Assembly: GCF_000235565.1 (NCBI RefSeq)
Contig: NC_017527.1
Coordinates: 1,736,001 to 1,800,000, forward strand
From: Methanothrix harundinacea 6Ac
GTDB taxonomy: Archaea; Halobacteriota; Methanosarcinia; Methanotrichales; Methanotrichaceae
Direction: 5' to 3'
DNA: 64,000 bases
This document shows, piece by piece, positions 1 through 64,000 of this stretch. The notes beneath the pieces were generated by a model. That model was not told the origin of the DNA and made no database searches. It was given only the letters and a program-made list of their open reading frames with translations. The position numbers and the translations under genes are program-made. Positions within the stretch are counted from its first letter, which is position 1; each line of letters opens with the position of its first letter.

Positions 1-1066
1 ACTCCTTCCTCCTTCTCAAGAACAGGTAAATGAAGAACGGAACGCCGAGGAAGGATGTCATGATCCCCACCGGCAGGATCACCGGCGCGAGGACGGTCCT
101 GGCGACGGTGTCGGCGGCCAGGAGTATGAGGGCGCCGACGAGGGCCGAGGCCGGTAGAAGGAACCGATGGTCCCCCCCGACGACCATCCTTGTGATGTGG
201 GGCGCGACGAGTCCTATGAACCCGATCGTCCCGGTGAAACATATGACGCTCGCCGTGATGAGGGATGCCAGCATCATGCATAATACCCGTACGAACTCGA
301 CGTTCACCCCGAGGCTCTTGGCCGTCTCGTCCCCGGCCCCCATGGCGTTGATGTCCCAGGCGAAGTATACGAGGGCGACGGTGCAGACGACGGTCACCAT
401 GGCAATTATCGCCACCTTATCCCAGGATGACCGGCCGAGGCTTCCCATCATCCAGAATACCACCTCGTGGACCTGCTCGGACTTTCCGATGTACTGCAGG
501 AAGGATGTCATGGCACTGAATAGGTACATGATGGCGATCCCGGCGAGGATCATCGTCTCCGGGGTGATCCCCTTGTACCTGGCAAGGCCGTAGACGGTCA
601 TCGATGCCAGCATCGTGAATATGAACGCGTTTCCGACAATAAGCCACTGACCGCTGGCAAACCCGGCCCCGAGGATGATGGCGAGGGACGCCCCGAAGCT
701 GGCGGCGGATGCTATCCCGAGGGTGAAGGGGCTAGCCAGGGGGTTTTTTAAGATCCCCTGCATCGCAGCCCCGGCGACGGCTAGCCCCATCCCGGCGAAG
801 ATGGCCATCAGCACCCGGTGGAGCCGCAGCTGCCATACGATCGTCTCGATGAAGCTCGTCGTCTGGAACGTGTCGGGGAAGAACCGGGCCAGGATGGCGG
901 TGTAGACCTCGACCGGGGTGATCTTGGCGGAGCCGAGGGTGGCGGCGACCCCGGCCAGGACCACGATCCCGGCCACCGAAGCGAGGATGAAGAGGACCTT
1001 CCTCCCGACGAACCGGGAGTACTCATCCCTCAGCTCCGAGGCGTCTGCCGGCGTACCTGGTGACAT
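1..1066 (-). CDS. FecCD/BtuC-type ABC transporter permease (3' end outside window)
   Basis: Membrane permease of an ABC importer for iron complexes, haem or cobalamin. Reading the minus strand from the ATG at 1064-1066 gives 355 uninterrupted codons that run off the left edge, so the C-terminus is missing. The protein has a short charged N-terminus, a first hydrophobic segment near residues 20-40, and a chain of about nine hydrophobic helices. The family motifs RLHRVLMAIFAGMGLAVAGA and, late in the protein, GFIGLVAPHITRM are easily seen; the latter lies in the region that contacts the ATPase. No strong Shine-Dalgarno sequence precedes the ATG. A binding protein of the matching class lies at 5581-6642, also on the minus strand, and both promoters share a palindrome. 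Family call is firm; the substrate (Fe-siderophore, haem, B12) cannot be told from sequence. Confidence 0.93.
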   Translation of the reverse strand, partial: MSPGTPADASELRDEYSRFVGRKVLFILASVAGIVVLAGVAATLGSAKITPVEVYTAILARFFPDTFQTTSFIETIVWQLRLHRVLMAIFAGMGLAVAGAAMQGILKNPLASPFTLGIASAASFGASLAIILGAGFASGQWLIVGNAFIFTMLASMTVYGLARYKGITPETMILAGIAIMYLFSAMTSFLQYIGKSEQVHEVVFWMMGSLGRSSWDKVAIIAMVTVVCTVALVYFAWDINAMGAGDETAKSLGVNVEFVRVLCMMLASLITASVICFTGTIGFIGLVAPHITRMVVGGDHRFLLPASALVGALILLAADTVARTVLAPVILPVGIMTSFLGVPFFIYLFLRRRKE

Positions 1067-1084
1067 CAGACCGGGATAGACTAG

Positions 1085-1098
1085 TTATTCATTAATAA
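1085..1098. promoter_or_regulatory. Candidate operator TTATTCATTAATAA upstream of the FecCD gene
   Basis: A 14-bp element with TTATT/AATAA arms lies 19 bp upstream of the permease start in an A+T-rich divergent intergenic region (1067-1352). It matches 12 of 14 positions of the element at 6681-6694 upstream of the binding-protein gene. Two copies before two metal-uptake genes suggest a common regulator, possibly DtxR- or Fur-like; the regulator is inferred only. Confidence 0.4.
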
Positions 1099-1308
1099 TT
1101 CTTGCGGTATTAGTTTTACTATTTAATTTCTAGCCTTGAACACGTCTGGAGATCGGTTATATACGATAATCTTCCTCATCAATAGGCAAAATCCAACGGT
1201 TACATCAAATATCGGCATCAATAATTGGGGCCATCAATAGCTACTTATATACTTAAACTATAATATTAGTAAAATTTTTATTTAATTGGTAACACGAAAG
1301 AAAGTTTT

Positions 1309-1327
1309 ATATCATTTAGTATGATAT
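1309..1327. promoter_or_regulatory. Inverted repeat before the chelatase gene
   Basis: The arms ATATCAT and ATGATAT are separated by five bases and end 25 bp upstream of the ATG at 1353. The left arm overlaps a TATA-like TTTTATATC, so a bound protein could block transcription initiation. Function is inferred from position and symmetry. Confidence 0.35.
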
Positions 1328-1352
1328 GGTCCCTAATATCAGGTGAATACCG

Positions 1353-3398
1353 ATGCACCATTTAAAGAGAAGGACTCTTCCATTTACTTCCATAGTAGGC
1401 CAAGAGGAGATGAAATTCGCCCTCATCCTCAACGCCATAAACCCCCGGATAGGCGGGGTGCTCATAAGGGGGGATAAGGGGACGGCGAAGTCGACGGCAG
1501 TAAGGGCCCTGGCAGAACTTCTAGCAGATATCCCTGTGGTGGAGGGCTGCCCCTTCAACTGCAATCCTTACAACCCGGAGGAGATGTGCGACCTGTGCCA
1601 AGAGAGGGGGGAGAATCTGAAGGTCGCCTCCAGGAGGACTCCCGTCGTCGACCTGCCCCTGGGGTCCACCGAGGACAGGGTGGTGGGGTCCCTGGACGTC
1701 GAGAGGGCGATAAAGGAGGGGATCAAGGCCCTGGATCCCGGTATCCTGGCAGCGGCAAACCGGGGGATCCTCTACATCGACGAGGTGAACCTCCTCGATG
1801 ATCACGTCGCCGACGTCCTCCTGGACTCGGCCGCCATGGGGGTCAACGTCGTCGAGAGGGAGGGGATCTCCGTCGCCCACCCCGCCAAGTTCATCTTGGT
1901 GGGGACGATGAATCCGGAGGAGGGGGAGCTGCGGCCACAATTGCTGGACAGGTTCGGCCTCCAGGTCAACGTCGAGAGCATCGACGACGTCGACATGAGG
2001 ATGGAGATTGTGAAGGCCGCCGAGGAGTTTGAACGGGACCCTGAAGGCTTTGCCGAGGGGGCGAGGGTCCATCAGGAGGATCTACGCCTGAGGATAATGG
2101 ATGCAAAAGAGATCCTGAGCGACGCCCTTCTCGGCGACGACCTCCTCAGGGCGATGGCCTCCGCCTGCATAGATCTGGGGGTGAAGAGCCACAGGGCCGA
2201 GATAGTCATAACCAGGACCGCAAAGACGATCGCAGCTTTCGAGGGGAGGACTTGGGTGGAACAGAGGGATGTGGAGAGGGCGATGAAGTTAGCCCTTCCC
2301 CATCGGATGAGGTCGAAGCCCTTTGAGCCCCCATCCCTGAATGAGGAGAGGCTCAAGGAGTCCATCCAAAGACACCAGCCGAAGAAAGAGACGGAGAGTA
2401 ACGAGCCCGAAGAAAAGAGCGCGCCTCAGCAAGAAAGGCCCCAGACCGACCAGGAGGAGAGCGAGGGGAGCAGGAGAGAGCAACGGCCCAGAGAGGAGAA
2501 GGTCTTTGATATCGGCGACCCCATAGACCCGAGAAGGATGGAGATGCCCCGCCGAAGGGACGGAGTCGCCAGGAGAAAGTCCGGGGGCAGGAGAATGAAC
2601 TCCTTATCCCTCCGAAACTCGGGAAGGTATCTTCACTCCAGACTCTCCAAGGGGGGGATGGACATAGCTGTCGATGCCACGATCAGGGCCGCAGCCCCCC
2701 ACCAGAAAGGCCGCCGCGGGGCCAACGCCGTCAACGTACGGGGAGAAGATTTCCGGGAGAAGGAGAGGGTCAGAAAGGTCTCTGCCGTCGTCCTCTTCGT
2801 GGTGGATGCGAGCGGATCGATGGGATCGGTGAGGAGGATGGAATCGGCGAAGGGTGCCATCCTATCGATGTTGATGGACTCCTATCAGAAGAGGGATAAG
2901 GTGGGGATGGTCGCCTTCAGGAAGGGGGAGGCGGAAGTCTTGCTACCCCCCTCCTCCAGCGTCGATCTGGCGATGAAGAGGCTTCGAGAGCTTCCCACCG
3001 GAGGGAAAACGCCCCTCTCTTCGGGGATAGCCAAGGGTCTGAGAGCCCTCCAGGCGGAGATCAAAAAGGACTCAGAGACGAAGCCGATAATGGTTCTGAT
3101 ATCGGACGGCAGAGCGAACGTCTCCACGGGGGGTAATATAAAAGAAGAGCTGATGGCAATCTCCGAGCAGGCCCGGATGAGCGGCGTTCACACCATAGTG
3201 GTGGATACGGAGGTGGTGGAGAGTTCCTTTATGGAGATTAGGCTTGGGTACTGCCGTGAGATAGCGGTGGCCTCAGGAGGACGTTACCATCGGATATCAA
3301 GCCTCAGCTCCGATGCCATATTCGAGATAGTGGATCGGGAAGAGAAGCTCCTCTTCGAGGCCAACACCTTAATCGATGCTTCTAATGCCCATTTTTGA
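1353..3398 (+). CDS. ChlI/ChlD-like AAA+ and vWA chelatase subunit (cobalto/magnesium/nickel chelatase type)
   Basis: A 681-residue fusion of the motor (ChlI/BchI) and vWA (ChlD/BchD) parts of a class I metal chelatase, which use ATP to drive metal insertion into a tetrapyrrole. The AAA+ domain has Walker [10 protein letters not shown] (about 40-48) and Walker B-like [12 protein letters not shown] (about 139-150). Between Walker A and B is a cysteine cluster CPFNCN...MCDLC typical of archaeal cobaltochelatase-type proteins. A charged linker (about 340-440) leads to a vWA domain with the MIDAS motif DASGSMGS near 485. The start has AGGTGA six bases upstream. The large catalytic subunit (CobN/ChlH) is not intact here; only a decayed fragment of one lies at 5106-5366. 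In methanogens such proteins may serve cobalamin or F430 synthesis; which one is unknown. Confidence 0.9.
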
Positions 3399-3410
3399 GG
3401 AGGGTAAGAG

Positions 3411-4274
3411 ATGAGGCCTGCGATCCTGGCGGATAAGCTGACCAAAGATTATGCCGGAAGGAGGGTTGTCAGCCGACTCGACCTCCGGGTCGAGAAGGGC
3501 GAGCTCTTCGGTTTCCTCGGTCCAAACGGCGCCGGCAAGACCACCACTATGAGGATGCTGACTACCCTCACCAAGCCGACCTCAGGAAAGGTCGAGATCA
3601 ACGGATTTGACGTCGCTGCTGACGGAAGAAATATCAAGGCGAGCTTCGGAATAGTTCAGCAGCATCTGAGCCTCAACAGGGAGCTTACGGTGAGGGAGAA
3701 CCTGGAGCTTCACGCCCGCCTTCACCACATCGGCCGAAGAGAGCGGAAGGAGAGGATCGACGAGCTTCTCGACTACGTGGAGATGACGGAGAAGCAGGAT
3801 CAGCTGATCGACAGGATCTCCGAGGGGATGAAGAGGAGGACGATGATAGCTCGTGCCCTCATACACCGGCCAAAGTTGATATTTCTTGACGAGCCGACGG
3901 TGGGGCTCGACGCCCAGACCCGCAGGAGAGTCTGGGATCTGATCCGGGCGATGAACTCTGATGGTGCCACCGTATTTCTCACCACTCACTACATCGAAGA
4001 GGCTGAGGCACTCTGCAAAAGGGTGGGGATAATTCACCAGGGCAATATGATCGCCCTCGGAAGGCCAGAAGATCTCTGCAGGGATGTCGGATCTATCGCC
4101 GTCGAGGCGAGGCGGAAGGGGGGCGAAACAAGCTACCTGTACTTTCCGGATCGGCCCTCGGCGGCTGAATATGTTCAGACTCAGTCTCAGGATTTCGGAA
4201 ATATAGTTATCCGAGAGTCGAACCTGGAGGACGTCTTCATCGAGCTGACCGGCCGAAAGGTAGTGGGTGGGTAA
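3411..4274 (+). CDS. ABC transporter ATP-binding protein (DrrA/ABC-2 type)
   Basis: A 287-residue ABC ATPase that would power the membrane protein encoded directly downstream. Walker A is GPNGAGKT (residues 37-44), the Q-loop is in GIVQQHLSLNRELT, and Walker B is LIFLDEPTVGLD followed by the H-loop in TTHYIEEAE. The C-terminal extension after about residue 220 is the type seen in DrrA-like exporters. The signature loop reads ISEGMKRR instead of the usual LSGGQ, a mild departure seen in divergent exporters. It starts 12 bp after the chelatase gene, with GAGGAGGG upstream, and overlaps the permease by 8 bp, so the three genes probably form one transcript. Substrate unknown; an exported metal or tetrapyrrole is a guess from context only. 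Confidence 0.92.
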   Translation: MRPAILADKLTKDYAGRRVVSRLDLRVEKGELFGFLGPNGAGKTTTMRMLTTLTKPTSGKVEINGFDVAADGRNIKASFGIVQQHLSLNRELTVRENLELHARLHHIGRRERKERIDELLDYVEMTEKQDQLIDRISEGMKRRTMIARALIHRPKLIFLDEPTVGLDAQTRRRVWDLIRAMNSDGATVFLTTHYIEEAEALCKRVGIIHQGNMIALGRPEDLCRDVGSIAVEARRKGGETSYLYFPDRPSAAEYVQTQSQDFGNIVIRESNLEDVFIELTGRKVVGG

Positions 4275-5010
4275 GATGGACTTCTACACTATCCTCTGGG
4301 CCGACTTGATGATCATGAGGCGAAGGATGACGAGGTACCTCGTCACGACCCTAGTCAGCCCAATTCTCTACCTCTTCGCCTTCGGCTGGGGCCTCGGGAG
4401 AGATATAAGCATCGAAGGGGCTAGCTATCTAGACTTCGTGATTCCGGGGATCATAGCTCTCACGGCCATGAACAGCAGTTTCGTCGGGGCCGGGGCGAGG
4501 CTGAACGTAGATCGGCTATTCTTTAGAAGCTTCGACGAGTTTCTCATGGTGCCGATCAGCACTTTGTCGCTAGTATTCGGCAAGGCGATGATCGGGGTAT
4601 TTCGGGGCCTGGTCAGCTCCATTGCCTTTCTGGCCGTTGCCCTCCTTCTGTCCCCCACCTTCAGCCTAGGTCCCCTTTTCCTGGTGAGCCTCGTTCTAAC
4701 GTGCCTCTCGTTCTCATTTTTGGGGGTGCTAGCGGCCCTTCTGGCCAAGTCTCATGAAGACATGAACACCTTCAGCAGCCTTATTCTTTTGCCCATGACC
4801 TTTCTTGCTGGAACTTTCTTCTCTCTATCCCAGGTTTCCGGTGCCCTAAAGCTAGGACTTTATGTCCTTCCCCTGACCCATTCGAGTCTATGCCTTCGGG
4901 CTGCAGCGCTGAACCAACCCTTCCCTTGGACGTCTTTTGTTGTCATATGTCTCTTTGTCTTCCTTTTCCTAGCGGCATCTATTGCGACCCTGAGACAGAT
5001 TAGCGAATAA
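4267..5010 (+). CDS. ABC-2 type transporter permease
   Basis: A 247-residue membrane protein with about six hydrophobic helices, the partner of the ATPase whose last 8 bp it overlaps. The ABC2_membrane pattern is clear: an N-terminal cytosolic stretch, helix near 25-45, FLMVPISTLSLVFGKA in the conserved coupling region, and the late segment LILLPMTFLAGTFFSLSQV (about 170-190), which is a hallmark of DrrB/ABC-2 permeases. A GTG-rich junction (GGTGGGTAAG) supplies the ribosome-binding context for the ATG. It is the last intact gene of the 1353-5010 group; A+T-rich DNA and a pseudogene follow. Confidence 0.92.
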   Translation: MGKMDFYTILWADLMIMRRRMTRYLVTTLVSPILYLFAFGWGLGRDISIEGASYLDFVIPGIIALTAMNSSFVGAGARLNVDRLFFRSFDEFLMVPISTLSLVFGKAMIGVFRGLVSSIAFLAVALLLSPTFSLGPLFLVSLVLTCLSFSFLGVLAALLAKSHEDMNTFSSLILLPMTFLAGTFFSLSQVSGALKLGLYVLPLTHSSLCLRAAALNQPFPWTSFVVICLFVFLFLAASIATLRQISE

Positions 5011-5105
5011 ATAAAGAGTTAATATACAACATCTTAAAATTTTTATAAGATTCGCTCATTGCTTATCGTCTAAGGATATAATCCTGAGCTTTATATTTCT
5101 ACAGG

Positions 5106-5366
5106 AACGGCTACGCCTGCAGTAAGGGCGGACGGGTCAGCGGCTCGGAGGCGACGAGCTGGAAGGTCGACGACTGGGTCTTCGACGAGATCGCTAGGAC
5201 CTCAGTCCTTGACGACGAGATAGGGCGCTTATTCGAGGTGGAGAACGCCTGGGCGATGTAGGAGATCGGCCGGCGGCTCCTGGGGGCGAGCGAGCGGTGC
5301 CGCTGGGACTCCGACCCTGAGGCGATGGTTGAGTATACGCCGCACGCCTCGAGATGGTGGGGTTGA
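5106..5366 (+). pseudogene. cobN: Remnant of the CobN/ChlH large chelatase subunit (C-terminal end)
   Basis: In the frame beginning at 5106 the DNA encodes a stretch that I recognise as the extreme C-terminus of CobN/ChlH: a run containing SGSEATSWKVDDWVFDEIA, then LFEVENAWAM, an in-frame TAG (5259-5261), then EIGRRLLGASERCRWDSDPE up to a TGA at 5364. CobN proteins end with a VDDWMYE motif followed by N-(P/A)-(W/Y)-A-L and an ERLLEAIERGxWxAxPE segment, which this fits residue for residue. The TAG replaces the codon after AM, and nothing upstream of 5106 is coding. So only about 86 codons remain of a protein of over 1,000 residues. It sits 96 bp behind the transporter genes of the chelatase group, implying loss of a local cobN. 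Assignment rests on my memory of the family; an alignment would settle it. Confidence 0.72.
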
Positions 5367-5511
5367 TCAATGATAGGCACGGCGAGGCTGGCGAGAGCTT
5401 CTGTTGTGGAATGCTGTACGACTTTCAACCTCCGGAAGGTCGATGCATGGCGGGAGACGATATCGAGGATTCCGGAGATCTGACCCTCGATCGAAGACTA
5501 TGGTTTGCTAC

Positions 5512-5548
5512 AAAAAAACCGTCGAGCTGCCGGGATGAGGCCGGCAGC
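5512..5548 (-). terminator. Hairpin plus T-tract behind the metal-binding protein gene
   Basis: On the minus strand, 33 bp after the stop of the 5581-6642 gene, a perfect 8-bp stem (GCTGCCGG / CCGGCAGC, 5526-5533 and 5541-5548) with a 7-nt loop is followed seven bases later by seven T residues (5512-5518). This is a convincing intrinsic-type terminator for that gene. Confidence 0.6.
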
Positions 5549-5580
5549 GGAGCGGATCACCCCCGACGGTCCGGCCATCT

Positions 5581-6642
5581 TCAGATCGCCGGGTAGACGA
5601 AGAAGTTCTCCTCGGGGTATTTTAGCCCCCTCATCTCCAGGTACTCCCGGTAGACCCCCTCGGGGTCGAGCTCCGCCTCGGGGTGGATCATCTCCGCCCA
5701 GTAGGTGAGGCCGACGACGGCTCCCGTCCCCAGGGTTATGTCCCTGAAGATGACGTAGACCCTGCCGTCCTCCGCGGCGGGGGTGGAGTCAGCTCCGGGG
5801 CGGCTCTCGATCTCTCCGACGAAGGCCTCCATCTCGGTGGTGTTCGTCCAGCCGAGCTGGTTTATCGCCGCCGGGACCTTGATTATCACCTCGGGCATCA
5901 GGGCGAGGACCGTCTCCCATTCCACCTTGGGGTTCGCCTCATCCGCGGCGATGACGTTCTCCCCGCCGGCGAGGGCGATCATCTCGGAGGGGGCAGATCC
6001 CTGGCCATAGGTCCAGAGGGCCCCCAGGTCCGAGGCGGACCCGCCCTCGACGTAGACCCGGGGCCTACCGAGCCCCGAGACCGCCTCGACTACAGAGGCC
6101 TTCTTCTCGCCGACCCAGAGGTTGTAGGCCTCGGCCTCAGACTCCCGGTCCAGGACCTCTCCGAGGAGGGCCATCTCCTCCTCCAGGTTCTCTGGTTTGT
6201 AGAGGTCGAGGCCCAGGACCTCGATCTCCTCGAAGGGGGCGAGGTTCTCATCCACCTCTGCCGCCTTGCTGGCATAGCAGATCACCAGCATCCCCGCCCC
6301 CATCTCCCCGTCCTCCTCCCTTCCGAGGTCGGCTATCTTCTCGTAGTTGAACTCCTTCCAGGTCCCCACCGTCTCCCAGTCGCGAGAGAACTCGGTGAAG
6401 TAGTGGGCCTTGTAGGAGATGTCCACCGACCCCACGATCTTCTCGACCTCCCCGAGGATGCTCACCGCCTCGGCAGCATCGGAGTTGAGGACGACGATCT
6501 TCTCAACGGGGCCTTCTATCGTCACGGATCTCCCCGCCGAGTCGGTGACGGTCAGGGGATAATCGACGGCCACCGCCATCCCCGAGGTCAAAAAGACGCT
6601 CAGGGTTAAAAGCAAGATCAAAGGCACTTTCTTCAAAATCAA
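5581..6642 (-). CDS. ABC transporter substrate-binding protein for iron or another metal complex (FecB/BtuF-like)
   Basis: A 353-residue secreted binding protein. The first 25 residues are a signal peptide (MILKKVPLILLLTLSVFLTSG), followed by the helical-backbone binding-protein fold: PLTVTDSAGRSVTIEGPVEKIVVLNSD is the standard opening of FecB/BtuF proteins in archaea. Class III binding proteins deliver ligand to FecCD permeases such as the one at 1-1066. The start is TTG at 6640-6642, supported by AAAGGTGG immediately upstream; no ATG is suitable. A second protein of the same family is at 35761-36801, and both end with a V-Y-P segment. The gene is monocistronic by appearance, with a terminator behind it and two palindromes in its promoter. 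Ligand unknown. Confidence 0.9.
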   Translation of the reverse strand: MILKKVPLILLLTLSVFLTSGMAVAVDYPLTVTDSAGRSVTIEGPVEKIVVLNSDAAEAVSILGEVEKIVGSVDISYKAHYFTEFSRDWETVGTWKEFNYEKIADLGREEDGEMGAGMLVICYASKAAEVDENLAPFEEIEVLGLDLYKPENLEEEMALLGEVLDRESEAEAYNLWVGEKKASVVEAVSGLGRPRVYVEGGSASDLGALWTYGQGSAPSEMIALAGGENVIAADEANPKVEWETVLALMPEVIIKVPAAINQLGWTNTTEMEAFVGEIESRPGADSTPAAEDGRVYVIFRDITLGTGAVVGLTYWAEMIHPEAELDPEGVYREYLEMRGLKYPEENFFVYPAI

Positions 6643-6665
6643 GCCACCTTTCAGCTTTTTAATGT

Positions 6666-6694
6666 AGATCTCGAAGATCTTTATTAACTAATAA
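6666..6694. promoter_or_regulatory. Two adjacent palindromes in the binding-protein promoter
   Basis: AGATCT-CGA-AGATCT (6666-6680) is followed directly by TTATTAACTAATAA (6681-6694, arms TTATTA/TAATAA). They lie 24-52 bp upstream of the TTG start of the minus-strand gene. The second element resembles 1085-1098 before the FecCD gene, so a shared metal-responsive repressor is a reasonable inference. Confidence 0.45.
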
Positions 6695-6803
6695 GAATTT
6701 CGGTCGATAATTTGTAATTTGAGGCGGAGACCGAAAGCCGGATTAATGGGACCCGCCCATATCCGGCAGCCCTGGAGCCTGTACCCTCGGCTATACTCTA
6801 AAG

Positions 6804-7100
6804 ATGGGGATCTCGATGGACTGGGAAGTCGTAGGTTACGCCGCTGCAGCCCTGACGATGTTCGGCTTTCTGCCGCAGCTCTTGAAGATGGTGAGGACGA
6901 AGTCCGTGGACGACGTAAGCCTCCTCATGATGGTCCAGATGGGTCTGGGGGTCTCTCTCTGGCTCGCCTACGGCCTCCACCTCGAAAACTCCCCCCTGAT
7001 CGTGGCCAACTTCGTATCCCTGTCGATCCTGGCCCTCGGCCTCGTCGTCTACTTCAGATACACCACCAATAGATACCTCACCAGAAGATACTTCAGATAA
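6804..7100 (+). CDS. SemiSWEET-like PQ-loop membrane protein
   Basis: A 98-residue protein with three predicted helices, the size of one SWEET/SemiSWEET repeat; such proteins dimerise to move sugars or other small solutes by facilitated diffusion. The first helix carries the family PQ motif (FGFLPQLLKMVRTKSVDDVS, about residues 20-40), and the second helix contains GVSLWLAYGLHLENSPLIVAN, where W and N match the conserved substrate-site pattern W...(N). A second ATG at 6816 is an alternative start. A TATA-like CTATACTCTA lies 10 bp upstream, too close for a leadered message, so the true promoter is uncertain. Substrate cannot be inferred. Confidence 0.85.
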   Translation: MGISMDWEVVGYAAAALTMFGFLPQLLKMVRTKSVDDVSLLMMVQMGLGVSLWLAYGLHLENSPLIVANFVSLSILALGLVVYFRYTTNRYLTRRYFR

Positions 7101-7169
7101 GAAGAAGAACTGGCTTTGAGGCGGGGTGAGGCTTATCGCCAATCGCCGGCCATTGAGAGGAGGATTTCC

Positions 7170-7592
7170 ATGATGGAGATGCTGACGAAGTTCCAGAACG
7201 CCGTTCTGATCTTGCTCACCTGGATGATGGCCCTGGTCGTCTTTCTCGCGACGGCAGAGCTCTTTTACATCGTCGCAAAGGAGATCGTCTCCCCTCCCCT
7301 CATCCTCCTGGGGATCGACCAGCTCCTGGAGATCTTCGGGTACTTCCTCCTGGTTCTGATAGGGATAGAGCTCCTCGAGACCTTCAGGATATACCTCGCT
7401 GAGAAGGTTATCAACGTCCAGGTCGTCCTTCTGGTGGCGATCATCGCCATCGCGAGGAAGGTGATAATCCTGGACGTCACGAAGCTTCCGAGCATGACCC
7501 TGATCGGGATAGCGGCGATCGTCGTCTCCCTCTCTGCGGGCTACTACCTGGTGAAGAAGAGCCAGCAGGACGAGAAGGCGTGCAGGCTGTAG
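7170..7592 (+). CDS. PsiE-like small membrane protein
   Basis: A 140-residue protein with four hydrophobic helices that resembles the phosphate-starvation-inducible PsiE family, whose molecular role is not known. The pattern AELFYIVAKEIV...LLGIDQLLEIFGYFLLVLIGIELLE..RIYL followed by VLLVAIIAIARKVIILDV is characteristic. The reading frame is open from 7116, but the ATG at 7170 has GAGAGGAGG eight bases upstream and gives the normal family length, so I prefer it. It stands 69 bp behind the SemiSWEET-like gene and may be cotranscribed with it. Confidence 0.8.
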   Translation: MMEMLTKFQNAVLILLTWMMALVVFLATAELFYIVAKEIVSPPLILLGIDQLLEIFGYFLLVLIGIELLETFRIYLAEKVINVQVVLLVAIIAIARKVIILDVTKLPSMTLIGIAAIVVSLSAGYYLVKKSQQDEKACRL

Positions 7593-7699
7593 ACGGGCTC
7601 CCATGCCGGATCGAGGCTTTACTACCACGGTCGGATCCAACCCGGTGCGAACCCTTTAATCCGATCGGGGCGTAACTCTCCCCGTGGAGGAGAGACGAC

Positions 7700-8338
7700 A
7701 TGATCCCCGAAGATAATTGGACCGATCCGCCCGAGAGGGTCAGGGCCGCCCTGGAGGAGGTGGCGGACGGCTACTCTGACCTGGCCTCCGAACTCCGGGC
7801 CGACCTGGCGGGTGCGGAAGGCACAGAGGCGGTTTTAGAGCTGGCGGAGAGGTCGGCCCTGGAGATGCTGGAGAGGCTTCCTCTGAGCCCCGTCTACTGC
7901 CCCTTCTGCACCATCCACCGGCCCGGGGCCGTCGACTGTCAGGGGTGCGGATACGCCGCCAGGTACGGCCGATGCACCGAGGCTGGGACCCCCTACAACC
8001 GGGCGATCATGGCCCACTACGACCTGGTGGAGGCGGTGGAAGACCTCCGGGGGGGGCGGCAGATATCGGCCCCCTCGATACCGAAAGAGGAGCTCCGGGC
8101 CGCCCTGGGAGATCAGGCGGACCGGGTGAAGGATCTCGCAGGGAGGTTTCAGAGGAGGGTCAGAAGGGCCCGGTCGTCGGAGGAGCTGATGGCCCTGAAG
8201 ACGGAGTTCATGGCCGATCTCGTGGGGTCTCTCCCCATCGATAGGGTCTCCGGCCTCTGCGGCTTCGACGACCGCCCCCTCTTGGAGGCGAAGAGGGGGG
8301 CCCTCCAGGGGCTGAGGCGCCACTGGCCCGCAGCCTAA
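7700..8338 (+). CDS. Unrecognised protein with a four-Cys (zinc-ribbon-like) motif
   Basis: A 212-residue soluble, acidic, mostly helical protein that I do not recognise. Residues around 73-92 hold CPFC-(9)-CQGC, a CxxC...CxxC arrangement fit for one zinc ion, inside a segment rich in aromatic residues (VYCPFCTIHRPG; GCGYAARYGRCTEAG). The flanking halves are charged helices without membrane segments. Its ATG has GTGGAGGAGAG nine bases upstream. The gene stands alone between the PsiE-like gene and a convergent group, so context gives no hint of function. The high-GC codon choice matches the neighbours, which supports a real, native gene. Confidence 0.7.
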   Translation: MIPEDNWTDPPERVRAALEEVADGYSDLASELRADLAGAEGTEAVLELAERSALEMLERLPLSPVYCPFCTIHRPGAVDCQGCGYAARYGRCTEAGTPYNRAIMAHYDLVEAVEDLRGGRQISAPSIPKEELRAALGDQADRVKDLAGRFQRRVRRARSSEELMALKTEFMADLVGSLPIDRVSGLCGFDDRPLLEAKRGALQGLRRHWPAA

Positions 8339-8390
8339 AGCCGCCATGATCTGGCAGGTTCGGCCCCGTCGAGGCCGCCCTCCCGCCTCT

Positions 8391-8624
8391 TCAGGACCGC
8401 TTGCTTCCGCCCAGAGCCGAGGCGGCGAGGATCGCCAGGGGTATCAGCCCGACGATCAGGACCGCCCCGGGGGAGAAGCCCAGGGAGTAGGCGAGGATCA
8501 CCAGGAGGATCCCCAGAAGGACCACGGTCCAGGAGCGGCGGGGCCCCAGAGAGCAGGCGCAGGCGGGCCTTGGGGGCTCGGACTGTTTTTTCTTCTCCTC
8601 GAAGCATCTTTCTTCCGGATTCAT
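8391..8624 (-). CDS. Small two-helix membrane protein
   Basis: About 77 residues if translation begins at the ATG at 8622-8624 (MNPEERCFEEKKK); an ATG at 8640-8642 would add six residues. A charged N-terminus with three cysteines (RCF, CAC) is followed by two close hydrophobic helices, WTVVLLGILLVILAYSLGF and AVLIVGLIPLAILAASAL, and a basic tail GGSKRS. It lies 87 bp downstream of tyrA on the same strand and may be the last gene of the aroE-tyrA transcript. No family recognised. Confidence 0.5.
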   Translation of the reverse strand: MNPEERCFEEKKKQSEPPRPACACSLGPRRSWTVVLLGILLVILAYSLGFSPGAVLIVGLIPLAILAASALGGSKRS

Positions 8625-8711
8625 TCGTCCATCACCATCCATCAGATAGATCTGGGAGGAGATATCTCTTCCCGGCGCCGTCCCCATCTCGGGGAGGGGC
8701 GCACCGCTTGG

Positions 8712-9629
8712 TCACCTTCGTCCATCTTCTCGGCGGTCTATCCAGAGGCTGATCAGCCTGTCCGACCTCGCCAGGGCATCCTCCGTCCCGGAGAAGTGGT
8801 CGGCGGCGGAGTTCATCGCCTCCATGAAGCCGGAGGTGTCGCCCTCGTCGGCGAGCTTCGAGAGCCGTTCGCATTCGTGGATGTACGCCTCCCTCACCCG
8901 TCTCGCCTCGGGGTTCTCCTGGATGCTGGCGTAGAGCTCGGGGCTCTGGGCGAGGATCCGTCCAACGAAGTCGATCATGATCTCGTAGACGGGGCTCATG
9001 AACCTCCGAGAGCGGGCGACGTCGAAGTCGAGGGATCTGAGGGTCGAGCCGATGGAGATGTAGGCGAAGTGGGTGAGGGCCTGGACGACGGCCATGATCC
9101 GATCGTGCTCCTCGGCCTCGAGGATCTCCACCCGGGCGCCCCCCTCCCGGAAGATCTCCTCCATCGGCGAGAGCCAGAAGTCGCACCTTCCCGTCGCTGG
9201 GACGAGGATCACCGTCTGTCCCCGGAGGGTCGGTATGGTGGGGCCGAACATGGGGTGGGTCCCCAAAACCTCCACCCCCTGGGGGGCCCACCGGAGCATC
9301 GCCTCCATCGGCCCCCTCTTGAGGGAGGTGACGTCCATCAGGAGGCTCCCTGGCTTCATCCGGGGGGCTATCTCTTCGATCACCTTCGCCGTCTCCTGGA
9401 TGGGGACGCTGAGAAGGACGACGTCGCTAGCCGCCACCTCCGCCGGGAGGTCGGAGGCGAAGCTCACCCCGAGCCTCTCGGCGACCTCGACTTTGCCGCT
9501 CGGCCCCCAGACGGAGACGAGAAAGCCTTGGCCCTTGAAGAATCGGGCAAACCAGCTTCCAGTACCGCCGGTGCCGCCGACGATCAGCATCTTCTTCGTC
9601 TCCTCCGCTTTACCATCGATCGGGTTCAT
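8712..9629 (-). CDS. tyrA: Prephenate dehydrogenase
   Basis: Converts prephenate to 4-hydroxyphenylpyruvate with NAD(P)+, the committed step to tyrosine. The 305-residue protein has an N-terminal dinucleotide fold (LIVGGTGGTGSWFARFF, about 16-32), the family motifs DVTSLK and GTHPMFGPT (about 135-142, with the conserved His), and a helical C-terminal dimerisation domain with LTHFAYIS. It has no chorismate mutase or ACT domain, as usual for archaeal stand-alone TyrA. Its ATG overlaps the aroE stop as ATGA, so the two aromatic-pathway genes are translationally coupled. Confidence 0.92.
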   Translation of the reverse strand: MNPIDGKAEETKKMLIVGGTGGTGSWFARFFKGQGFLVSVWGPSGKVEVAERLGVSFASDLPAEVAASDVVLLSVPIQETAKVIEEIAPRMKPGSLLMDVTSLKRGPMEAMLRWAPQGVEVLGTHPMFGPTIPTLRGQTVILVPATGRCDFWLSPMEEIFREGGARVEILEAEEHDRIMAVVQALTHFAYISIGSTLRSLDFDVARSRRFMSPVYEIMIDFVGRILAQSPELYASIQENPEARRVREAYIHECERLSKLADEGDTSGFMEAMNSAADHFSGTEDALARSDRLISLWIDRREDGRR

Positions 9630-10429
9630 CGGTTCCTCAGCTCCTCCCTAAGGGCTTCCTCCATGACGTCTGCTGGGGCTTTTCTGCCGGTCCAGATCTC
9701 GATCGAGAGCGCCCCCTGATGGACGAGCATCGGCACCCCGTCGATGATCCGGGCTCCGGCCCGGGCCGCGTCCTGCAAGAGCTCGGTCTCCCGGTTGTAG
9801 ACGATGTCAAAGACGATCTGCCCCTGCCGGAATAGTCGGCCGTCGACGATCCTGGGGTCGCCCTCTCTCATGCCGACGGAGGTGGCGTTTACGACCACCT
9901 CCGCCCAGGGGATGAGCCTGTCCAGTTCGGAGAGGCCGTAGCCCCTCCCACCCACGGAGGCCGCCAGGTCGAGGGCACGCTCTCGGTCCCGGTTGGCGAT
10001 GGAGAGCTCGGCCCCCGAGAGGGCGAGCTGGCGGGCGATCGCCTTTGCCGCCCCGCCGGCGCCGATGATGAGGACCCTTCTGCCGGCGACCCGGACCCCG
10101 GCCCCCTCCAGGGCCCGCAGGGCCCCCAGACCATCGGTGTTGTACCCCCGGATCCCATCGCCGAAGGCGACGGTGTTGACGGCCCCCATCGCCGCGGCGT
10201 TCTCGTCCGGCTCGACGATGGAGAGGGCCGCCTCCTTGAGGGGGATCGTCAGGTTGAGGCCGCCAAAGCCCATCGCTTCGGCCCCCAATATAGCGTCCTT
10301 GAGCCGCTCTTTTTTGACGCGGAAGGCGAGGTAGCGGGCCGAGAGGCCGAGGGCGGAGAAGGCGGCGTTCTGCATCGCCGGGGATAGGCTGTGCTCCACG
10401 GGGTCACCGAAGACGGCGTAGACCAACAT
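9626..10429 (-). CDS. aroE: Shikimate 5-dehydrogenase
   Basis: Reduces 3-dehydroshikimate to shikimate with NADPH in aromatic amino acid synthesis. With the ATG at 10427-10429 the protein is 267 residues, the usual size. Visible motifs are FGDPVEHSLSP (5-15; the two Ser bind shikimate), NLTIPLKE with the catalytic Lys, NTDGLGALRAL with the catalytic Asp, and a glycine-rich GAGGAAKAIA NADP site. The frame is open further upstream to 10576, but that extension is atypical. A TATA-like TTATTTACC about 25-30 bp upstream of the ATG and the lack of a Shine-Dalgarno sequence suggest a leaderless message. First gene of the aroE-tyrA operon, divergent from the AMP phosphorylase gene. Confidence 0.93.
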   Translation of the reverse strand: MLVYAVFGDPVEHSLSPAMQNAAFSALGLSARYLAFRVKKERLKDAILGAEAMGFGGLNLTIPLKEAALSIVEPDENAAAMGAVNTVAFGDGIRGYNTDGLGALRALEGAGVRVAGRRVLIIGAGGAAKAIARQLALSGAELSIANRDRERALDLAASVGGRGYGLSELDRLIPWAEVVVNATSVGMREGDPRIVDGRLFRQGQIVFDIVYNRETELLQDAARAGARIIDGVPMLVHQGALSIEIWTGRKAPADVMEEALREELRNR

Positions 10430-10540
10430 CGGGGGTAAGTTGATCTTTATGGGTAAATAAGGGTAGGTTTGGCAAGGGGAGAAGAAACCCGACCTCTGGG
10501 CCATCGGGCCCCCGGGCAAACCTCTAAATCCAAACCGCCC

Positions 10541-10552
10541 ATACAAATATAA
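10541..10552 (+). promoter_or_regulatory. TATA box of the AMP phosphorylase gene
   Basis: CAAATATAAAAC stands about 50-60 bp upstream of the ATG at 10603 within the divergent region 10430-10602, and GAGGAGGG (10590-10597) provides the ribosome-binding site. Together they support a leadered transcript. Confidence 0.5.
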
Positions 10553-10602
10553 AACTGATCTGTTATACCTGGTCAATCTTCTAAGGACGAGGAGGGCTCT
10601 TT

Positions 10603-12147
10603 ATGAAACTAAAAACGATCTTCCTGGGGCTGGAGGCGGGCGGCAGATCGGTCGTCATCATGAACGGAGACGACGCCGAGCGGCTGGGGGTCCTGGCCCT
10701 GGGGAGGGTGACCGTCCGGCTCGACGGAATTGTGAAGACCGCCATCGTCAACACCTCCACGGAGATGATAGAGCCGGGCCGGATTGGCGTCTGCAAACGG
10801 GTCTGGGAGGGGCTCGGCCTCGCCGACGGCTCCGAGGTCGAGGTGGAGGTGGCACCCTTCCCCGACTCGATCTACTTCATAAGAAACAAGCTGGACGGGA
10901 GGAAGCTCGCCTTCGACGAGGTCCTGGAGATCGTCGAGGATACGGTGGCGGAGAGGCTGAGCGACGTCGAGATCACCGCCTTCGTCACCGCCCTCCACAG
11001 CTTCGGCCTCGACCTCGACGAGGCGACGAACCTCTCCCTCGCCATGATCAAGACGGGGAGGACGATGAAGCTCGACGGAGGGCCGATCGTCGACAAGCAC
11101 TCCATAGGCGGGGTCCCTGGGGACAAGACGACCCTCCTCGTCGTACCCCTCGTGGCGGCAGCGGGGCTCTTGATACCGAAATCCTCTTCCCGGGCCATCA
11201 CCTCCCCGGCGGGGACGGCGGACCGGGCGGAGGTCCTGATGCCGGTGGGCCTCGACCTCGAGGAGATGCGGTCGGTGGTGGAGGAGGCCGGAGGCTGCAT
11301 CGTCTGGGGTGGCTCCGTCCACCTGGCGCCGGCCGACGACATCTTCGTCAGGGTCGAGTACCCCCTCTCCATCGACCCCCTCCTCTTGCCGTCGATCATC
11401 TCCAAGAAGAGGGCCGTCGGCGCCGACCTCCTCGTCGTCGACATCCCCACCGGCAGGGGGGCCAAGGTGAAGACGATCGGGGAGGCGAACCTCCTGGCCA
11501 AGGACTTCATGGAGATCGGAAGCCGCCTGGGGATCAGGGTCCAGGGCGCCGTCACCTACGGCGAGCAGCCCATCGGCCGCGCCATAGGACCAGCCCTGGA
11601 GGCGAAAGAGGCGATGGAGGTTCTCATGAACCGACCTGGACCTCGGGACGTGGCGGAGAAGGCGACGGCCATCGCCGGGATCCTGCTGGAGATGGCAGGG
11701 AGAGAAGACGGCAAGGCCCTGGCGGAGGAGCTCCTCCGGTCCGGGAAGGCGGAGCAGAAGATGAGGGAGATCATCGAGGCCCAGGGGGGAGATCCGGAGG
11801 TCCTGCCGGAGGATATAGCCGTCGGAGACCACAAGTTCACCGTCCGATCCGATAGGTCCGGCCACCTCCTCTGGATAAACAACTCGTCGATCGCCGAGGT
11901 GGCGAGGTTTGCAGGCTGCCCCAAGGACGAGGGAGCAGGGATCCTCCTCGCTAGGAAGATCGGGGATGCCGTCGAGGAGGGGGACCCCCTCTTCACCATC
12001 TTCGCCGAGAGGGGCAACAACCTCCAGCGGGCCCTGGATAGGCTGGAGGGGCTGAGGGTGGTGGGCGTCGGAGATGGGATGGAGATGCTGATCCACGAGG
12101 TGAAGGAGAGGCCGGTGGCGAAGAGGAGCTTCACCCTGGATAGATGA
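10603..12147 (+). CDS. deoA: AMP phosphorylase (archaeal nucleoside-phosphorylase family)
   Basis: Phosphorolysis of AMP and other NMPs to free base and ribose-1,5-bisphosphate, the first step of the archaeal pentose-bisphosphate pathway that feeds type III RuBisCO through R15P isomerase. The 514-residue protein has the archaeal-only N-terminal domain (about 1-85) followed by the thymidine-phosphorylase-like helical and alpha/beta domains. The phosphate/base region KTGRTMKLDGGPIVDKHSIG and the continuing GVPGDKTTLL are diagnostic, as is SSRAITSPAGTADRAEVL. The C-terminal barrel-sandwich domain includes GAGILLARKIGDAVEEGDPL. Length fits the family. Neither RuBisCO nor R15P isomerase is in the window. 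Confidence 0.92.
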   Translation: MKLKTIFLGLEAGGRSVVIMNGDDAERLGVLALGRVTVRLDGIVKTAIVNTSTEMIEPGRIGVCKRVWEGLGLADGSEVEVEVAPFPDSIYFIRNKLDGRKLAFDEVLEIVEDTVAERLSDVEITAFVTALHSFGLDLDEATNLSLAMIKTGRTMKLDGGPIVDKHSIGGVPGDKTTLLVVPLVAAAGLLIPKSSSRAITSPAGTADRAEVLMPVGLDLEEMRSVVEEAGGCIVWGGSVHLAPADDIFVRVEYPLSIDPLLLPSIISKKRAVGADLLVVDIPTGRGAKVKTIGEANLLAKDFMEIGSRLGIRVQGAVTYGEQPIGRAIGPALEAKEAMEVLMNRPGPRDVAEKATAIAGILLEMAGREDGKALAEELLRSGKAEQKMREIIEAQGGDPEVLPEDIAVGDHKFTVRSDRSGHLLWINNSSIAEVARFAGCPKDEGAGILLARKIGDAVEEGDPLFTIFAERGNNLQRALDRLEGLRVVGVGDGMEMLIHEVKERPVAKRSFTLDR

Positions 12148-12204
12148 GCCCGCCAGGTTCTCCGGTGGTAGAGGGATGGTCCCCTTCACCGCCACCTTCA
12201 ATAA

Positions 12205-12681
12205 TCACCTCCTAGGCCAGCTCCTGGCGACGATCAGCCCCCTCGCCGCGGCGTTCCGCCCCACATCCTGGCGACAGCCGGTGCACAGATCCATCCACGA
12301 GGCGGCAGAGCCCCTCGCTTGAACCGGCTCGGGGAGGCGATCCCGGATGTACTCCATCTCCTTTTTGGTGGCGAAGGGCCTTCCGCAGATGCGGCAGCGG
12401 ACCATCTCGAAGGTGAGGGCGAAGCTCTCTTCTCCGGGCAATTCGTCGGCCAGTCCGAAGGAGATCGCCCCCGTCGGGCATGCCTCCACCAGCCCCTCGG
12501 CGATCCTCGCCTCGAACTCTTCGATAGACCTCGGAAATCTGATCGTCCGCTTAGCCCCTCGATCCGAGAGGCCGACTGCCGCGGATATCTCCGGCCAGAG
12601 GTTTGAGCAGGCCCGACATCCGATGCACTCATCCTCGTCGACGGCGAGGATCCTCAAGAGACCTTCTTCTGTACCCTTCAT
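12205..12681 (-). CDS. 4Fe-4S protein with C-terminal four-Cys domain, end of the CODH-FDH operon
   Basis: A 158-residue electron-transfer protein. The N-terminal part has CIGCRACSNLWPE (about 20-32) and a later CPTGAISF, enough for one 4Fe-4S cluster with a modified second set (only one Cys in the second half). The C-terminal half carries CRICGRPF (about 95-102) and LCTGCRQDV (about 132-140), a CxxC pair typical of a zinc-ribbon or rubredoxin-like knuckle found in subunits of formate hydrogenlyase-like complexes. Its start overlaps the stop of the preceding Fe-S gene by 4 bp. Probably an accessory electron carrier for the upstream CooS or formate dehydrogenase-like enzyme; its partner is inferred. 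Confidence 0.75.
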   Translation of the reverse strand: MKGTEEGLLRILAVDEDECIGCRACSNLWPEISAAVGLSDRGAKRTIRFPRSIEEFEARIAEGLVEACPTGAISFGLADELPGEESFALTFEMVRCRICGRPFATKKEMEYIRDRLPEPVQARGSAASWMDLCTGCRQDVGRNAAARGLIVARSWPRR

Positions 12682-13142
12682 CCCCTCTCCCTCCCGATGG
12701 AGGCGGCATAGGATTGAGCTATCCTCGAGGCCGCCCTCCTCCTCAGCACCTCCGTCGCCTCAAACCGGTCTCCGAAGATCAGGGCCTCCGCGGGACAGGT
12801 GAGGACGCACGGAGGGACCTCCCTATCGGGACAGAGGTCGCACTTCTGGACCATGGAGGCGGGGTCGAGATCGACGGCCCCGAAGGGGCAGGCGACTACG
12901 CAGAGGCCGCATCTTGTGCACTTTCCGGCCTCAAAGCCGACCTCCGCCTCCTCCTGGGTTAGGGCGCCGGATGGACAGACGAGGGCGCAGGGCGCAGCCT
13001 CGCAGTGGTGGCAGGCGACGGGGACCGAGGCCCGGTCCTTCACCGCCTCCACCGATATCCTGGAGGTTCCGTGGACCCTCTCGCAGGCCACCTCGCAGGC
13101 GCGGCAGAAGATGCACCTTTCCAGATCAACGTAAATCTCCAA
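12678..13142 (-). CDS. Polyferredoxin subunit (HycB/HydN/CooF-like)
   Basis: A 154-residue protein with Cys sets for four 4Fe-4S clusters: CIFCRACEVAC (10-20), CHHCEAAPCALVCPSGA (about 44-60), CTRCGLCVVACPFGA (about 76-90) and CDLCPDREVPPCVLTCP (about 101-117). This is the standard pattern of small subunits that accept electrons from molybdopterin enzymes or from CooS. It begins 4 bp after the formate dehydrogenase-like gene, so it is the likely direct partner of that enzyme. It is cytosolic: no signal peptide or membrane segment. Confidence 0.88.
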   Translation of the reverse strand: MEIYVDLERCIFCRACEVACERVHGTSRISVEAVKDRASVPVACHHCEAAPCALVCPSGALTQEEAEVGFEAGKCTRCGLCVVACPFGAVDLDPASMVQKCDLCPDREVPPCVLTCPAEALIFGDRFEATEVLRRRAASRIAQSYAASIGRERG

Positions 13143-13146
13143 TCGA

Positions 13147-15192
13147 TCAGACCCCCTTCATCTTGCCTATCCTGCAGGCTGCGACCTTGAACTCCGGGAT
13201 CCTCGCCACGGGGTCGATGACGTCGCTGGTGAGGGTGTTCGTCTCGGGGAAGTGGAAGGGCATGAAGAGGACCCCCCTCTCCTGCCGGGTCGTCACCCGG
13301 GCCCTCGCCCAGGCCTCCCCCCGGCGGGTCTCCACCTCCACCAGGTCCCCGTCGACGACGCCCCACTGGTCGGCGTCCCCGGGGTTCACCTCGACGAAGA
13401 GCTCCGGAGCCCTCCTCATCAGGGAGAGGCTCCTCCTTGTCATCGACCCGGCGTTGTAGTGTATGACGACCCGGCCGGTGGTGAGGAGGAGGGGATAGTC
13501 CTGGCTCCTCTCCTCGGCGGGGGGCTGGTAGTCGACGGCGAAGATCCTCGCCCTCCCCTCCGGGGCGGAGAACCCATCCTGGTGGAGGATCGGGGTTCCC
13601 GGATGGTCGAGGAAGGGGCAGGGCCAGATCACCCCGCCCCGGGCCCCGGCCCGCTCCCGGGTGATTCCAGCGTAGCTTTTGACGACCCTCCCGATCTCCG
13701 CCAGGACCTCCTCGGGGCCGGAGTAATCGAAGTTGAGCCCCAGAAGGTTTGCGAGACGGATGATCGTCGAGAGGTCGGACCTCGCCTCCCCCGGTGGGTC
13801 GATCGCCCGGGGCGACCACTGGACCCGCCTCTCGGTGCTGGTGTAAGACCCCGCCTTCTCCGCCCAAGCCGCCGCCGGGAGGACGAGATCGGCGATCTCC
13901 GCCGTCTCGGTCATGAATATATCCTGGACGGCCAGGAAGTCGAGGTTCGCAAGCTCCCTCCTCCCCCGGGACGAGGCGGAGTCGGAGTTGACGATGTCCT
14001 CGCCCATCACGTAGAGGAGGCGGAGGTCCCCGTCCCCGGCGGCCACCGGCATGGCCTCGGCGGTCATCCCCATCCCCTTCGGGAGGGAGGCCCCGCCCCA
14101 GGCCACCTCGAGGCGGCGGATCCCCTCGGCGTCGCTGACGGATACGGAGCCGGGGTAGAAGTCGGCGAGGACCCCCATGTCGCAGGCCCCCTGGACGTTG
14201 TTCTGCCCCCGGAGGGGATAGAGCCCCGCCCCCGACCTTCCCAGATGGCCACAGATGAGGGCGAGGTCGGCGCAGGCGGTGACGTTATCCGTCCCGTGGG
14301 AGTGCTGGGTGATCCCCATGGAGTAGAGGATCGCCGAGGCGGGGGACCTGGCGTAGATCCTAGCCGCCCGGAGGATCGAGGAGGCGGAGACCCCGGTGAT
14401 CTCTGCCGCCCTCTCCGGCGTATACCACCGGACCTTATCCGCCAGCTCCTCAAAGCCGACGGTCCTCTCCTCGACGAACTTGCTGTTGTAGAGCCCCTCC
14501 TCGATGATGACGTTCATCATCCCGTTGAGGAGGGCGACGTCGGTCCCCAGATTGATCTGGAGGTGGAGGTCGGCGAGCCAGGCCGTGGGGGTGAGCCTGG
14601 GGTCGGCGACGATGATGAACCCCCCCCGGTCCTTAGCCCTCAGAGCCCACCTGGCGACGAGGGGGTGGTTCTCGGCGAAGTTCGACCCGATGGCGAAGAT
14701 GCAGCCGGAGTTCGCGAGGTCGGATATGGGGTTTGTCATGCAGGCGGCGCCGAAGGCCCGGTTGAGGGCGGGGATCGTCGGCGAGTGGCACCTTCGAGCG
14801 CAGCAGTCCACGTTCTTCGATCCCAGGAGGCGGGCCATCTTCTGGAAGAGGTAGTTCTCCTCGTTGGTGCACTTCGCTGAACCGAGGAACCCGAGGGCTC
14901 CGGGGCCGTAGTCCCTGATCGTCTCTTTGATCTCCCCGGCGAGCCGCGCCAAAGCCTCCTCCCAGGAGATCCTCCTCCAGCCGTCCCCGGCCTTCAGGAG
15001 GGGGAACCGGAGCCGTTCGGGGTGTCCGAGCACCTCCAGGGCTGCGTTCCCCTTGGGGCAGAGGGCCCCCTCGTTGGTGGGGTGGTCGAGCATGTACTCG
15101 ATCCCGGGCCCTCCCTCCCCCTTTCGAATATAAAAACCGCAACCCAGGGCGCAGTAAGGGCAGACTGTGGGCGAAAGACCGTCGTCGGCCAT
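13147..15192 (-). CDS. fdhA: Formate dehydrogenase-like molybdopterin oxidoreductase, Cys type
   Basis: Catalytic subunit of the FdhF/FdhA class, interconverting formate and CO2 at a Mo/W-bis-pterin centre. With the ATG at 15190-15192 (AGAGGTGA eight bases upstream; a GTG at 15204 is less likely) it has 681 residues. A 4Fe-4S site is formed by C11, C14, C18 and C45, with K47 matching the electron-relay Lys. C135-H136 in DCCARRCHSPT occupies the place of the selenocysteine-His pair of E. coli FdhH, so this is a cysteine enzyme. The C-terminal molydopterin-dinucleotide domain (LTTGRVVIHYNAGSMTRRS) is complete. No FdhB (F420) subunit or formate transporter is adjacent; instead it is flanked by CooF-like proteins and CooS. 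Substrate formate is inferred from similarity. Confidence 0.88.
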   Translation of the reverse strand: MADDGLSPTVCPYCALGCGFYIRKGEGGPGIEYMLDHPTNEGALCPKGNAALEVLGHPERLRFPLLKAGDGWRRISWEEALARLAGEIKETIRDYGPGALGFLGSAKCTNEENYLFQKMARLLGSKNVDCCARRCHSPTIPALNRAFGAACMTNPISDLANSGCIFAIGSNFAENHPLVARWALRAKDRGGFIIVADPRLTPTAWLADLHLQINLGTDVALLNGMMNVIIEEGLYNSKFVEERTVGFEELADKVRWYTPERAAEITGVSASSILRAARIYARSPASAILYSMGITQHSHGTDNVTACADLALICGHLGRSGAGLYPLRGQNNVQGACDMGVLADFYPGSVSVSDAEGIRRLEVAWGGASLPKGMGMTAEAMPVAAGDGDLRLLYVMGEDIVNSDSASSRGRRELANLDFLAVQDIFMTETAEIADLVLPAAAWAEKAGSYTSTERRVQWSPRAIDPPGEARSDLSTIIRLANLLGLNFDYSGPEEVLAEIGRVVKSYAGITRERAGARGGVIWPCPFLDHPGTPILHQDGFSAPEGRARIFAVDYQPPAEERSQDYPLLLTTGRVVIHYNAGSMTRRSLSLMRRAPELFVEVNPGDADQWGVVDGDLVEVETRRGEAWARARVTTRQERGVLFMPFHFPETNTLTSDVIDPVARIPEFKVAACRIGKMKGV

Positions 15193-15235
15193 GATGATCG
15201 TCACCTCTCCTCAATTAAAAAGGCGGAGGGGGCCC

Positions 15236-15751
15236 TCACCGGCCGCTGCCGGCGGCCATCCCCCTCGCCAGCTTCAGGGCGGACTCAGCCCTCTTCGACT
15301 CGGAGAACTCCTCCAGCTCCTTGAAGACGAGGGCCCCTGTGGGGCAGGCGGAGACGCAGGCGGGGACCTCCAGGTCGGGGCACCGGTCGCACTTGATCGC
15401 CACCCTTTCCTCCCGGTTCCTCCCGATCATCCCGTAGCTGCAGACCGACGCGCAGGTCCAGCATCCGATGCATCCCTCGGGGTTGTGGGTGACGACCCTG
15501 GTCACCTCGTCCTGGCGGAGGGCTCCGGTAGGACAGACGGAGACGCAAGGAGCCTCCTCGCAGTGGCGGCAGGCCATGGGGACCGAGATGGAGTAATCGG
15601 GGACGAACTCGACGTAGACCCTCTTTCTCGGAGCCGGCCTCTCGGCGACGGCGGATAGGAGGCTCTTGGCCTGGGAGTGCTCGACGGCGCAGGCGATCTC
15701 GCAGGACCGACACCCCATGCACCTTTCAGGCCTTATCAGGATCTCTTTCAT
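15236..15751 (-). CDS. cooF: CooF-like iron-sulfur protein
   Basis: A 171-residue ferredoxin-like protein that takes electrons from CO dehydrogenase. Cys sets for four clusters are visible: CMGCRSCEIAC (11-21), CRHCEEAPCVSVCPTGA (about 61-77), CIGCWTCASVC (about 93-103) and CDRCPDLEVPACVSACPTG (about 121-139). The order CooS then CooF, with a 28-bp gap, is the classical arrangement in CO-oxidising organisms. No hydrogenase genes follow; a formate dehydrogenase-like gene does, which suggests that electrons go to or come from that enzyme. Confidence 0.9.
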   Translation of the reverse strand: MKEILIRPERCMGCRSCEIACAVEHSQAKSLLSAVAERPAPRKRVYVEFVPDYSISVPMACRHCEEAPCVSVCPTGALRQDEVTRVVTHNPEGCIGCWTCASVCSYGMIGRNREERVAIKCDRCPDLEVPACVSACPTGALVFKELEEFSESKRAESALKLARGMAAGSGR

Positions 15752-15779
15752 CTCTTCAGCTCCTGGTGGGGGATCGGGG

Positions 15780-17657
15780 CTAGGCGGAGAGCCCCAGCCC
15801 CTCCCTCTTCTCCTCGATCTTGGCGATCATCAATTTAGCGGCCTTGAAGGGGTCCGGCTCGACGGCGAAGGAGGCGCCTACGACCCCCTCCACCCCCTTC
15901 GTCAGGACGCTCGTCACCTCGGGGCTACCGAGGACCGGCGGGACCGTCCCCAGGACGGTATAGACCCCGGAGGCTATGACGTAAGCCCCGATGCTCACCG
16001 CCTTCTCGCTCATCCACTCCGGGGCGGCCCCCGCCGCCGGTAGGTCGCTGATGTCAACTCCGAGGTGGTTTGCCAGGGCCGCCGCCAGGACGAGGATCCG
16101 GCTGATGTCGACGCAGGAGCCCATGTGGAGGACCGGCGGAACGCCGAGGGCCTCGCAGATGGGCCTCAGGCCCGGACCCGCCTCCTTCGCCGCCTCGGGG
16201 AGGAGGAGGCCGGCCTTGGCGCAGGCGATGGCGTTGCAGCCGGTGGTGACGACGAGGACGTCGTTTCTGATCAGCTCCCGGACCAGGTTTACGTGGCCGA
16301 AGTCGTGCTGGACCTTGGGGTTGTTGCAGCCGACGACGGCTCCGACGCCCTTGATCGAACCGGAGACGATGGCGTCGACGAGGGGCTGGGGCGTTCCGCC
16401 GAGGGCCCCCAGGATCGCCTCAGCGCTGAAGCCGACCATGCAGCCGCTCTTCTCCCTGGGGATGTTCACCCTCCCGGGGTCGCGGTTCGGGTAGTTCTCG
16501 ACGGCGGCCCGGACGATCTCCCGCGCCGTCTCCAGGGCCTTCTCCTCGTGGTACTCCATCCGGAGGGTCCCGGGGAAGTCGGCCTTCGGGGAGGTGGAGA
16601 TGAATTTGGTGTGGTAGCAGCCGGCGAGGTTTCCGAGGGCTGGCATGATGCACTGGACGTCCACCACCATCGCCTCGACGGCGCCGGTGATGACGGCCAG
16701 CTCCTGCTGGAGGAAGTTTCCTGCCGTCGGAATCCCGTGGCGCATCAGAACCTCGTTTCCTGTGCAGCAGATCCCGGATACGCTGATCCCCTTCGCCCCC
16801 ATCTCTATTGCGAGGGCGACCATCTCGGGGTCCTCGGCGGCGGCGACGATCATCTCCGAGAGGATCGGCTCGTGGCCGTGGACGATGATGTTCACCTCGT
16901 CCGACTTCAGGACCCCCAGGTTCGACTCCGACATGACCGGTGTTGGGGTTCCGAAGAGGACGTCCTGGACGTCGGTGGCGATCATCGATCCGCCCCAGCC
17001 GTCGGAGATGCTCGTTCTGAGGCCGTGGAGGAGGAGGTGGACCGGATCGTTGTCGACGCCGATGTGGGTTCTGTGCATGCACTCGACGATCTCCCGGTCG
17101 ACCCCCCGGGGGTCGATCCCGGCCTTCTCCCAGACCGACTGCCTCTTGGCGGGGGCCCGCCTGGTGAACGTGATCGGTCCCTCCTGCTTTCCGAATTCGG
17201 AGAGGAGGACGTTGGCGAGCTCCAGCGCCACCTCCTCAGGGCTCCGACCCTCCGGGGAGATGCCGTACTCGGCTGCCAGGGCGTTCATCTTCGCCCCGTC
17301 CTTGATCTGGTAGCCCTCAGCTTCGCCCTCCGCCATCTTCTTGAAGGCGAGGACGGCGTCCCGGGCGTGGTCGGAGTGGGCCGCCGCCCCGGCGGCGATC
17401 ATCCGGAGGAGGTTTCGGGCGACGATGATGTCGGCGGTGGCGCCGCAGACCCCTCGATCCGCCCCCTCGCCGAAGGGGTCGATCCGGCAGGGCCCCATGT
17501 TGCAGTTGCGGCAGCAGACCCCTAGGATGCCGAAGCCGCACTGGGGCTGCTGCTTATCGAAACGGTCCCAGGCGGTCTCGATCCCCGCCCGGTCGGCCTC
17601 CAGGAGCATCGCCCGGGTGGCGGGATCTATGCTCCTCTCGCTGACGTTCTTACCCAT
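15780..17657 (-). CDS. cooS: Anaerobic carbon monoxide dehydrogenase, catalytic subunit
   Basis: Catalyses CO + H2O = CO2 + 2H+ + 2e- at a Ni-Fe-S C-cluster. The ATG at 17655-17657 has GAGAGGT nine bases upstream and gives 625 residues, the normal CooS length; a 15-codon upstream extension is unlikely. The N-terminus has the full D/B-cluster pattern C-x7-CC-x2-C-x4-C-x13-C beginning at QCGFGILGVCC. C-cluster ligands are all in place: the His of VHGHEP and the Cys of GICCTG, VQCIMP, VGCNNP, TGCNAIACAKAG and HMGSCVD. It is therefore predicted active. It is the monofunctional bacterial-type enzyme, not the Cdh/ACS complex used in acetate cleavage, and it heads a five-gene operon. Confidence 0.95.
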   Translation of the reverse strand: MGKNVSERSIDPATRAMLLEADRAGIETAWDRFDKQQPQCGFGILGVCCRNCNMGPCRIDPFGEGADRGVCGATADIIVARNLLRMIAAGAAAHSDHARDAVLAFKKMAEGEAEGYQIKDGAKMNALAAEYGISPEGRSPEEVALELANVLLSEFGKQEGPITFTRRAPAKRQSVWEKAGIDPRGVDREIVECMHRTHIGVDNDPVHLLLHGLRTSISDGWGGSMIATDVQDVLFGTPTPVMSESNLGVLKSDEVNIIVHGHEPILSEMIVAAAEDPEMVALAIEMGAKGISVSGICCTGNEVLMRHGIPTAGNFLQQELAVITGAVEAMVVDVQCIMPALGNLAGCYHTKFISTSPKADFPGTLRMEYHEEKALETAREIVRAAVENYPNRDPGRVNIPREKSGCMVGFSAEAILGALGGTPQPLVDAIVSGSIKGVGAVVGCNNPKVQHDFGHVNLVRELIRNDVLVVTTGCNAIACAKAGLLLPEAAKEAGPGLRPICEALGVPPVLHMGSCVDISRILVLAAALANHLGVDISDLPAAGAAPEWMSEKAVSIGAYVIASGVYTVLGTVPPVLGSPEVTSVLTKGVEGVVGASFAVEPDPFKAAKLMIAKIEEKREGLGLSA

Positions 17658-17689
17658 ATTTGTGACCTCTCTTATCGTTCCAAATTCGA

Positions 17690-17713
17690 AGTGATATGAC
17701 AAAAGTTATCACT
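17690..17713. promoter_or_regulatory. Inverted repeat in the cooS promoter
   Basis: Arms AGTGATA (17690-17696) and TATCACT (17707-17713) are separated by ten bases and lie 33-56 bp upstream of the cooS ATG in A+T-rich DNA. Position and symmetry suggest an operator, possibly for a CRP/FNR-like or other dimeric regulator; none is encoded nearby. Confidence 0.45.
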
Positions 17714-18538
17714 ATCATCTATTTAGCTTTTTCCGAATTTATGTTGTTTAAACAGGTGTATATCTTTTTAATGTGATGTAAAATAACTTGCTTTCAGGTG
17801 TTTAGTGTAATTTTTATGTTTTGGGGCTTGACTTTTTACACCTCCCGGCGGCCTTCAGCCTCTCCAGGGGAGGCGGCGGCATAGCCCGGCCCCTCCGGCT
17901 CGCAAGTAGGCCTCGACCTATCCCGATCTTCCTTTTATCAGAGGGGGAGATTTATCTGCCAGAACCGAACCCTCCAGGATGGGAGACCATCCTCCAAATA
18001 TAAAATTGCTCCATCCCTCTCCGTCCCAGCATTTTTAAGCTCAGGGCCGAGGAGCTGGGATCTCCTCGGCTGGCTGACCTCCAGAGGCGGCGAGCGCCCT
18101 CGCCATGGGCTCTTGGGGAGTTTGGGAGAACCCATCCTAGGATATCCCTTATATTGCTGGATTAATGGCGGCGATCGGCTGAAAAGGGCTGACCCCACGA
18201 GAATATACCTATCCCGGAGCCGAATATATCCGCCGATAATTCCTTTTCGATGGAGAGAAATCTATATATGCAACCCCTTCGTCCCCACTTCATGATGACG
18301 CTCGACGAGGCGATCCTCCGCTGTATAAGCCTCCGCTCCGGCTTGTAGTGCGCCATTTTTGAGCTCTTTTAGCTCTGCTCATATCTTCCTCGATCTCAGA
18401 ACCCATCGCCACCCAAAGCTGTTCCGGCGTTCCATCGGATCTGGCCTTCTCTCCGATCAGGTCCTCTCTGAGATCTTGGGGCACCGCCTTCTGTAGATTA
18501 TACTCAAAGTTCGCATTGAAAAATAGGAGGTGAAAAAT
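17714..18538. other. 825-bp intergenic region without a convincing gene
   Basis: The first 110 bp are A+T-rich promoter DNA for cooS. The rest alternates GC-rich hairpins with A+T-rich TATA-like tracts (for example ATATATAG on the minus strand near 18265). A short minus-strand frame at about 18290-18505 shows protein-like composition (DLREDLIGEKARSDGTPEQL) but has no start in frame with a ribosome-binding site, so it may be a decayed gene end. The ribosome-binding site GGAGGTGA for the next gene lies at 18526-18533. Confidence 0.5.
17976..18104. ncRNA. Candidate structured RNA: three perfect hairpins
   Basis: Within 129 bp there are three perfect stems: AGGATGG-GAGA-CCATCCT (17976-17993, a GNRA loop if read on the plus strand), GCCGAGGAG...CTCCTCGGC with a 7-nt loop (18046-18070), and GGCGAG-CGCC-CTCGCC (18089-18104). 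A palindrome ATCCTAGGAT follows near 18133. Strand and function are unknown; a minus-strand TATA near 18265 could start a transcript through the block. No known RNA family recognised. Confidence 0.3.
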
Positions 18539-19168
18539 ATGAATCGCACCATAAAGCTCCTCATGATATCGGACATCTTCGTCCTCACCGGCTTCGGCCT
18601 CATCCAGCCGATCCTGGCGATCTTCATAAACGAGGGGGTGGTCGGGGGGACGATCTTCACCGCGGGGGTGGCGAGCACCCTCTTCCTGGTGACCAAGTCC
18701 CTCGTCCAGCTCCCCTTCGCCCGGTACGTCGACGGTAGCGTGAAGAAGACCAGATGGCTTATCCTGGGAACGGTCCTCATCGCCATCGTCCCGGTGATGT
18801 ACATCTTCATAGACCACATATACCAGGTCTACCTGGCGGAGGTCCTCTACGGCATAGGAAGCGGCCTTGCATACCCCACCTGGGTCTGCCTCTGGAGCCG
18901 GAACCTGAACCCGGGGAGCGAGGGCTTCGAGTGGTCGATGTATTCCACCTCCACGGGCCTGGGGACCGCCGCCACCGCCGCCGCGGGCGCCGCCATCGCC
19001 AGCGTGGCGGGCTTCGCCGCCACCTTCGTCCTCACCGGGCTGATGTGCCTTGTAGGGTGCGGAATCCTCCTATTCCTAGACCGCGAGAGCCCCCCCGAGT
19101 GGAGAGGTCCAGCGCCATCGACGGATGGAAGGAGGAGGTTGAGGCTAGACCGGACGACTCCGGAGTGA
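18539..19168 (+). CDS. Half-size MFS-like transporter (six helices)
   Basis: A 209-residue membrane protein that matches the N-terminal half of a major-facilitator transporter. Six helices are visible, from ISDIFVLTGFGLIQPILAIF to the last near residue 180, and the loop between helices 2 and 3 carries a degenerate MFS motif A region (RYVDGSVKKTRW). A normal MFS protein has 12 helices and about 400 residues. The tail after residue 182 (SPPEWRGPAPSTDGRRRLRL) is hydrophilic and arginine-rich, as if reading through a lost junction. The ATG is set by GGAGGTGA five bases upstream. Either a true half-size family member or a C-terminally truncated transporter; substrate unknown. Confidence 0.7.
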   Translation: MNRTIKLLMISDIFVLTGFGLIQPILAIFINEGVVGGTIFTAGVASTLFLVTKSLVQLPFARYVDGSVKKTRWLILGTVLIAIVPVMYIFIDHIYQVYLAEVLYGIGSGLAYPTWVCLWSRNLNPGSEGFEWSMYSTSTGLGTAATAAAGAAIASVAGFAATFVLTGLMCLVGCGILLFLDRESPPEWRGPAPSTDGRRRLRLDRTTPE

Positions 19169-19175
19169 TGGTTTG

Positions 19176-19288
19176 TCTCAAGCCCTTCCCTCCCCCCTTC
19201 GCCCTTCGTCCCCTTCCCTCCCTTGCTACCTTCCTCTCCTCCACCCCCCTCTCCTTCTCTTCCCCCTCTTCCCCTCCTCGAGGTCCTT
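19176..19288 (+). other. Long C/T-rich tract
   Basis: About 110 bases after the MFS-like gene are almost all C and T on the plus strand, with only scattered purines. No hairpin precedes it. It may help release the upstream transcript, as pyrimidine-rich tracts do in archaea, or be low-complexity spacer. A similar tract lies at 61441-61520. Confidence 0.4.
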
Positions 19289-19349
19289 TACCGCCCTAAG
19301 GGGCCCGTTTTCGATGACTATTTAGTCCCGGAGCCGCCTTCTCTCCGCC

Positions 19350-20312
19350 ATGGCAGGAGAGCTCTTGGACCGGTTTTGCGGCTCCCTCCTCGGCCTCGCC
19401 GTCGGCGACGCCCTGGGGATGCCCGTCGAGGGGATGACCGCCGAGGAGATCCGGGCGGGGCCCGGCGAGGTCCGGGATATGATCGCCCCCGCCGCCGACC
19501 ACTTCCACTCCGGCCTCTCTCCGGGGCAGTACACCGACGACACTGAGCAGACCCTCATTCTGGCGGAGACCCTCATCGAGGCCGGATCCTTCGACGTCGA
19601 GCGGTTCGCTAAGAGGCTCGCCTCCTGGGGCCGGTGCTGGACCGCCGATCCGAGGATGAATCGGGGGGTCGGCTGGACGAGCAAGACGGCGATCCAGGAG
19701 CTCCTGGGAGGTATGGCCTGGCGGGAGGCGGGGGTGGCGACCCCGACCTGCGGCTCGGCGATGAGGGCGGCGCCGATAGGCCTCGTCTACCACTGCAGCC
19801 TCGACCTCGTCGCCAGGTACGCCGACCTCCAAAGCCTTCCGACTCACTCTTCTGCGGCAGCGAGGGCGGGGTCGGTTGCCGTCGCCGTGGGGGTCGCCCT
19901 CTCCATCCTCGGCTTCGCCCCCCTCAGGGTTCTGGAGATGGCCGCCTCCGCCTCCGAGAGGGTCGATCGGGAGTTCGGCAGGAGGCTTCTCTTGGCGAAG
20001 GAGCTTCTGGACCTCGATCCGCCGGAGGCGCTGGCGGAGATCGGGACGTCCCCGATGGTGGGGGAGACGGTCCCCGCCGCCTTCTTCTGCTACATCGGAT
20101 TCGAGCCGGAGGAGGCGCTGATAGCCGCCGCCTCCGCTGGCGGCGACACCGATACCATCGCCTCCATCGCCGGGGCCCTGGCGGGGGCGGCCCGGGGGTC
20201 AGAATGGATCCCGGAGAGGTGGCTCTCCCGGCTCGAGGATCGGGAGAGGATCGAGTGCGTGGCCGCGGACCTCGCCATCCTCGCCGGCCGGGTCTGCCCC
20301 GGCCTTCGATGA
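19350..20312 (+). CDS. ADP-ribosylglycohydrolase family protein
   Basis: A 320-residue all-helical hydrolase of the DraG/ARH family, which removes ADP-ribose from proteins or small molecules using a binuclear Mg site. The N-terminus has GSLLGLAVGDALGMPVEGM (12-30), followed by YTDDTEQTL (about 59-67, metal-binding TDDT), and the C-terminal metal motif GGDTDTIASIAGALAGA (about 264-280). All expected metal ligands are present, so it is probably active. No DraT-like transferase or nitrogenase gene is near, so the physiological target is unknown. The TATA-like GACTATTTAGT about 25-35 bp before the ATG and lack of a ribosome-binding site fit a leaderless message. Confidence 0.9.
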   Translation: MAGELLDRFCGSLLGLAVGDALGMPVEGMTAEEIRAGPGEVRDMIAPAADHFHSGLSPGQYTDDTEQTLILAETLIEAGSFDVERFAKRLASWGRCWTADPRMNRGVGWTSKTAIQELLGGMAWREAGVATPTCGSAMRAAPIGLVYHCSLDLVARYADLQSLPTHSSAAARAGSVAVAVGVALSILGFAPLRVLEMAASASERVDREFGRRLLLAKELLDLDPPEALAEIGTSPMVGETVPAAFFCYIGFEPEEALIAAASAGGDTDTIASIAGALAGAARGSEWIPERWLSRLEDRERIECVAADLAILAGRVCPGLR

Positions 20313-20442
20313 AGAAATCCTCTTCTTAGCCCACCCCCCGGCCCCGTCCTTCCTCTGCCAACATCTTCTCCCCACCGGGGGGCCGGACCCTTTCTCGACG
20401 CCAGCGTGTCGTTTTTATGCCAGCCCGTACTCGCCATCACCC

Positions 20443-21468
20443 ATGATCAAGGTAGGAATAGTCGGAGGGTCCGGCTACACCGGCGGAGAGCTCCTCCGCC
20501 TCCTGAGCCTCCACCCCGGGGCTGAGGCGGTCTGCATCACCTCCAGAAAGCTGGAGGGAAGGCCCGTGGGGGATGTCCACCCCCATCTGCGGGGGATATC
20601 CTCCCTCAACTTCGAATCGCCCTCGGCATCCGAGGTCGCCGAGAGGTGCGACGTCGTCTTCACCGCCGTCCCCCACGGGACGGCGATGGACTGGGTCCCC
20701 GATCTCCTCGATGCTGGGGCTAAGGTCGTCGACCTATCCGCCGACTACAGGCTCCCCCTGGAGGTCTTCGAGAGGACCTACGGGATGAAGCACCGGGCCT
20801 TCCGGGAGGCGGTCTTCGGGATGCCGGAGCTCCACCCAGAGGTCCGAGGCGCCGGGTTCGTCGCAAACCCCGGATGCTACCCCACGGGGGCGAGCCTCTC
20901 GGTGGCTCCCCTCGTCGGAGCCGGCCTCGCCGAGAGGGTCGTCTTCGACTCCAAGTCCGGGATCTCCGGGGCTGGTAACGCCCCCTCCGAGACGAGCCAC
21001 TACCCGAACATGGCAGAGAACGTCATCGCCTACAAGCTCACCACCCACCGGCACAGAGCCGAGGTAGATCAGGAGCTATCCCGCCTCTCCCCCGGGATCA
21101 GGGTCAGCTTCACCCCCCACGTCGTCCCCGCCATCCGGGGGATCCTGACGACGGCCCACCTCCTGGTGAAGGACGAGTTCATAGGCTCGATCCCCGACAG
21201 GGACGAGATATCAAAGATCTACCGGGATTTCTACCGGGACTCGCCCTTCATCCGGCTCGTTCCCGGCGTCCCCTCCCTCGGAGCGGTCCGGGGGTCGAAC
21301 TTCTGCGACATCGGCTTCGAGGTGGACGGCTCCGGGGATCGGATCGTCGTCGTATCGGCGATAGACAACCTGGTGAAGGGGGCCTCCGGCCAGGCGATCC
21401 AGAACATGAACCTGATGATGGGGATCGCCGAGACGGAGGGGCTCTGGCTCCCGGGCGGAGCGCCCTGA
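20443..21468 (+). CDS. argC: N-acetyl-gamma-glutamyl-phosphate reductase
   Basis: Reduces N-acetylglutamyl phosphate to the semialdehyde with NADPH, third step to ornithine. The 341-residue protein begins with the dinucleotide-binding GIVGGSGYTGGELLRLL and has the catalytic cysteine in FVANPGCYPTGASL (about 139-152); the C-terminal half includes FTPHVVPAIRGI. A T-rich TTTTTATGCC about 25 bp before the ATG suggests a leaderless start. First gene of a four-gene arginine cluster ending with argH. Confidence 0.95.
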   Translation: MIKVGIVGGSGYTGGELLRLLSLHPGAEAVCITSRKLEGRPVGDVHPHLRGISSLNFESPSASEVAERCDVVFTAVPHGTAMDWVPDLLDAGAKVVDLSADYRLPLEVFERTYGMKHRAFREAVFGMPELHPEVRGAGFVANPGCYPTGASLSVAPLVGAGLAERVVFDSKSGISGAGNAPSETSHYPNMAENVIAYKLTTHRHRAEVDQELSRLSPGIRVSFTPHVVPAIRGILTTAHLLVKDEFIGSIPDRDEISKIYRDFYRDSPFIRLVPGVPSLGAVRGSNFCDIGFEVDGSGDRIVVVSAIDNLVKGASGQAIQNMNLMMGIAETEGLWLPGGAP

Positions 21469-21518
21469 AGGGCGGGACTGAAAGGGTAAATAAATAGAGA
21501 GCTCTGAGGTGGAGGAGC

Positions 21519-22004
21519 ATGAAGATCAGAGACGTGATGAACTCCGAGCCGGTGGCCATCCAGGCGACGGAGGCCGTCAGCGACGCCGTCAGGCTTCTTA
21601 GGACAAACGAGATCAGCGGGATGCCGGTGCTGGAGGGGGACCGGCTGGCGGGGGTCGTCTCCGAGTCGGACCTTCTCCGGATGCTCTCTGTCGAGAGGGA
21701 GGGGGGGCTCTGGCTCCCCAGCCCCCTGGAGGTCCTGGAGGTGCCGATCCGCGACCTGATACGGTGGGAGAAGCTCCAGGCCGGGGCCGAGGAGGCGGGG
21801 ATGACGCGGGTATCCGAGGTGATGACCAAGAAGGTCTTCACCGTCAGCCCCGAGGACTCGATCGAGAGGGCGGCGTCGATGATGGTCCGCCACAGGATCA
21901 ACCGCCTCCCGGTCCTGGAAGAGGGGAAGCTGGTGGGGATAGTGACGAGGGGCGACATCATAGCAGGTCTCGGGATGGAGGCGGAGGAAGTTGAAGAGGA
22001 TTGA
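21519..22004 (+). CDS. Two-CBS-domain protein inside the arginine operon
   Basis: A 161-residue protein made of one CBS pair. Repeat 1 is about 4-60 (MNSEPVAIQATEAVSDAVRL, then NEISGMPVLEGDRLAGVVSE) and repeat 2 about 100-152 (VMTKKVFTVSPEDSIERAAS, then HRINRLPVLEEGKLVGIVTR). CBS pairs usually bind adenosine nucleotides and report energy state. The gene starts with GGTGGAGGAG upstream and overlaps argJ by 14 bp, so it is expressed with the arginine enzymes; it may sense AMP/ATP or SAM for them, but no direct evidence is visible. Confidence 0.88.
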   Translation: MKIRDVMNSEPVAIQATEAVSDAVRLLRTNEISGMPVLEGDRLAGVVSESDLLRMLSVEREGGLWLPSPLEVLEVPIRDLIRWEKLQAGAEEAGMTRVSEVMTKKVFTVSPEDSIERAASMMVRHRINRLPVLEEGKLVGIVTRGDIIAGLGMEAEEVEED

Positions 22005-23166
22005 GGGAGGGATATGCGCCGTCGAGGGCGTCAGAGCCTCCGGGGTCAAGCGGGGGAAGTACGGCGTCGCCCTCATCGCCGCCTCAGGCCCTGCCGCCGG
22101 GGCCTTCACGACGAACAGGATCAGGGCTGCGCCCCTGGACGTCACCTCTGAGAGCCTCCTCGCCTCTGGGGGGCATCTCGAGGGGGTGATCGCAAACAGC
22201 GGCTGCGCCAACGCCTACACCGGCCCCCGGGGGGTTGAGGACGCCCGGTGGATGGCGGATCTTCTGGCAGGCCACCTGGGGGTCGGGGCGGATCGGGTCG
22301 GCGTCGCCTCGACGGGGGTGATAGGGAGGTACCTCGATAGGGAGGTGATCGCCGGGCTCTTCGAAGAGGCGAAGGAGAGGCTCCGGTCCGACCCCGGAGC
22401 GAGCGAGGAGGCGGCCCGGGCGATCATGACGACGGATACTGCTGTAAAAGAGATCGCCGTCGAGCACGCCGGGTTCAGGGTGGCGGGGATCACCAAGGGC
22501 GCCGGGATGATCGAGCCCAACATGGCGACGATGCTCTCCTTCATCTACACCGACGCCAGGATCTCGCCGGAGGAGCTCCGGGAGTGCCTCCTTGGAGCGG
22601 TCGATGAGAGCTTCAACATGCTGATCGTCGACGGGGACACCAGCACCAACGACCTGGTCTTGGTGACGGCGACGGGGAAGGTCGGAGCCGATGTAGACGA
22701 CTTCCGGGAGGCCCTCAATTACGTCTCCGTAGAGCTGGCGAAGATGATGGCAAAGGACGGTGAGGGGGCGACGAAGCTCGTGGAGATGGTCGTCACCGGG
22801 GCGAGGGAAAGGGAGGACGCCCGCCTCGCCGCAAAGACGGTGATGAGAAGCAGCCTCGTCAAGACCGCCATCTTCGGAAACGACCCCAACTGGGGGAGGA
22901 TCGTGGCCGCCGCCGGGAGGTCCGGAGCCGAGGTCGATCCGGAGAGGATCACCCTTTCCATATCCGCTGCTGATCGGGATGAAGAGGTATTCCTGGTCCG
23001 GCGGGGGAAGATCGTCGACGGTGTCCTCTCGGAGGCGGAGGAGGTCATGAAATCCGAGGAGCTTCTGATCAAACTCGACCTCGGCCTCGGCGACGCCACC
23101 GCCCGGGCCTTCGGCTGCGATCTCTCTTACGACTACGTCAAGATCAACGCAGATTATACAACCTGA
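21991..23166 (+). CDS. argJ: Bifunctional ornithine acetyltransferase/N-acetylglutamate synthase
   Basis: Recycles the acetyl group from N-acetylornithine to glutamate in the cyclic arginine pathway. The 391-residue precursor contains the self-cleavage site KGAGMIEPNMA-TML, with T180 as the nucleophile that becomes the N-terminus of the beta subunit. The N-terminal half carries ANSGCANAYTG and the C-terminal half GNDPNWGRIVAAAGRSG, both conserved. The start overlaps the CBS gene by 14 bp. Whether it also makes N-acetylglutamate from acetyl-CoA (bifunctional) cannot be read from motifs alone. Confidence 0.94.
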   Translation: MKRIEGGICAVEGVRASGVKRGKYGVALIAASGPAAGAFTTNRIRAAPLDVTSESLLASGGHLEGVIANSGCANAYTGPRGVEDARWMADLLAGHLGVGADRVGVASTGVIGRYLDREVIAGLFEEAKERLRSDPGASEEAARAIMTTDTAVKEIAVEHAGFRVAGITKGAGMIEPNMATMLSFIYTDARISPEELRECLLGAVDESFNMLIVDGDTSTNDLVLVTATGKVGADVDDFREALNYVSVELAKMMAKDGEGATKLVEMVVTGAREREDARLAAKTVMRSSLVKTAIFGNDPNWGRIVAAAGRSGAEVDPERITLSISAADRDEEVFLVRRGKIVDGVLSEAEEVMKSEELLIKLDLGLGDATARAFGCDLSYDYVKINADYTT

Positions 23167-23182
23167 GTTTGAGGATGGAATC

Positions 23183-24616
23183 ATGCTTTTGAGAGGAGAG
23201 AGGCTCGGCGAGATCTCCGGGGACGTCCTGGAGTTCATCTCCTCCAGGGATGCGGACCGGCAGATCTTCGAGGCGGACCTCCTGGTGGACAGGGCCCACC
23301 TGGCGATGCTGAAGGAGCGGGGGCTCATCGCCGCCGAGGAGTTTTCGGCGATCGTCGCCGCCCTCGACGGGATCGAGCTGGCGGAGCTCGGGGAGGGCGA
23401 GGACGTCCACGAGGCGATAGAGGCGGAGCTGATCGCGAGGGTCGGGGCCGTCGGCGGGAGGATGCACACCGGCAGGTCTCGAAACGACGAGGTGGCGACC
23501 TGCATCCGGATCGTCCTCCGGGGCGAGCTCCTCGGCCTCATGGCCGAGGTGAACGATCTAGCAGAAGCCCTCGTCGAGAGGGCCGCCGAGAACGCCGATA
23601 CAGTAATTCCGGGGTTCACCCACCTCCAGCACGCCCAGCCGACGACCCTCGCCCACCACCTCCTCGCCCACGCCGACGCTCTTTTGCGGGACTTCGACCG
23701 GCTGCAGGACTCTTGCCAGCGGGTGAACAGGTCGCCCCTGGGCGCCGCAGCCTTCGCCTCCACTGGGTTTGATATCGACAGGAAGAGGACCGCCGAGCTC
23801 CTAGGCTTCGAGGGGCTCGTCGAGAACAGCATGGACGCCGTATCGACGAGGGACTTTCTCCTGGAGGCCTTATCCGCCTCCGCCATCCTGATGGTGAACG
23901 CGAGCCGCCTCGCCGAGGAGCTGATCCTGTGGTCGACGTCGGAGTTCGGCTACCTGGAGCTCGATGACCTCTTCACATCGACCTCCTCCATCATGCCCCA
24001 GAAGAAGAACCCCGACACCGCAGAGCTCATCCGGGGGAAGACCGGCACCGTCTTTGGGTCCCTCGTCGCCGCCCTCGCCATCGTCAAGGCGCTGCCCATG
24101 AGCTACAACCGGGACCTGCAGGAGGCAACCCCGAACCTCTGGCGCGGGATCTCGACGACCAGGGGAGCCGTGCGAATCCTGACGGGGGCCGTCTCGTCGG
24201 CGAAGTTCAATAAAGAGCGGCTTGAGGCCGCCTCCGGGGCCGGCTTTTCGACGGCGACGGAGATCGCCGACTCGTTGGTCCGCAAGACGAAGATCCCCTT
24301 TCGGACCGCCCACCAGATCGTCGGCGCCCTGGCGGCGAAGGGCGGAACGCCGGCGATAGAAGATCTGGACGAGGCGGCGGAGAGGATCGCAAAATTCAGG
24401 CCGAGCGAGCGGGGCTTCGGCGAGGAGGAGCTTGCGGCCGCCCTCGACCCGAGGAGGAACGTGGCCGTCCGGTCGAGGATCGGGGGCCCTGCGCCGGAGG
24501 AGACGAAGAGGATGGCCGCCGACCGGAGGAGGAGGATCGAGGAGAACGGCCGCCTCGTCGAGGAGATGAGGGGAAGGGTCGATTCTGCCCTCGCTGCCCT
24601 GCGGGAGATGAGGTGA
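23183..24616 (+). CDS. argH: Argininosuccinate lyase
   Basis: Splits argininosuccinate into arginine and fumarate, the last step of arginine synthesis. The 477-residue protein shows the superfamily motifs: HTGRSRNDEVAT (about 95-106), FTHLQHAQPTT, and the flexible catalytic loop TSSIMPQKKNPDTAEL. It begins 16 bp after argJ with a weak GAGTTTGAGGA site before the ATG. Last member of argC-CBS-argJ-argH. Confidence 0.95.
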   Translation: MLLRGERLGEISGDVLEFISSRDADRQIFEADLLVDRAHLAMLKERGLIAAEEFSAIVAALDGIELAELGEGEDVHEAIEAELIARVGAVGGRMHTGRSRNDEVATCIRIVLRGELLGLMAEVNDLAEALVERAAENADTVIPGFTHLQHAQPTTLAHHLLAHADALLRDFDRLQDSCQRVNRSPLGAAAFASTGFDIDRKRTAELLGFEGLVENSMDAVSTRDFLLEALSASAILMVNASRLAEELILWSTSEFGYLELDDLFTSTSSIMPQKKNPDTAELIRGKTGTVFGSLVAALAIVKALPMSYNRDLQEATPNLWRGISTTRGAVRILTGAVSSAKFNKERLEAASGAGFSTATEIADSLVRKTKIPFRTAHQIVGALAAKGGTPAIEDLDEAAERIAKFRPSERGFGEEELAAALDPRRNVAVRSRIGGPAPEETKRMAADRRRRIEENGRLVEEMRGRVDSALAALREMR

Positions 24617-24650
24617 CGGCCTCGATCTGAGGGCGGCAAAGGTTGATGAT

Positions 24651-24998
24651 ATGACGACGGCTTGGAGCGGACCGCCTCCGGCGGAGGACGGACCATGCGG
24701 CCCCTCGGCGGCTCCTTCTCCGCCGGAGGGCGGCCTGATCGGCTTTCTCAGAGGCGGAGGCGGGTGGCGGCGGAGCCTCGGCTTCGGCCTCGTCCTCCTA
24801 TCCTTTATCCTCTACGGCTGCCTCCTCCTCGTCCCTTCGGCGCCCCTATCCACCTCGGGAAAGGTCGCCCTCTCGTCCCTTCTCGTGATATCCGGGGAGG
24901 CGTCCTTCTGGGTAGGAGGCTTCATCCTCGGCCGCGAGGTCGTCGCCCGGTGGCGGGGGAGGCTCGATCCGCGGAGGTGGATCCGGGGGAGGGGATGA
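24651..24998 (+). CDS. Small membrane protein of the transporter-suffix-domain type
   Basis: A 115-residue protein. The first 40 residues are proline- and glycine-rich and probably disordered. The rest forms two helices with the pattern SLGFGLVLLSFILYGCLLLVP-(7)-STSGKVALSSLLVISGEASF, then WVGGFILGREVVARWR and a basic tail, which matches the short family often annotated as transporter suffix domain-containing protein. Its role is unknown. It lies 34 bp behind argH and may be cotranscribed. The ATG at 24651 is preceded only by a weak ribosome-binding site; an internal start is possible. Confidence 0.65.
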   Translation: MTTAWSGPPPAEDGPCGPSAAPSPPEGGLIGFLRGGGGWRRSLGFGLVLLSFILYGCLLLVPSAPLSTSGKVALSSLLVISGEASFWVGGFILGREVVARWRGRLDPRRWIRGRG

Positions 24999-25107
24999 GG
25001 GTGGCAGAGCGATGAGCGCGGTCGGGCTGAGATCTGTGGAGTTGCCCCAGTGAGCACTCATGATGTTGATGTAATGCAAACATCGAGATATGTGCCTTTT
25101 ATATGAA

Positions 25108-26619
25108 TTATTTCTTCCTAACCCCACCCTTGCGCTTCAATCCCAGCCCGGAAAGAAATAAATCTGGCACGTCTATTCTCTCTCTCGTGCGCTCCCTGAA
25201 GATACCTACCTCAACCAGATAATCTATCATCTCATGAGCATTGTTGGCTGGGAGCGCTTTCTGCAGAGATTTTTCGCTTTCAAATTGTATTTTCTGCAGA
25301 GTATTTCCTTTGTAAAACAGAGTTTTCTCCAGAATTTCCTCAAACTCTTTTCTAACCAAGGGTACTTGTTGGCCCTTCACAGATGTTTTGAGGTCCAGCA
25401 ACCAAGGCCATTCATCCTTAGAATGCGTCACATGTTCTTCAGATACTCGGTCTAGAGCCCTTCTTAAAGATATATGATCCACGAGCCTTGGCCACTTTAG
25501 GTTACGTGGTGAGTTCTTTTGGGTATCTGCAGCTACAGCTAGCAGACGGACAAGAGGTCTGGGGAGAGCCTGTCCTCGCCCGTCTCTTATGTGATTTAAG
25601 ATCCAGAGGTGAGTGTATCCCTTTTTTATCGTAGCTCCCATGAACTCCCCGGCCATCTTTTTAATCAATGGCCTAATATCCTCTTCCGTGACAGGATATG
25701 GTACGTGTCCAAGGATGGGATCGTCAAAGAACTTAATTCCGCGTGAAGTTTTTACATACTGCCATAGATCCTCGCTGCCGTTGGCAATGCGCTTCAAGAG
25801 CATGGCATAAAGGTTTTTATCGTTCCAGTGTAGTTCAACCCGATTAGCTGCCAGCTTCGCAAGATCAGGTCCGCCCTCTATGGCGTACCGCTGAAAGAGA
25901 TCCGTCCTGAGAAATATCTTGGCCCGAAGTCTGTGCCACCTACGTGTATAGTCCGCCCAAAATGCGACCAGACCACGTATGGCACTGCTCATCGCCACCC
26001 AATTTTTGGCGCCTAACGTTTCCAGTTCATCATAGCCTACGAAGATGTATCGGTCTTCACGCTCAAGTTTAGCATCTAGATGATCCAACGCTAGACTAGG
26101 AGCATTCTTAAGGGACTTAAAGACGCTATATATTTTATCTATGTCTCCGCCGTCAATGTCTTTGAGAATCTCTAATGATTTCTGATCTTCTTGACTCAGG
26201 TGATCCCAGAGGAATCTAACCAGATAGGCAAACCAGATCTCCATCGGCGGTCGTTCTGGATCAGGATTATCATCAATAAGAAATCTCTCAAGTTCTAGGG
26301 TCCCTGGAAAGTGACTTTCGGCAGGATAAGCCGCAATCCATGTAATGCGGTCCATCTCCTTAAATGGTAGTCTCGCATCAGGCAAGCATCTCTGAATTGC
26401 TGGCATCAGATCAAGTTTAATCACAGCACGAAAAAGCTCGGATTTGCCTGAGCCACGTGGTCCAATAACCAAAATAACACTTGGATCAAAAGCCCTGATA
26501 TGCTCAGGTACAGGATAAAATGTCTTACGAAACTTGCCTTCGTCTTCCCATTCCGCCCAAGCAACCATTATTTGGGATAAATCTGCAATAAGCTGGGTTG
26601 TGTTCTGTTTCGTGGGCAT
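25108..26619 (-). CDS. Large P-loop ATPase, third gene of a HEPN/ParA-like island operon
   Basis: A 503-residue protein with Walker A GPRGSGKS (53-60) and a Walker B-like IFVGYDEL (192-199) in a single ATPase core, followed by a helical region and a C-terminal segment (about 440-490) that looks like a winged helix. The ATG at 26617-26619 has AGGTG about eight bases upstream; GTG at 26628 is less likely. It follows the ParA-like gene by 11 bp. Codon use and base composition are clearly more A+T-rich than the host genes around. The architecture recalls STAND/AAA-type ATPases of conflict systems, but I do not recognise a named family. It may act as effector regulator or sensor with the two upstream genes. 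Confidence 0.8.
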   Translation of the reverse strand: MPTKQNTTQLIADLSQIMVAWAEWEDEGKFRKTFYPVPEHIRAFDPSVILVIGPRGSGKSELFRAVIKLDLMPAIQRCLPDARLPFKEMDRITWIAAYPAESHFPGTLELERFLIDDNPDPERPPMEIWFAYLVRFLWDHLSQEDQKSLEILKDIDGGDIDKIYSVFKSLKNAPSLALDHLDAKLEREDRYIFVGYDELETLGAKNWVAMSSAIRGLVAFWADYTRRWHRLRAKIFLRTDLFQRYAIEGGPDLAKLAANRVELHWNDKNLYAMLLKRIANGSEDLWQYVKTSRGIKFFDDPILGHVPYPVTEEDIRPLIKKMAGEFMGATIKKGYTHLWILNHIRDGRGQALPRPLVRLLAVAADTQKNSPRNLKWPRLVDHISLRRALDRVSEEHVTHSKDEWPWLLDLKTSVKGQQVPLVRKEFEEILEKTLFYKGNTLQKIQFESEKSLQKALPANNAHEMIDYLVEVGIFRERTRERIDVPDLFLSGLGLKRKGGVRKK

Positions 26620-26630
26620 TACCAACACAC

Positions 26631-27950
26631 CTATTTGCCGAACCTACTGGTTATTCGTTCTGCAAGATCTGGATAACCTGGGGATTCTGTCAGCCGGTCC
26701 GCAACATCGTCGATCACATCAAAGTGGGCGAGGAACTGCTGGTAACGTATGGCTACAGGAACATGAGGTGCATATTCATCATCTGAGTCTCTTACGTACC
26801 AAAAATCTTTATCTTCTTCATCCTCTTCATTCTCTGGATCTGCTGAATAGTAATATTGCGCGAATTCGTCTCTCGCTCTATCCTTGAAACTTTCAATGGC
26901 ACTCTTTGCGACCTCGCTAACATCAGTAATCATAGCCTGCACAAGAAGACACTCCAACTGGCTTTCACCTTCTAGCACCCTCTGATATCCCAACCGCCGA
27001 AGAATTAACCTAATCCCCTGCCAGCTCTGTTCAGAAGACGTGCCGAAAACAACATACATATGAGCTAATCCACCTAAGAGGAGTCCGGCAGCTTCGGATA
27101 AACCGGCCCTTGCGTCTATAAGTAGCCAATCAGGTTTCAGCTCATCACGAATCTGATTAAGCAATAGAATAAATGGATGCAATTTTTGGCCATTTTGGGG
27201 TATCTCAAAGTCGATCCTTGATAACTTCGATGGATAACGTTCATCCATTTGCCCCGCTGGAATAACCTTTATTTCACCAGAACCGGTAACCTCCTCTCTT
27301 CTACAGGCATGGACATAGTCCCCTAAAACAACTTTACCATAGGGCCGCTCTAACATGTAGTCTAGAACGCCCCAAGGCGCTGTAGTCCCCTTGCTGTCAG
27401 CTGCGAGAAGAACGCCTATTCCAGGGGCATCTAAGTCAAAATCTATTACTGTTACTTTCTCACCCATTCTGGTTCTTTGAATCGCAAAAGATGAAAGCGC
27501 TGTGCTTCTACCCACCCCTCCTTTGAATGAGTAGAATACTATAATAGGTGGACCTCCTCTCTTCCCAGTTACTTTCCAAGGAGATTTAACTGTACTTTGC
27601 AGCCACGAGCCATGGCTTCTGTACCGATCTACGATGCGCAGACTTTCGCTAGAATCGTCATTTAAGCCTTCGTTCCATGCCCGTTCATAAAATAATTCCT
27701 CCACTTCGTCCTCAGAAGGTGCAAAATAAATCTCTTCGCTCCAATACGGAGACGCTTTTTCCTTAAGTTCCTCATTTATCCTCTTGCGTAGCTCATCTTT
27801 GTCATCAGTTTTGAGCCATAAAACAACTCTGAGCAATCCAAAGATGTCATCAATCAAAACTACCCGTTCAATGGGTTTTACTTCGTCTATCAAACTCCGG
27901 AGATAATTAATAGTTGACTGGCGTGCCTCGTCCATATGTTTTCCCATCAT
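26631..27950 (-). CDS. KGGVGR-type ParA/MinD-like ATPase with N-terminal domain
   Basis: A 439-residue protein. The N-terminal 130 residues are a helical domain of unknown type with many acidic residues. A deviant-Walker ATPase follows: FYSFKGGVGRSTALS (Walker A, 139-153, with Arg where ParA has Lys-Thr), VIDFDLDAPGIG (Walker A'), and LLIDARAGLSEA (Walker B region). The KGGVGR variant is known in predicted conflict-system ATPases rather than in chromosome partitioning. An acidic insert (DPENEEDEEDKDF) lies near the C-terminus. The ATG overlaps the HEPN stop as ATGA, indicating translational coupling. Confidence 0.85.
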   Translation of the reverse strand: MMGKHMDEARQSTINYLRSLIDEVKPIERVVLIDDIFGLLRVVLWLKTDDKDELRKRINEELKEKASPYWSEEIYFAPSEDEVEELFYERAWNEGLNDDSSESLRIVDRYRSHGSWLQSTVKSPWKVTGKRGGPPIIVFYSFKGGVGRSTALSSFAIQRTRMGEKVTVIDFDLDAPGIGVLLAADSKGTTAPWGVLDYMLERPYGKVVLGDYVHACRREEVTGSGEIKVIPAGQMDERYPSKLSRIDFEIPQNGQKLHPFILLLNQIRDELKPDWLLIDARAGLSEAAGLLLGGLAHMYVVFGTSSEQSWQGIRLILRRLGYQRVLEGESQLECLLVQAMITDVSEVAKSAIESFKDRARDEFAQYYYSADPENEEDEEDKDFWYVRDSDDEYAPHVPVAIRYQQFLAHFDVIDDVADRLTESPGYPDLAERITSRFGK

Positions 27951-28375
27951 ATCACCCCGTCTAGACGCATAGGAACCACTACTGAATTATAAATCGTATC
28001 TGCCTCTTTCAGCCACTCCTTCGATTTAGCTTGTGAGATGCTTCCGGCTGGAGAATATCGTATTAAAGTATTCCACCCACTTCTGGAAGATAACAATTGC
28101 CAATGTCCCTTGGGGAGTGCGTATCTAGCAGTTTTTGCACCTGACAGTGCAGCCAATGATAACACATTTCCCTTTAAATCACTTAGCTTGTGTGTTCTTT
28201 TTGGAGATCCAATTTCCACTTGTATCATGGTCTTAAGAGTACATTCTACAACATAACCTGACAAGTATGCTGCACCATCATAACGACTTCTTTTCAGGAG
28301 TTCTTTAGCATCACGAAGATGTTTTTTAGCCGCTTCTGGATAATCCTCCCCCGTGCTTTGCTTCATCTTAGACAT
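27947..28375 (-). CDS. HEPN-domain protein
   Basis: A 142-residue helical protein of the HEPN superfamily, which includes ribonucleases and toxin components. The helix RSRYDGAAYLSGYVVECTLK (about 29-48) is the typical second helix of MNT/HEPN-type proteins. A possible R-x6-H motif is R84...H91 (RYALPKGH); HEPN nucleases use R-x4-6-H, but whether this one lies at the catalytic position is uncertain. No nucleotidyltransferase partner is present; instead the next genes are two ATPases. The ATG has GGAGTGG seven bases upstream, and an AATATTAAAATA TATA box lies about 20-30 bp upstream, so this is the first gene of the operon. Confidence 0.8.
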   Translation of the reverse strand: MSKMKQSTGEDYPEAAKKHLRDAKELLKRSRYDGAAYLSGYVVECTLKTMIQVEIGSPKRTHKLSDLKGNVLSLAALSGAKTARYALPKGHWQLLSSRSGWNTLIRYSPAGSISQAKSKEWLKEADTIYNSVVVPMRLDGVI

Positions 28376-28392
28376 AATCTTGCCACTCCTTT

Positions 28393-28407
28393 TATTTTAA
28401 TATTTCC
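28393..28407 (-). promoter_or_regulatory. TATA box of the HEPN-ATPase operon
   Basis: On the minus strand AAATATTAAAATAAA precedes the HEPN ATG by about 18-32 bp. With a ribosome-binding site between them the leader would be very short; an upstream second promoter remains possible. Confidence 0.4.
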
Positions 28408-28555
28408 TTATCGTTGCTTACAGAGTTGTACACCTTCTAATTGCATATTTATCTTTCTTTCTAAAGATGATGTAACAAGAACGAAAAGACTTTCGCTCAA
28501 ATCCATCAGCGGCACTTAAATCTAGCTCTCCATTTGGTTTATATTTATCAGAAAT

Positions 28556-28867
28556 GGGGCTCTACTTGCTTATCACATCGAAACGGCGACGGTCGAGTTC
28601 TCGGCTCTTGCCCCTGGCGAAGGCAGGTTCACCAACACTGGCGAGGTGGACGACAGGTCCGTCGACGGGACCGTCATCCAGCCGGTCCACGCCACATGCG
28701 TCATAGACGTCGGGGTCGTCGAAGACGAATGCGGCCCGACGGGATGCGGGATATGGCAGCCGCCGAACTGGCAGTTTTACCACGCCGGCTATCAGCCGGA
28801 CGTCGCGACGTGCGAGCAGCTGCCTTGCTTCGGCTGTGACGGGATGGGATCGTGCCTAGCACCCTGA
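28556..28867 (+). pseudogene. Truncated cysteine-rich gene end at the island border
   Basis: From about 28568 the plus strand has GC-rich, host-like coding sequence reading YHIETATVEFSALAPGEGRF, then a conserved-looking stretch with CVIDVGVVEDECGPTGCGIW and CEQLPCFGCDGMGSCLAP before a TGA at 28865. Upstream of 28550 the DNA switches abruptly to A+T-rich island sequence and the frame becomes non-coding, with no start codon and ribosome-binding site. The simplest view is that only the C-terminal ~100 residues of a larger secreted, Cys-rich protein remain. A GTG at 28646 could start a 73-residue product, but it lacks a ribosome-binding site. Family not recognised. Confidence 0.5.
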
Positions 28868-29116
28868 GGGGCGCAGGGGCATTTTCCCAAACATTTCTGC
28901 TACACGATAAGATAAGACTAGGTCGTCCTCAACCCTCCTGGAAATATCCGCCGAGGTGTCTATCTAGATCTGGTACCTTATCCATGGCTGGGATTGTTCG
29001 TACGATGGGCGGGGAGTCGGTGGCGATCGATCCAGGGTGGTGGTTCGGCGGGAGGGGATGAGGTGGTCCGACGATCCGCCTTGTGAGACCGCCCCCCTCC
29101 ATCACGAAAAACTGTT

Positions 29117-29140
29117 AATATCTTGGTCTCAAGAGATATT
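29117..29140. promoter_or_regulatory. Palindrome in the peptidase promoter region
   Basis: TCTTG-GTCT-CAAGA (29121-29134) is flanked by AATA and GATATT, giving a nearly symmetric 24-bp element directly downstream of a TTAATATC TATA-like sequence and 67-90 bp before the peptidase ATG. It could be an operator. The stretch 28868-29116 otherwise shows nothing recognisable. Confidence 0.35.
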
Positions 29141-29145
29141 CGAGC

Positions 29146-29188
29146 AGATGAGAGCCGAAGCCGAGCATAAAGGCTGGGCTCCTCATCT
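29146..29188 (+). promoter_or_regulatory. Leader hairpin before the C25-type peptidase gene
   Basis: AGATGAGAGCC (29146-29156) pairs with GGCTCCTCATCT (29177-29188) with one bulged C, enclosing a nested AGCC/GGCT stem. It ends 18 bp before the ATG at 29207 and close to the ribosome-binding sequence CGGGGGT. It could affect translation or RNA stability; no known riboswitch recognised. Confidence 0.4.
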
Positions 29189-29206
29189 CTCGGGGGTTTG
29201 ACTCTG

Positions 29207-30796
29207 ATGAAAAAAAGTTCGGCTCATCTTCTCGCTCTCGTGGCGTTCCTTTTATCGCTGACGGTTTTCACGGCCGCCGGAGCGCCTGCATCCTTCGATA
29301 AGACCACCTCGGAGCTGGCCGTCGCCGTGCCGTCGAGGACCGCCGACGCCAGAGCCGTAATCTACCCGTGCGCCTTCGAGGGGAGGGTCACGGACGAGGA
29401 GACCGGTGACCCGATCCCGGGCGTCGCCGTCACCTTTCTCCGAGGCGACGATCGGCGCTCCTGGACGGCGACCACCGGCAGCTCCGGGAGCTTTCGGGTG
29501 GCGGTCCCGGAGGGGAGCTACTCGTACATAACGGCCCACAGGGACTACATCATGGAGTCGAGCAGCCCCGAGCTCGTCAGCGTCCGCGCCCCCTACACTA
29601 AAAGAGTCCGTGGGGCGGGCGGGATCGTCCGGGAGATCACCGTCACCAGCGAGAGCATGAGGGTGATCGACGTCGGGATGGAGCCCCGGCCCCGGTACGT
29701 CCTCCTCGTCACGACCAGCCTCTTGAGGGATACGGCAGCCCTCGAAGACGCCGTGGACGGGTACATCGAGACGGTCGACCGGACCGACGGGCTTGATGCA
29801 AGGTACATCGTCCTCGACTCTTCGCAATGCTTGAGGGATTACGGCGCCCGCGTGGCCGATCCTACAGACTGGCACGAGATCAGGGATGCCCTGGAGACGA
29901 TATCTGAGGAGACGGGGCCCGCCTACATAATCCTCCTGGGAGGAGAGGCGGTCGTCCCGAGGCCCCTCACCGTCACCATCGACGGCAGAATCTGGTACCT
30001 CCCCACCGACGCCTGGTACGTCGACTTCGACGAAGACGGGGTCGTAGACGAGGGGTTCGTCGTCAGCAGGCTTGCCGACCTCTCGACGGAGTCCTCGGGG
30101 ATCGTCGCGGCCCTCGAGACCGCCATCGACCTCCATGAATCCGGCGGGTATGGGCTGAGACCGGAGGTCTGGTTCAGCACCAGATGCTGGCTATCCCCGC
30201 CGATCGGCCTCGGCGACGCCTGCGATGAGGGCGACGCCTCCTGCGGCCCCTGCCGGGCGACGCCCCCCTACGGGGTCTGCGACGGCTGTAGCATGAGAGA
30301 AGAGACCTTCGACCTGATATCGAACAGCGACTACGTCGTCTTCATGGGCCACGGAAGCCCCGACTCCTTCTCCACCAACGATCGCGTCCCGATATTCAGG
30401 GTAGAGAACGTCGAGGACGCGGATCTCGCAACAAACCACCCGGTGATAACCGGCTACGTCTCCTGCAACACCGGCCTTCTCTACCGGGATCGTCAGAGCT
30501 TCGGAACGGAGTTTCTGCGGGCCGGAGCGGCGGCCTTCGTCGCGAGGAACACAGAGCAAGGGACTCCCAGCCACTTCGCCGCCCTCTTTCCGGATTACAT
30601 ATCCGGGACCGGCCCCCAGGGAACCTACAGGATCGGAGACGCCCTCTTCGAGCTGATGCGGGAATCGGTCTTGAGGGCGGGCGATTCGGAGAAGCCGGCC
30701 GCAGCCCAGCTCTCCATCTACGGCGACCCCACCCTCAAGAGAAACCCGCGAGAGATGCTTCGCTTTTCAAGGCCGGCCATGAAGGCGATAATGTGA
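29207..30796 (+). CDS. Secreted gingipain-like (C25) cysteine peptidase
   Basis: A 529-residue exported protein. Residues 1-27 form a signal peptide. Residues about 52-115 form a carboxypeptidase-regulatory-like beta domain (GRVTDEETGDPIPGVAVTFL). The C-terminal two thirds are a C25/caspase-like domain: YIILLGGEAVVPRP, catalytic H382 in FMGHGSPD and C420 in GYVSCNTG, and the closing LSIYGDPTLK usual in C25 proteins. An eight-Cys loop lies near 330-365 (CDEGDASCGPC...CDGC). The ATG at 29207 is preferred to TTG at 29198. It acts outside the membrane, perhaps in processing surface proteins; targets are unknown. Confidence 0.87.
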   Translation: MKKSSAHLLALVAFLLSLTVFTAAGAPASFDKTTSELAVAVPSRTADARAVIYPCAFEGRVTDEETGDPIPGVAVTFLRGDDRRSWTATTGSSGSFRVAVPEGSYSYITAHRDYIMESSSPELVSVRAPYTKRVRGAGGIVREITVTSESMRVIDVGMEPRPRYVLLVTTSLLRDTAALEDAVDGYIETVDRTDGLDARYIVLDSSQCLRDYGARVADPTDWHEIRDALETISEETGPAYIILLGGEAVVPRPLTVTIDGRIWYLPTDAWYVDFDEDGVVDEGFVVSRLADLSTESSGIVAALETAIDLHESGGYGLRPEVWFSTRCWLSPPIGLGDACDEGDASCGPCRATPPYGVCDGCSMREETFDLISNSDYVVFMGHGSPDSFSTNDRVPIFRVENVEDADLATNHPVITGYVSCNTGLLYRDRQSFGTEFLRAGAAAFVARNTEQGTPSHFAALFPDYISGTGPQGTYRIGDALFELMRESVLRAGDSEKPAAAQLSIYGDPTLKRNPREMLRFSRPAMKAIM

Positions 30797-30854
30797 GGCT
30801 GGACCTTTTAAAGGCGGACTTCATTTGAAGGGCAGAGGCCTTCTTTCGCCCCCC

Positions 30855-33800
30855 TCACATGAAGTCCGCAAGCCCCGTCTGCTTCGACTTGTCGTTGTGG
30901 AAGAGGGAGTCGATGTCCATCTTGATCAGCTCGAGCCTCTGCTTGGTGTAGTCGTCGACCCCGAACTCCTCGGCGACCTTCATCGAGACCTCCAGGTACT
31001 TTCTGACGCTCCCCTCGTGGACGGTGAGGATGACCCGCCCGCCGCACTTGGGGCAGACGTCGGATAAGAGCGGCCTTCGGAACTTCGCCCCGCACTTGAC
31101 GCACCGGACCTTCTGGCGGGAGAAGGCCCGGAGGTTTCCGATGAGGTCGGGGAGGAAGTGGGAGTTGATCACCCTCGTCGCCACGTCCCTCTCGTCGACG
31201 GCCCGGATCGACCTCGCCAGGGCGAGCTGGGCGTCCATCTTATCAATCATCGTCTCCAGGGTCTTGTAGGCGCTGTTCTTCGGCCCCGCGGCGATGTCGT
31301 AGGTGTCGTGGGTAAACTTGAATCCCCTATACTGGGCCTCTGTCCCCAGCCTCTTCGAGACGAGGTCGATGAGCCCCTCCACCTCCTTCGGCGACGCTCC
31401 CGTCAACGTCGCCCGGTAGAACTCCAGGGGGTACCTGGAGGGGAGGTCGAGGTTGTGGGCCTCCCCGTCCACCTCCGAGGGGTCGAGCCTGGTGGTCATG
31501 ACGAGGGGCGCGTCCATTTTGCCGCCCCTCTTCTCCGGGAGGTACGACATCGAGAAGTTGAGGAGGGCGTCCATGAGGAGCATGACGCAGTCCTCGTCCC
31601 CGTCGCAGTTCCTCCTCTTGGCGGCGTGGAAGAAGGGGTGGCCGTACCCCGCCGAGGCCGTTGTGTAGCCTATGAGACGGCAGAGGACGCCGGCGGAGGT
31701 GTGGGGGGCGAGCCCCACCAGCAGGCATCCGATCAGGTCGTCGGGGGCCCTGGCGTTGTAGAACCTCTCAAGGCCGTAGAACTTCTCCAGCTCCTCGTCG
31801 ACGAAGGCCGCCACCTTCAGGAGGTACTCGCCGGCGTCGAAGGATAGGATGACGTCCTGGACGAGGAGCTCCAGGACCTGCTCTTCGTCCCTCAGGGGCT
31901 CGCCATAGATGTCTTCAGCGTATCCGAGCTCCCGGAGGCGGGAGACGTCGGCGTGGACCTCCCGGGGGCGGAAGTGGGTGAGGGGGAGGTCGGTGAGGTC
32001 GTACCTGACCGTCCCGTCCTTGAAGATGTAGACCCCGTGCTTGGCCCGGAGGACCCCCTTCTCCAGGCTCTCGGGGGTCTTGTCCCGGCTGGTGAGGCCT
32101 AAAACCCCCCTCACCAGCTCCGGCTCCCTCTCGTGGAGGTGCGCTAGAGCCCGGTGGTAGAGCTCTTTGACGTCGAGCCTCATCTCATCGGCGGCGGTCG
32201 TAGGCCTTCCACACCTGGGGCACTTCTCCTTCCCTGGCTGGTGGCAGACGGGGCAGCTCCTCTTCGGGAGGGTGTGGGCGCCGCATCGGCAGAGGAACTC
32301 GTGGGTCTCGGCGCCGCACTGGGGGCAGCCCCTCTTTCCTATGGAGGTCTCGATGATCCCGACCTTGCCGTTTCCGACGTGGTTTTTGGCGCACTCCCCC
32401 ACCGACCGGCTCTTTCCTCCGGCATCGCCGGTGGGAAAGAGGACGTGGGGGGGAGGCCTCATCTCCCTCTTGTCGGACTTCTCGGGCCTCCCCATCCTCG
32501 AGCCGACCCTGGTGGGGGCCCTCGCCATCACCCTGATCCCGGCGACCTGGTTCACCAGGTCGAGGGAGGTCCGAGGTGCCGGTTCTCCCCCCACGATCGC
32601 GTCTCCGTCGGCGCCCTCATCCTGGATCTCTGAAACCGGCTCTCCGGGAAGCTCCCGGAGCCTCAGCCCCTCGGCCTCGACCCCGAGGCAGAGGAGGAGG
32701 GGGGCAGGGTCGGGGACGATCAACCTTTCTTCCCTCACCCTGTGGAGGACCAGGAGGGTCTCCAGCTCCTCCTTCACCGCCAGCGGCAAGGAGAGGGCTC
32801 CGTCCCCCATCTCCCCGGCGGAGGAGACGGCCTCCCTCAGCCGGAGGTACCCTTCGGGGGAGAGGTCGTGCCATAGGTGGGTGTGGGCCGGGTGGAGGGG
32901 GACCCTCCACCGGCTCGAGATCTCTATCGCCTCCTCGCCGGAAGGCGCCTCGAGGCCGGCAGGGTCGCCCCCCGCCTCGGCGAGCTCCGCCGCCCACCAC
33001 TCGAAGCAGTAGGATCCGGGGGCGAGGGTCCTGTTGTTCTCGAGAAAGTCGCCGAAGCTGATCAGGACCTCCCCGACGTCGACGATCTTAGCCACTTCGC
33101 CCCGGAGGAGGACCGCCTCCTCGGCGGAGTCGACCCGGACGAGGTCGCCATTTTTGAGCCTCACCGTCGGCCCCTCGATGCTGGAGACCGGGGAGACGGC
33201 CGCCGCCTTCCCCGGGAGCTCCACCTTCACCTGGGTCCCGGCGGCGAGGAAATCCTGGAGGAGGATCATAGTCGCAGGGCTGAAGCCGGCGGCTGCAAGG
33301 CCGGTATTCCGGCTCCTTCCGTACCTCAGCCGAAACCCCCCGGGGCGGTGGGGGTGGCTGAAGACCGGCCTTCCGGCGATGATGTCCCGGAGGAACTTCT
33401 CGCTGGTGCCGCCACCATCCTTCTTTCCGCCGCTGGCGAGCTCGTCGAGCCAGTCCCAGCCCTCGATTGCGAGCTTCGTCACGTGCTTCTTCAGCTTCGG
33501 CCTCTTGAGGGCGATCCCCTCGGCGGAGACGAGGGCGACGCCGCCCCGGATCCGGTTCGTCTCGATCCTCTCCAGGTCCCGGAACCCCGAGACCTCCTCC
33601 TCCTCCGTCGGCTCCCCCTCGATGCAGATCGGACAGTTACGAACCAGGGTCCTGATCTCGTCGTCGGATGGAGCGTACTGGAGGCCTGCGACCCGCCGGT
33701 AGAGGCCGATCTCCTCGACGTACCTCTCCACCTCATCGGGCCTCGGCTTGTACCGGTCGATCCCCACCTCCCGCCGGACGCAGTCGGCGACGAGGACGGA

Positions 33801-34256
33801 GAGGGCCTGGGCCGTCCCCCCGGCGGACCTGATCGGCCCCGCGTAGTAGACCTTGAGGTACTCGGTCCCGTCGTCGTTCTTCCCCAGGTCCACCTTGGCG
33901 ATCCCCTCGATGGGGGCTGCCACCACCCCCTCAGTGAGGAGGGCGACGGAGGTTCTGATGGCGCCGTCGATCGCCTCGATCTTCGACGAGAAGCTCCCGA
34001 TCCTTCCTGCGGCGAAGTCGGAGCCTATGGCGAGGGCCGCCTCCTCCCGGCTCATCCCCTCCGCCTCCAGCTCCCGGACCCTGGCGGCGATCCCCTCGAT
34101 CCCGATCAGCTTCTCGACCCTCTCCGCCAGGTCGACGGCAGTCGGCACCTCCACCCAGAGGCTGGGATCTTTGCCCTGGCGTCGGGCTCTGCCGGCGACC
34201 TCCATACCGGAAGCGAGCCCCGCCTCCAGCACCTCGAAGTACTCGGTGGAGTTCAA
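30855..34256 (-). CDS. polC: DNA polymerase D (family D) large subunit DP2
   Basis: Catalytic subunit of the euryarchaeal replicative polymerase. With the TTG at 34254-34256, which has GGAGGAG about seven bases upstream, the protein has 1,133 residues, normal for an intein-free DP2. Features in order: N-terminal domain with the opening [12 protein letters not shown]; a zinc site CPQCG...CRCG...[16 protein letters not shown]; the catalytic double-psi barrel region [20 protein letters not shown]; a second zinc motif VKCGAKFRR...VCPKCGG; and the C-terminus KQTGLADFM, resembling a PCNA-interacting box. It overlaps the PPC-domain gene by 4 bp. The small subunit DP1 is not in the window. Confidence 0.96.
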
Positions 34257-34699
34257 TCGCCGCTCCTCCAGAGGAACAGATCGGTGTTGGGGTCGTGGAC
34301 CCTCACCGGCGGCGTCCCCAAAAGCTCCTGGAGGTGGACCTCGGCGGCGAAGACCATCCCGCGGGTGAGGTGGCCGCCCATGACGTCTCCTTTCGAGTCC
34401 GCCAGGGTGGCGTGGGCGTGGAGGAAGGGCCGCCCGTCCCGGATGGAGATATTTCCGAGGAGGCCTGCTATCTCCATGGGGCGTTCGATCTCGATCGTCC
34501 TGTACTCGTGGGCCTCCTGGTCGTAGAAACCCAGGGTCGCTTCCGTCAGAGCCCCGATGGCGGCTACCGTCCCGCACCTCACCTCCAGCCTCTCGGCCAG
34601 GTCTATTATGGAGGCGACTATCTCCGATCCGTGATCCGGGCTCCAGAGGAGGTGCCTTCCCGGCGATAGCGAAAAGACTGAAGACAAGACCGACCCCAC
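34253..34699 (-). CDS. PPC-domain (DUF296) protein
   Basis: A 148-residue single-domain protein of the plant-and-prokaryote-conserved family. The pattern is complete: [35 protein letters not shown], and LHAHATLAD...VMGGHL, where the His residues usually bind zinc in a trimer. Prokaryotic members are often linked to DNA binding or to cofactor binding, but no function is established here. Its stop overlaps the TTG start of polC by 4 bp, so the two are coupled. Confidence 0.88.
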
Positions 34700-34748
34700 C
34701 TATAGTCCCAGGGGTTCTCGCCTCAAAAAGGATGCGGTGCGAGGCCGG

Positions 34749-35735
34749 TCATGCCAGCCCGTCCAGATAATCCCCCATCTTCCCGTGCCCCCTCCTCCGG
34801 GCGAGCCTCTTCACCTCCCGCATCACCCCAGACCCGTACTGCATCGCCTTCTTCTCCCTATATGCGACCTCGCCTGGCAGGTGGCGGGCCGCCACCTCCC
34901 GCAGGGGCCGTTTCCGGACGCCTTCTCTGACCTTCTCCTCGGGGGGGATCGCCATGGCAGCCCTGACGACCCGGACGTCCAGGTAGGGGAGGGAGAAGCG
35001 CACGCCGAAGAGGCCGGCCACCGCCTGGTCCCGGACCAGCTGGAGGGGAAGGCCGGAGAAGTCCCGCTCCAGATCCGCGGCGAGGGTCGTCGTCTCCAGG
35101 TACCGGGCGTAGCCGCCGAAGAGCTCGTCGGCACCCTGCCCCGCCAGAATCCTTTCGTGGCCGCGGAGAGAGGCCCATTCCGCCACAAAGTAGAGGGTGG
35201 CGGCGATGGAGGCGTCGACGGGGTTGGGGCTGGGAATGACGGGGAGAACGGCGGCCAGGGCCTCCTCGATCCTTCCGGGGTCGATCAATGCCTCCTCCAG
35301 CTGTAGATCGAGGGCGTCAGAGACCTGCCTCGCCCTCTTCAGGTCGGAAGAACCCTCGACCCCCACAACGACGCATTCTCTTCCGGCCAAGGCCGCGACG
35401 AGGGCCGAGTCGACGCCGCCGGAGAGGGCGACGACCCCCTCGTCTTTTCGCAGAACGACGGCGGTCTCGATCGCCCTGGGGAGGTCCGCAGCCGGCGGCT
35501 GCGGATCGACAACTCCGACGACTCGGCCGTCGCAGACGATCTTCCCGGGGGGACAGTCCCCGGGGACGATCCCGAAATGGTCCCGGGCCTTCCCCCCATC
35601 CCAGGAGAGGAAGAACTCGCCTCCGAACTCGGATAAGGTGGCTGGGCTCTCTTCGAGGATCTTCTCCACCTCCAGCACCGTGAGCCGCCTCCCATCAACC
35701 TCGACCCAGCCATGCAGATTCAAGTTGGAGACCAT
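34749..35735 (-). CDS. Asparagine synthase-like protein (PP-loop ATPase)
   Basis: A 328-residue protein from the ATG at 35733-35735 (MVSNLNLHGWVEVDG). The C-terminal part is the AsnB-type ATP pyrophosphatase domain: ALSGGVDSALVAAL (PP-loop), then GQGADELFGGYARYLE and the YREKKAMQYGSG ending. The short N-terminal domain resembles the glutaminase fold (EFGGEFFLSWDGG...FGIVPGD) but has no Cys at position 2, so it cannot hydrolyse glutamine in the usual way. It probably adenylates a carboxylate and uses ammonia or another amine. True substrate unknown. Confidence 0.82.
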   Translation of the reverse strand: MVSNLNLHGWVEVDGRRLTVLEVEKILEESPATLSEFGGEFFLSWDGGKARDHFGIVPGDCPPGKIVCDGRVVGVVDPQPPAADLPRAIETAVVLRKDEGVVALSGGVDSALVAALAGRECVVVGVEGSSDLKRARQVSDALDLQLEEALIDPGRIEEALAAVLPVIPSPNPVDASIAATLYFVAEWASLRGHERILAGQGADELFGGYARYLETTTLAADLERDFSGLPLQLVRDQAVAGLFGVRFSLPYLDVRVVRAAMAIPPEEKVREGVRKRPLREVAARHLPGEVAYREKKAMQYGSGVMREVKRLARRRGHGKMGDYLDGLA

Positions 35736-35760
35736 GGAGCAGCCTCTATCCCCGGGCCGT

Positions 35761-36801
35761 TTATAAGATTGCGGTCTCGGGATAGACCTGGTGAACGGCG
35801 TTGATCTCCATACCGAAGAATCTCCGATAGACCTCCTCATAGACGGCCCGCGGGTCGATATCGGTGAAGAGGTCGGGGTGGAACCACTTGGCGTAGTAGA
35901 GGATCATCACGACCTCGGATAGGCCGCTGGCCATGTTTATGTCGGCGACGTAGACCCTTCCGGTCTCGACGGCATCGATACGGTCGAAGGCCGGGAGGCT
36001 CATGATCTCCGCCCTCTTATCCGCCATCTCCTGGAGGGTCGGGGTCGGCCCGGCGTACTGGGAGGTGGGGATCGAGTAGACTATTACCTCCGGGTCTCTC
36101 TCTAACACCCACTCCATATCGACGTGAGGCACCTTCCCCGGCAGATCCTCCGCGATGTTCTCCCCTCCGGCCTCGACGATCCTCTCGTGCCCCGCCGACT
36201 CGAAGCCGGCGGTCCAGTCGAAGTGGCCCATGGACATGAAGTAGATCCGGGGCCTCTCCTCCTCCGGGATCCCGGCGGTCCTGGCAGAGACGAGGTCGCT
36301 GTAGCCCCTGGCCCAGCCGATCATCTCCCTCGCCTCCTCCTCCCTCCCCAGGATCAGGCCAAGGTCGGCGATCATGGGGATGAGGGTGTCGATCTGAAGC
36401 CCCCGATACCTGAGGACGGGGACCCCGTACCCCTTCAGCCGCTCCTCATCCTCTGCCGAGAAGAGCCCCCCGGTCTTCGCTATCACCAGGTCGGGGCCGA
36501 TCTCCATGACCCTCTCCAGGTCCACCTCCCGGCCGGACTCTCCCACCTTCTCCATCGCCATCAGGCCAGGAGGGCTGATGCAGTCCTCCGATACCGCAGC
36601 CAGCCGATCTGCCTCGCCGAGGGCGTATATCACCTCCGCCGCCGCCGGGGTGAGAGAGATGATCTTCTTGGGGATCGCGGGAAGGGTCACCTCCCTCCCC
36701 TCCTCATCGGTGACGGTGAGGGTCTGGCCTGAGGCGTCATGGGATAGGGCCGGCGCCGATAGGAGCGCCAGGGTTAGCAGGATCATCGCGGTTCTGAGCA
36801 T
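35761..36801 (-). CDS. ABC transporter substrate-binding protein for a metal complex (second copy)
   Basis: A 346-residue secreted protein of the FecB/BtuF class with a 20-residue signal peptide (MLRTAMILLTLALLSAPALS) followed by LTVTDEEGREVTLPAIPKKI, the standard beginning of the mature domain. The region GGENIAEDLPGKVPHVDMEW and the ending VHQVYPETAIL parallel the protein at 5581-6642. It has AAAGGTGGA before the ATG. The promoter (36802-36890) is A+T-rich with TTTAATTAAA and a TATA-like ATATTTAAC. No permease or ATPase gene is beside it, so it may feed a transporter encoded elsewhere, perhaps the one at 1-1066. Confidence 0.9.
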   Translation of the reverse strand: MLRTAMILLTLALLSAPALSHDASGQTLTVTDEEGREVTLPAIPKKIISLTPAAAEVIYALGEADRLAAVSEDCISPPGLMAMEKVGESGREVDLERVMEIGPDLVIAKTGGLFSAEDEERLKGYGVPVLRYRGLQIDTLIPMIADLGLILGREEEAREMIGWARGYSDLVSARTAGIPEEERPRIYFMSMGHFDWTAGFESAGHERIVEAGGENIAEDLPGKVPHVDMEWVLERDPEVIVYSIPTSQYAGPTPTLQEMADKRAEIMSLPAFDRIDAVETGRVYVADINMASGLSEVVMILYYAKWFHPDLFTDIDPRAVYEEVYRRFFGMEINAVHQVYPETAIL

Positions 36802-36978
36802 ATCGGTCCACCTTTGTCGGTTATATTGATTTAATTAAAGCTGACTTGTCTAAATTGGTTAAATATCTTTTGGATAAATCAAGTTAGTTTGTTTTAATCC
36901 GGTCGAACGCCGGAGGACCTCGTTGGCGTTGGGAAAACGTTGGGGGGGCGGATGGAGGGCCGCCCCGAATGATCCGGG

Positions 36979-37794
36979 CTATATCGAGAGCCTGTAGGTG
37001 TAGCCCGAGAGGAAAGTCCCCCGCTCCGAGTAGGTCCGGCCTCCGGCGGATATCTGCAGGACCTGGTAACGGTCCCCCGGGACGTTCAGGCTGAAGGTCC
37101 CGTCTAAGGGATCGCCGCCCTGGCCGTCGCCGCCGACGTAAGTGCCGTCGACGAAGACGCTGTAGCCCTTGAGCCAGGTGGAGCTGAAGATCACCCTGGC
37201 GTATCCTGGAGACGGCCACGGCCCTGGGCCGGGGGCCGGCCCCGGCGACGGAGGCCAGCCTCCTCTGGCGACGTCAACGATGACGACGTTGCTCGGCTGG
37301 CCGGCGGCGACGAAGAGGAGGACGTGCCTTCCGACGGCGTCGGCGTGGAAGACGAGCCTATTATGTCCCGGATAGAGGGTTCGGGAGCTGGATAAGACCG
37401 TCCCGTCGGGGCGGATCTCGTAGAAGTCGGCCCTTCCCCCGCCAGAGGAGGCGAGGAGGTAGAGGTAAGATCCCAGGGGAGCGACGACCCGCTGGGTCCA
37501 GGTGGAGGCCCCCAAAATCCAGAGGGTGTTAGCACCCCCGCCGGCGGACTGGTAGGCGGAATAGGACGTGGACCTGCCGCCGAAGGCGACGGAGGAGGGC
37601 TCCCGGCCGACGAGGCTGTACCTCTCCACCTCGCCGGAGGCTGCCGGAGGCTCCATCGCGAAGAACTCGGCGAAGGAAGAGGCGTCCTCGGAGCTGTATA
37701 TGGAAGAGCCTGATGGGGGGTCGATGGAGGATGCCATCGGCATTCCCAGGGCGAGGGTCAGGAGGAGGAGGGCTTTCAGGCCAAAGGCTTTCAA
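36979..37794 (-). CDS. Secreted protein with proline-rich linker, unknown
   Basis: A 271-residue exported protein of no family known to me. A signal peptide (LKAFGLKALLLLTLALGMPM) is followed by an acidic Ser-rich stretch, a beta-rich domain (about 60-170) with WILGASTWTQRVVAPLGSYL, a Pro-Gly linker PPSPGPAPGPGPWPSPG (about 187-203) and a C-terminal PEGA-like beta domain with FVDGTYVGG and LNVPGDRYQVLQI. The start is TTG at 37792-37794 with AGGTG six bases upstream; GTG at 37801 overlaps the ribosome-binding site. Probably attached to the cell surface or sheath. Confidence 0.65.
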   Translation of the reverse strand: MKAFGLKALLLLTLALGMPMASSIDPPSGSSIYSSEDASSFAEFFAMEPPAASGEVERYSLVGREPSSVAFGGRSTSYSAYQSAGGGANTLWILGASTWTQRVVAPLGSYLYLLASSGGGRADFYEIRPDGTVLSSSRTLYPGHNRLVFHADAVGRHVLLFVAAGQPSNVVIVDVARGGWPPSPGPAPGPGPWPSPGYARVIFSSTWLKGYSVFVDGTYVGGDGQGGDPLDGTFSLNVPGDRYQVLQISAGGRTYSERGTFLSGYTYRLSI

Positions 37795-38114
37795 GGTGAA
37801 CACCTATGGGATGTATATCTTCCCGATGGTACAAAAATTTTTTTCTCGGATTTCCGGACCAACCCCACCCCTTTCGGCCCTGCTCCTCCTCTGCAAAGTT
37901 TGATCAAGGGTGGGAGCCCCAGATACTTTCGGGGTGATGCGGACGGGCTCCGGAAAGCCTCCTGTACCGCCGAACAACGGCACCTCCATCCATCGGCTCC
38001 GTCGGGCGCTAGGGGCGGGCCGTCAAGGCCGCCAGAATCGGATCGATGGTGGTGATGGAGGCGTGCGGCCTCTCGGTCTTGATGCAGATCCCTTCAATGG
38101 ACGGAGGATATCCC

Positions 38115-38534
38115 TTGATCGTTACCGAGCATATCGATTTTCAGACCCGGGGAAACGGCGAGATGGCCGACCTGACCGGAAAGGTCGCCGCCATCGTCGA
38201 GAGGACGGGGCTCTCTGCGGGGGTGGTCGTCGTCTTCGCCTCCGGCGCCACCGGGGCGGTCACCACCATCGAGTACGAGCCGGGGCTCGTGGAGGATATG
38301 AAGGGCGCCCTGGAGAGGATAGCCCCGGAGGGGGGGGAGTACGCCCACAACCAGAGGTGGGGGGACGGAAACGGCCACTCCCACATCCGGGCCTCGGTGA
38401 TCGGCCCAAGCCTCGCCGTCCCCTTCGCCGGCGGGAAGCTTCTCCTCGGGACCTGGCAGCAGATAGTCTTCCTCGATCTGGACAACAGGCCTCGATACCG
38501 GAGGGTCGTCGTCCAGATCATCGGCGAGGGATAG
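38115..38534 (+). CDS. YjbQ/UPF0047 family protein
   Basis: A 139-residue single-domain protein, the usual family size. YjbQ proteins have weak thiamine-phosphate synthase activity but their main role is unknown. Visible motifs are IDFQTRGNGEMADLTGKV near the start, TTIEYEPGLVEDM, and NGHSHIRASVIGPS then LGTWQQIVFLDLDNRPRYRR with the conserved His and Asp residues. The TTG at 38115-38117 has GGAGG eight bases upstream; a longer GTG/ATG start at 38046-38052 would add a non-conserved leader. Confidence 0.85.
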   Translation: MIVTEHIDFQTRGNGEMADLTGKVAAIVERTGLSAGVVVVFASGATGAVTTIEYEPGLVEDMKGALERIAPEGGEYAHNQRWGDGNGHSHIRASVIGPSLAVPFAGGKLLLGTWQQIVFLDLDNRPRYRRVVVQIIGEG

Positions 38535-38557
38535 GCGGGGAGAAGGGCGGCCGTATC

Positions 38558-39496
38558 TCACCCACCGAAGGCCAAAAGGGCCAGAAGGATGGAGAGCCTG
38601 ACGAGGATGCTCATTCCCGTGGAGAAGAGGACGATCCCGACCCCCAGCCGCGGACCGAAGAGCCCGACGTAGCGGGGGAGGAGGCTTCTTGCGGCGAAGA
38701 GGGGGAGCATGAACATGCTCCCCAGCATCAGGACGATCATCGCCTGGACCGGGGTGATCCCGTTGCTATGAATCATCGGCCCCAGGAGGGATATCCCGAC
38801 GATGGGGCTTGCGACGTAGGTCGTCAGCGGCACGATGCTCTCCGGAGGGATCCCGAAGATCTCTGCCAGGGGGAGGACGCTGAAGGCCTCGAAGGCCCCC
38901 CGGTCCCTCAGGGCGAAGACCGCGGCCGTCATGGTGAGGTAGATCGCGGCGATCTTGAGAAAGAGCCTCCTCTCTCGCCGGAAGGACCTCGCCACCGCCT
39001 CCCGGAGGGAGACCTTCTCCTGCCGGATGGGCTCGGGGACCCGGCAGCTCCTCTCGACGAGGAGGATCCTGGAGAGGATCACCACCGCCGATATCTTGAC
39101 GAGGGCGGTGACGATGAAGACGAAAGCGTAGAATCCCCCCACCAGAAGCCCCAGGGCCGGAAGGACGATGGGTATCTGATAGGTGAAGAGCTCCCGGAAG
39201 TAGACGGGGATGCTGTTCATGATGGCGCAGAGGATCACCTCCCTCTCGTTGAGGCACCCCTCGTCCCGGAACCTCGCCACCATCCCGTTGGCTGCCACCG
39301 CCGACCCCAGGGAGACGACGAAGGCCGAGGCGCAGGCGTCGGGGAGCCTGGTGAAGGAGAAGAGGGGGCTTGCGATCCTGGATATGCCCTGGAGCAGCCC
39401 CATCTCCGTCAGGACTCCGGCTCCGAAGAGGCCTATCCCTATCATCGCGAGGATGGGGGATGCGAAATCGAGGGTCCTGAGGAGGAGATCGATCAT
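38558..39496 (-). CDS. Nucleoside-recognition (Gate) domain membrane protein
   Basis: A 312-residue integral membrane protein with about eight to nine helices and two Gate-domain halves. The N-terminal half includes GLFGAGVLTEMGLLQGISRI and SLGSAVAANGMVA, the C-terminal half LTTYVASPIVGISLLGPMI and LMLGSMFMLPLFAARSLLP. These resemble archaeal proteins annotated as nucleoside recognition domain proteins, related to the core of FeoB and nucleoside transporters. Substrate unknown. Convergent with the yjbQ gene, with only 23 bp between the stops. Confidence 0.8.
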   Translation of the reverse strand: MIDLLLRTLDFASPILAMIGIGLFGAGVLTEMGLLQGISRIASPLFSFTRLPDACASAFVVSLGSAVAANGMVARFRDEGCLNEREVILCAIMNSIPVYFRELFTYQIPIVLPALGLLVGGFYAFVFIVTALVKISAVVILSRILLVERSCRVPEPIRQEKVSLREAVARSFRRERRLFLKIAAIYLTMTAAVFALRDRGAFEAFSVLPLAEIFGIPPESIVPLTTYVASPIVGISLLGPMIHSNGITPVQAMIVLMLGSMFMLPLFAARSLLPRYVGLFGPRLGVGIVLFSTGMSILVRLSILLALLAFGG

Positions 39497-39740
39497 CGTA
39501 CGAAGGTCTCTTCCTGCCGATAGATCAACCTATTCCAGGTCTGCGGCCCTGGGTGAGGCCGGATCCCCGGGGCCTCTCCTCGGGATAGCCGGAATCCTCC
39601 GCCCCGGAGGACGCGTCCGCCTCCCGTACTTTCTCAATATATGAAAACTTACTTATATCTTGAAACCTCAAATAAATGAGGATACGTCGGGGAGGTCCGG
39701 GACGGTCCTTCGCCGGTTTATCGATAGGGAGGTTTTATAG

Positions 39741-41666
39741 ATGAGGCTTTTGCATCTGGAGCGGCTCGGGGCGCGTTCGAGGGGTACATCGCCGGAGGTC
39801 TTCGACTTCGGCGTCCTCCTCCCCTGGGTCTATTCCAAAGATGGAAACCGGCTCATTGTCAAGATAATTCACGAGAGAGACCAGTTCATCCAGGATGTAC
39901 AGCCGATGGAGTTTGAGATGGATCAGTCGGAGGACCCCGATTACGGCGCCCTCTGGTCGACGGAGGTGGAGATCGATCCGGACTCTCCGGAGAGCCATCC
40001 GGGCTCCCACTGGGGAGACGACGGGAGGTACGTCTACAGGTACCAGCTGAAGTCCCCCCACCTCGAAGAGCCGATAGACTGGATCATCGACCCCTTCGCC
40101 CGGGAGTTTGGGGTCGGAAAGCTCTCGGCGATCACCAAGGGGTACGATAGGGACTATAGGTACGAATGGAGCGATGAGGAGGAGGCTTGGAGGACGCCGC
40201 CCCTGGAGGAGCTGATCGTCTACGAGCTGATGATCAGCGAGTTCGGGGGCTCGGTGAGGGAAGCCACCGAGAGGCTCGACTATCTCCAGGATCTGGGGAT
40301 AAACTGCATCGAGGTGATGCCGGTCTCCAACGTCTCCAACACCGTCGACTGGGGCTTTCTTCCCATCGGCTACTTCGGGGTCGACGAGCGGTTCGGCAAA
40401 AGGTGCGATATGCAGAGGTTCGTCGACGCCGCCCATCAGAGGGGGATCGCCGTCATCCTGGACGTCGTCTACGGCCACACCAGCGACCAGTTCCCCTACT
40501 GCTACCTCTACGACAGGCTTCATTACTCCGAGAACCCCTTCATGGGCCCCTTCGCGAAGGACTACTTCGGCCGGAGCACCGACTTCAACCGCTTGATGAC
40601 TCAGGACTTCTTCTTCACCGTCAACCACCACTGGCTAGAGGTATACCACGTCGACGGGTTTCGGTACGACTGCGTCCCCAACTACTGGGACGGCCCCGCT
40701 GGGAGGGGATACGCCTCCCTCGTCTACGAGACCTACAACCTGGTCAAGGCTAAGGCCGGGGTTTGGCGGAGGTTCTTCGACGGCGGCTCCATAAACCTGA
40801 TCCAGTGCGCCGAGCAGCTGGAGGGGCCGAGGGATGTTCTCCGGGAGACCTACAGCAACTGCACCTGGCAGAACGAGACCCTGGACGCGGCGAAGAAGGT
40901 GGCCCGGGGGGAAGGCGGATGGCTGACCGCCCTCGGCTTCTGCCTCGGCCTCATGGGATACCCCGCCGAGGCGGAGGCGAACGGCGAGAACATCAGAAAG
41001 ACCGCCCTCCAGTACCTGGAGAACCACGACCATCCCCGCCTCGTCTGCAGCTTCGGCAACCTACCCGGGGGGATCGACGAAAACCTCAGGCTCCTGAAGG
41101 AGAGGAACCGGGATCTGTGCGGGGCGATCGGATCGGACCTGATGGCCCTGAAGGACGGGGACCGGAGTCTCTGGTACAAGGTCCAGCCCTACCTGATCGG
41201 GATCTTCGCCGCCAAGGGGATACCGATGATCTGGCAGGGGCAGGAGTTCGGGGAGAACTACTTCATACCGGAGAGGGGGATGGGGCGGGTCTTGGTATAC
41301 AGGCCGGTCCGTTGGGACTACTTCTACGATCCCGTGGGGAAGAGGATCGTCTCCCTCGTCCGGAGGCTGATCAAGATGCGGCGCTCCCCCCAGTTCCAGA
41401 GGGGCGGTCACCACTTCTTAAACGATCCGGACCGATACCAGTCCAGGGGGGTTCTCCTATTCTCCCGGGATGACGGAAAGCGCTACAGCCTCGTCGCCCT
41501 AAACTTCACCGATCGGGATCAGGAGGTCGAGTTCCAGTTCCCCCTCAGCGGAGATTATCGGGAGGAGCTCCACGCCAAGGACGACCTGAAGGATGTCGCT
41601 GCCGGGGTCTGGACCCGTCTATCGATCCCCAGCAACTACGGTCGGGTCTGGACCCTCGTGAGATGA
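39741..41666 (+). CDS. GH13 alpha-amylase family enzyme (branching-enzyme-like)
   Basis: A 641-residue cytosolic glycoside hydrolase-family enzyme acting on alpha-1,4-glucans. An N-terminal CBM48-like beta domain (about 20-130) precedes the catalytic barrel beginning at LIVYELMISEFGG. Catalytic residues are nucleophile D310 in GFRYD, acid/base E358 in CAEQLEG, and the transition-state Asp in NHD (428-430). The pattern is closest to glycogen branching enzymes or trehalohydrolases, but the exact activity cannot be assigned by eye. No glycogen synthase is near. A TATA-like TTACTTATATC lies near 39650, about 80 bp upstream. Confidence 0.85.
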   Translation: MRLLHLERLGARSRGTSPEVFDFGVLLPWVYSKDGNRLIVKIIHERDQFIQDVQPMEFEMDQSEDPDYGALWSTEVEIDPDSPESHPGSHWGDDGRYVYRYQLKSPHLEEPIDWIIDPFAREFGVGKLSAITKGYDRDYRYEWSDEEEAWRTPPLEELIVYELMISEFGGSVREATERLDYLQDLGINCIEVMPVSNVSNTVDWGFLPIGYFGVDERFGKRCDMQRFVDAAHQRGIAVILDVVYGHTSDQFPYCYLYDRLHYSENPFMGPFAKDYFGRSTDFNRLMTQDFFFTVNHHWLEVYHVDGFRYDCVPNYWDGPAGRGYASLVYETYNLVKAKAGVWRRFFDGGSINLIQCAEQLEGPRDVLRETYSNCTWQNETLDAAKKVARGEGGWLTALGFCLGLMGYPAEAEANGENIRKTALQYLENHDHPRLVCSFGNLPGGIDENLRLLKERNRDLCGAIGSDLMALKDGDRSLWYKVQPYLIGIFAAKGIPMIWQGQEFGENYFIPERGMGRVLVYRPVRWDYFYDPVGKRIVSLVRRLIKMRRSPQFQRGGHHFLNDPDRYQSRGVLLFSRDDGKRYSLVALNFTDRDQEVEFQFPLSGDYREELHAKDDLKDVAAGVWTRLSIPSNYGRVWTLVR

Positions 41667-41876
41667 TGGAGGTCGGAAGATGGCGGCCGGGATATGGCGG
41701 GCCCCACCCGGGGAGTCTTTCTTCGGGGATGGCGAGGGCGGGAAGAAGGCCCGTCGGATCCCTGCCGGATATCTCAGGGGATTAAATCATCGGCTGAGTG
41801 GGCCTTCTCATCTCGGAGCTGCCCCGGTCTTGAGGGGTTCGACGGGGGTGGCCCCCGGATAGAGAGGCATCATTTT

Positions 41877-41895
41877 AGCAATATTTATATGCTAT
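41877..41895 (+). promoter_or_regulatory. TATA region of the surface-protein cluster
   Basis: AGCAATATTTATATGCTAT precedes the first surface gene by about 60-80 bp and is itself partly symmetric (AGCAATA...TATGCT). The 288 bp between 41667 and 41954 otherwise hold no recognisable gene; GGGGTGA at 41945-41951 is the ribosome-binding site. Confidence 0.45.
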
Positions 41896-41954
41896 ACAGG
41901 AGAAAGGTGAATCTAAAATCGAGGGGAGTAATACGAAATGATGTGGGGTGACTC

Positions 41955-42659
41955 ATGATGAGGTATCTTCCTTTATGCAGAACCGCGGTGATGGTGCTGG
42001 TTTTGGCTCTGGTCGCCACCTCGACCACCTCGGCCAGCGAGGATATGGAGTACGGTACTAAGGTCAAGTGGAACGACGTGGACGAGGCGGGAGCTCTCAG
42101 CCCCTTCTATACGGGCCCTGAGTTCGCCTTCTGGGACGAGGGGATCATCGGCGTCTTCGACACCGAAGACGTAGTCTACATAAACATCAACCCCAGCGAC
42201 GATGTGGTAAGCGAAAATGACGTTCGCCTTACGCCCTTTGGGGATCTTCCTGCTGGGTCTCAGGTGGCGAAGGCCGACAACGACATAGGAAAGCAGCTGA
42301 CCAAGTTCGGGACCGCCACCACCCCCAGGGCTGAGCTTCGGTTCCTCGATGTAGGGGGCGATCTCGCCTACAACCTGGAGGATCCCATCTACCTGAACGT
42401 GGTGCCGGGGCAGATCAACGCGAACGACGTCCGGATCACCAGCTATAAGGGCTTTCCTGCAGGGAGCAGGGTCAACGACGCCGATCCTGACAACGGCCTC
42501 AAGACATCGACCCTCCCGGGGATGCTCAGCTTCTTCAACAAGAACGGGAACATCAACAACGGAGGATACGCCATCTACGATAGAGGGGATGTGGTCTACA
42601 TGGACACCCAGTATCCCTTCTACATGGTGACGATAAACGACGTCAGAATGTCCACCTGA
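41955..42659 (+). CDS. Secreted three-repeat surface protein, paralogue 1
   Basis: A 234-residue exported protein with signal peptide (to about residue 33, STTSASED). The mature part holds three related units of about 60-75 residues: EFAFWDEGIIGVFDTEDVVY...NDVRLTPFGDLPAGSQV; ELRFLDVGGDLAYNLEDPIY...NDVRITSYKGFPAGSRV; and LSFFNKNGN...IYDRGDVVYMD...NDVRMS. Each unit has an acidic D-x-x-D/E-x-(V/I)-Y core that could bind calcium. No membrane anchor follows, so it is probably free or sheath-associated. Three further genes downstream encode the same architecture. Not a family I can name. Confidence 0.75.
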   Translation: MMRYLPLCRTAVMVLVLALVATSTTSASEDMEYGTKVKWNDVDEAGALSPFYTGPEFAFWDEGIIGVFDTEDVVYININPSDDVVSENDVRLTPFGDLPAGSQVAKADNDIGKQLTKFGTATTPRAELRFLDVGGDLAYNLEDPIYLNVVPGQINANDVRITSYKGFPAGSRVNDADPDNGLKTSTLPGMLSFFNKNGNINNGGYAIYDRGDVVYMDTQYPFYMVTINDVRMST

Positions 42660-42677
42660 AGCTCCTCCGGGCCCTCG

Positions 42678-42700
42678 CCTCACCCTTTTTCGAGGTGAGG
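42678..42700 (+). terminator. Hairpin behind surface paralogue 1
   Basis: CCTCACC and GGTGAGG (42678-42684, 42694-42700) form a perfect 7-bp stem with a loop containing TTTTT, 19 bp after the stop. There is no T-run after it, so termination is uncertain. Confidence 0.35.
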
Positions 42701-42920
42701 AGGTCGAGGAGGCTCGATCCTGGAGAGGTCGACTCCTCTCATCCCTCCGGCATCTCGCCTCCTCCGCTCGTCCTTCTCGCCGTCCTTTGGGGCTTGGGGG
42801 GCTGGTGTCTATTTAAGGGGTGGATAGGAGAATATTTCTCATCATCAAAACCCAAAAAAGTACTTATAAGATTACGATAAAATGTATTCCGTTCCTTGAA
42901 ATATGAAGGGGGGGTAACTG

Positions 42921-43673
42921 ATGGGATTTATGAAAGTCTGTCTGCTGACTATGCTGGTTCTTGCCCTTAGCTTCAGCAGCTCTTTGGGACAGTTTGGCTC
43001 TAAGGTGCTGACGGGGGACGCCGACGTTGGGCGCCTCCTCGAGGATCTGCCGGCACCCCTGAACCCGAAATTCGGCTACTGGGACACCGGAATAAACCCC
43101 GGGATCTACGACGACGGCGACACCATATATCTTGACATGTGGGGAAATAACATCATCGACGCCAATGACATAAGGCTCACCGACTACGGATCGTACCGCG
43201 CAGGGACGAAGGTGACCTCCGCAGATAACGACATAAACAAGCCGCTCCTCAATCTGCCGGGGCAGCAGGCGGGCATCTATTATGCAGACCACTACGGGAG
43301 CCAGGGTTATGACCTCGCCGATCCGGTATACCTCCTGGTGACGAACTCCATCCTGCCGGGGGCCAAGACCGCCACCAACGACGTCAGGCTGGTTCGGGTC
43401 GGAGGTCTGGCGCCTGGTACGAAGATCCTGGACATCCATCCTGATAACGATTGGCCGGTGATTCCCATGATCGTTCCCCTCTCCTCCGGGGGGCCCATAG
43501 CCACCCTGAGGTTCTACAACGCCAACGGGAACGTGGACGGCGTCGGAAATCCGATCTACGACTACAGCGACGACCTTTACATAGACATATCCCTGCCGAG
43601 CATCGCCTTTGCCGGGCCAGGAGGTTATCCCTTCGGGTTTGTGGTTCCCAATAACGTCCGTCTGACCGGGTGA
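42921..43673 (+). CDS. Secreted three-repeat surface protein, paralogue 2
   Basis: A 250-residue exported protein with signal peptide ending near SSSLGQ. The three units are KFGYWDTGINPGIYDDGDTIY...NDIRLTDYG, AGIYYADHYGSQGYDLADPVY...NDVRLVRVGGLAPGTKI, and ATLRFYNANGNVDG...IYDYSDDLYID...NNVRLTG. It has its own promoter (ACTTATAAGA near 42862) and ribosome-binding site GGGGGGTAA. Same family as the proteins on either side; unit order is conserved, which points to whole-gene duplication after the internal triplication. Confidence 0.75.
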   Translation: MGFMKVCLLTMLVLALSFSSSLGQFGSKVLTGDADVGRLLEDLPAPLNPKFGYWDTGINPGIYDDGDTIYLDMWGNNIIDANDIRLTDYGSYRAGTKVTSADNDINKPLLNLPGQQAGIYYADHYGSQGYDLADPVYLLVTNSILPGAKTATNDVRLVRVGGLAPGTKILDIHPDNDWPVIPMIVPLSSGGPIATLRFYNANGNVDGVGNPIYDYSDDLYIDISLPSIAFAGPGGYPFGFVVPNNVRLTG

Positions 43674-43711
43674 CTTGGCGGATCATCTAATCCATATTTG
43701 AGGAGGGAAGA

Positions 43712-44527
43712 ATGAAGAGGTTAATTGCTGCCTGCATCTCTGCGGGCTTGGTCGTGACCCTCGGCCTCGTCGGGATGGCCTATGGTCAGTTCGGATACAG
43801 GGTGACGAACTCCAGCCCCGAGGTCGGAGACATCGTGGAGGACTTCGCCGACAACCTTCCGTCGCCTGAGCCCTTCGTTCAGACCCCGGTCCAGATGGGG
43901 TACTGGGATACGGGATCCAGCTCCATGACCTTCGACGAGGGAGATGTCCTCTATCTCCACATCGGTGGAGTCGTGGTGATGGGTACTGATGTATCAGCGA
44001 ACGACATCAGGCTCACAGATTCCGCCTTCGGATCTGCGGGATCCAAGGTGAAGGCGGGGGATGGAGACCTGGAGAAGGATCTGACGCCTTTTCCCCGGGG
44101 GCTTCCGAGGATCGTCTTCGTCGATGAGGTCCTGGGGGTTGTAGGCCAGTTCGACATCACCGACTCCGTTTATATAAAGACCGCATCTCCAGCCTGGATT
44201 CTCGGGTCAGGGGACGTCAGGCTCAGCTCCGTTCACGGCCTCTCCGCCTCCCTGGTGAAGGAAGGGGATTCGGATTATGGCCTGGAATGCTCCGTCCTCC
44301 ACCAGGGTCCCAGCTTCGACGTATGGTACCCCGGGGCCAGAGGGAAGCTGAGGTTCTTCAACGAAAACGGGAACGTCTTCATAGATCCGGGCGCCCCCTT
44401 GAAGACCCTGCCGAGCCCGCCGATCTACGATGAGCCCGACGTCGTATACTTCGACCTCTCAAACCCCTCAGCCCAGCCGCGGAGCTTCGGCTACATCACG
44501 CCCAACGCCATCCGCATCAGCCTATAG
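43712..44527 (+). CDS. Secreted three-repeat surface protein, paralogue 3
   Basis: A 271-residue exported protein with a signal peptide ending near GMAYGQ. Units are QMGYWDTGSSSMTFDEGDVLY...NDIRLTDSAFGSAGSKV, RIVFVDEVLGVVGQFDITDS...GDVRLSSVHGLSASLV, and KLRFFNENGNVF...IYDEPDVVYFDL...NAIRISL. GAGGAGGG stands before the ATG, and the gene begins 38 bp after paralogue 2, so the two are probably cotranscribed. A clear terminator overlaps its stop codon. Confidence 0.75.
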   Translation: MKRLIAACISAGLVVTLGLVGMAYGQFGYRVTNSSPEVGDIVEDFADNLPSPEPFVQTPVQMGYWDTGSSSMTFDEGDVLYLHIGGVVVMGTDVSANDIRLTDSAFGSAGSKVKAGDGDLEKDLTPFPRGLPRIVFVDEVLGVVGQFDITDSVYIKTASPAWILGSGDVRLSSVHGLSASLVKEGDSDYGLECSVLHQGPSFDVWYPGARGKLRFFNENGNVFIDPGAPLKTLPSPPIYDEPDVVYFDLSNPSAQPRSFGYITPNAIRISL

Positions 44528-44555
44528 AGCGCCTCCGGCGCTCTATCATCTTTTT
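44524..44555 (+). terminator. Intrinsic-type terminator after paralogue 3
   Basis: ATAGAGCGCC (44524-44533) and GGCGCTCTAT (44537-44546) form a perfect 10-bp stem with a 3-nt loop, followed by CATC and five T residues (44551-44555). The stem includes the TAG stop of the gene. Strong candidate terminator. Confidence 0.7.
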
Positions 44556-44806
44556 GGATCGGCTCAGCCGTCCTTTAGACCAACTCCCATCTCAATGGGG
44601 GATGGCAGGCCAGGGGTCCTCCTCCAACGCAATTTTTCAGCCCATCGGCTCCCAACCTGGAAAACTTCGGCAGACAGAGTTATATTTTATGAGAACCACT
44701 GGAGATGAAGAGGTCTCCTCTCCGTCTCGATGGGGGATTCTATCCGGAATCCTCGGAAGAGTAGGCTGCGGAGGGGCTGGGAGGCGAGGTGGGGAGGTAG
44801 GCAGAT

Positions 44807-45940
44807 TTGGGATACGATGGCTTGAAGCTGACGAGGCTCGTTTTCTTCCTCCTCCTTTTCCCTCTCCTCGCCTCGGCGTCGGCGCAGTTTGAGTTCGGAT
44901 CGATGGAGCGTCCCGGAAGCCTCGAAAGGACCCTGATGGTGGAGGACTTCACCTCTGCACCGGGGAAGACGTGGCTTTCGGTGGCGCTGATGTATCTGGA
45001 CGTCGGGGGCGTCCGGGGCCTTTATGACAGCAGCGACCCCCTCTACCTCCACTTCGGCGAGGGGGCCGTCAGCCTCGCAGACCTCAGGCTCACGAACTCC
45101 ACCTTCGGCCTGGTGGGGTCAAGGGTGGCTCCTGCCGACGGAGACCTCGGCCTCAGCCTCTCGTCCTTCAGCTCCCCCTACCCCAGGCTGGTCTACGGGG
45201 ACTTCGGGGAGTTGGTGGGCGTCTACGACAGTAACGACACCGTCTACGCTAAGGTGGGGTCGCCGATTTCTGAGGTCTCGGTCGGCGACGTCAGGCTCAC
45301 CTGGAGAGACGACCTGCCACCAGGCACGGCCGTCAATACCTCCGATCCCGACCGGGGGGCCCTGGTCGTCCTCCTCCATCCCGGTCCCGACTTAGCCATC
45401 TGGTCCCCCCTCGCCCGCGGCCAGGTCAGGTTCTACAACAAGAACGGAAACGTCCTGGAGGACGATCTCAGCCTCCCCATCTACGACGCCGAGGACGCGG
45501 TCTACTTCGACGTCTCGTTTCCCTCTGCGCCGCCGCGGCTCTTCGGGTACGTGAGGGTAGCGCCGTGCACCGGGGTGATCGGGGATTTCGTCTGGTGGGA
45601 TCTAAACGAGAATGGCATCCAGGACGATGGAGAGCCGGGAATTCCTGGCGTGGAGGTCATCCTCTTCGATGATGGCGGAAGACAGAGGGGCATATCGACG
45701 ACGGACGGAAGGGGTTACTACTACTTCGGAGGGCTATGTTCGGGGCATTACCACGTATGGGTGAAGATGTCGACCCTCCCAGAACTGGGGGAAGGGGCTC
45801 GGTGGTGGCCGACGGAGCCGAACGTGGGCGGCGACGATTCCATAGATAGCGACGGCGTTCTTGTGGAAGAGGTTGATCCGCTTGGTAGGAGGATAATCCC
45901 GGGAAGCTATTATGGGCAGCGTTCTCAGGCTCAAGCATGA
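44807..45940 (+). CDS. Secreted three-repeat protein fused to an SdrD_B-like domain, paralogue 4
   Basis: A 377-residue exported protein. The TTG at 44807 has GGGAGGT eight bases upstream. After a signal peptide (FFLLLFPLLASASAQ) come the three family units (ALMYLDVGGVRGLYDSSDPLY...ADLRLTNSTFG; RLVYGDFGELVGVYDSNDTV...GDVRLTW; VRFYNKNGNVLED...IYDAEDAVYFDV). From about residue 250 an SdrD_B-like domain follows: IGDFVWWDLNENGIQDDGEP, GIPGVEVILFDD, GRGYYYFGGL, and ending near DDSIDSDGV. This ties the unknown repeat family to a known adhesin-stalk domain. The 279 bp before it hold no gene. Confidence 0.78.
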   Translation: MGYDGLKLTRLVFFLLLFPLLASASAQFEFGSMERPGSLERTLMVEDFTSAPGKTWLSVALMYLDVGGVRGLYDSSDPLYLHFGEGAVSLADLRLTNSTFGLVGSRVAPADGDLGLSLSSFSSPYPRLVYGDFGELVGVYDSNDTVYAKVGSPISEVSVGDVRLTWRDDLPPGTAVNTSDPDRGALVVLLHPGPDLAIWSPLARGQVRFYNKNGNVLEDDLSLPIYDAEDAVYFDVSFPSAPPRLFGYVRVAPCTGVIGDFVWWDLNENGIQDDGEPGIPGVEVILFDDGGRQRGISTTDGRGYYYFGGLCSGHYHVWVKMSTLPELGEGARWWPTEPNVGGDDSIDSDGVLVEEVDPLGRRIIPGSYYGQRSQAQA

Positions 45941-46036
45941 ATCGAAGAATATTTGACGATAAAGCAAAGATTAATAAAACAAGAAGTTTACGTGAAAATT
46001 TAAATCTTGATGTTAGGGTACGAGGAGGATGTGGGG

Positions 46037-46486
46037 ATGAAGTGCGTGTATCTGTTGGTAACTGTGGCCGTGCTCTGCCTCAGCGCAGAGACTGCATTCG
46101 CACAGCAATCTGCTGACTTTGTTAGGGCCCCTGCTATCGTGGATGGCGCAGATAACTTCACAATTGACTTTGGATTTTATCCGATTGTAACGTTCTCGAT
46201 AGGGGATTGGGTTTGGGAGGATTTGAATAAAGATGGAATTCAGCAAGTCGGCGAGGAGCCAGGAATTCCGGGAGTTAGAGTTGAACTTTGGCAAGATGGC
46301 ACTATGAAAAAAAGCGTCATTTCAGAAAGTTTCCCGAATGCGGGCAGATACATATTTTCGGGACTGACCAATGGTACTTATGAAGTTAGGATACCGATGG
46401 ATCAGCCAGCTTTGGAAAATATGACGTGCACGACTCCCAACGCTGGGAATGACGATATAGACAGCGATGGGATACCAACGCCATAG
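46037..46486 (+). CDS. Secreted SdrD_B-like protein, short
   Basis: A 149-residue exported protein starting at the ATG 46037, which has GAGGAGG about eight bases upstream. Signal peptide MKCVYLLVTVAVLCLSAETAFA, then one SdrD_B-like domain: IGDWVWEDLNKDGIQQVGEE, GIPGVRVELWQDG, AGRYIFSGLTNGTYEV. It stops at NDDIDSDGIPTP, where longer relatives continue, so the end may have been lost. Base composition is more A+T-rich than the genes before it. Confidence 0.68.
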   Translation: MKCVYLLVTVAVLCLSAETAFAQQSADFVRAPAIVDGADNFTIDFGFYPIVTFSIGDWVWEDLNKDGIQQVGEEPGIPGVRVELWQDGTMKKSVISESFPNAGRYIFSGLTNGTYEVRIPMDQPALENMTCTTPNAGNDDIDSDGIPTP

Positions 46487-46524
46487 TTACGAATCCAGTC
46501 ATGAGAATGCCCTTCGCGAAGGCC

Positions 46525-46553
46525 GGTGGGTTTGGGCTTGCGCTCAACCCACC
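46525..46553 (+). terminator. Hairpin between two SdrD_B-like genes
   Basis: GGTGGGTT (46525-46532) pairs with AACCCACC (46546-46553) across a 13-nt loop, 39 bp after the stop at 46486. It is preceded by the palindrome CCTTCGCGAAGG. No T-run follows directly. Termination or RNA processing is possible. Confidence 0.4.
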
Positions 46554-46639
46554 TTCAGTCTTATCTAGTAAAAGACGGTCCTTGACTCTAGGTCCTAAGG
46601 TGGCCAGATTGATCTCCCATTTTGTGGGGCTGAATTCAA

Positions 46640-47188
46640 ATGAGCATTAGATGGGTATCTGGATCGGTGGCGATCTTCTGGCTGATCGCCCTTACTGCCT
46701 CTTCTCAGCCCTATGGCTCATTCGACTCAGGTCTGGCTCACAATATCTCAGCTAATGTGACGATCAACGGCTCGGACAACGATAGGACCGACTTCGGCTT
46801 TTACATCCCCAAGGGGACAATAGGAGGGGTTGTATGGAACGACACTCCGAAGGATCCCATCATTAAGGAGGGGAATGGGATTCTTGAAGATGGTGAAGAG
46901 GGCCTGAAGGGGATCAACGTTTCCCTTCTCAAGGAAGGAACAGGCGAAAACCTCGTGGTCATCCCCTCCAACGATACGGGCGGATACATATTCGAAGTGC
47001 CCTACGGCAGATATAGAGTGGCTGTTGGAGAGGGTCAATATACCGGAGAAGAGCTTCAAGGAAAACCTTGTATAAAATTTATGGATTTCTGGTGGCATCC
47101 AACAACGGATTATGCTCAGATTGTAGTCATCGACATAAGTAATCCGGAGAACGCGACTATAAACTTCGGGCTGCAACTTATTGAGTAA
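46640..47188 (+). CDS. Secreted protein with SdrD_B/Cna_B-like domain
   Basis: A 182-residue exported protein. After the signal peptide (MSIRWVSGSVAIFWLIALTA) a linker repeats the phrase NVTINGSDNDRTDFGFYIPK also seen in the preceding gene (DNFTIDFGFYP). A beta-sandwich domain follows: IGGVVWNDTPKD, ILEDGEEGLKGINVSLLKEG, GGYIFEVPYGRYRVAV. The ending PENATINFGLQLIE is typical of such stalk proteins. The stop lies just before the start of the interrupted vWA gene, so they were probably cotranscribed. Confidence 0.68.
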   Translation: MSIRWVSGSVAIFWLIALTASSQPYGSFDSGLAHNISANVTINGSDNDRTDFGFYIPKGTIGGVVWNDTPKDPIIKEGNGILEDGEEGLKGINVSLLKEGTGENLVVIPSNDTGGYIFEVPYGRYRVAVGEGQYTGEELQGKPCIKFMDFWWHPTTDYAQIVVIDISNPENATINFGLQLIE

Positions 47189-47204
47189 GAATAGAGTGGA
47201 TTAT

Positions 47205-47882
47205 ATGAAATTCGTATATCTTATTATCTTGATCACGATCGTCTTATACGGCTCAGCCATCCTCTCAGGATCGGCTCTGGTCGAGCCCTACTTGAGAGTA
47301 GACCACGAAGTAACAACTCCAATCTGCGTTCAGGGTTCAGAAGGCGCTCCAGATTATGCCAGGCGGAGTACCGTAACCATTACTTTGGAGGGCCTTGGCG
47401 ACCCTACGCCAGTGGAAGTGGTATTTGCTATTGACTATTCTAACACCATGAAAATTAGCGATCCGAAGAACGCGCGACTGGTAGCTACCAAGGAGTTCAT
47501 AAAAAATCTCAATAAAAGCAGTGATAGAGCTGGGCTGGTCTATTGGAATAATAGCATTATCGAGTCAAGGGTTGTGAATTTAACCAGTGAGTTTGATGAA
47601 ATAATCGCCAAACTTGATAAGGATATCTCTGGAAGAGGGGTCTCGCCGGAGGGGTTTACCGATTTTAATAGAGCCCTCAACGCTTCGATCGATATGTTCA
47701 GCAATAAAAGTAAAAATACAAAAAAATGCATCATTTTCTTATCTGATGGTGAACCTAAGCCCCAATGGATCCCCTCGATCTACACCCCTCCCGACGGAGA
47801 GAGCTCCCCCGTAAATCGTGCAAAAGATGCGGGCATTCAGATATGGACCGAGTATTCCTATTTACCATTGCCCATTCTTTAA
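47205..47882 (+). pseudogene. vWA surface protein, 5' part, interrupted by an IS element
   Basis: Begins with a signal peptide (MKFVYLIILITIVLYGSAIL) and a vWA domain (EVVFAIDYSNTMK as MIDAS; CIIFLSDGEPKP). Host coding sequence ends at 47849 inside the vWA domain at GIQIWT; the remaining 11 codons to the stop are IS sequence. The continuation is at 48986. The frame upstream is open to 47181. Joining 47849 to 48986 gives an uninterrupted protein of about 775 residues. The truncated product lacks the end of the vWA fold and is probably non-functional. Confidence 0.85.
47846..47849. repeat. Target-site duplication GACC (left copy)
   Basis: GACC at 47846-47849 and again at 48982-48985 directly flank the IS element. 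Removing the IS and one copy restores the codons ATA TGG ACC GTG GGT of the host gene, so this is a genuine target duplication. Confidence 0.8.
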
Positions 47883-48981
47883 TTATCTCGGATCCGTCTC
47901 TTATTTTAGCTCGTTCTCCGCTCTTAATCGATTCTCGATCCTTTTCCTCGTTTTTCGTCGATAGCTACCGCTATTTTGAGACGATTTCAGCATTTTTAAG
48001 TGTACATAGCTGGTATAAGTCGAAAGCAAAGGCAGTGAATACCATTTTAACGTGAACTCTCGGGATCGTCGTTACCATTACATGCGCGCTTCGGAACACT
48101 CTTTTAATAACAGCAAACTGACGTTCGCCCGGAAATCTCAGTTTGCTAATCAAGCGGTTTCGCAGCTTATCGAGATCGCTTAGAGGATGACCCGCTGCTG
48201 CACGTTTCATTGTGAAGTCGTTTCCCTTAGCCTTCACACCGAAATATCCTTTGTCCCTGAGGACCACCTCTCCTTCAACCGATAGATCAACCCGACTATC
48301 GTGCACCGAAGCAGTTGTCGATTCGATGCTCCTTATCAGGCCGTAATCGATATCGACTTTAGAATGAAGTTTATAACCAAAATGGAGTTCCTCACCCTTC
48401 TTAGCCCAAGTTCCATCCCTGCTCCGACGAGTCCTAGCGGTCTCTCTTCTTGGTTTCTTTGAACCTCCTGGGTCGGCCTCTATAAACGTTGCATCCTGAA
48501 TGGTTCCTCTTTTTACCTGAAGCCCTTTAAAATCGAGCTGTCTCTGGAGCTCTTCCCAAACGGACTCATCCTTTCCCGTCTGGGCCATCCGCTCGCGAAA
48601 AAGCCATATCGTCCTGGAATCGGGTATAGAATCAGGAAATCCTAAGAATTTCATAAAAGATATTCGATCCGAAATCTGCTTTTCAGTCTCGAGGTCGCTC
48701 AACCCGTACCACTGCTGGAGCAAAAGCACCTTGAGCATCAGGATAACATCAAAGTTCGGCCTTCCGCCTCGTTCGGTTTTATTATGATACATCTCTTCAA
48801 GAATTGGTCGAAATGGTTCCCACTCGATCAAGTTCGTTATCTTTGAAAGCCTATCGCCCAGCTTCTCTACGTTCTTGTAAGCTTCTCGAAGGCCCCAGGC
48901 AGTAAAAGAACTCATACACTATTCATGTATATATTAGTATATAATGTTTTCCATAGACATGCTAGGTTTTTAGGAATCCTC
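47850..48981 (-). mobile_element. IS5-family insertion sequence, 1,132 bp
   Basis: The element is bounded by imperfect 17-bp terminal inverted repeats, GAGTATTCCTATTTACC (47850-47866) and, reading inward on the minus strand, GAGGATTCCTAAAAACC (48981-48965), matching at 13 of 17 positions. It is flanked by a 4-bp GACC duplication and carries one transposase gene. A 4-bp duplication suits the IS5 group of the IS5 family. The intact transposase and in-frame host gene on both sides point to a recent insertion. Confidence 0.88.
47971..48915 (-). CDS. IS5-type DDE transposase
   Basis: A 314-residue transposase with no internal stop. The N-terminal half has the IS5-type DUF772 region (RGGRPNFDVILMLKVLLLQQ, WYGLSDLETEKQISDRISF). 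The catalytic domain shows IQDATFIEAD (first Asp), VVLRDKGYFGVK (second Asp) and ERQFAVIKRVF (Glu). All three catalytic residues are present, so it may be active. It is oriented opposite to the host gene. A TATA-like TATATTAGTATATAATG lies just upstream of the ATG. Confidence 0.92.
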   Translation of the reverse strand: MSSFTAWGLREAYKNVEKLGDRLSKITNLIEWEPFRPILEEMYHNKTERGGRPNFDVILMLKVLLLQQWYGLSDLETEKQISDRISFMKFLGFPDSIPDSRTIWLFRERMAQTGKDESVWEELQRQLDFKGLQVKRGTIQDATFIEADPGGSKKPRRETARTRRSRDGTWAKKGEELHFGYKLHSKVDIDYGLIRSIESTTASVHDSRVDLSVEGEVVLRDKGYFGVKAKGNDFTMKRAAAGHPLSDLDKLRNRLISKLRFPGERQFAVIKRVFRSAHVMVTTIPRVHVKMVFTAFAFDLYQLCTLKNAEIVSK

Positions 48982-48985
48982 GACC

Positions 48986-50668
48986 GTGGGTTTTTATAAA
49001 GATCCATCGTCCATAGATAACGCCGATGAAGCTAGACTTAAAGAAATGGCAAAGACGACGGGTGGTAATTATACTTCATCATATAATTTAACAGTTCAGG
49101 CCGCTTTCAGAGAAATATACGACCAAATCCGGGGTCTTGCTGGGAAAAATATAATAGTTGAATATCATGCCCCAAAAGTGCTGAACTACTCGATCCCACA
49201 TAATCGGACAGAGGGCGATAACAAGGTCTTCGTCTGGAAGCCTGAGGATATTTACATCGGGAAAAGTTGGACAAGAAGCTTTAAGGTGGAATCCGAGAAT
49301 ACCGGACAATTTTACCTGGGGAACTCTCCTGGCTCATTGGTGAGCTATGATACTTATGATGAAAAACCTGAAGATCTTACCATCGAGGATAGGCTACTTG
49401 AGGTGGAAGAGTGCCCTAACGGATGCTGTTACAATATTATGAATATTTTAAATTTCAGCATTTCCAATCTTACCTACATGGAGGGAGGAAGTTTCAACTT
49501 CGGATCCGGATCTCCTTGCTACTACTGCATCCCTCCTCCTGGAACCGTCGGCGGTACCTCCGAGAAGGTCTTATACGTCTTCCTGAACGTCACCTGCCCC
49601 GAGTGCTCCACATGGAAGACCGAGGATGGATCGAAGATAAATAATATAAATATAAACCAGATCTCCACCATAGGTACCATCCCATACTGGAACGGCACCG
49701 ACGAGCCGACGGGCGTCATCAACCTCACCGTCTCGAGGCCCGAGGCGGCGATCGACGCCGTCCTCGCCTTCGACGTCTCCGGGAGCATGAGACTCGTCTA
49801 CGAGGCGATGCGCGAGGAGGACCGGGCCGCCTTCGCGGAGGCGAGCTTCAGCAACGTCTCCATCATCGGCTGGGACGAGGACGGCGCCGAGGGCGCGGGC
49901 GAGGATCTGCTGATGGTCCCGCCGCGACCCCTGAGGGAGGGCCGCGGGGAGCTCCTCGCAGCCCTGGCAAGCTTATCCGGACTCTGCGAGGAGACCGACC
50001 AGACGGTCTACGCCGCAGGCCTCCAGGGAGTCCGAGATCTCGATGATGACTTCGGCGACCACCTCGGCGGAGATGGCAAGATCATCCTCTTCATCACCGG
50101 CCCCGACGAGTTCCGGCCCGGCGAGAACCTCAGCGATCTGGCAATCGAGCTTAAGCGGAGGGGTTACGCGATATACCCCATCGGCGCCGCGATCGACGAG
50201 ATCGAGTCGCCCCTCAAGTACGACAACCTGAGCAGGATGGCGGAGATGACCGGCGGCCGGTTCTATCCGATCGAGGGCCTCAATTCCGAGGTCCTCGGGG
50301 AAGCCCTCCGGGATGCGGCGTCCCACGCCTCGGGGAGGGTCGCCCCCAGGGAGATAGTCGTCACCCAGACCCTTCCATCCCACCTGGTGGTGAGGGAGAC
50401 GGTTCCTGCCGGAGCGGATGTAGATGTGGCGAAGAACCCCGACGGGACCTCGACCCTCACCTGGGCCGTGAGGGGCGTGAGGCCGGGGGACTCGAGGAGC
50501 CTGATGATCCTCACCGGCATCTATGGGGAGCTTTCCTCGGAAGGCATCGGCGCCATCGTCTGGCCTGGTGGGATCAATATAACAGCTTTTGGGGATGGGA
50601 CCGCCGGGGTGAACGTCATCAACATGAGGACTGAAGACGGCGACGTGAAGATAGGAGGGATATCATGA
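48986..50668 (+). pseudogene. vWA surface protein, 3' part, downstream of the IS element
   Basis: The host frame resumes at GTG (48986) with VGFYKDPSSIDNADEARLKE, completing the first vWA domain, then a beta-rich region with the Cys cluster ECPNGCCYNI...CYYCIPPPG...CPECS, and a second vWA domain (DAVLAFDVSGSMRL, MIDAS). The C-terminal part has a DUF11-like segment (VVTQTLPSHLVVRETVPAGA). The first 600 bp are A+T-rich and the rest GC-rich. The GTG could in principle start a 560-residue product but would lack a signal peptide. Its stop overlaps the next gene as ATGA. Confidence 0.82.
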
Positions 50669-53187
50669 GTCTCAGGCATATCCTGGCGGTTGGGATCGCC
50701 TTATTCTTCGTCATGCTAGTCGCTCCCAGCGTGACGGGGTCATCCGAAGGTTCGAGCGGTCAGGCGGTTATTCTGGTAATAGATAACTCAGCTAGCATGG
50801 GAAAATCGGACGAAAATTGTATTCGTAATTATACAATTAGATTCTTCTTAGAGAAGATAGTCAATTTAGATTGCAATAACGATGAGTTCGCTCTTCGGAT
50901 AAAGGATACATTTATTGGAAATAAGAGCCATCCAATTAATCCCGTTTTTAGTAAAGATTGTAAAAATATAGTAGAAGTTTTGGGCGGCCTGAATCGTACA
51001 ATATGCTCTTCTTCAGAGGCAATAAATCACGATAAAATCTTAAAAAATGCAGTAAATGACTTCAGCAAAGCATCCAACAATAAAAATTATGTAATATATT
51101 ATTTCTCGGACGGAATAGAATATTCAAACCGTTCACGTTTTCTTTCATCAACTCTTCATCTTGCGAAGGAGAAAGGTGTCATCATCAACACAATAGGATT
51201 TGGCAATGATACCGAAGGTCTTAAGTTGCTAAAATATATATCTGAATTTACAGGAGGGACATTTTATCCTATAGAATCGATCCTCTCCATCGACATCGAG
51301 AAGTCGACGGACGATGACGACGCGGACTTTCCACCCGGTCCCGAGATCATCGTTGGCGATAACGTCACCTGGACCTACGTCGTGGCCAACCGTGGTAACG
51401 TTAACTTGACCTCTGTCCACGTCGTCGACGACATCATCGGTCTTATCGCTGGTCCGATCACTCTCGGAGCCGGTGAGAACCAGACGTTCAACATAACGGG
51501 AACTGCAGTTTTGGGCCAGTACCAGAATAACGCCACCGTAAACGGCACCTACAACGGTACCGAGGTCATGGATACCGATCCGAGCCATTACTTTGGGATG
51601 ATCCTCTCCATCGACATCGAGAAGTCGACGAACGGTGAAGATGCAGATTCAGCTCCAGGACCTATCCTAAACCTGAGCGATAACGTCACCTGGACCTACG
51701 TCGTGAACAACACAGGGAACGTGAACCTGACTGACGTCTACGTCGTCGACGACATCATCGGTCTTATCGCTGGTCCGATCACTCTCGGAGCCGGTGAGAA
51801 CCAGACGTTCAACATAACTGGAACTGCAGTTTTGGGCCGGTACCAGAATAACGCCACCGCAAACGGCACCTACAACGGTACCGAGGTCATGGATACCGAT
51901 CCGAGCCATTACTTTGGGATGATCCTCTCCATCGACATCGAGAAGTCGACGAACGGTGAAGATGCAGATTCAGCTCCAGGACCTATCCTAAACCTGAGCG
52001 ATAACGTCACCTGGACCTACGTCGTGAACAACACAGGGAACGTGAACCTGACTGACGTCTACGTCGTCGACGACATCATCGGTCTTATCGCTGGTCCGAT
52101 CACTCTCGGAGCCGGTGAGAACCAGACGTTCAACAGAACGGGAACTGCAGTTTTGGGCCGGTACCAGAATAACGCCACCGCAAACGGCACCTACAACGGT
52201 ACCGAGGTCATGGATACCGATCCGAGCCATTACTTTGGGATGATCCTCTCCATCGACATCGAGAAGTCGACGAACGGTGAAGATGCAGATTCAGCTCCAG
52301 GACCTATCCTAAACCTGAGCGATAACGTCACCTGGACCTACGTCGTGAACAACACAGGGAACGTGAACCTGACTGACGTCTACGTCGTCGACGACATCAT
52401 CGGTCTTATCGTTGGTCCGATCACTCTCGGAGCCGGTGAGAACCAGACGTTCAACAGAACTGGAACTGCAGTTTTGGGCCAGTACCAGAACAACGTTATA
52501 TCGAACGGTACCTACAACGGTACCGAAGTCAACGATACCGATCTGAGTCACTACTTGGGTATTATCCGAACCAATGCCACCGTCGTCTTCGCCCTCGACA
52601 CCTCGGGCAGCATGAAAAAGTACTACCATCTGGCTCCAAACGAGAGCGCCGAGATCGTCTCGGGATGGTCCGCCTTCGAGAACTCCACCGTCTCAATCGT
52701 GAGCTGGGACCATGCTAGCGAGCTCCTCTTCGGGCCTGCCCCCCTGAAAGGGAACGAAGACCGGCTTGCTGAGATCCTAGACAACCTGTCCGAGATGTGC
52801 ATCGAGACGGATCTCACATACTATGACCAGGGGCTCAACGGCTCCCTCGCGGAGCTTCGCGATCCTGCCTCCGTGCCCCCCAACTCCTCTAAGATAATCG
52901 TCTTCCTGACGGGGTACAGCGAGTTCGAGGCGGGGGAGAAGCTGGACGAGTACATATCCGAGGCGAACGAATTGGGATGCAAGGTATTCACAATAGGCAT
53001 CGGTATCAACGAGAGCTTCGAAGCTTCCAAAAATCAGCACCTTAACCTCACCAAGATCTCAGAGGGGACCGGCGGCATTTTCTCCCCAGTCGCAGCTTTT
53101 AGCTCCGGAGATCTCAACCCCATAATGGAAATTATCTCCCGAGAGCTTGAAGGCGATCTCATGTATGCAGAGTCAGAGCCTCAGTAG
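50665..53187 (+). CDS. Large surface protein: vWA - four DUF11-like repeats - vWA
   Basis: An 840-residue exported protein. Signal peptide to about residue 28; N-terminal vWA domain (AVILVIDNSASMGK, about 30-205); four 107-residue repeats (206-633) of DUF11 type, each with NVTWTYVV and VNLT(D/S)VYVVDDIIGLI cores; and a C-terminal vWA domain (VVFALDTSGSMKK, about 640-830). Many N-x-T/S sites suggest glycosylation. The N-terminal vWA coding region (about 50760-51270) is markedly A+T-rich while the rest is GC-rich, so the gene looks like a fusion of parts of different origin. It overlaps the preceding gene as ATGA. Likely an adhesin or sheath component; no anchor helix is seen. Confidence 0.85.
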   Translation: MSLRHILAVGIALFFVMLVAPSVTGSSEGSSGQAVILVIDNSASMGKSDENCIRNYTIRFFLEKIVNLDCNNDEFALRIKDTFIGNKSHPINPVFSKDCKNIVEVLGGLNRTICSSSEAINHDKILKNAVNDFSKASNNKNYVIYYFSDGIEYSNRSRFLSSTLHLAKEKGVIINTIGFGNDTEGLKLLKYISEFTGGTFYPIESILSIDIEKSTDDDDADFPPGPEIIVGDNVTWTYVVANRGNVNLTSVHVVDDIIGLIAGPITLGAGENQTFNITGTAVLGQYQNNATVNGTYNGTEVMDTDPSHYFGMILSIDIEKSTNGEDADSAPGPILNLSDNVTWTYVVNNTGNVNLTDVYVVDDIIGLIAGPITLGAGENQTFNITGTAVLGRYQNNATANGTYNGTEVMDTDPSHYFGMILSIDIEKSTNGEDADSAPGPILNLSDNVTWTYVVNNTGNVNLTDVYVVDDIIGLIAGPITLGAGENQTFNRTGTAVLGRYQNNATANGTYNGTEVMDTDPSHYFGMILSIDIEKSTNGEDADSAPGPILNLSDNVTWTYVVNNTGNVNLTDVYVVDDIIGLIVGPITLGAGENQTFNRTGTAVLGQYQNNVISNGTYNGTEVNDTDLSHYLGIIRTNATVVFALDTSGSMKKYYHLAPNESAEIVSGWSAFENSTVSIVSWDHASELLFGPAPLKGNEDRLAEILDNLSEMCIETDLTYYDQGLNGSLAELRDPASVPPNSSKIIVFLTGYSEFEAGEKLDEYISEANELGCKVFTIGIGINESFEASKNQHLNLTKISEGTGGIFSPVAAFSSGDLNPIMEIISRELEGDLMYAESEPQ
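51280..52563 (+). repeat. Four tandem 321-bp in-frame repeats
   Basis: Units start at 51280, 51601, 51922 and 52243, each exactly 321 bp (107 codons) and beginning with ATCCTCTCCATCGACATCGA. Units 2, 3 and 4 are nearly identical at nucleotide level, including silent positions; unit 1 differs in its first 40 codons and unit 4 in its last 20. This suggests recent duplication or gene conversion and predicts length variation between strains. Confidence 0.95.
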
Positions 53188-53260
53188 AGGATCTTTATTC
53201 TCTTTCGCCCTTCTCATATTTCGATCGATTCAAATACCACCGGCCCCCACCAGATGAGCG

Positions 53261-53893
53261 ATGCGACTTTTGGGCGCCGATGAGGCGGGGAAGGGGCCGG
53301 TGATCGGCTCGATGTTCGTCGCTGGAGTGGTCATCGACGAGGACCGGCTCTTCGACCTGGCGGCCCTGGGGGTGAAGGACTCAAAGCTCCTCGCCCCCGC
53401 CAGGAGGGAGGCCCTAGCCATCAGGATAGAGAAGATCGCCCTCGACAGATACGTCCTGGAGGTGAGGCCCGAGGTGATCGACGAGCTCCGGAAGATCATG
53501 AGCATGAACGAGATCATGGTCAGAAGCTTCTCAAAGGTCCTGGAGAACCTCTCGGCGGATAGGGCGATCCTCGACGCCGCCGACGTGAAGGCGGAGCGGT
53601 TCGCCCGGAGGGTGAAGGAGGTGAGCAAGACCTCCATGGAGGTCGTCGCCGAGCACCGGGCCGATCGAAACCACCCGGTCGTCGCCGCCGCCTCGATCCT
53701 GGCCAAGGTGAGGAGGGACCTGTCGGTCCGGGAGATCGAGAAGGCCGTCGGACGAGAGATCGGTAGCGGTTATCCATCAGATCCCGCCACCATCCGCTTC
53801 CTCGAATCCTGGGTGGGGGAGCACGGCGACCTTCCTCCCGTCGCGAGGCAGAGCTGGAAGACCGCAGAACGGATAAAAGCTAGATTTATATAG
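53261..53893 (+). CDS. rnhB: Ribonuclease HII
   Basis: Removes RNA from RNA-DNA hybrids and single ribonucleotides from DNA. The 210-residue protein opens with LLGADEAGKGPVIGSMFVAG, with the catalytic D and E of DEAGKG at residues 6-7; later motifs are ILDAADVKAERFA (third acidic residue), EHRADRNHPVVAAASILAKV (fourth Asp and stabilising residues) and GSGYPSDP. Length is normal for archaeal RNase HII. No clear ribosome-binding site precedes the ATG, so the message may be leaderless. Confidence 0.95.
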   Translation: MRLLGADEAGKGPVIGSMFVAGVVIDEDRLFDLAALGVKDSKLLAPARREALAIRIEKIALDRYVLEVRPEVIDELRKIMSMNEIMVRSFSKVLENLSADRAILDAADVKAERFARRVKEVSKTSMEVVAEHRADRNHPVVAAASILAKVRRDLSVREIEKAVGREIGSGYPSDPATIRFLESWVGEHGDLPPVARQSWKTAERIKARFI

Positions 53894-53926
53894 ACTCCCC
53901 GTGGTGTTTAGGACGAGGGATAAAAC

Positions 53927-55066
53927 TTGGAAATCGAGGACACGCTGCTGATGATCCCGGGGCCTGTTAAGGTCCCCCAGAGGGTGCTCCGGGCCATGGC
54001 GAAGCCGATGATCAGCCACCGAAGCGCCGACTTCGAGAAGATCTACGAGGACTGCAGGTCGAGGCTGAAGGACCTCTTCGATACGGAGAACGAAGTCGTG
54101 GTCCTGAGCGGCAGCGGAACCGCCGGCATGGAGGCGGCCGTCGGCGGCATCATCGGCGAAGGGGAGAAGGTCGTCACCGTCACCAACGGAAAGTTCGGCG
54201 AGAGGTTCACGGAGCTCGGCGACCGTTACGGGTCCATAGTTCCCCTCGACTTCCCCTGGGGAACCCCCTTCGACCTGGCGAGGATAGAGGCGGCCCTGGA
54301 GGATGGCGCCAAGGCGATCACCATGGTCCACAACGAGACCTCCGTCGGGATCGTCAACCCCGCTAGGGAGGTAGGGAAGCTCGCGAGAAAGTACGACGCC
54401 GTATTCATCGTCGACGGCATCTCCTCCGTTGGGGGTAACGAGTTTCTCACCGACGAATGGGGGATCGACATCGCCATCACCGGATCTCAGAAGTGTCTCG
54501 CCGTGCCGCCGGGTCTCGCTATGGTGGCCGTCAGCAAGAGGGCGATGGACCTCTTGGAGGAGGGGAAGGGCGGCTATTATACCGACCTCAAGGCCCACCT
54601 GAAGAAGGCCAGCAAGAACCAGACCCCCTACACCCCAGCCGTCTCCTTATTCTTCGCCCTCCAGGAGGCGCTGAAGATGGCCGCAGAGGAGGGCTTCCCC
54701 GAGAGGCGGGCCCGGATGGCTGCCCTCGCCGGGGGGGTGAGAGCGGCAGCATCAGCCCTCGATATCCAGCTCTTCCCCCAGGTGAACGAGCACACCACCT
54801 ACTCCAACACCGTCACCGCCATGAAGATGCCCTCCGGCATAAGCGACAGCCAGCTTCGCGGAGGGATGCGAAAGCGCGGCGTCGTCGTCTCCGGCGGCCA
54901 GGAGGGGCTGAAGGGGAAGATATTCAGGATAGGGACGATGGGGGCCTGCACCGAGGCCGACGTCCTCAGGACGATTCAGACCCTGGAGCTGGTCCTGGAG
55001 AAGGAGGGCGTGATATCCAGCCTCGGGGCTGGGGTCGAGGCGGCGAGCAAAGCCATCGAGGCTTGA
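53927..55066 (+). CDS. Class V aminotransferase (alanine-glyoxylate/serine-pyruvate type)
   Basis: A 379-residue PLP enzyme. Motifs: IPGPVKVPQRVLRAMAKPMI (substrate loop), VLSGSGTAGMEAAVGG (PLP phosphate loop), VDGISSVGGNEF (Asp to PLP nitrogen) and K189 in ITGSQKCLAVPPG (Schiff-base Lys). Archaeal members transaminate alanine, serine or aspartate with glyoxylate or 2-oxoacids; the exact pair cannot be read by eye. The start is TTG (53927-53929) with GAGGGAT upstream. It begins 33 bp after rnhB and is probably cotranscribed. Confidence 0.9.
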   Translation: MEIEDTLLMIPGPVKVPQRVLRAMAKPMISHRSADFEKIYEDCRSRLKDLFDTENEVVVLSGSGTAGMEAAVGGIIGEGEKVVTVTNGKFGERFTELGDRYGSIVPLDFPWGTPFDLARIEAALEDGAKAITMVHNETSVGIVNPAREVGKLARKYDAVFIVDGISSVGGNEFLTDEWGIDIAITGSQKCLAVPPGLAMVAVSKRAMDLLEEGKGGYYTDLKAHLKKASKNQTPYTPAVSLFFALQEALKMAAEEGFPERRARMAALAGGVRAAASALDIQLFPQVNEHTTYSNTVTAMKMPSGISDSQLRGGMRKRGVVVSGGQEGLKGKIFRIGTMGACTEADVLRTIQTLELVLEKEGVISSLGAGVEAASKAIEA

Positions 55067-55132
55067 ATCTCCCTCTAAAATTTTTCATCTCCGTCGCCGC
55101 CAGTTCATCCGTTAACATTTAATAGAGACATA

Positions 55133-55142
55133 TCTTTTATAG
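55133..55142 (+). promoter_or_regulatory. TATA box of the tubulin-like GTPase operon
   Basis: TCTTTTATAG lies about 58-67 bp before the ATG at 55200 in an A+T-rich spacer following the aminotransferase gene. It is the only promoter-like sequence seen before five tightly packed genes that end at 61422. Confidence 0.45.
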
Positions 55143-55199
55143 CCCCAGGCGCAGATTGTGAAATATAGTCGGATAAATCGGGTGGGTTGTGAAAGCTTG

Positions 55200-57161
55200 A
55201 TGTATAGGATATCTGCGATCGTCCTCTCTCTCTTGGCCATCGTGGTCCTGACTCCGGCCCTCGGCCAGACGGAAGCGTCCATGAGCTTCCAGCAGGTGAG
55301 CACCGCCAGCTTGCCTTACAACGTCAACCAGCCGATAGCCTACAAAATCCACCTGACTAATGCGATGAACAGCCCCATGCGCTACTCGGTGGAGCTGGAG
55401 GTCGGACCCGACTTCACCGACTACACCGCCTCAAAGAGGTACACGACCGACATCAGCCTCACGGCCCGCTCGGCTCAGGACGTCGTCTTCGACGTCAACT
55501 TCAGATCCCCGGAGATGAGCCGGGGAGCCTTTGGGAGGTGGTCCACCGACGATAACGACACCAGCATCTGGGAGAAGGGCTGGTACAGGGTCTTGATAAC
55601 CCCCCTCGTCGGCTCTCCCGTGACCCTGGAGAGCTACGACGGCGAGCCCTCCCTCATCAAGATGGTCACCGTCTACAGAAGCCCCGAGGTATCCCCCAAG
55701 ATGGGGACGGATGCCGACCTTTATAGCTATCGGATTGAGGTCTTCTCCAGCGCCGATGACGCGGTGACGCTCCAGGTGGCTCCGGAGGCGATCGGCCCCT
55801 GGAAGGACTGCGGTAGCCGGAACTACACCAACATCGGCGGATGGCAGACCCTGAGGTGGGAGAACGTCTCCCTCGACTTCGACTTCCTCAAGGGCTGGTA
55901 CAGGTTCGTCGGAAGAAAGCAGACCGAGGCCTTCGAGGGGCCCTTCTGGCCGGTGGAATACGAATACTCAAACGCCACCGTCGCCCCAAAAGACGGCTTC
56001 TCAGGCTCTCCTTTCACCTACTCCCTCGATTTCAGGGGCTCAAAGAACCTGGACGTAGGCCTCAACATCTGGGACGTAGACCAGAACCTCTTCAAGCTCG
56101 TCGAGAAGAAGAGATACGGAAACGCCACCGTCTGGCAGAGGCTCGTCTGGACCGGCGTCATGCCCAGCGAGGCGATAGGCTCGGAGGGGGCGAGCTCCTA
56201 CTACTTCAGCTTCTACTACCCCGGCTCCGAGAGCCCCCTGGGGACGAGCCGGGAGGAGGAGGGGAAGGTGAACCTCGGCCCGGAGATCGTCCTGATAAAG
56301 TACGAGAACTCCACCGTCTCCCCTGAGAGGGGGAGCGCCGTCGCCCGGTATACCTACGCCGTCGACGTCAGCACAGCCCTCCCCGTCTGCGACATAGAGC
56401 TCCAGACGAGCGAGCCGGGATCTGGGATCTGGAGGTCCCAGGGGATAGCCACCTACAACGGCGACCCCAGGATAACCTGGAAGGACGTGGCCTTCGGCGG
56501 CGACGTCGCCGGCAACGTAAGCTACCGGTTCATTAGGGTGGCTTCACCCCCCACCGTCTATCAGGGGCCGACCATCTTCAAGGAGTCGATCACAGGAAAT
56601 GTAACGCCGGCCAGAGGTGTTATGCAGGTCTTCCCCGACAGCAATAACCTCAACAGGTACGTTTACACGATCCATATCGAGAACCTTGGGAACGATTCTG
56701 AGTATAAGGGGGAGATCTGGGTGGAGCTTCTGGTCAAGGCGCCCAACTCCGTCTGGAAGGCTGTAGGCGAACGGAAGCAGTATTCTACTTCAAACGGAAA
56801 CGTATCCTGGGTGCTCAAGCCCTTCACAGACGTCGAGTTCCTCGGACCTGCAGAGTACAAGTTTCTGGTCAATGGCGTAGAAACGGCGGTATTCAGCGGC
56901 CCCGAGATCGTCGCCATGTACAAAAACCTCGATTATGAGGACGTCAGTCCTGGTCGTTATAACTACGTGGCCTGGGTCAATGGAAGCGTCGACATGATAG
57001 CCGACCTGATATACTCCACCGACAACGAGAACTGGAAGAACCTCGAAGATTGGAAACGTTATACTGGAGGGTCCGGCTGGACGAGGCTCGCCTGGGAGGA
57101 CAAACCTGGATACAGGTTCTACGAGGTTGATATCAGATTCGAAGAGCCGGTGGGGATCTAG
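55200..57161 (+). CDS. Large exported repeat protein, first gene of the tubulin-like operon
   Basis: A 653-residue exported protein from the ATG at 55200 (signal peptide MYRISAIVLSLLAIVVLTPALG). The mature part is beta-rich and consists of about five related domains of 95-130 residues; several begin with a V-(S/A/T)-P phrase (EVSPKMGTDADLYSYRIEVF, ATVAPKDGFSGSPFTYSLDF, STVSPERGSAVARYTYAVDV, GNVTPARGVM) and contain a W-x-x-(L/V)-x-W core and a YRF/YKF ending. No membrane anchor is seen. I do not recognise the family; Ig-like folds are likely. It is followed after 2 bp by the next gene. Probably an extracellular partner of the membrane proteins in the operon. Confidence 0.78.
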   Translation: MYRISAIVLSLLAIVVLTPALGQTEASMSFQQVSTASLPYNVNQPIAYKIHLTNAMNSPMRYSVELEVGPDFTDYTASKRYTTDISLTARSAQDVVFDVNFRSPEMSRGAFGRWSTDDNDTSIWEKGWYRVLITPLVGSPVTLESYDGEPSLIKMVTVYRSPEVSPKMGTDADLYSYRIEVFSSADDAVTLQVAPEAIGPWKDCGSRNYTNIGGWQTLRWENVSLDFDFLKGWYRFVGRKQTEAFEGPFWPVEYEYSNATVAPKDGFSGSPFTYSLDFRGSKNLDVGLNIWDVDQNLFKLVEKKRYGNATVWQRLVWTGVMPSEAIGSEGASSYYFSFYYPGSESPLGTSREEEGKVNLGPEIVLIKYENSTVSPERGSAVARYTYAVDVSTALPVCDIELQTSEPGSGIWRSQGIATYNGDPRITWKDVAFGGDVAGNVSYRFIRVASPPTVYQGPTIFKESITGNVTPARGVMQVFPDSNNLNRYVYTIHIENLGNDSEYKGEIWVELLVKAPNSVWKAVGERKQYSTSNGNVSWVLKPFTDVEFLGPAEYKFLVNGVETAVFSGPEIVAMYKNLDYEDVSPGRYNYVAWVNGSVDMIADLIYSTDNENWKNLEDWKRYTGGSGWTRLAWEDKPGYRFYEVDIRFEEPVGI

Positions 57162-57163
57162 GC

Positions 57164-58615
57164 ATGAAAAGAGGCTTTATAGCAATATTTTTGCTCATCT
57201 TCTACCTTATGGGGTCTGTCCAGGGGGCCGAGGGGCCGGGAGGTCCGAGCGGGTCCACAGGGGGCGGTTCCAGCGGAGGCAGCGCCGGAGCTTCTACCAC
57301 CACCAGCAGCGGGGGGAAGAAGATCGTCAAGCTGGAGCTGGAAGACCTCATAGGTAATATGGAGAAGTGGAAGCAGAGCGACCCCGAGAAGTTCGATTAC
57401 CTGAAGAAGCTCCTTCACATACCCTTCGTCCCGCCGAAGGACTACTCCACCCCCACCGTCCTTATCTGGTATCCCAACTCCACGGAGAAGGCCGAGATCA
57501 CCCGGAACGAGAAGCTCGACATATATGCCTGGGTCAAGAACGAAAATCCCATCGAGGTCAGGTCGGACGTCTACCTCTACCTGGAGGCGAAGGGCCCCGG
57601 GGATGAGAACTTCACCAGGGTCGGCTCCCAGAGGGTGATCCTGGCTAACGAGTACACCGGGGGTTCCAACTCCACCACCAGGGACTGGTCCGGGCTGATG
57701 CCGTTCGTCGATTCGAGGGAGGTGGGGAACGCCACCTTCCGGATATGGTTCAACGATATGCACAGCACCTACCTCACCGATACCATGTACGCCAAGCCTT
57801 ACAGACAGGGCGATTTTTTCAACGTCCTGGAGCTCTCGCTCGTCAACAGCCCCCCGTTGGTCGTGGGAGAGAGCATCAAGGTTGAGCCGGCGAGGGCCAG
57901 GTACAACGACCCCATCAGGTATTCAGCTGGGTTCGTCGACACCGACGGCGATATGGTGAACGTCACCCTCCACGTCCTCGACGACCAGGGCGGGATTTTG
58001 AGAAACCTCACCCAGGAGGTGAAGTCGGGGACGAACGTCACCTTCTCCGCCACCGAGTATGGCCTCTTCGGGGAGGCGGACGCCGGTAGGAACTTCTCTT
58101 ACCGGTTTAGCTACGACGACGGCCTCGACGGGAACGCGACGGCCGTTTACCCCGGGCCGAGCCTCCTTCCCAGCCCCAAGATCTTCGTCTCGGACCCCCA
58201 TGTGGAGGCCGCCGACGAGAACCGGTACTGGTGGCAGAACTACCGGTTCAGCCTCAGGGTGAAGAACCCGGATGTGGATAACCTTCGGATAGACCTCTAC
58301 ACCAGCACCCCCTCCCATCCCAACAGGTACCAGGCGACGAGGGAGATCAACGCCTCGGAGGAGGCGCAGGTGGTGATCTTCGACCTTCAGCCCTTCGACG
58401 TATCTGACGCCGACGAGAGCTTCAGCTATTACTTCAAGTACTCGGCGACGGACCAGAACTCCAAAGAGGAGATGGGCGGAACCTCCGATGGTAAGATAAA
58501 TCCGAAGATCGTCAGGTATCCGATATACTCCATGGTCACGATCGCAAACCTCCTCGTGGTACTGCTGGCAGCCCTTGCGGGAGGGATCGTGATCGAGAGG
58601 AGGCTGTACCGATGA
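57164..58615 (+). CDS. Exported protein with C-terminal membrane anchor, tubulin-like operon
   Basis: A 483-residue protein. Signal peptide (MKRGFIAIFLLIFYLMGSVQ), a 35-residue Gly/Ser/Thr-rich linker, a helical segment (about 50-85, KLELEDLIGNMEKWKQSDPE), then two or three beta domains (TVLIWYPNSTEKAEITRNEK; VGESIKVEPARARYNDPIRY; a domain around FSLRVKNPDVDNLRIDLYTS) and a single C-terminal helix MVTIANLLVVLLAALAGGIV followed by ERRLYR. It is thus an outward-facing, membrane-anchored protein. It overlaps the next gene by 4 bp. Domains resemble those of the preceding protein in style. Unknown family. Confidence 0.78.
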   Translation: MKRGFIAIFLLIFYLMGSVQGAEGPGGPSGSTGGGSSGGSAGASTTTSSGGKKIVKLELEDLIGNMEKWKQSDPEKFDYLKKLLHIPFVPPKDYSTPTVLIWYPNSTEKAEITRNEKLDIYAWVKNENPIEVRSDVYLYLEAKGPGDENFTRVGSQRVILANEYTGGSNSTTRDWSGLMPFVDSREVGNATFRIWFNDMHSTYLTDTMYAKPYRQGDFFNVLELSLVNSPPLVVGESIKVEPARARYNDPIRYSAGFVDTDGDMVNVTLHVLDDQGGILRNLTQEVKSGTNVTFSATEYGLFGEADAGRNFSYRFSYDDGLDGNATAVYPGPSLLPSPKIFVSDPHVEAADENRYWWQNYRFSLRVKNPDVDNLRIDLYTSTPSHPNRYQATREINASEEAQVVIFDLQPFDVSDADESFSYYFKYSATDQNSKEEMGGTSDGKINPKIVRYPIYSMVTIANLLVVLLAALAGGIVIERRLYR

Positions 58616-59295
58616 GCGACCTGAACGAGACGGTGGCGGCGGTCCAGGCCGTCGATATATCTTCAGGCCTCGCCTCCGAGGGGGTATCGAGCTTCCTCGC
58701 CGGCATATACTCCAACGGCCCTCTGGGCGTCGCGATATTTATCGCCCTCCTCGCCGGAGGCCTCCTCCTCCACAGGCTGAACATGGATAGGACCTATCGG
58801 AACGTGGCGGCCACCACCCGGGACGGTGAAGTATCCCCCGAGGACCTTCGGGATGAGATGTTCACCCGCCAGGGATCGAACTTCAACGCCGCGGCGGTGG
58901 CGGCCTGGATGCTCCTCTTTGCCGCCTTCGCCTACTTCTACTTCCTGACCCCCGAGATATTCCCTGGCCACAACTACTACCAGCTGCCGACTTTATCTTC
59001 GGGACCCCTGGGCTTTGCGGCCTTCGGCCTCTTCGTCCTCCTTCTGGCGGGGTTGGCGGCCGCCTTCATCCCCAGGGAGCTCTACGGCTACTACGAGCTC
59101 TCCAGGAAGACGAAGGTCGCGATAATGCTGACGGTGCCGGCCCTGGCCCTATCCATAGCCCTATCCGTCCAGCTGGGGACGATATTTCCCGAGGTGGACC
59201 CGGCTGCTAGGGGCCTCGCCTTCCTCGCCCTCTTCGGCTCCGAGGTGGCGCTTCTCTTCCCCGTATATGCCGAGGCCCGAGGAGGGATGAGATGA
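58612..59295 (+). CDS. Five-helix membrane protein, tubulin-like operon
   Basis: A 227-residue integral membrane protein with five clear helices: GPLGVAIFIALLAGGLLL (about 36-53), AVAAWMLLFAAFAYFYFL, LGFAAFGLFVLLLAGLAAAF, VAIMLTVPALALSIALSV and AFLALFGSEVALLFPVYA. A charged cytosolic loop (about 55-92, RLNMDRTYRNVAATTRDGEV) lies between helices 1 and 2. It overlaps both neighbours by 4 bp. It may link the exported proteins to the cytosolic GTPase encoded next; that is inference from gene order. No family recognised. Confidence 0.78.
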   Translation: MSDLNETVAAVQAVDISSGLASEGVSSFLAGIYSNGPLGVAIFIALLAGGLLLHRLNMDRTYRNVAATTRDGEVSPEDLRDEMFTRQGSNFNAAAVAAWMLLFAAFAYFYFLTPEIFPGHNYYQLPTLSSGPLGFAAFGLFVLLLAGLAAAFIPRELYGYYELSRKTKVAIMLTVPALALSIALSVQLGTIFPEVDPAARGLAFLALFGSEVALLFPVYAEARGGMR

Positions 59296-60818
59296 GGCTC
59301 TGTATAGTTGGGATCGGCGGTTGTGGGGGACATCTGGCGGAGCGGTTCCTTAAAAACCAGGACGTGGCACCCCTCAAGAAGTCCCTGGGAGAGCACGTCT
59401 CCTTCGGAGGCGTCAAGGGCCTCTGGCTGGAGGCGGACGTCCAGGAGACGGAGAACCAGAGCTTCTTTGGCTCCCATGAGAGGGGGTGCTACCCCTGCTA
59501 CTTCATACCCCACGACGTCATCATATCCGAGTCCAAGACCTCGAAGCTGATCGTCGACCGATACGGGTACGACGTCAAGAAGCAGGGTTTCATGAGGCAG
59601 GCCGAGTTTCTCAAGGCCGTCTTCGAGATCTTTGAGGCGGACGAGGAGGTGAAGCGGGCCGCCCTTTCGGAGAACGAGTCAGAGAACCCGATCCTCCGGG
59701 CAGCCTGGGACAGGATAAGGGATTATACGACCCTGGCGGCTGCGAAGGAGACCGGCGGATCGGAGATGTGCGACGGGATCCTCTTCATCGTCTCCCTCGG
59801 CGGCGGTACGGGGACCGGCTTCGTCAACCCCATAACCAGGTACATCCGGGGGGAGAGGCCCGCCTATCCGGTCTTCGTCCTGGGGATCCTCACCGAGGAG
59901 GGAACCGACCCTCAGCAGAGGGCCAAGGAGGCGAAGAGGGATCTGGGAGCCTCCATATCCCTCTTCGACCTCTTGACCAAGAAGGTGGGGGTGGGGGTGG
60001 ACGGGGTGATCCTGGTGGACAACCAGATCCTGGTGGAGAGGTTCGGCCAGAACTACCCTGCCATCGACGACTTCATCCACCAGTCGATGAGGCCATTCGT
60101 CGCCGGCCGCCACTATCCGGGGGAGGACCCTCCGAGCCTGGCGATGAGGGAGAAGTTCATTGAGGGGGTCGAACGCCCGCCCATCCTCGTACCCTGCTAC
60201 TTCCGGGATAGGAGGAGGAAGGACCCTGAGGACGAATTAGTCAGAAAGGCCCTCTCGGAGGGGAAGCTCTTCGGCTGCGATCCCCGGCGGGCAGAGAGGG
60301 CCTACGTCTTCACCAGAGGGTTCATGAGCCTGGAAGAGATTGGGAAGGCGGTGGCTAGGGAGACGGGCCTTTCTCCGGATCGGATAGAGCCGTGGAGGAA
60401 GCTTGGGGAGAACGGCTGGGACGAGGTTCTGATCCTCCTGCGAAACCCCTACGGGGAGAAGAGGGGATGCGAGGTGAAGGGGAACCTCGAGCATCGGCTT
60501 CACAGGGTGATCAGGATGGCGATCAGGTACATGGACGATCCCGAGAGCCACCTCGTAAAGGATGGGATGCCGGATATGACGAAGACGGCCCTCGCCGACT
60601 ACTTCTATGGGGACGATGGTATTCGAACGCGGTTTGAAGCAGGTCTCAAGAGGATAGAGGAGGGAGAGAAGCCCTTCTTCCTCAACGAGAGGAACATCTT
60701 CGAGAGGTCTAGCCGGAGTACCGGCGACCACGACTTCCACGGCGGCAGAAAGATCGACGAGGATGAGGTTCGGACGATAGTGGAGCAGATCCTCAAAGAC
60801 CGGGGCCTAGTGAACTGA
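59292..60818 (+). CDS. Divergent tubulin/FtsZ-superfamily GTPase
   Basis: A 508-residue cytosolic protein. It opens with LCIVGIGGCGGHLAERFL (T1-like nucleotide loop), and carries the tubulin signature GGGTGTG at 170-176 in VSLGGGTGTGFVNPI. A candidate T7 catalytic loop is NYPAIDDFI (254-262), the acidic residues being D259/D260, comparable to NLDFADV of FtsZ. A C-terminal extension of about 200 residues is unlike FtsZ, CetZ or TubZ, and a basic-acidic tail ends at DRGLVN. An insertion between T1 and T4 (about 30-150) has a CYPCYF motif. It lies in an operon with membrane and exported proteins. FtsZ-like families linked to membrane remodelling are known; whether this belongs to one of them needs a profile search. 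Confidence 0.82.
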   Translation: MRLCIVGIGGCGGHLAERFLKNQDVAPLKKSLGEHVSFGGVKGLWLEADVQETENQSFFGSHERGCYPCYFIPHDVIISESKTSKLIVDRYGYDVKKQGFMRQAEFLKAVFEIFEADEEVKRAALSENESENPILRAAWDRIRDYTTLAAAKETGGSEMCDGILFIVSLGGGTGTGFVNPITRYIRGERPAYPVFVLGILTEEGTDPQQRAKEAKRDLGASISLFDLLTKKVGVGVDGVILVDNQILVERFGQNYPAIDDFIHQSMRPFVAGRHYPGEDPPSLAMREKFIEGVERPPILVPCYFRDRRRKDPEDELVRKALSEGKLFGCDPRRAERAYVFTRGFMSLEEIGKAVARETGLSPDRIEPWRKLGENGWDEVLILLRNPYGEKRGCEVKGNLEHRLHRVIRMAIRYMDDPESHLVKDGMPDMTKTALADYFYGDDGIRTRFEAGLKRIEEGEKPFFLNERNIFERSSRSTGDHDFHGGRKIDEDEVRTIVEQILKDRGLVN

Positions 60819-60840
60819 TATTCCAAGGGGGGGTTGAGAA

Positions 60841-61422
60841 GTGGCAAGAAATGGGGTCGTCCTCGCGGTCGTGGCCCTAATCATTGGGGCTTACGCCCTC
60901 CTCCACGGGGATGGGGGCATCGACGGAACCTTCGGGGCCGATGGGACGGGAGGGGTGCCCGACCCCTACTACCTGGAGCTGAAGGCCGCCGACGTCCAGA
61001 ACCCCGACGATGTCATCAGGTACAGCAGCTCCATCAGGGGCTACACCGCCGGCCTCGATGTCTTCGAGAGGGCCGCCTTCTACGAGTGGTACCTCAAGAG
61101 CACCGGGTTTGACGTCTCCTTCGCCTACTCCGAGGATTTCCGGGGCCGGGGCGCCGATCACCTCTGGCTCCTGGTGAAGAACAAGAAGGGCGAGGTGATC
61201 GAGGTCGACCCCTCCTTTACGGCGGTGGGAGGCCCATCGATGGTCCCCCTCAGCCCGGAGTACACCCGTTACGACCGAGAGTTTGAGGGGATATTCGAGG
61301 CGGAGGAGGCCCTGGGGCTGGAGAGGCTCGCCTGGTGGAGGGACGAGGCCGCCCAGGAGGTCCTGAACGATAACATAATCCTCGCGGAGAAGGAGAGGGC
61401 CCAGAGGATGGCGGAGGGCTAG
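60841..61422 (+). CDS. Membrane-tethered transglutaminase-like protein, catalytic Cys not evident
   Basis: A 193-residue protein with an N-terminal anchor helix (GVVLAVVALIIGAYALLHG) and an exported domain. The segment AAFYEWYLKSTGFDVSFAYS, then DHLWLLVKNKKGEVIEVDPS, has the H...D arrangement of the transglutaminase-like fold (HxW...VDP), but no Cys is present in the domain where the nucleophile should be. It is therefore likely a non-catalytic member or binding domain. A helical tail (about 150-193) follows. GTG start at 60841 with GGGGGGTTGAG upstream, 22 bp after the GTPase gene. Last gene of the operon. Confidence 0.7.
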   Translation: MARNGVVLAVVALIIGAYALLHGDGGIDGTFGADGTGGVPDPYYLELKAADVQNPDDVIRYSSSIRGYTAGLDVFERAAFYEWYLKSTGFDVSFAYSEDFRGRGADHLWLLVKNKKGEVIEVDPSFTAVGGPSMVPLSPEYTRYDREFEGIFEAEEALGLERLAWWRDEAAQEVLNDNIILAEKERAQRMAEG

Positions 61423-61439
61423 GGCTGAGGGCCAGCCCT
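61421..61439 (+). terminator. Hairpin and C/T tract at the end of the tubulin-like operon
   Basis: AGGGCT (61421-61426) pairs with AGCCCT (61434-61439) across a 7-nt loop; the stem begins in the TAG stop codon. A pyrimidine-rich tract (61441-61520) follows, fitting release of the transcript. Confidence 0.5.
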
Positions 61440-61520
61440 CATCTCCTCCCCCGATCCTCTCCATCTTCCCCATTCCTTCCGGTTTCCGCCCTTCCCTCCC
61501 CCCGCTTCTTCTCCCATCCC

Positions 61521-62534
61521 TCATCTCCAGAGGTCGCGGCCCCGGTGGGAGACGGCGGGGTCTACCTCGATCAGGTCCTCGGGGTAGGGCTCAAAGAAGG
61601 TCTGGCTTCCCAGGTATTCGTCCTCGAAGCGGGCCACCCAGGCCTTGAGGATGGTGGTGTTGGGGCAGATCGTAATTTTGCCGTCCCGGTACCTCTGGAC
61701 GTTATCGAGGAAGATCGCCTTCTCCCCCGCCGACAGGCGGCCTTTGAAGTGGCCGAAGATGTGCATCAGAACGTTGATGTTGGAGGTGTACCTCCGGGCC
61801 CTGCATAGCGCTTTTGCCAGGTGGGGCTCGTAGTCGCCCGCCACCTCGGAGAAAGGCCGATGGTCGTGGTTGGCGGCGATCGCCCCCAGGGCCCTCGCCT
61901 CGGCCTGGTGGTAGGCTAGGAGGAGCATCTTGTTCTCCGTCTGGAACCGGAGGAGCTCCTCCATCGACCCCGACCTCTTCACCTCCCGGAAGCTCGCCAG
62001 GGTGAAGAGCTTCGTCATGAAGTGCTCCTTGATCCTAGGGTTCCGGAGCCTCCCCTCGTCCTCGACGGCGAGGTGGGGGTGGCGGGCCAGGACGGCGGCG
62101 CCGAAGAGGCCGCTCGCGCTCCTGGTGAGGGCCGCCGACCTTCCCGCGGTGGGGTAGACCTTGGTGTTCCTGATCCCGCAGGAGGGGGAGCTCGCCTTGA
62201 GGATGAAGCCATCGACGTCGCCGACGGCGTCGAGGAAAGATCCGGCGAAGGTGTTCATCTCCGCCGTGACGTCCCTATCCGTCGCGGGCTGGACGAGCCT
62301 CGTCTCTTTCTCTCTGTTGGTAGAGACGAGCCTAACCGAGTCCCTGGGGACGCCGAGGCCGATCTCCACCTCGGGGCAGACCGGCAGGAACTGGACATAA
62401 GGCTGAAGGCTCTTTACGAAGTCACTGCTGATGATCTGGCCGTTGTACCTGCAGTGGTCAACCTCGATGCACCGGCTCACCACCACCCTCGGCTTGGGAA
62501 ACTCTCTCAACGCAAACCACCCTTCTCCCATCAT
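61521..62534 (-). CDS. DUF523 and DUF1722 domain protein
   Basis: A 337-residue two-domain protein. The N-terminal DUF523 domain (about 15-160) has VVVSRCIEVDHCRYNGQIIS, VCPEVEIGLGVPR and SSPSCGIRNTKVY with conserved Cys residues possibly holding metal. The C-terminal DUF1722 domain (about 190-305) shows FQTENKMLLLAYHQAEARAL and the helical MHIFGHFKGRLSAGEKAIFL. The combination is common in archaea and bacteria (YbgA-like) and remains without a firm function. ATG at 62534 or 62531 (TTG at 62543 less likely); TTTAAGTA just upstream and no ribosome-binding site suggest a short or absent leader. Confidence 0.88.
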   Translation of the reverse strand: MMGEGWFALREFPKPRVVVSRCIEVDHCRYNGQIISSDFVKSLQPYVQFLPVCPEVEIGLGVPRDSVRLVSTNREKETRLVQPATDRDVTAEMNTFAGSFLDAVGDVDGFILKASSPSCGIRNTKVYPTAGRSAALTRSASGLFGAAVLARHPHLAVEDEGRLRNPRIKEHFMTKLFTLASFREVKRSGSMEELLRFQTENKMLLLAYHQAEARALGAIAANHDHRPFSEVAGDYEPHLAKALCRARRYTSNINVLMHIFGHFKGRLSAGEKAIFLDNVQRYRDGKITICPNTTILKAWVARFEDEYLGSQTFFEPYPEDLIEVDPAVSHRGRDLWR

Positions 62535-62672
62535 TGGGGTCAAAGCTACTTAAAACCGTCGAGAAAAATTGCCCGAGCGGTTTTCGGCTTCTGGAAGGGG
62601 ATCATCGCTCATGATAGTCTCCCCGTTTGTGGGGGTCAGATTGATGATCATGAAAGAACAAATAAAGATGCG

Positions 62673-64000
62673 ATGGCCGATAGAGAGCGAATTCTGATCC
62701 TGGGGGCTGCAGGCCGGGACTTCCACAACTTCAACCTGTTCTTCCGAGGCCGGGATAGGTACGAGGTGGTGGGGTTCACCGCCGCCCAGATCCCCGGCAT
62801 CGCCTGCCGGTCCTACCCCCCGGAGCTGGCGGGGCCGCTATACCCCCGGGGCCTCCCCATCTGGCCGGAGGAGGAGCTGGAGGAGATCGTCCGGGAGGAG
62901 GGGGTGGAGAGGTGCATCCTCGCCTACAGCGACCTCTCAGCCCAGGAGGTGATCGACCTCGCAAGCCGCGTCTTAGCCGCTGGGGCGGACTTCGGCCTCC
63001 TGAGCGGCGAGCATACGATGCTCAAAAGCCGCCTCCCGGTGATCGCCGTCACCGCCGTCAGGACGGGGGCGGGAAAGAGCCCCGCCGCCCGGTACGTCTC
63101 CCGGATCGTCCGGGGGCGGGGGCTCCGGCCGGCGGTAGTCCGCCACCCGATGCCCTACGGCGACCTCGATGCGATGAGGGCCCAGAGGTTTATCGCCCTC
63201 GAGGACCTGGATCGCGCGGGGGTGACGATGGAGGAGCGGGAGGAGTACGAGGCCCATCTGAGGGAGGGGACGCCGGTCCTGGCGGGGGTGGACTATGCCG
63301 AGGTGCTGGAGATGGCGGAGGAGGAGGGGGACCTGATCGTCTGGGACGGCGGGAACAACGACCTCCCCTTCTTCCGCCCCGACCTCTGGATTACCCTCGC
63401 CGATGCCCTCCGGCCGGGGCACGAGCTATCCTATTACCCCGGCCAGGTGAACCTCCGCCGGGCAGACGTCGTCGTCATCAACAAGGCGAGGACGGCGGGC
63501 TCCCGGGCCGTGGCGGAGATCAGGGAGAGCGTCCGGAGGGTCAACCCCGGGGCGAGGACGGTCCTCACCTCCTCGGAGGTCCGGGGCGACCGCCCTGAGC
63601 TCGTCGCCGGCAGAAGGGTCCTGGTGGTGGAGGACGGTCCCAGCCTCAGCCACGGGGGGATGAGCCACGGGGCGGGGCTGGAGGCGGCGTGGCGGTACGG
63701 GGCGGCGGAGGTGGTAGACCCCCGGCCCTACGCCGTGGGGTCCTTCGCGGAGGTCTTCAGGAGGTACCCCCAGATCGGGCCGGTCCTCCCGGCGATGGGC
63801 TACTACCCTCACCAGATGGCGGAGCTGGAGGAGACCATCAACCGGGTCCCGGCGGAGGCGGTCGTCGTCTCCACGCCCGTGGACCTGGCCGCCTCCTTGA
63901 AGATCAAGAAGCCCGTCCTCCGGGTCACCTACGAGATGGTGGAGGAGGAGGAGCCGGGGCTCCGGGGGGTGGTGGAGGGGTTCCTCGCCACCCTCGTTGC
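62673..64000 (+). CDS. Cyclic 2,3-diphosphoglycerate synthase-like P-loop protein (3' end outside window)
   Basis: The frame from ATG 62673 (MADRERILILGAAGRDFHNF) stays open for 442 codons to the right edge. It matches archaeal proteins annotated as cyclic 2,3-diphosphoglycerate synthase or related GTPase: an N-terminal Rossmann-like domain with RDFHNFN and an AYSDLS phrase, a P-loop AVTAVRTGAGKSPAARYVSR (about 120-140), IVWDGGNNDLPFFRPDLW and DVVVINKARTAG. The family joins the two phosphates of 2,3-diphosphoglycerate using ATP, though in mesophiles its role is unclear. No ribosome-binding site is evident, so a leaderless start is likely. Only the very end is missing, judging by usual length near 450. 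Confidence 0.85.
   Translation, partial: MADRERILILGAAGRDFHNFNLFFRGRDRYEVVGFTAAQIPGIACRSYPPELAGPLYPRGLPIWPEEELEEIVREEGVERCILAYSDLSAQEVIDLASRVLAAGADFGLLSGEHTMLKSRLPVIAVTAVRTGAGKSPAARYVSRIVRGRGLRPAVVRHPMPYGDLDAMRAQRFIALEDLDRAGVTMEEREEYEAHLREGTPVLAGVDYAEVLEMAEEEGDLIVWDGGNNDLPFFRPDLWITLADALRPGHELSYYPGQVNLRRADVVVINKARTAGSRAVAEIRESVRRVNPGARTVLTSSEVRGDRPELVAGRRVLVVEDGPSLSHGGMSHGAGLEAAWRYGAAEVVDPRPYAVGSFAEVFRRYPQIGPVLPAMGYYPHQMAELEETINRVPAEAVVVSTPVDLAASLKIKKPVLRVTYEMVEEEEPGLRGVVEGFLATLV

Follow-up and report, generated by a model that had tools for sequence, protein, structure and literature searches.

What is a divergent tubulin-like GTPase gene doing in a tight run of genes for membrane and exported proteins? 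The question was raised by five consecutive genes, here called A to E, in the window, meaning the whole 64,000-nucleotide stretch of Methanothrix harundinacea 6Ac DNA that was analysed; the window genome comprises 2.57 Mb in two contigs. According to the original prediction all five lie on the plus strand, two junctions leaving gaps of 2 bp and 22 bp and the other two overlapping by 4 bp each, and both coordinates and spacings were found to be exact. Two genes 5' of the run served as landmarks in other genomes, and they presumably belong to the ribonuclease HII and class-V aminotransferase families.

Features of the tubulin-like gene locus, with positions counted from the first letter of the window
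Feature	Position	Strand	Basis or remark
Exported vWA-protein gene (two vWA domains; DUF7507/DUF11 repeats)	50665..53187	+	
Ribonuclease HII-like gene (RnhB)	53261..53893	+	Conserved flanking landmark, primary locus
Class-V aminotransferase-like gene	53927..55066	+	Conserved flanking landmark
AT-rich TATA-like element 5' of A	55130..55145	+	By eye
Gene A	55200..57161	+	ORF, N-terminal signal, repeats from homologue alignments, dN/dS
Gene B	57164..58615	+	ORF, topology, predicted structure
Gene C	58612..59295	+	ORF, topology, loop charge
Gene D	59292..60818	+	ORF, PF00091, AlphaFold, profile alignments
Gene E	60841..61422	+	ORF, locus comparison; no catalytic cysteine

The dN/dS values (about 0.36 for A, 0.23 for B, 0.16 for C, 0.13 for D and 0.21 for E) identified all five as real genes under purifying selection. 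Within A-D the constraint weakened from the inside outward (D > C > B > A), A being the fastest evolving core gene. For A an alternative upstream GTG start is possible at 55158; the signal peptide starts at 55200. The hairpin described earlier 3' of E was no more stable than shuffled sequence (z -0.65) and was given up. No RNA element match was obtained with Rfam, and a sigma-70 promoter scan, the model of which is unsuited to archaea, detected nothing. Searches with PADLOC and PHROGs gave no match and thus pointed neither to a defence system nor to a phage family. With A, B, C and E, no match to Pfam or NCBIfam reached the cut-off of the family concerned.

The protein D comprises 508 amino acids and carries the sequence GGGTGTG at residues 170-176. 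It matched PF00091 above the curated cut-off (E=6.1e-9), and the same family was matched by all 40 D members at E<=0.01, with an invariant GGGTG(S/T)G loop. The AlphaFold model of D, with 40 relatives in the alignment, reached a pLDDT of 83 and a pTM of 0.85. When this model was compared by Foldseek, alignments of about 500 columns were obtained with beta-tubulin (E 2e-13) and with CetZ2 (4b45; TMt 0.74, 19% identity). D is therefore modelled with the complete two-domain tubulin/FtsZ fold, as had been proposed from the DNA, and neither method gave any sign that the fold was absent. The large C-terminal extension attributed to D earlier turned out to consist for the most part of the usual C-terminal domain of tubulins and of tubulin-like C-terminal helices, and only a short added tail was retained from that description, with a low-confidence linker at 474-487 and a last helix at 490-503 in the AlphaFold model. 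At one locus of genome G010 (L072:8628-10475) D was broken by a single in-frame TAG, for which read-through, decay to a pseudogene or a mistake in the assembly could account.

Among the 40 members the nucleotide pocket of D was well preserved, the T1 (GIGGxGG), T4 (SxGGGTGTG) and T6 (DN) motifs being invariant or nearly so. In the profile alignment on which the T7 assignment in D rests, PGLINLDFAD of FtsZ aligned with PGEDPPSLAM in D, so that N, D and D were replaced by P, S and M. The asparagine of T7 and its two catalytic aspartates thus appear to be missing from D. E278 was acidic in 34 of the 40 members (E in 28, D in 6) and could substitute for the lost T7 acids. The two T7 aspartates promote nucleotide hydrolysis in the adjacent subunit (PMC8936486); FtsZ and tubulin subunits act on their neighbours through such T7 acids, and the loss of these in D argues against FtsZ-like treadmilling.

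The missing T7 acids would also suit a constricting ring poorly, and this bears on the idea that D acts in cell division, constricting in place of FtsZ2 or assisting it, which we consider improbable. What speaks for such a role is the state of FtsZ2. In the window genome (L024:1174-2268; G000:C2 about 2542593-2543501) its nucleotide motifs were lost, T4 reading GGLGEGMKPEG while T7 keeps NLDYA, and a similar loss was seen in most other Methanocrinis, all of them carrying the cassette. Among the relatives compared (L190, L197-L206), L190 showed such a loss as well. The N-terminal half of FtsZ2 was undetectable in the M. thermoacetophila-like genus, where the cassette is present. In L206 FtsZ2 was frameshifted, and it was intact in the cassette-free complete genome (G022). 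However, G022 is the only complete genome free of the cassette, FtsZ1 was intact in the window genome, and intact FtsZ2 was found in many cassette genomes, which weakened the idea of a replacement.

Profile ranking placed D closest to CetZ (97.9%, E 6.5e-13), followed by FtsZ (90%, E 1.5e-6) and FtsZl1 (87%, over 57 columns). In a tree of 37 proteins D was monophyletic (100/100) and separate from FtsZ1/FtsZ2 and from CetZ, the latter represented by archaeal CetZ of the same class and not by those of Halobacteria. The tree gave D no resolved sister group, because long branches meet. Judged from its sequence, D forms a branch of its own, nearest by profile to CetZ and outside FtsZ, CetZ and FtsZl1. 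CetZ are archaeal tubulin-like shape proteins, and one CetZ is encoded in the window genome too. D shares the T6 motif DGxILVDNQ with them, the profile match spanning residues 160-360, whereas the CetZ T7 motif VTDLGD falls in a gap of D, which additionally has larger N-terminal inserts and an operon with C, B and A. With FtsZ1/FtsZ2 it has the fold and the T1 and T4 motifs in common, but it lacks the T7 NxDxxD, branches separately and lies in an operon with membrane and exported genes.

The fold of the superfamily is also common to D and TubZ/PhuZ, and phage tubulins were among the structural matches, as would be expected of a partition tubulin of a plasmid or phage. We regard this as hardly credible for D, which is chromosomal and syntenic across genera and is accompanied by membrane and exported proteins, none of them DNA-binding. 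A viral origin was likewise rejected, as the search of viral contigs for D gave no match. With its separate branch, lost T7 and chromosomal block devoid of partition partners, D agreed with the earlier statement that it matches neither FtsZ, CetZ nor TubZ.

To follow the neighbourhood, D was searched across relatives, the flanking DNA was taken and the window genes were mapped onto it by tblastn. The conserved unit consists of the four genes A-B-C-D and excludes E. In the whole-genome search the order A-B-C-D was held in 24 of 25 loci, the sole exception being G003 with a truncated B together with C, D and E and without A. Among the named-organism loci A-B-C-D was complete unless cut by a contig end, except in L058, which is the same genome as G003. 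Where the contig was long enough, almost all Methanotrichaceae genomes showed this order, and hardly any genome outside the family did. Genomes G002, G007 and G011 each carried a further, diverged copy of A-B-C-D at another site, the A gene of the G011 copy running off the contig. The RnhB and aminotransferase landmarks were absent beside these copies, which suggests that the four genes move or are duplicated together. C and D overlapped by ATGA in 36 of 38 loci, which suggests coupled translation, and their pairwise distances correlated with r=0.84 (B vs D 0.70).

Conserved order, translational coupling and co-inheritance all uphold the proposed functional linkage of the tubulin-like gene with membrane and exported genes; homologues lacking this linkage were looked for, and the linkage was found conserved. 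The expected co-occurrence of five families held for A, B, C and D and failed for E, which was found in Methanocrinis plus L061 and L064 only. E encodes 193 amino acids with one N-terminal helix as anchor. It had been described as transglutaminase-like, and a conserved His was indeed present, but no catalytic cysteine and no Pfam match were found. Neither a working transglutaminase nor a core partner is supported. We concluded that E is an accessory, genus-level add-on.

In 238 genomes of the class strong D matches were confined to Methanotrichaceae, the remaining ones being weak and mostly to frames of ordinary FtsZ/CetZ size. B was present in 14 of 393 genomes of the phylum, every one of which also contained D, and 13 of the 14 belonged to Methanotrichaceae. 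The outlier G269 is probably identical to L092 (UBA148 'Methanocellaceae' MAG), the cassette genes of which nest inside Methanotrichaceae in all trees, making transfer or misbinning likely. In L092, the sole case of the cassette outside Methanotrichaceae, a glycosyl hydrolase family 25 gene was located just 5' of it.

At 3,008,626 bp, the complete genome G022 contains none of B, C and D and is presumably that of M. soehngenii, a species we take to be the same as Methanothrix concilii. Directly after its RnhB-aminotransferase locus come unrelated genes, none of which matched the A-D profiles. The cassette is therefore dispensable, as far as one complete genome indicates. The sheath had been named as a possible target of the system, and the clean locus of G022, if this is the sheathed M. 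soehngenii, disfavours it and makes such a role unlikely. We rate assembly of the sheath or of septal plugs as very unlikely, since sheath genes also had no conserved neighbours; in its favour, the partners are exported and the family is one that forms sheathed filaments (PMC11576556), with Methanothrix concilii as a classic sheathed-filament species in the works cited there.

We then considered what D is linked to. A is a secreted protein of ~650 amino acids with a signal-like N-terminus and no C-terminal anchor, and it is internally repeated, as seen from second, shifted alignments to homologues. Several genomes encode a giant A of 1235-1460 amino acids (L064:2543-6922, L066:3194-6898, L068:2697-6827), in which no domain was recognised. 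B starts with a signal peptide, a disordered Ser/Gly-rich N-terminal stretch and two short helices, continues in the predicted structure with about three tandem Ig/FN3-like beta-sandwich domains, and ends with one C-terminal membrane helix and the cytosolic tail ERRLYR. B reached a pTM of no more than 0.54, which is in keeping with domains strung together flexibly, and a PDB sequence search with B gave no match. C comprises five hydrophobic helices with a predicted N-out/C-in topology. Lysine and arginine were concentrated in its loops 1 and 3 (mean K+R 6.9 and 3.1) compared to loops 2 and 4 (0.8 and 0.3). This positive charge predicts that the two conserved loops 1 and 3, at about residues 53-90 and 154-171, are cytosolic and should face D, and many conserved polar residues of C sit in the same two loops.

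Taken as a whole, A-B-C-D may well be a transenvelope module of Methanotrichaceae, built on D as a GTP-binding cytosolic scaffold or switch; we favour this reading while giving it slightly less than an even chance. The gene block, fold, motif states, co-inheritance and predicted topology were computed, and from there we infer nucleotide binding, polymerisation, contacts, chain order and envelope function. D would hold GTP or GDP in the usual pocket in the cytosol, and the absent T7 acids would make it a slow scaffold, or a switch turned over by an outside factor, and not a treadmilling ring. It might dock onto the conserved cytosolic loops of C, perhaps aided by its C-terminal helix. B, with an ectodomain of tandem Ig-like domains that is expected to stand outside the membrane, would take up position or state from C and would bind the secreted repeat protein A. 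In this way the module could organise or anchor a protein layer outside the membrane, most likely where the inner scaffold selects. Conserved operons fall short of proving a physical chain among A-D.

The literature searched covers FtsZ1, FtsZ2, CetZ, artubulins, FtsZl1/FtsZl2 and scattered non-canonical archaeal members. Neither the cassette nor the D family was described in it, an entry in the lists of supplementary tables, which were outside its scope, being possible. We concluded that D is a distinct family of the tubulin superfamily with its own conserved envelope cassette. That a strongly diverged tubulin relative of this family always shares its block with genes for a five-helix membrane protein and for two exported ones points to a possible machine, so far undescribed, that would connect the inside of the cell to its outer layers. 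If a tubulin-fold protein is lastingly coupled to exported proteins, it would give direct access to the way in which an archaeal cell adjusts its interior and its outer protein layers to each other, and the loss of T7 chemistry with retention of the nucleotide pocket provides a testable prediction on non-treadmilling tubulin-type GTPases.

A known system of similar composition is that of FtsZl1/Tubulin_2, a divergent tubulin-type GTPase also linked to membrane and exported proteins and sometimes near vWA genes. D differs from it in scoring 17.9 against the 27-bit curated cut-off of FtsZl1 (PF13809), in lacking the long coiled-coil part and the alpha-helical C-terminal part while keeping T6/H7 and the tubulin C-terminal domain, and in having partners unrelated in sequence. 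In Methanosarcinaceae an FtsZl1 of about 1050 amino acids adjoins an exported, C-terminally anchored protein, and further neighbours were another large protein and one that has four to six membrane helices in its N-terminal part. Two genomes of other families contained a relative of 880 amino acids, next to which lay genes for an exported anchored protein and a small protein with four helices. None of these partners showed detectable homology to A, B or C when single sequences were compared against profiles, so the same types of part recur around different tubulin-type proteins. It is conceivable, and we put this forward with more reserve than the module itself, that D represents a new family which binds GTP without neighbour-triggered hydrolysis and acts as a cytosolic switch or scaffold, connected to exported proteins by a dedicated relay in the membrane, and that modules of like architecture, though built from parts unrelated in sequence, have apparently arisen repeatedly in the class. 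The conserved loci L134 and L135 (G058, G086) encode three tubulin-superfamily proteins of about 880, 420 and 405 amino acids along with exported anchored proteins and a four-helix protein, and seem to be another undescribed tubulin/envelope cluster.

FtsZl1 systems are reported to include vWA proteins, and a membrane-remodelling role was proposed for them (Makarova and Koonin 2010, PMC2875224). The main rival to the transenvelope module is the same role here, namely that D is a stand-in for FtsZl1 which bends the membrane via C in remodelling or vesicle formation, with vWA proteins as occasional partners. We consider this unlikely. It would account for the same kinds of part next to FtsZl1 in Methanosarcinaceae, and a long FtsZl1 frame was found in no Methanotrichaceae genome; however, this complementary distribution of D and FtsZl1 sets clade against clade and amounts to at most one event. 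A, B and C lack detectable homology to the FtsZl1 partners, as stated, and the match between D and FtsZl1 extends over no more than the 57 columns given above.

The vWA genes give evidence for both sides. Within 10 kb a vWA gene was present at 7 of 17 clusters, compared to a chance expectation estimated at roughly 5% per cluster (binomial about 1e-5, computed with n=18), and this enrichment is suggestive only, the genomes being related. No vWA gene occurred near the other 10 clusters, and never was one inside A-B-C-D. The vWA protein 2 kb upstream of the cassette in the window is possibly a loose associate outside the block. Its DUF7507/DUF11 repeats are about 100 amino acids each and near-identical. 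Further upstream, at 47181-50668, another vWA-protein gene seems to be interrupted by the minus-strand gene of an IS5-like transposase (47971-48915), leaving two frames at 47181-47882 and 48986-50668.
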